Source: a bacterium (GTDB taxonomy: Bacteria; UBP15; UBA6099; DSWB01). Taken from it: a stretch of DNA of 5,600 nt. Location: contig JAGUYV010000354.1 of the NCBI GenBank assembly GCA_020061125.1, forward strand, positions 1-5,600, given 5' to 3'. Both the position numbers and the translations under genes were made by a program. The stretch's first letter is position 1. Each line of letters opens with the position of its first letter. The notes below the pieces were generated by a model, which saw nothing but the letters and a program-made list of their open reading frames with translations, did not search any database and had not been told where the DNA came from. Positions 1-5,600 of this stretch are shown piece after piece.

Positions 1-984
1 GCCCGCGGGCGCGAGCAATTCGCCGGGGCGCGCGTCCTCTTTGTCCTCCCGGTGACCCAGCCCGGGGGCGGGGCCAACGTGGTCATCGACGAGGCCGTGG
101 CCATGGAGGCCATGGGGGCCGAGGTGACCATCCATAACCTGCCCGCCAACCGCGCCGCCTTTGAGCGCGCCTATCCGGACATGCCCCTGCCGACACGCTA
201 CGTCGCGCCGGAGGCCCTACCTGAGATGGCCGCCGATTACGACGCCGTGGTGGCCACGTTCAACACCTCGGTGGAGTGGCTGGCCCCCCTGGGCGACCTC
301 CCTAACCCTCCGGTGCGCGGCTATTACGTTCAGGGATACGAGCCCCTCATCTACCCGGAGCACACCCCCGACTATGAGCGCGCCCTCCGGTCGTACGCCC
401 TGTTCGATGACCTGGTACGCATCACCAAGACGGAATGGACGAGGCGCCAGGTGCTGGCCCATACCGGTGTGGACAGCCGGGTCGTCGGTCCAAGCGTGAA
501 CATCGACCTCTTTCGCCCGAGGCCGCGGGATGACGGGTCCACGGCGGATGCCCCGCTGCGCATCGCCGCCATGGTGCGCGCCCTGCGCGATCAGGTCGTG
601 CTGTGCGAGGCCTGGGGTAACGCCCGCCCCGAGGAGGGCGGCGAGCATTTCCTGGCCTACTGCCTCGAAGACATCACGCGCGATCATTACATTCACGGCA
701 ATCTGATCGCGCTCAATGTGCTGGCCGTGCTCCGGCTGCAGCGGGAGCGCGCCGTGTTTTCCGTGGAGGAAATGAAAAATTTTTTCGACGCCGCGGGCCT
801 CGCGTACCGGCCCGCGCAGCAGGGCATCGCGCGCCGGGACTACGAACAGGCGCTGCTCACGGCCCCGGATTTCGTGCGCCGCGAGAATCTTTTCAAGGGC
901 CTGTGGTGGCGCGAGCGCGTTTTCGACCATACCGGCCCGCTGTCCGCGCAAGGCGTTGCGGACTGGCTCTATGGCCTCGAATAG
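1..984 (+). CDS. GT4 glycosyltransferase N-half fused in frame to iron-dehydrogenase C-domain (5'-partial, chimeric)
   Basis: The frame is open from base 1 (ARGREQFAGARVLFVLPV...) and stops at TAG 982-984, so the real start lies upstream; the GTG at 52 falls inside the first beta strand of a Rossmann fold and is not the start. Residues below are numbered from that GTG. Residues 1-176 look like a GT4 (WsaF-like) glycosyltransferase donor/acceptor domain: PGGGANVV loop, RGYYVQGYEPLIYP, ITKTEWTRRQV, GPSVNIDLFRP, then LRIAAMVR, which in that family leads into the GT-B second domain. Instead, from about residue 177 the sequence resembles the metal-binding domain of iron-dependent dehydrogenases (AraM/glycerol-1-phosphate dehydrogenase): ARPEEGGEH (H199) and HYIHG (H212, H215). 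The GT catalytic E-x7-E domain and the dehydrogenase NAD-binding GGGS and metal-ligand Asp are both absent, so neither activity is expected. It could be a genomic deletion fusion or an assembly join. Family calls come from motif memory. Confidence 0.7.
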   Translation, partial: ARGREQFAGARVLFVLPVTQPGGGANVVIDEAVAMEAMGAEVTIHNLPANRAAFERAYPDMPLPTRYVAPEALPEMAADYDAVVATFNTSVEWLAPLGDLPNPPVRGYYVQGYEPLIYPEHTPDYERALRSYALFDDLVRITKTEWTRRQVLAHTGVDSRVVGPSVNIDLFRPRPRDDGSTADAPLRIAAMVRALRDQVVLCEAWGNARPEEGGEHFLAYCLEDITRDHYIHGNLIALNVLAVLRLQRERAVFSVEEMKNFFDAAGLAYRPAQQGIARRDYEQALLTAPDFVRRENLFKGLWWRERVFDHTGPLSAQGVADWLYGLE

Positions 985-987
985 CCG

Positions 988-1017
988 CTTTCCCCAGCGT
1001 GCCGCCGGTGGTATACT
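988..1017 (+). promoter_or_regulatory. Possible promoter of the deacetylase-transporter pair
   Basis: TATACT at 1012-1017 matches the sigma70 -10 consensus at five of six positions and lies 37 nt before the deacetylase ATG, in the 70-nt gap after the preceding stop. A matching -35 is poor: CTTTCC at 988-993 with an 18-nt spacer is the best seen. Transcription would start around 1024. The gap holds no terminator-like hairpin, so read-through from the upstream gene is also possible. Confidence 0.4.
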
Positions 1018-1042
1018 GAAAGCACGCAACCAATGAATTGAC

Positions 1043-1050
1043 AAGAGGTG
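1043..1050 (+). promoter_or_regulatory. Ribosome binding site of the PIG-L deacetylase
   Basis: AAGAGGTG sits directly upstream of the ATG at 1055, with AGAGG ending 6 nt before it. This good Shine-Dalgarno match fixes the start, which also places the first beta strand and the PHPDD motif at the expected distance from the N-terminus. Confidence 0.65.
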
Positions 1051-1054
1051 TCTC

Positions 1055-1912
1055 ATGGCCGCAGCACAGGAACCGGAACGCATTCTGATCTTCGAGCCGC
1101 ACCCGGACGATGTGGCGTTCCAACTCGGCGGCAGCGTGGCGAAATGGATCGCCCAGGGCCGCGAGATCTTCGTCTGCACGGTGACGACCGGCAACAGCTC
1201 GACATTCGATCCCGGCGTGGGGCGCGAGCAGATCGCGCAAACCATGGCCGCGGAGCACGCGCGCGCCCTGCGCCGCCTGGGCGTGGACCGGGAGCATGCG
1301 ATCCAGTGGGAATACGACGACCTGGACCTGGATCCCGGCGCAACCCACACGCAACTGCGGCCGCGCATGATCGAGCTTATCAGGAAAATCAGGCCCGTGA
1401 CCGTGGTCACCCTGGACCCCACGCACAACATGCTGGAAGAGAACCCCGACCACCGCGCCACGGCCCTGTGCGCGTTCGAGTCCGCGGCCCTGGCCGCGCA
1501 TCACACGCTCTACCCCGAACAATTCCGCGACGGCGCGCAGCCCCATTTCGTGTCCCGCGTGCTGTTCTACATGACCGAATTCCCGACCGTGTTTGTGGAC
1601 ATCGCCGGGGATCCCATCGCCGCCAAGACCGAGGCCGCGCTCGAATACGCCTCGCAGCTCGAGTTGCTGATCACGGACGCGCGCCGCCGCCTCGACGGCC
1701 TGGGCGCGCGCCTGCCCCTGTTCGACATGCCCCCGCCGGACATCTGGCGCTTGATGTGCCGCCAGATCGCCGAAGACACGGCCGCGGAATGCATCTCATG
1801 GAACCCCGAGCGCGAGATCCATCTCGCCGAGGCGTTCCGCCTGCAATATCTGGGCGTGATAGACAAGATCAAGGACTTTCTGGACATCCCGGAGACCCTG
1901 CGCTTTGACTGA
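1055..1912 (+). CDS. PIG-L / LmbE family deacetylase
   Basis: A 285-residue protein of the PIG-L (LmbE-like) zinc-dependent N-deacetylase superfamily, which removes acetyl groups from GlcNAc-type sugars and glycoconjugates (relatives include MshB and BshB). Residues 10-19 read ILIFEPHPDD: a beta strand followed by the diagnostic PHPDD motif (H16, D18, D19), with D18 expected as general base and H16/D19 as zinc ligands. EHARALRRLGV (68-77) is the family's conserved helix, WEYDDLDLD (85-93) the following loop, and NPDHRATA (130-137) carries the third zinc ligand H133. No signal peptide is seen, so it should be cytoplasmic. The start is set by the RBS at 1043-1050. The stop TGA (1910-1912) overlaps the start of the downstream sugar symporter by 8 nt, so the two are probably translated together, suggesting the enzyme acts on something imported by the transporter. 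The exact substrate cannot be read from the sequence. Confidence 0.9.
   Translation: MAAAQEPERILIFEPHPDDVAFQLGGSVAKWIAQGREIFVCTVTTGNSSTFDPGVGREQIAQTMAAEHARALRRLGVDREHAIQWEYDDLDLDPGATHTQLRPRMIELIRKIRPVTVVTLDPTHNMLEENPDHRATALCAFESAALAAHHTLYPEQFRDGAQPHFVSRVLFYMTEFPTVFVDIAGDPIAAKTEAALEYASQLELLITDARRRLDGLGARLPLFDMPPPDIWRLMCRQIAEDTAAECISWNPEREIHLAEAFRLQYLGVIDKIKDFLDIPETLRFD
1891..1895 (+). promoter_or_regulatory. RBS supporting the TTG start of the symporter
   Basis: GGAGA lies within the end of the deacetylase gene, 9 nt before TTG 1905-1907. No ATG or GTG lies in frame near this point, and the first in-frame ATG (residue 21) would cut into the first membrane helix, so this site decides in favour of the TTG start. 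Confidence 0.5.
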
Positions 1913-3239
1913 CGCCTCCCGGAAACCGGCCCGCGAATTCTCCACCGCCGAAGCTCTGGCCTACATGATCGGCGCCATCGGCATCCAGCTTCTTTCCACC
2001 ATGATGCTCGAATGGGCGGCCATCTACTACCACCCGCCCGAAGGCGCGGACAAAATCCGCTACACCACCATGGGCCTGGCGTCGCTGATCATGATCATCG
2101 GCATCTTGAGCGACGCCATATCGGATCCCATGGTGGGGTACTGGAGCGACCGGAGCCGCAGCCGGCTGGGACGGCGCAGGCCATTCATCATCTACGGCTC
2201 GCCGCTCGCGTGCGTGTCGTTCGTGCTGTTCTGGTTTCCGCCCCTGGCGCACGAGCACTGGCTGAATTTCGCCTGGGGCGTGTTCTGGGCCATGGCGTTC
2301 TTCTGGGGCCTCACCCTGGTGATTATCCCGTACATCGCGCTCCTGCCCGAAATGGCGCGCTCCACGGGCGGGCGCGTGAAACTGGGCGTTTACCAGGCCG
2401 TGGGCATGATCCTCGGCCTGGTGCTTGGTTTCGCCAGCGGCATCCTCATCACCAAGATCGGCATCAAGGCCACGGGCGCGCTGTTCGGCGCCGTGTCCTT
2501 CGCCACATTCCAGCTCGCGGGCTGGACCGTGAAGGAACGATTCGTGCAGAGCGCGGACGATGCGCCCGGTTCCCTGCGCCAGATGGGCGCGCAGCTCGCC
2601 GGAACGCTCAAGAACCGGCCGTTCCTCATCTTTCTGGCGGCCGAGACCATCTTCACCCTCGGCTTCACGGTCATCCAGATCGTGCTCCCGGATTACAACA
2701 TGGTGATTCTGGGCAAGGAAGAGGATTTCGTGACCCTGCTGTTTTTGCCCTTCCTGCTGGTGTGCTTCCCGCTGATCTTCGTGATCGAGCCGGTTGTGAA
2801 AAAATGGAACACGCGGATCACATACGCCTCGGGGCTGTTCGGGTTCGCGATTCTGTTTCCGCTTCTGGGCCTGATCGGGCTGGTTCCGGACCCCGGCATG
2901 CGCATTGTGCTGCTGCTGGTCATGGTGGGGCTGGCGGGCGCGCCGCAGGCGGTGAAATATGTGATGCCCGGCCCGTTGATCGGGGAAATAGCGGACTACG
3001 ACGAGAAGCACATGACGGGCCGCCGCCGCGAGGCCATCTACTCGGGCGCAATCGGCTTCGCCATGAAAACCGCCATGATGTTGAGCTATGGCGTGCGCTA
3101 TGCGGTGTATGCGCCGTTCGGGGAGTTCAGCGTGCGCAACCACACGCCCGTGCTGCTGATCGGCCCGGTCACGGCCGTGATCTGCATGATCGGGTTCTTC
3201 GTGTTCCTCAAATACCCGGATATGTCCAAACAGGAATAA
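1905..3239 (+). CDS. GPH-family (MFS) sugar:cation symporter
   Basis: A 444-residue inner-membrane transporter of the glycoside-pentoside-hexuronide:cation symporter family (MelB/XylP/UidB type, usually about 440-500 residues). About twelve hydrophobic segments are visible, roughly 20-42, 56-72, 97-113, 122-145, 165-183, 190-208, 241-263, 276-296, 304-325, 332-352, 380-400 and 415-435. The signature loop between helices 2 and 3 reads SDAISDPMVGYWSDRSRSR and continues to GRRRP (89-93). D70 and D74 align with the MelB cation-site pair D55/D59, so ion coupling is probably retained. IPYIALLPEM (141-150) and the late motif IGEIADYDEKHMTGRRRE (359-376), followed by the K388 helix, are also typical. 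Translation starts at TTG, overlapping the deacetylase stop by 8 nt, which argues for coupled expression. The substrate is probably a sugar or glycoside; the deacetylase neighbour hints at an N-acetylated one, which is inference. Confidence 0.9.
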   Translation: MTDASRKPAREFSTAEALAYMIGAIGIQLLSTMMLEWAAIYYHPPEGADKIRYTTMGLASLIMIIGILSDAISDPMVGYWSDRSRSRLGRRRPFIIYGSPLACVSFVLFWFPPLAHEHWLNFAWGVFWAMAFFWGLTLVIIPYIALLPEMARSTGGRVKLGVYQAVGMILGLVLGFASGILITKIGIKATGALFGAVSFATFQLAGWTVKERFVQSADDAPGSLRQMGAQLAGTLKNRPFLIFLAAETIFTLGFTVIQIVLPDYNMVILGKEEDFVTLLFLPFLLVCFPLIFVIEPVVKKWNTRITYASGLFGFAILFPLLGLIGLVPDPGMRIVLLLVMVGLAGAPQAVKYVMPGPLIGEIADYDEKHMTGRRREAIYSGAIGFAMKTAMMLSYGVRYAVYAPFGEFSVRNHTPVLLIGPVTAVICMIGFFVFLKYPDMSKQE

Positions 3240-3287
3240 TCGCGGCTGTTGAATTGTGCGCAGGGCGAAAAGCGCCGGGTTCAGAGC

Positions 3288-3432
3288 GTCTGTTGAAAAA
3301 CCCCTTCGCCTGTCGAGGATGTGACTCATACATTCGCAAGGCTGCGAAAAAACCGGGGACCGGGTCGCTTTCCGCAAGGAAAGCGTTGCCTGTCCCCTGC
3401 ATTTTTTCGCCTCTCGCGCTTTTTCAACAGAC
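3288..3432. repeat. Nested palindromic REP/MITE-like element
   Basis: A 145-bp element bounded by perfect 13-bp inverted repeats, GTCTGTTGAAAAA (3288-3300) and TTTTTCAACAGAC (3420-3432). Inside lies a second, layered palindrome: GCGAAAAAA (3344-3352) pairs with TTTTTTCGC (3402-3410), GGGGAC (3355-3360) with GTCCCC (3392-3397), and CGCTTTCC (3366-3373) with GGAAAGCG (3378-3385) across a GCAA tetraloop. It has no coding potential. The GGGGAC...TGCCTGTCCCC core resembles REP-type palindromes associated with RAYT transposases (from memory, not checked). No clear target duplication flanks it. Confidence 0.7.
3355..3407 (+). terminator. Probable intrinsic terminator of the deacetylase-symporter operon
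   Basis: The inner hairpin of the repeat (stems 3355-3360/3392-3397 and 3366-3373/3378-3385, GNRA-type GCAA loop) is followed after TGCA by six T's (3402-3407), about 115 nt beyond the symporter stop. A GC-rich stem and U-run is the form of a rho-independent terminator, although the stem has an internal loop and the T-run is offset by 4 nt. The A-run at 3347-3352 gives it partial symmetry, so it could also act on the other strand. Confidence 0.5.
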
Positions 3433-3485
3433 CCAGCGTCCCGATTTTCATGTGTGAACAGCGCGCAAAAAGCAAAAGCGAGGCA

Positions 3486-3520
3486 TAGTTAAGTATGGTG
3501 TCCCATAAGCGTTAACTTAA
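3486..3520 (+). repeat. Left inverted repeat of the IS
   Basis: This 35-bp sequence begins TAGTTAAGTATGGTGTCCC and ends GTTAACTTAA. It is the exact reverse complement of 4877-4911; the match breaks on the inner side at 3521 (C against G) and on the outer side at 3485. It contains, on the minus strand, the TAA at 3517-3519 that would have ended the ancestral transposase frame. The outermost 7 bases may be host target sequence rather than IS. Confidence 0.95.
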
Positions 3521-3720
3521 CGAAATTTCGAGAATTCTTCAATAGTAGCATTCAACGCCTGATGTTGCCGCATTCTCGTGCGTGGGGACTCCCGGAGGCC
3601 TTGGCGAATCTTGTCCCAGGTGGCAAGAGAAAAGGACAATCCCATTTACAGGTCAACCGCCGACTGTATTTCATGCAGAATAAACAGCGTTTCTCTCCAC
3701 CGGCTGTCCACACATTGCCG
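3517..3720 (-). pseudogene. Out-of-frame C-terminal remnant of the IS4 transposase
   Basis: In the minus-strand frame shifted by one nucleotide from the transposase, the DNA encodes SRWRETLFILHEIQSAVDL (3705-3649), a TAA stop (3648-3646), then WDKIRQGLRESPRTRMRQ and HQALNATIEEFSKFR, ending at TAA 3519-3517 inside the left inverted repeat. WRE-x-LFIL-x-EI and W-x-x-I-x-x-x-L-x-E-x-PR-x-R-x-x-Q are the C-terminal hallmarks I associate with IS4 transposases. The span 4837-3517 is 1321 nt, one more than a multiple of three, consistent with a single-base insertion plus a Q-to-stop-type change. The repaired protein would be about 439 residues. Confidence 0.75.
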
Positions 3721-4837
3721 TCGCATGGCCCTGTTCCCGGATTTTGACATAGCCCCAGGGGGAAATAAAATCGGCTGTATCAATGATGGTTTCAGCAAGA
3801 AGTCCGATGAGAAGTTTGCCGAAAAGCCATGCCTTGGCGCTTTCCTCGTCGTGCTTGGGAAGATGGCCGAAGTTAAAGAGCGATTTCAGCCGCTTGAAGG
3901 CAAGCTCCACCTGCCATCGAGCCCTGTACAATTCCATGACCTCCGTGGCGGAAAGAATCGATGCATCCACCGTGGTGAAAAGACACGAGTACATCGCGGC
4001 TTGCTCGGCTTTGCGGCCGGGAGCGCGGCCGTGCCGTGCGTTGCTCCTGCGGATGCGCTTCAATTCCATCTCGGTTGCCGCTTTGCTGCGTCTCAATGCG
4101 CAGATTCTTCCGGGAATCAGCCGCCCGTTTTCGCCCACAACATGCACCGGCCATTCTCCAATGCACCCCACGCGCAGTTTTTTCAGGCGCGTCAACAACT
4201 GAAACCGCTTCCCGTCGATGCTGCGCAGCGCGAAGCTGATTGATTTCATGCGCACAAGCGCCTCGCCGCCATTGTCCAGAACATGCGCCACGCCTTTCGC
4301 ATTCGCATAGGCGCGGTCTCCAACAATCAAATCCCCTTTCTCGACAGGAAGCAATTTGAACGTTTCCCCCACATGATTGTCAGTCACCTTGAAATAATCG
4401 CATAGAAGCGGCTTTAACTGCAGCGAGTAGTGTATGCGCCATTCACTCCCCGTGCTCCCCGGCTCGCTTACCGTGGTGCAGTCAACCAGCCTCACGCGCA
4501 ATCTCCCTCCGGCCCGCGCGGCGCCTGGGGGCACTTTCATGTTCTGCTTCAGCATTTCGTCCGCCATCCAGCGAAGCCATTCTCCCGACGCCCTTAATCG
4601 CTTGTATATGCCAACGCTTGATATGTCCGCCAATCCCGCCGCCTTCACCCGTACGGATGTCTCTTTCAGCGAGTACCCCTGCGCCAAGTGAATCATCAAT
4701 ATGCGCAAAAGTGTCTCGGCATCGCCAATCTGCCTGCATCTCGTGAGCGCTCCTCTCGCCTTCGCCTCGCTCTGCCATCCCTCGGGTAGAAAGCTGACAA
4801 GCGTTTCCCAGTCATCGGTTATGTGTTGTGTATTCAT
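3671..4837 (-). CDS. IS4-family DDE transposase, C-terminally truncated by frameshift
   Basis: A 388-residue open frame from ATG 4835-4837 to TGA 3671-3673. The catalytic DDE triad is intact (ATG numbering): D119 in RLVDCTTV, D174 in LIVGDRAYA, and E311 in YRARWQVELAFKRLK, which fits the IS4 signature Y-2-R-3-E-6-K. The sequence remains family-like to ISPWGY near residue 363, after which the last 20-odd residues to VYSA look like out-of-frame reading. The true C-terminal tail continues in the next frame (see 3517-3720). The frame is open further upstream to a TTG at 4871-4873, but that codon lies in the -35 box and is an unlikely start. No Shine-Dalgarno precedes the ATG, while the promoter places the transcription start almost at it, suggesting leaderless translation. 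Activity is doubtful without the C-terminal tail. Confidence 0.88.
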   Translation of the reverse strand: MNTQHITDDWETLVSFLPEGWQSEAKARGALTRCRQIGDAETLLRILMIHLAQGYSLKETSVRVKAAGLADISSVGIYKRLRASGEWLRWMADEMLKQNMKVPPGAARAGGRLRVRLVDCTTVSEPGSTGSEWRIHYSLQLKPLLCDYFKVTDNHVGETFKLLPVEKGDLIVGDRAYANAKGVAHVLDNGGEALVRMKSISFALRSIDGKRFQLLTRLKKLRVGCIGEWPVHVVGENGRLIPGRICALRRSKAATEMELKRIRRSNARHGRAPGRKAEQAAMYSCLFTTVDASILSATEVMELYRARWQVELAFKRLKSLFNFGHLPKHDEESAKAWLFGKLLIGLLAETIIDTADFISPWGYVKIREQGHATAMCGQPVERNAVYSA

Positions 4838-4844
4838 AAAACAA

Positions 4845-4873
4845 ATCATATCATGCTTTGTGTCTGTTGTCAA
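4845..4873 (-). promoter_or_regulatory. Transposase promoter, predicted leaderless
   Basis: On the minus strand, TTGACA (4873-4868, perfect -35) and TATGAT (4850-4845, five of six of the -10 consensus) are separated by exactly 17 nt. Initiation about 7 nt beyond the -10 falls at 4837-4839, coinciding with the ATG at 4837. Confidence 0.75.
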
Positions 4874-4876
4874 TCC

Positions 4877-4911
4877 TTAAGTTAACGCTTATGGGACACC
4901 ATACTTAACTA
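4877..4911 (-). repeat. Right inverted repeat of the IS
   Basis: Exact reverse complement of 3486-3520, reading TTAAGTTAACGCTTATGGG and ending at A4911. It lies immediately upstream of the transposase promoter; the -35 hexamer begins 4 bp inside it. Confidence 0.95.
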
Positions 4912-5053
4912 ATGTATACTTCAAGGGACAATTGGCTGCATTAGGGATATTTGCTAAGCCGAAACAAAGTAGGGCGACAGACTATTTGTAGTGCTTTCAG
5001 AGGGAACTCGGCCAAAATAGCATGTCGTTTTACTTTCGTTCTCCCCTGTAATA

Positions 5054-5134
5054 TGGAGTGCGACAGCGATGTCGCTTTTACAACCGGCGACATGTCGCCG
5101 GAAAACAAAAGCGGCGTCGTGCCGCCGCACTCCA
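5054..5134. repeat. Three-hairpin, cloverleaf-like palindromic repeat
   Basis: An 81-bp unit closed by TGGAGT (5054-5059) pairing with ACTCCA (5129-5134). Within it are three consecutive hairpins: GCGACA-GCGA-TGTCGC (5060-5075, GNRA loop), the 18-bp perfect palindrome CCGGCGACATGTCGCCGG (5084-5101), and GCGGCG/CGCCGC (5111-5116/5123-5128, six-base loop). The outer stem and hairpins 1 and 3 abut without unpaired bases. The closing stem can alternatively extend to 9 bp (TGGAGTGCG/CGCACTCCA) at the cost of hairpins 1 and 3. Strings like GGAGTGCGGCGGCACGACG seem familiar to me as dispersed repeats in PVC-type genomes, but I cannot verify this here. It has no coding potential. Confidence 0.75.
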
Positions 5135-5195
5135 AAGCCATTTATGGCGTCCAACTGCTTATATTGCAGTGCAAAATCGGTTCGGCAACAAGAGG

Positions 5196-5211
5196 ATCTT
5201 GCGTACAAGAT
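5196..5211. repeat. Short inverted repeat after the minus-strand gene
   Basis: ATCTTG-CGTA-CAAGAT forms a 6-bp stem with a 4-nt loop, about 48 nt beyond the minus-strand stop at 5259. No T-run follows on the minus strand, so a terminator role is weak; it may be chance. Confidence 0.25.
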
Positions 5212-5258
5212 AGTTATCGTGCCTTTTTACTTGATTATAGAAAACCGAATAATTGGCG

Positions 5259-5600
5259 CTATTTCAGGTTATCCAGTTGCAAGAGAAGGTCCGAGAGGGC
5301 GGCGGCGATGGCGGCGAGCTGGTCCGGCGAGGTTTTGTCCGGCGCGTCCTCGGGGCTTGCGATGTATGGGGGCCAGGAGGTGAAGGCGATGCCGGGGATT
5401 CCGGGCGCGGCGGCGCATGCGCCGGTGAGCGAGTCGAGCAGGTCTGCTGTCAGCGCCGGGGGCGGGCCGCCGCGGTCAATCACGGCGGTGCGGACGAGGT
5501 TGTGTTTTTGAATGATCTTCGTGAGCGCAGCCGCGGCCGCGGGCGAAAGCCGTTCGGTGACGGCTGCGCGCAGTGCCGGAAGCGCGGAGCAGGTGAGGCC
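5259..5600 (-). CDS. C-terminal part of an unidentified protein, possibly M28-peptidase-like (N-terminus outside window)
   Basis: The minus-strand frame is open from the window edge at 5600 to TAG 5261-5259, giving 113 residues (GLTCSALPALRAAV...LLLQLDNLK). A GTG at 5483 is in frame, but coding continues upstream of it with the same composition, so it is not the likely start. The tail GIPGIAFTSWPPY followed by SPEDAPDKTSPDQLAAI resembles the end of M28-type metallopeptidases (GIP-x-x-x-F ... YHTPEDTPDK ... L). However, the zinc-ligand His of that motif would be Ala here, and no SDH motif precedes GIP. If the resemblance is real, this is a degenerate, non-catalytic member. Alanine- and proline-rich, high-GC codon use fits the host genes rather than the IS. 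Coding status is fairly secure; function is not. Confidence 0.6.
   Translation of the reverse strand, partial: GLTCSALPALRAAVTERLSPAAAAALTKIIQKHNLVRTAVIDRGGPPPALTADLLDSLTGACAAAPGIPGIAFTSWPPYIASPEDAPDKTSPDQLAAIAAALSDLLLQLDNLK

Follow-up and report, generated by a model that had tools for sequence, protein, structure and literature searches.

A reading frame at the left edge of contig C291 begins as a glycosyltransferase and ends as a dehydrogenase, which raises the question of whether two genes were fused in a bacterial genome or were joined on the way from reads to contig. The window analysed was the entire contig of 5,600 bp, which belongs to a metagenome-assembled genome (MAG) of 513 contigs with an estimated completeness of 79%. 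No stop interrupts frame +1 between nt 1 and the stop codon at nt 982–984, and because the window is the whole contig, the 5′ end of this ORF (1–984) is cut by the contig edge. A preliminary description of this DNA had reported a stop-free frame that starts in the N-domain of a GT4 glycosyltransferase and finishes in the C-domain of an iron-type dehydrogenase. Both the continuous frame and the identity given to each half were borne out by our analysis. The ORF has a two-part origin with a switch that can be located, an architecture absent from the genomes searched, and essential parts lost from both halves, and we regard it as a chimera in which fragments of two unrelated genes were joined, most likely by an error of metagenome assembly, a reading that we hold with reasonable though not full confidence.

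Two incomplete halves and their junction

The left part of the ORF (nt 1–561, plus strand) is a fragment of a GT4-type glycosyltransferase comprising its N-terminal, acceptor domain. Residues 5–194 share 45% identity with a GT2-GT4 ORF of 724 aa (locus L031 of genome G341), the match lying in its GT4 part. More distant matches are an Enterobacter plasmid glycosyltransferase, at 28% identity over residues 5–193 only, and glycosyltransferases on Methylosinus plasmids. Known GT2-GT4 glycosyltransferases combine Glycos_transf_2 and Glycos_transf_1, and residues 1–193 align to their GT4 N-domain; the fragment is probably derived from the second half of such a two-domain protein. Judged by the 45% identity to the L031 protein, the acceptor-binding Rossmann domain is present, and the Glyco_transf_4 profile matched the ORF below its cut-off. 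Unlike the GT2-GT4 proteins, the ORF, itself truncated at the contig edge, has no GT4 C-domain with the nucleotide-sugar site: neither PF00534 nor PF13692 matched the ORF, while this domain was found in the L031 homologue. The homology of this half stops at the peptide IAAMVR.

The right part (nt 583–984, plus strand) comes from the C-terminal end of an iron-type, glycerol-1-phosphate-dehydrogenase-like protein and matches NF002022 in part. Residues 188–327 are 55 to 62% identical to full-length dehydrogenases of 340 to 343 aa from Bathyarchaeota, Sigynarchaeota, and Lokiarchaeota MAGs (loci L131–L134) and about 50% identical to proteins from Deltaproteobacteria and Bdellovibrio MAGs (L135–L136). 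They align to the C-terminal part of the glycerol-1-phosphate dehydrogenase/AraM/GldA group of type III alcohol dehydrogenases (NF002022, PF13685), with which the ORF shares EEGGEH and HYIHG and the two metal-ligand histidines. His216 and His232 of the ORF align with the invariant H231 and H247 of the homologues, such that two of the three expected metal ligands are kept. The C-terminal helical domain carrying these histidines (EEGxEH and HG) is present, with its start missing. Unlike iron-type dehydrogenases, the ORF lacks the N-terminal NAD(P) domain with its GGG motif (G75–G77, invariant in the homologues) and the metal-ligand Asp (NRAGxxD); the corresponding invariant residue of the homologues, D151, which we take to be a metal ligand, lies upstream of the junction. 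The preliminary description had already noted that both partners are incomplete, lacking the GT-B C-domain and the GGGS region; to these losses must be added the metal-ligand Asp, as well as the helices with which the dehydrogenase C-domain begins.

Even the intact homologues, which carry an Fe-ADH_2 domain, matched NF002022 at 117 to 123 bits, far under its curated cut-off of 413, and the term glycerol-1-phosphate-dehydrogenase-like therefore describes sequence likeness. A model of an intact homologue (mean pLDDT of 93) had the Methanocaldococcus glycerol-1-phosphate dehydrogenase (4rfl) as its closest fold, and its predicted fold also resembles that of 5fb3.

Aligning the ORF with the L031 glycosyltransferase and the L131 dehydrogenase placed the junction at nt 562–582 (plus strand). 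Glycosyltransferase-like matches end at residue 193 or 194, and dehydrogenase-like matches start at residue 188 or at residues 195–197. Codons 188–193 (IAAMVR, nt 562–579) are compatible with both parents, and D197 is the first residue that clearly fits the dehydrogenase only. Across the junction, the window reads IAAMVRALRDQVVLCEAWG, the glycosyltransferase homologues read IAAMVRPSSPRRG (L031) or ISAMIRPQTPRRG, and the closest dehydrogenase homologue (L131) reads IRAMVKGFVDEVNLCEGWG; after IAAMVR, close glycosyltransferase homologues continue with PSSPRRG or PQTPRRG, and the ORF has ALRDQVVLCEAWGNARPEEG at this place. The switch had previously been assigned to nt 577–585; it does exist, but its position can be narrowed only to nt 562–582, an interval that is slightly wider and lies further left. 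In the predicted structure of the intact dehydrogenase, the junction falls within a 21-residue helix (residues 200–220) that follows several helices of the C-terminal domain. Since the join lies inside this modelled helix, it would not coincide with a domain boundary, and the dehydrogenase fragment would not amount to a whole domain.

Searches for the architecture and for the missing halves

Full-length homologues with the same two-part architecture in many genomes would have marked a real family, as the preliminary description pointed out; we found none in two sets of 386 and 384 genomes, nor in 86 dehydrogenase loci. When the whole ORF was searched against the 386 genomes, 12 others were matched, each over one half only, whereas a search with the glycosyltransferase half in the 384 genomes around G341 returned G341 as the sole match. 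A first scan of genome contigs with the whole ORF yielded no relative; nor did a phage collection, or viral contigs scanned with the glycosyltransferase half. Reading upstream of the match in the 86 dehydrogenase loci, we found both the GGG and the Asp motifs in 67 under a strict pattern, the remainder being mostly full-length genes with dehydrogenase-like sequence before the match plus a few truncated frames. None of the frames read at these 86 loci carried the glycosyltransferase.

The missing halves were also sought on other contigs of the MAG itself; of 60 contigs sampled from it, eight (all <3 kb) read as N. Neither the dehydrogenase N-half nor the glycosyltransferase C-half was found on the other visible contigs, where only distant, independent GT4 genes were seen (contigs C375, C168, C306, C124, and C11). 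The match on C168 begins near the start of that contig, and we considered it as a candidate for the missing piece; it has its own upstream sequence in frame and is only 25% identical, and it was rejected. Within the visible MAG, neither parent gene turned up as a separate intact copy.

Codon choice and the neighbourhood to the right of the join

Along the contig, the best-supported change point in codon usage fell at codons 207–229, close to the junction (G = 84, whereas the highest of 200 permutations reached 73). For Ala, the ratio of GCC to GCG was 21:3 left of the junction and 8:8 right of it (Fisher p 0.014); for Gly, the ratio of GGC to other codons went from 3:9 to 9:1 (Fisher p 0.004). 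Ala and Gly were selected with the data in view; each contrast was matched by 1 of 182 within-gene splits in the MAG (0.5%), both together by none. The overall codon-usage G was not exceptional: 19% of the comparisons within MAG genes and 37% of those between them gave a larger value. By codon choice, the left side of the contig is thus partly foreign-looking.

The right side of the contig, in contrast, is resident in this MAG, as indicated by the recurrence of a PIG-L gene near the dehydrogenase in other loci and by a repeat abundant in the MAG. The dehydrogenase part is followed on the plus strand by a gene for a PIG-L family deacetylase (nt 1055–1912; PF02585, E = 2e-20) and one for an MFS transporter of the GPH symporter type (nt 1905–3239; PF13347, E = 3e-39; TIGR00792). 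Of 80 loci fetched around dehydrogenase homologues, 20 also held a PIG-L homologue, two of them (Sigynarchaeota/Lokiarchaeota) with a PIG-L protein 37% identical to that of the window; none was found on the 60 further contigs sampled from the MAG. The repeat, a short interspersed element of ~150 bp (nt 3290–3435) with inverted ends (TCTGTTGAAAAA and TTTTTCAACAGA), gave 47 matches in the MAG, the best others being 87 to 94% identical.

Several further features of this neighbourhood were recorded. The repeat is MITE- or REP-like, and several shorter pieces of it are clustered on contigs C70, C31, and C403. To its right lies an IS4-family insertion element (nt 3486–4911) whose 38-bp terminal inverted repeats are 97% complementary and whose 400-aa transposase is encoded on the minus strand; the G+C content of the element, 54%, is much below that of the genes to its left. 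A dehydrogenase-like gene and a PIG-L gene stand close together also in MAGs of Lokiarchaeota, Sigynarchaeota, Abyssobacteria, and Poribacteria (loci L133, L134, L138–L140, L142–L144, L147, L154, and L169). Near the closest dehydrogenase homologues (L131, L133, and L134, on Asgard/Bathyarchaeota contigs), genes resembling AMP-dependent synthetases were seen by eye.

Origin of the join

The preliminary description had left the choice between gene fusion and artefact undecided, and the evidence now leans to the latter. The two halves match two different families of full-length proteins, the matches break off at the same point, and the contig, 5.6 kb long and from a fragmented MAG, has its edge within the glycosyltransferase piece. 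The lack of the fusion among the homologues found, the break inside a modelled helix, the essential parts missing on either side, the resident right side, and the shift in codon choice near the junction point the same way. We infer that the join was an assembly event and not a DNA event in the cell; short reads were presumably used, and shared k-mers are a recognised and well-described cause of chimeric contigs in short-read metagenome assembly (PMC7299287). The assembler would have run from a GT2-GT4 gene into the dehydrogenase gene that belongs to a resident dehydrogenase/PIG-L/MFS neighbourhood, switching at a place where the two genes have (A)AMVR codons in a common frame, with the glycosyltransferase piece probably coming from another organism or another locus. 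The ORF resembles known chimeric metagenome contigs in that homology changes abruptly over a short segment that suits either parent, not far from where the contig ends, and in that the MAG is fragmented, a likeness drawn here from the sequence. Several considerations count against an assembly chimera. The overall difference in codon usage is unexceptional among MAG genes, and the Ala and Gly contrasts were selected post hoc. The stretch common to both parents may span perhaps only ~13 to 20 nt, which is short for the k-mers of modern assemblers, and a simple mis-join within the genome predicts that the missing halves lie elsewhere in the MAG, yet they were not found on its visible contigs.

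The main rival is a real in-frame rearrangement, a deletion or an illegitimate recombination that used the short homology coding for AMVR and left a pseudogene that makes neither enzyme; we consider it possible but rather unlikely. It would accord with a frame kept without a stop and a switch on a stretch that both parents could share, with the IS4-family element and the MAG-abundant repeat as signs of a plastic genome, and with the failure to find intact parents in the visible MAG. However, a k-mer join at a shared peptide would preserve the frame too, the contig, one of many in a fragmented MAG, ends not far from the join, and the choice of Ala and Gly codons differs across the join. The particular form of rearrangement proposed earlier, deletion between tandem genes, is unsupported, since the glycosyltransferase family was not found in any fetched dehydrogenase locus (up to 6 kb on each side). 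The hexamer TGCGCG is indeed present at nt 575–580 and 584–589, but it cannot be taken as the signature of a microhomology deletion as had been proposed, because such a deletion leaves one copy and the product retains both; TGCGCG also occurs at nt 314, with five occurrences on the plus strand of the window.

A functional fusion of a GT4 acceptor domain with a metal-binding dehydrogenase C-domain is very improbable: apart from the open frame, the evidence speaks against it, as the first part has no nucleotide-sugar domain, the second has neither the NAD domain, the metal Asp, nor the first C-domain helices, and no homologous fusion was found. AlphaFold gave the ORF a mean pLDDT of 57, compared with 93 for the intact dehydrogenase, which is a weak argument owing to the poor alignment for the chimera, in which the glycosyltransferase half appears to be laid against the dehydrogenase N-half. 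The product is unlikely to work, and a real, expressed fusion of the acceptor domain with the partial helical domain, adopted in this lineage for a new kind of binding without catalysis, is extremely improbable.

If an assembly chimera is indeed what the ORF represents, it cautions that a stop-free frame across a junction is not proof of gene fusion in a fragmented metagenome assembly, and depositing it as a protein would give rise to a false two-domain architecture annotation. The neighbourhood of dehydrogenase and PIG-L genes, common to Asgard archaea and some bacteria, is a more interesting lead than the ORF itself.
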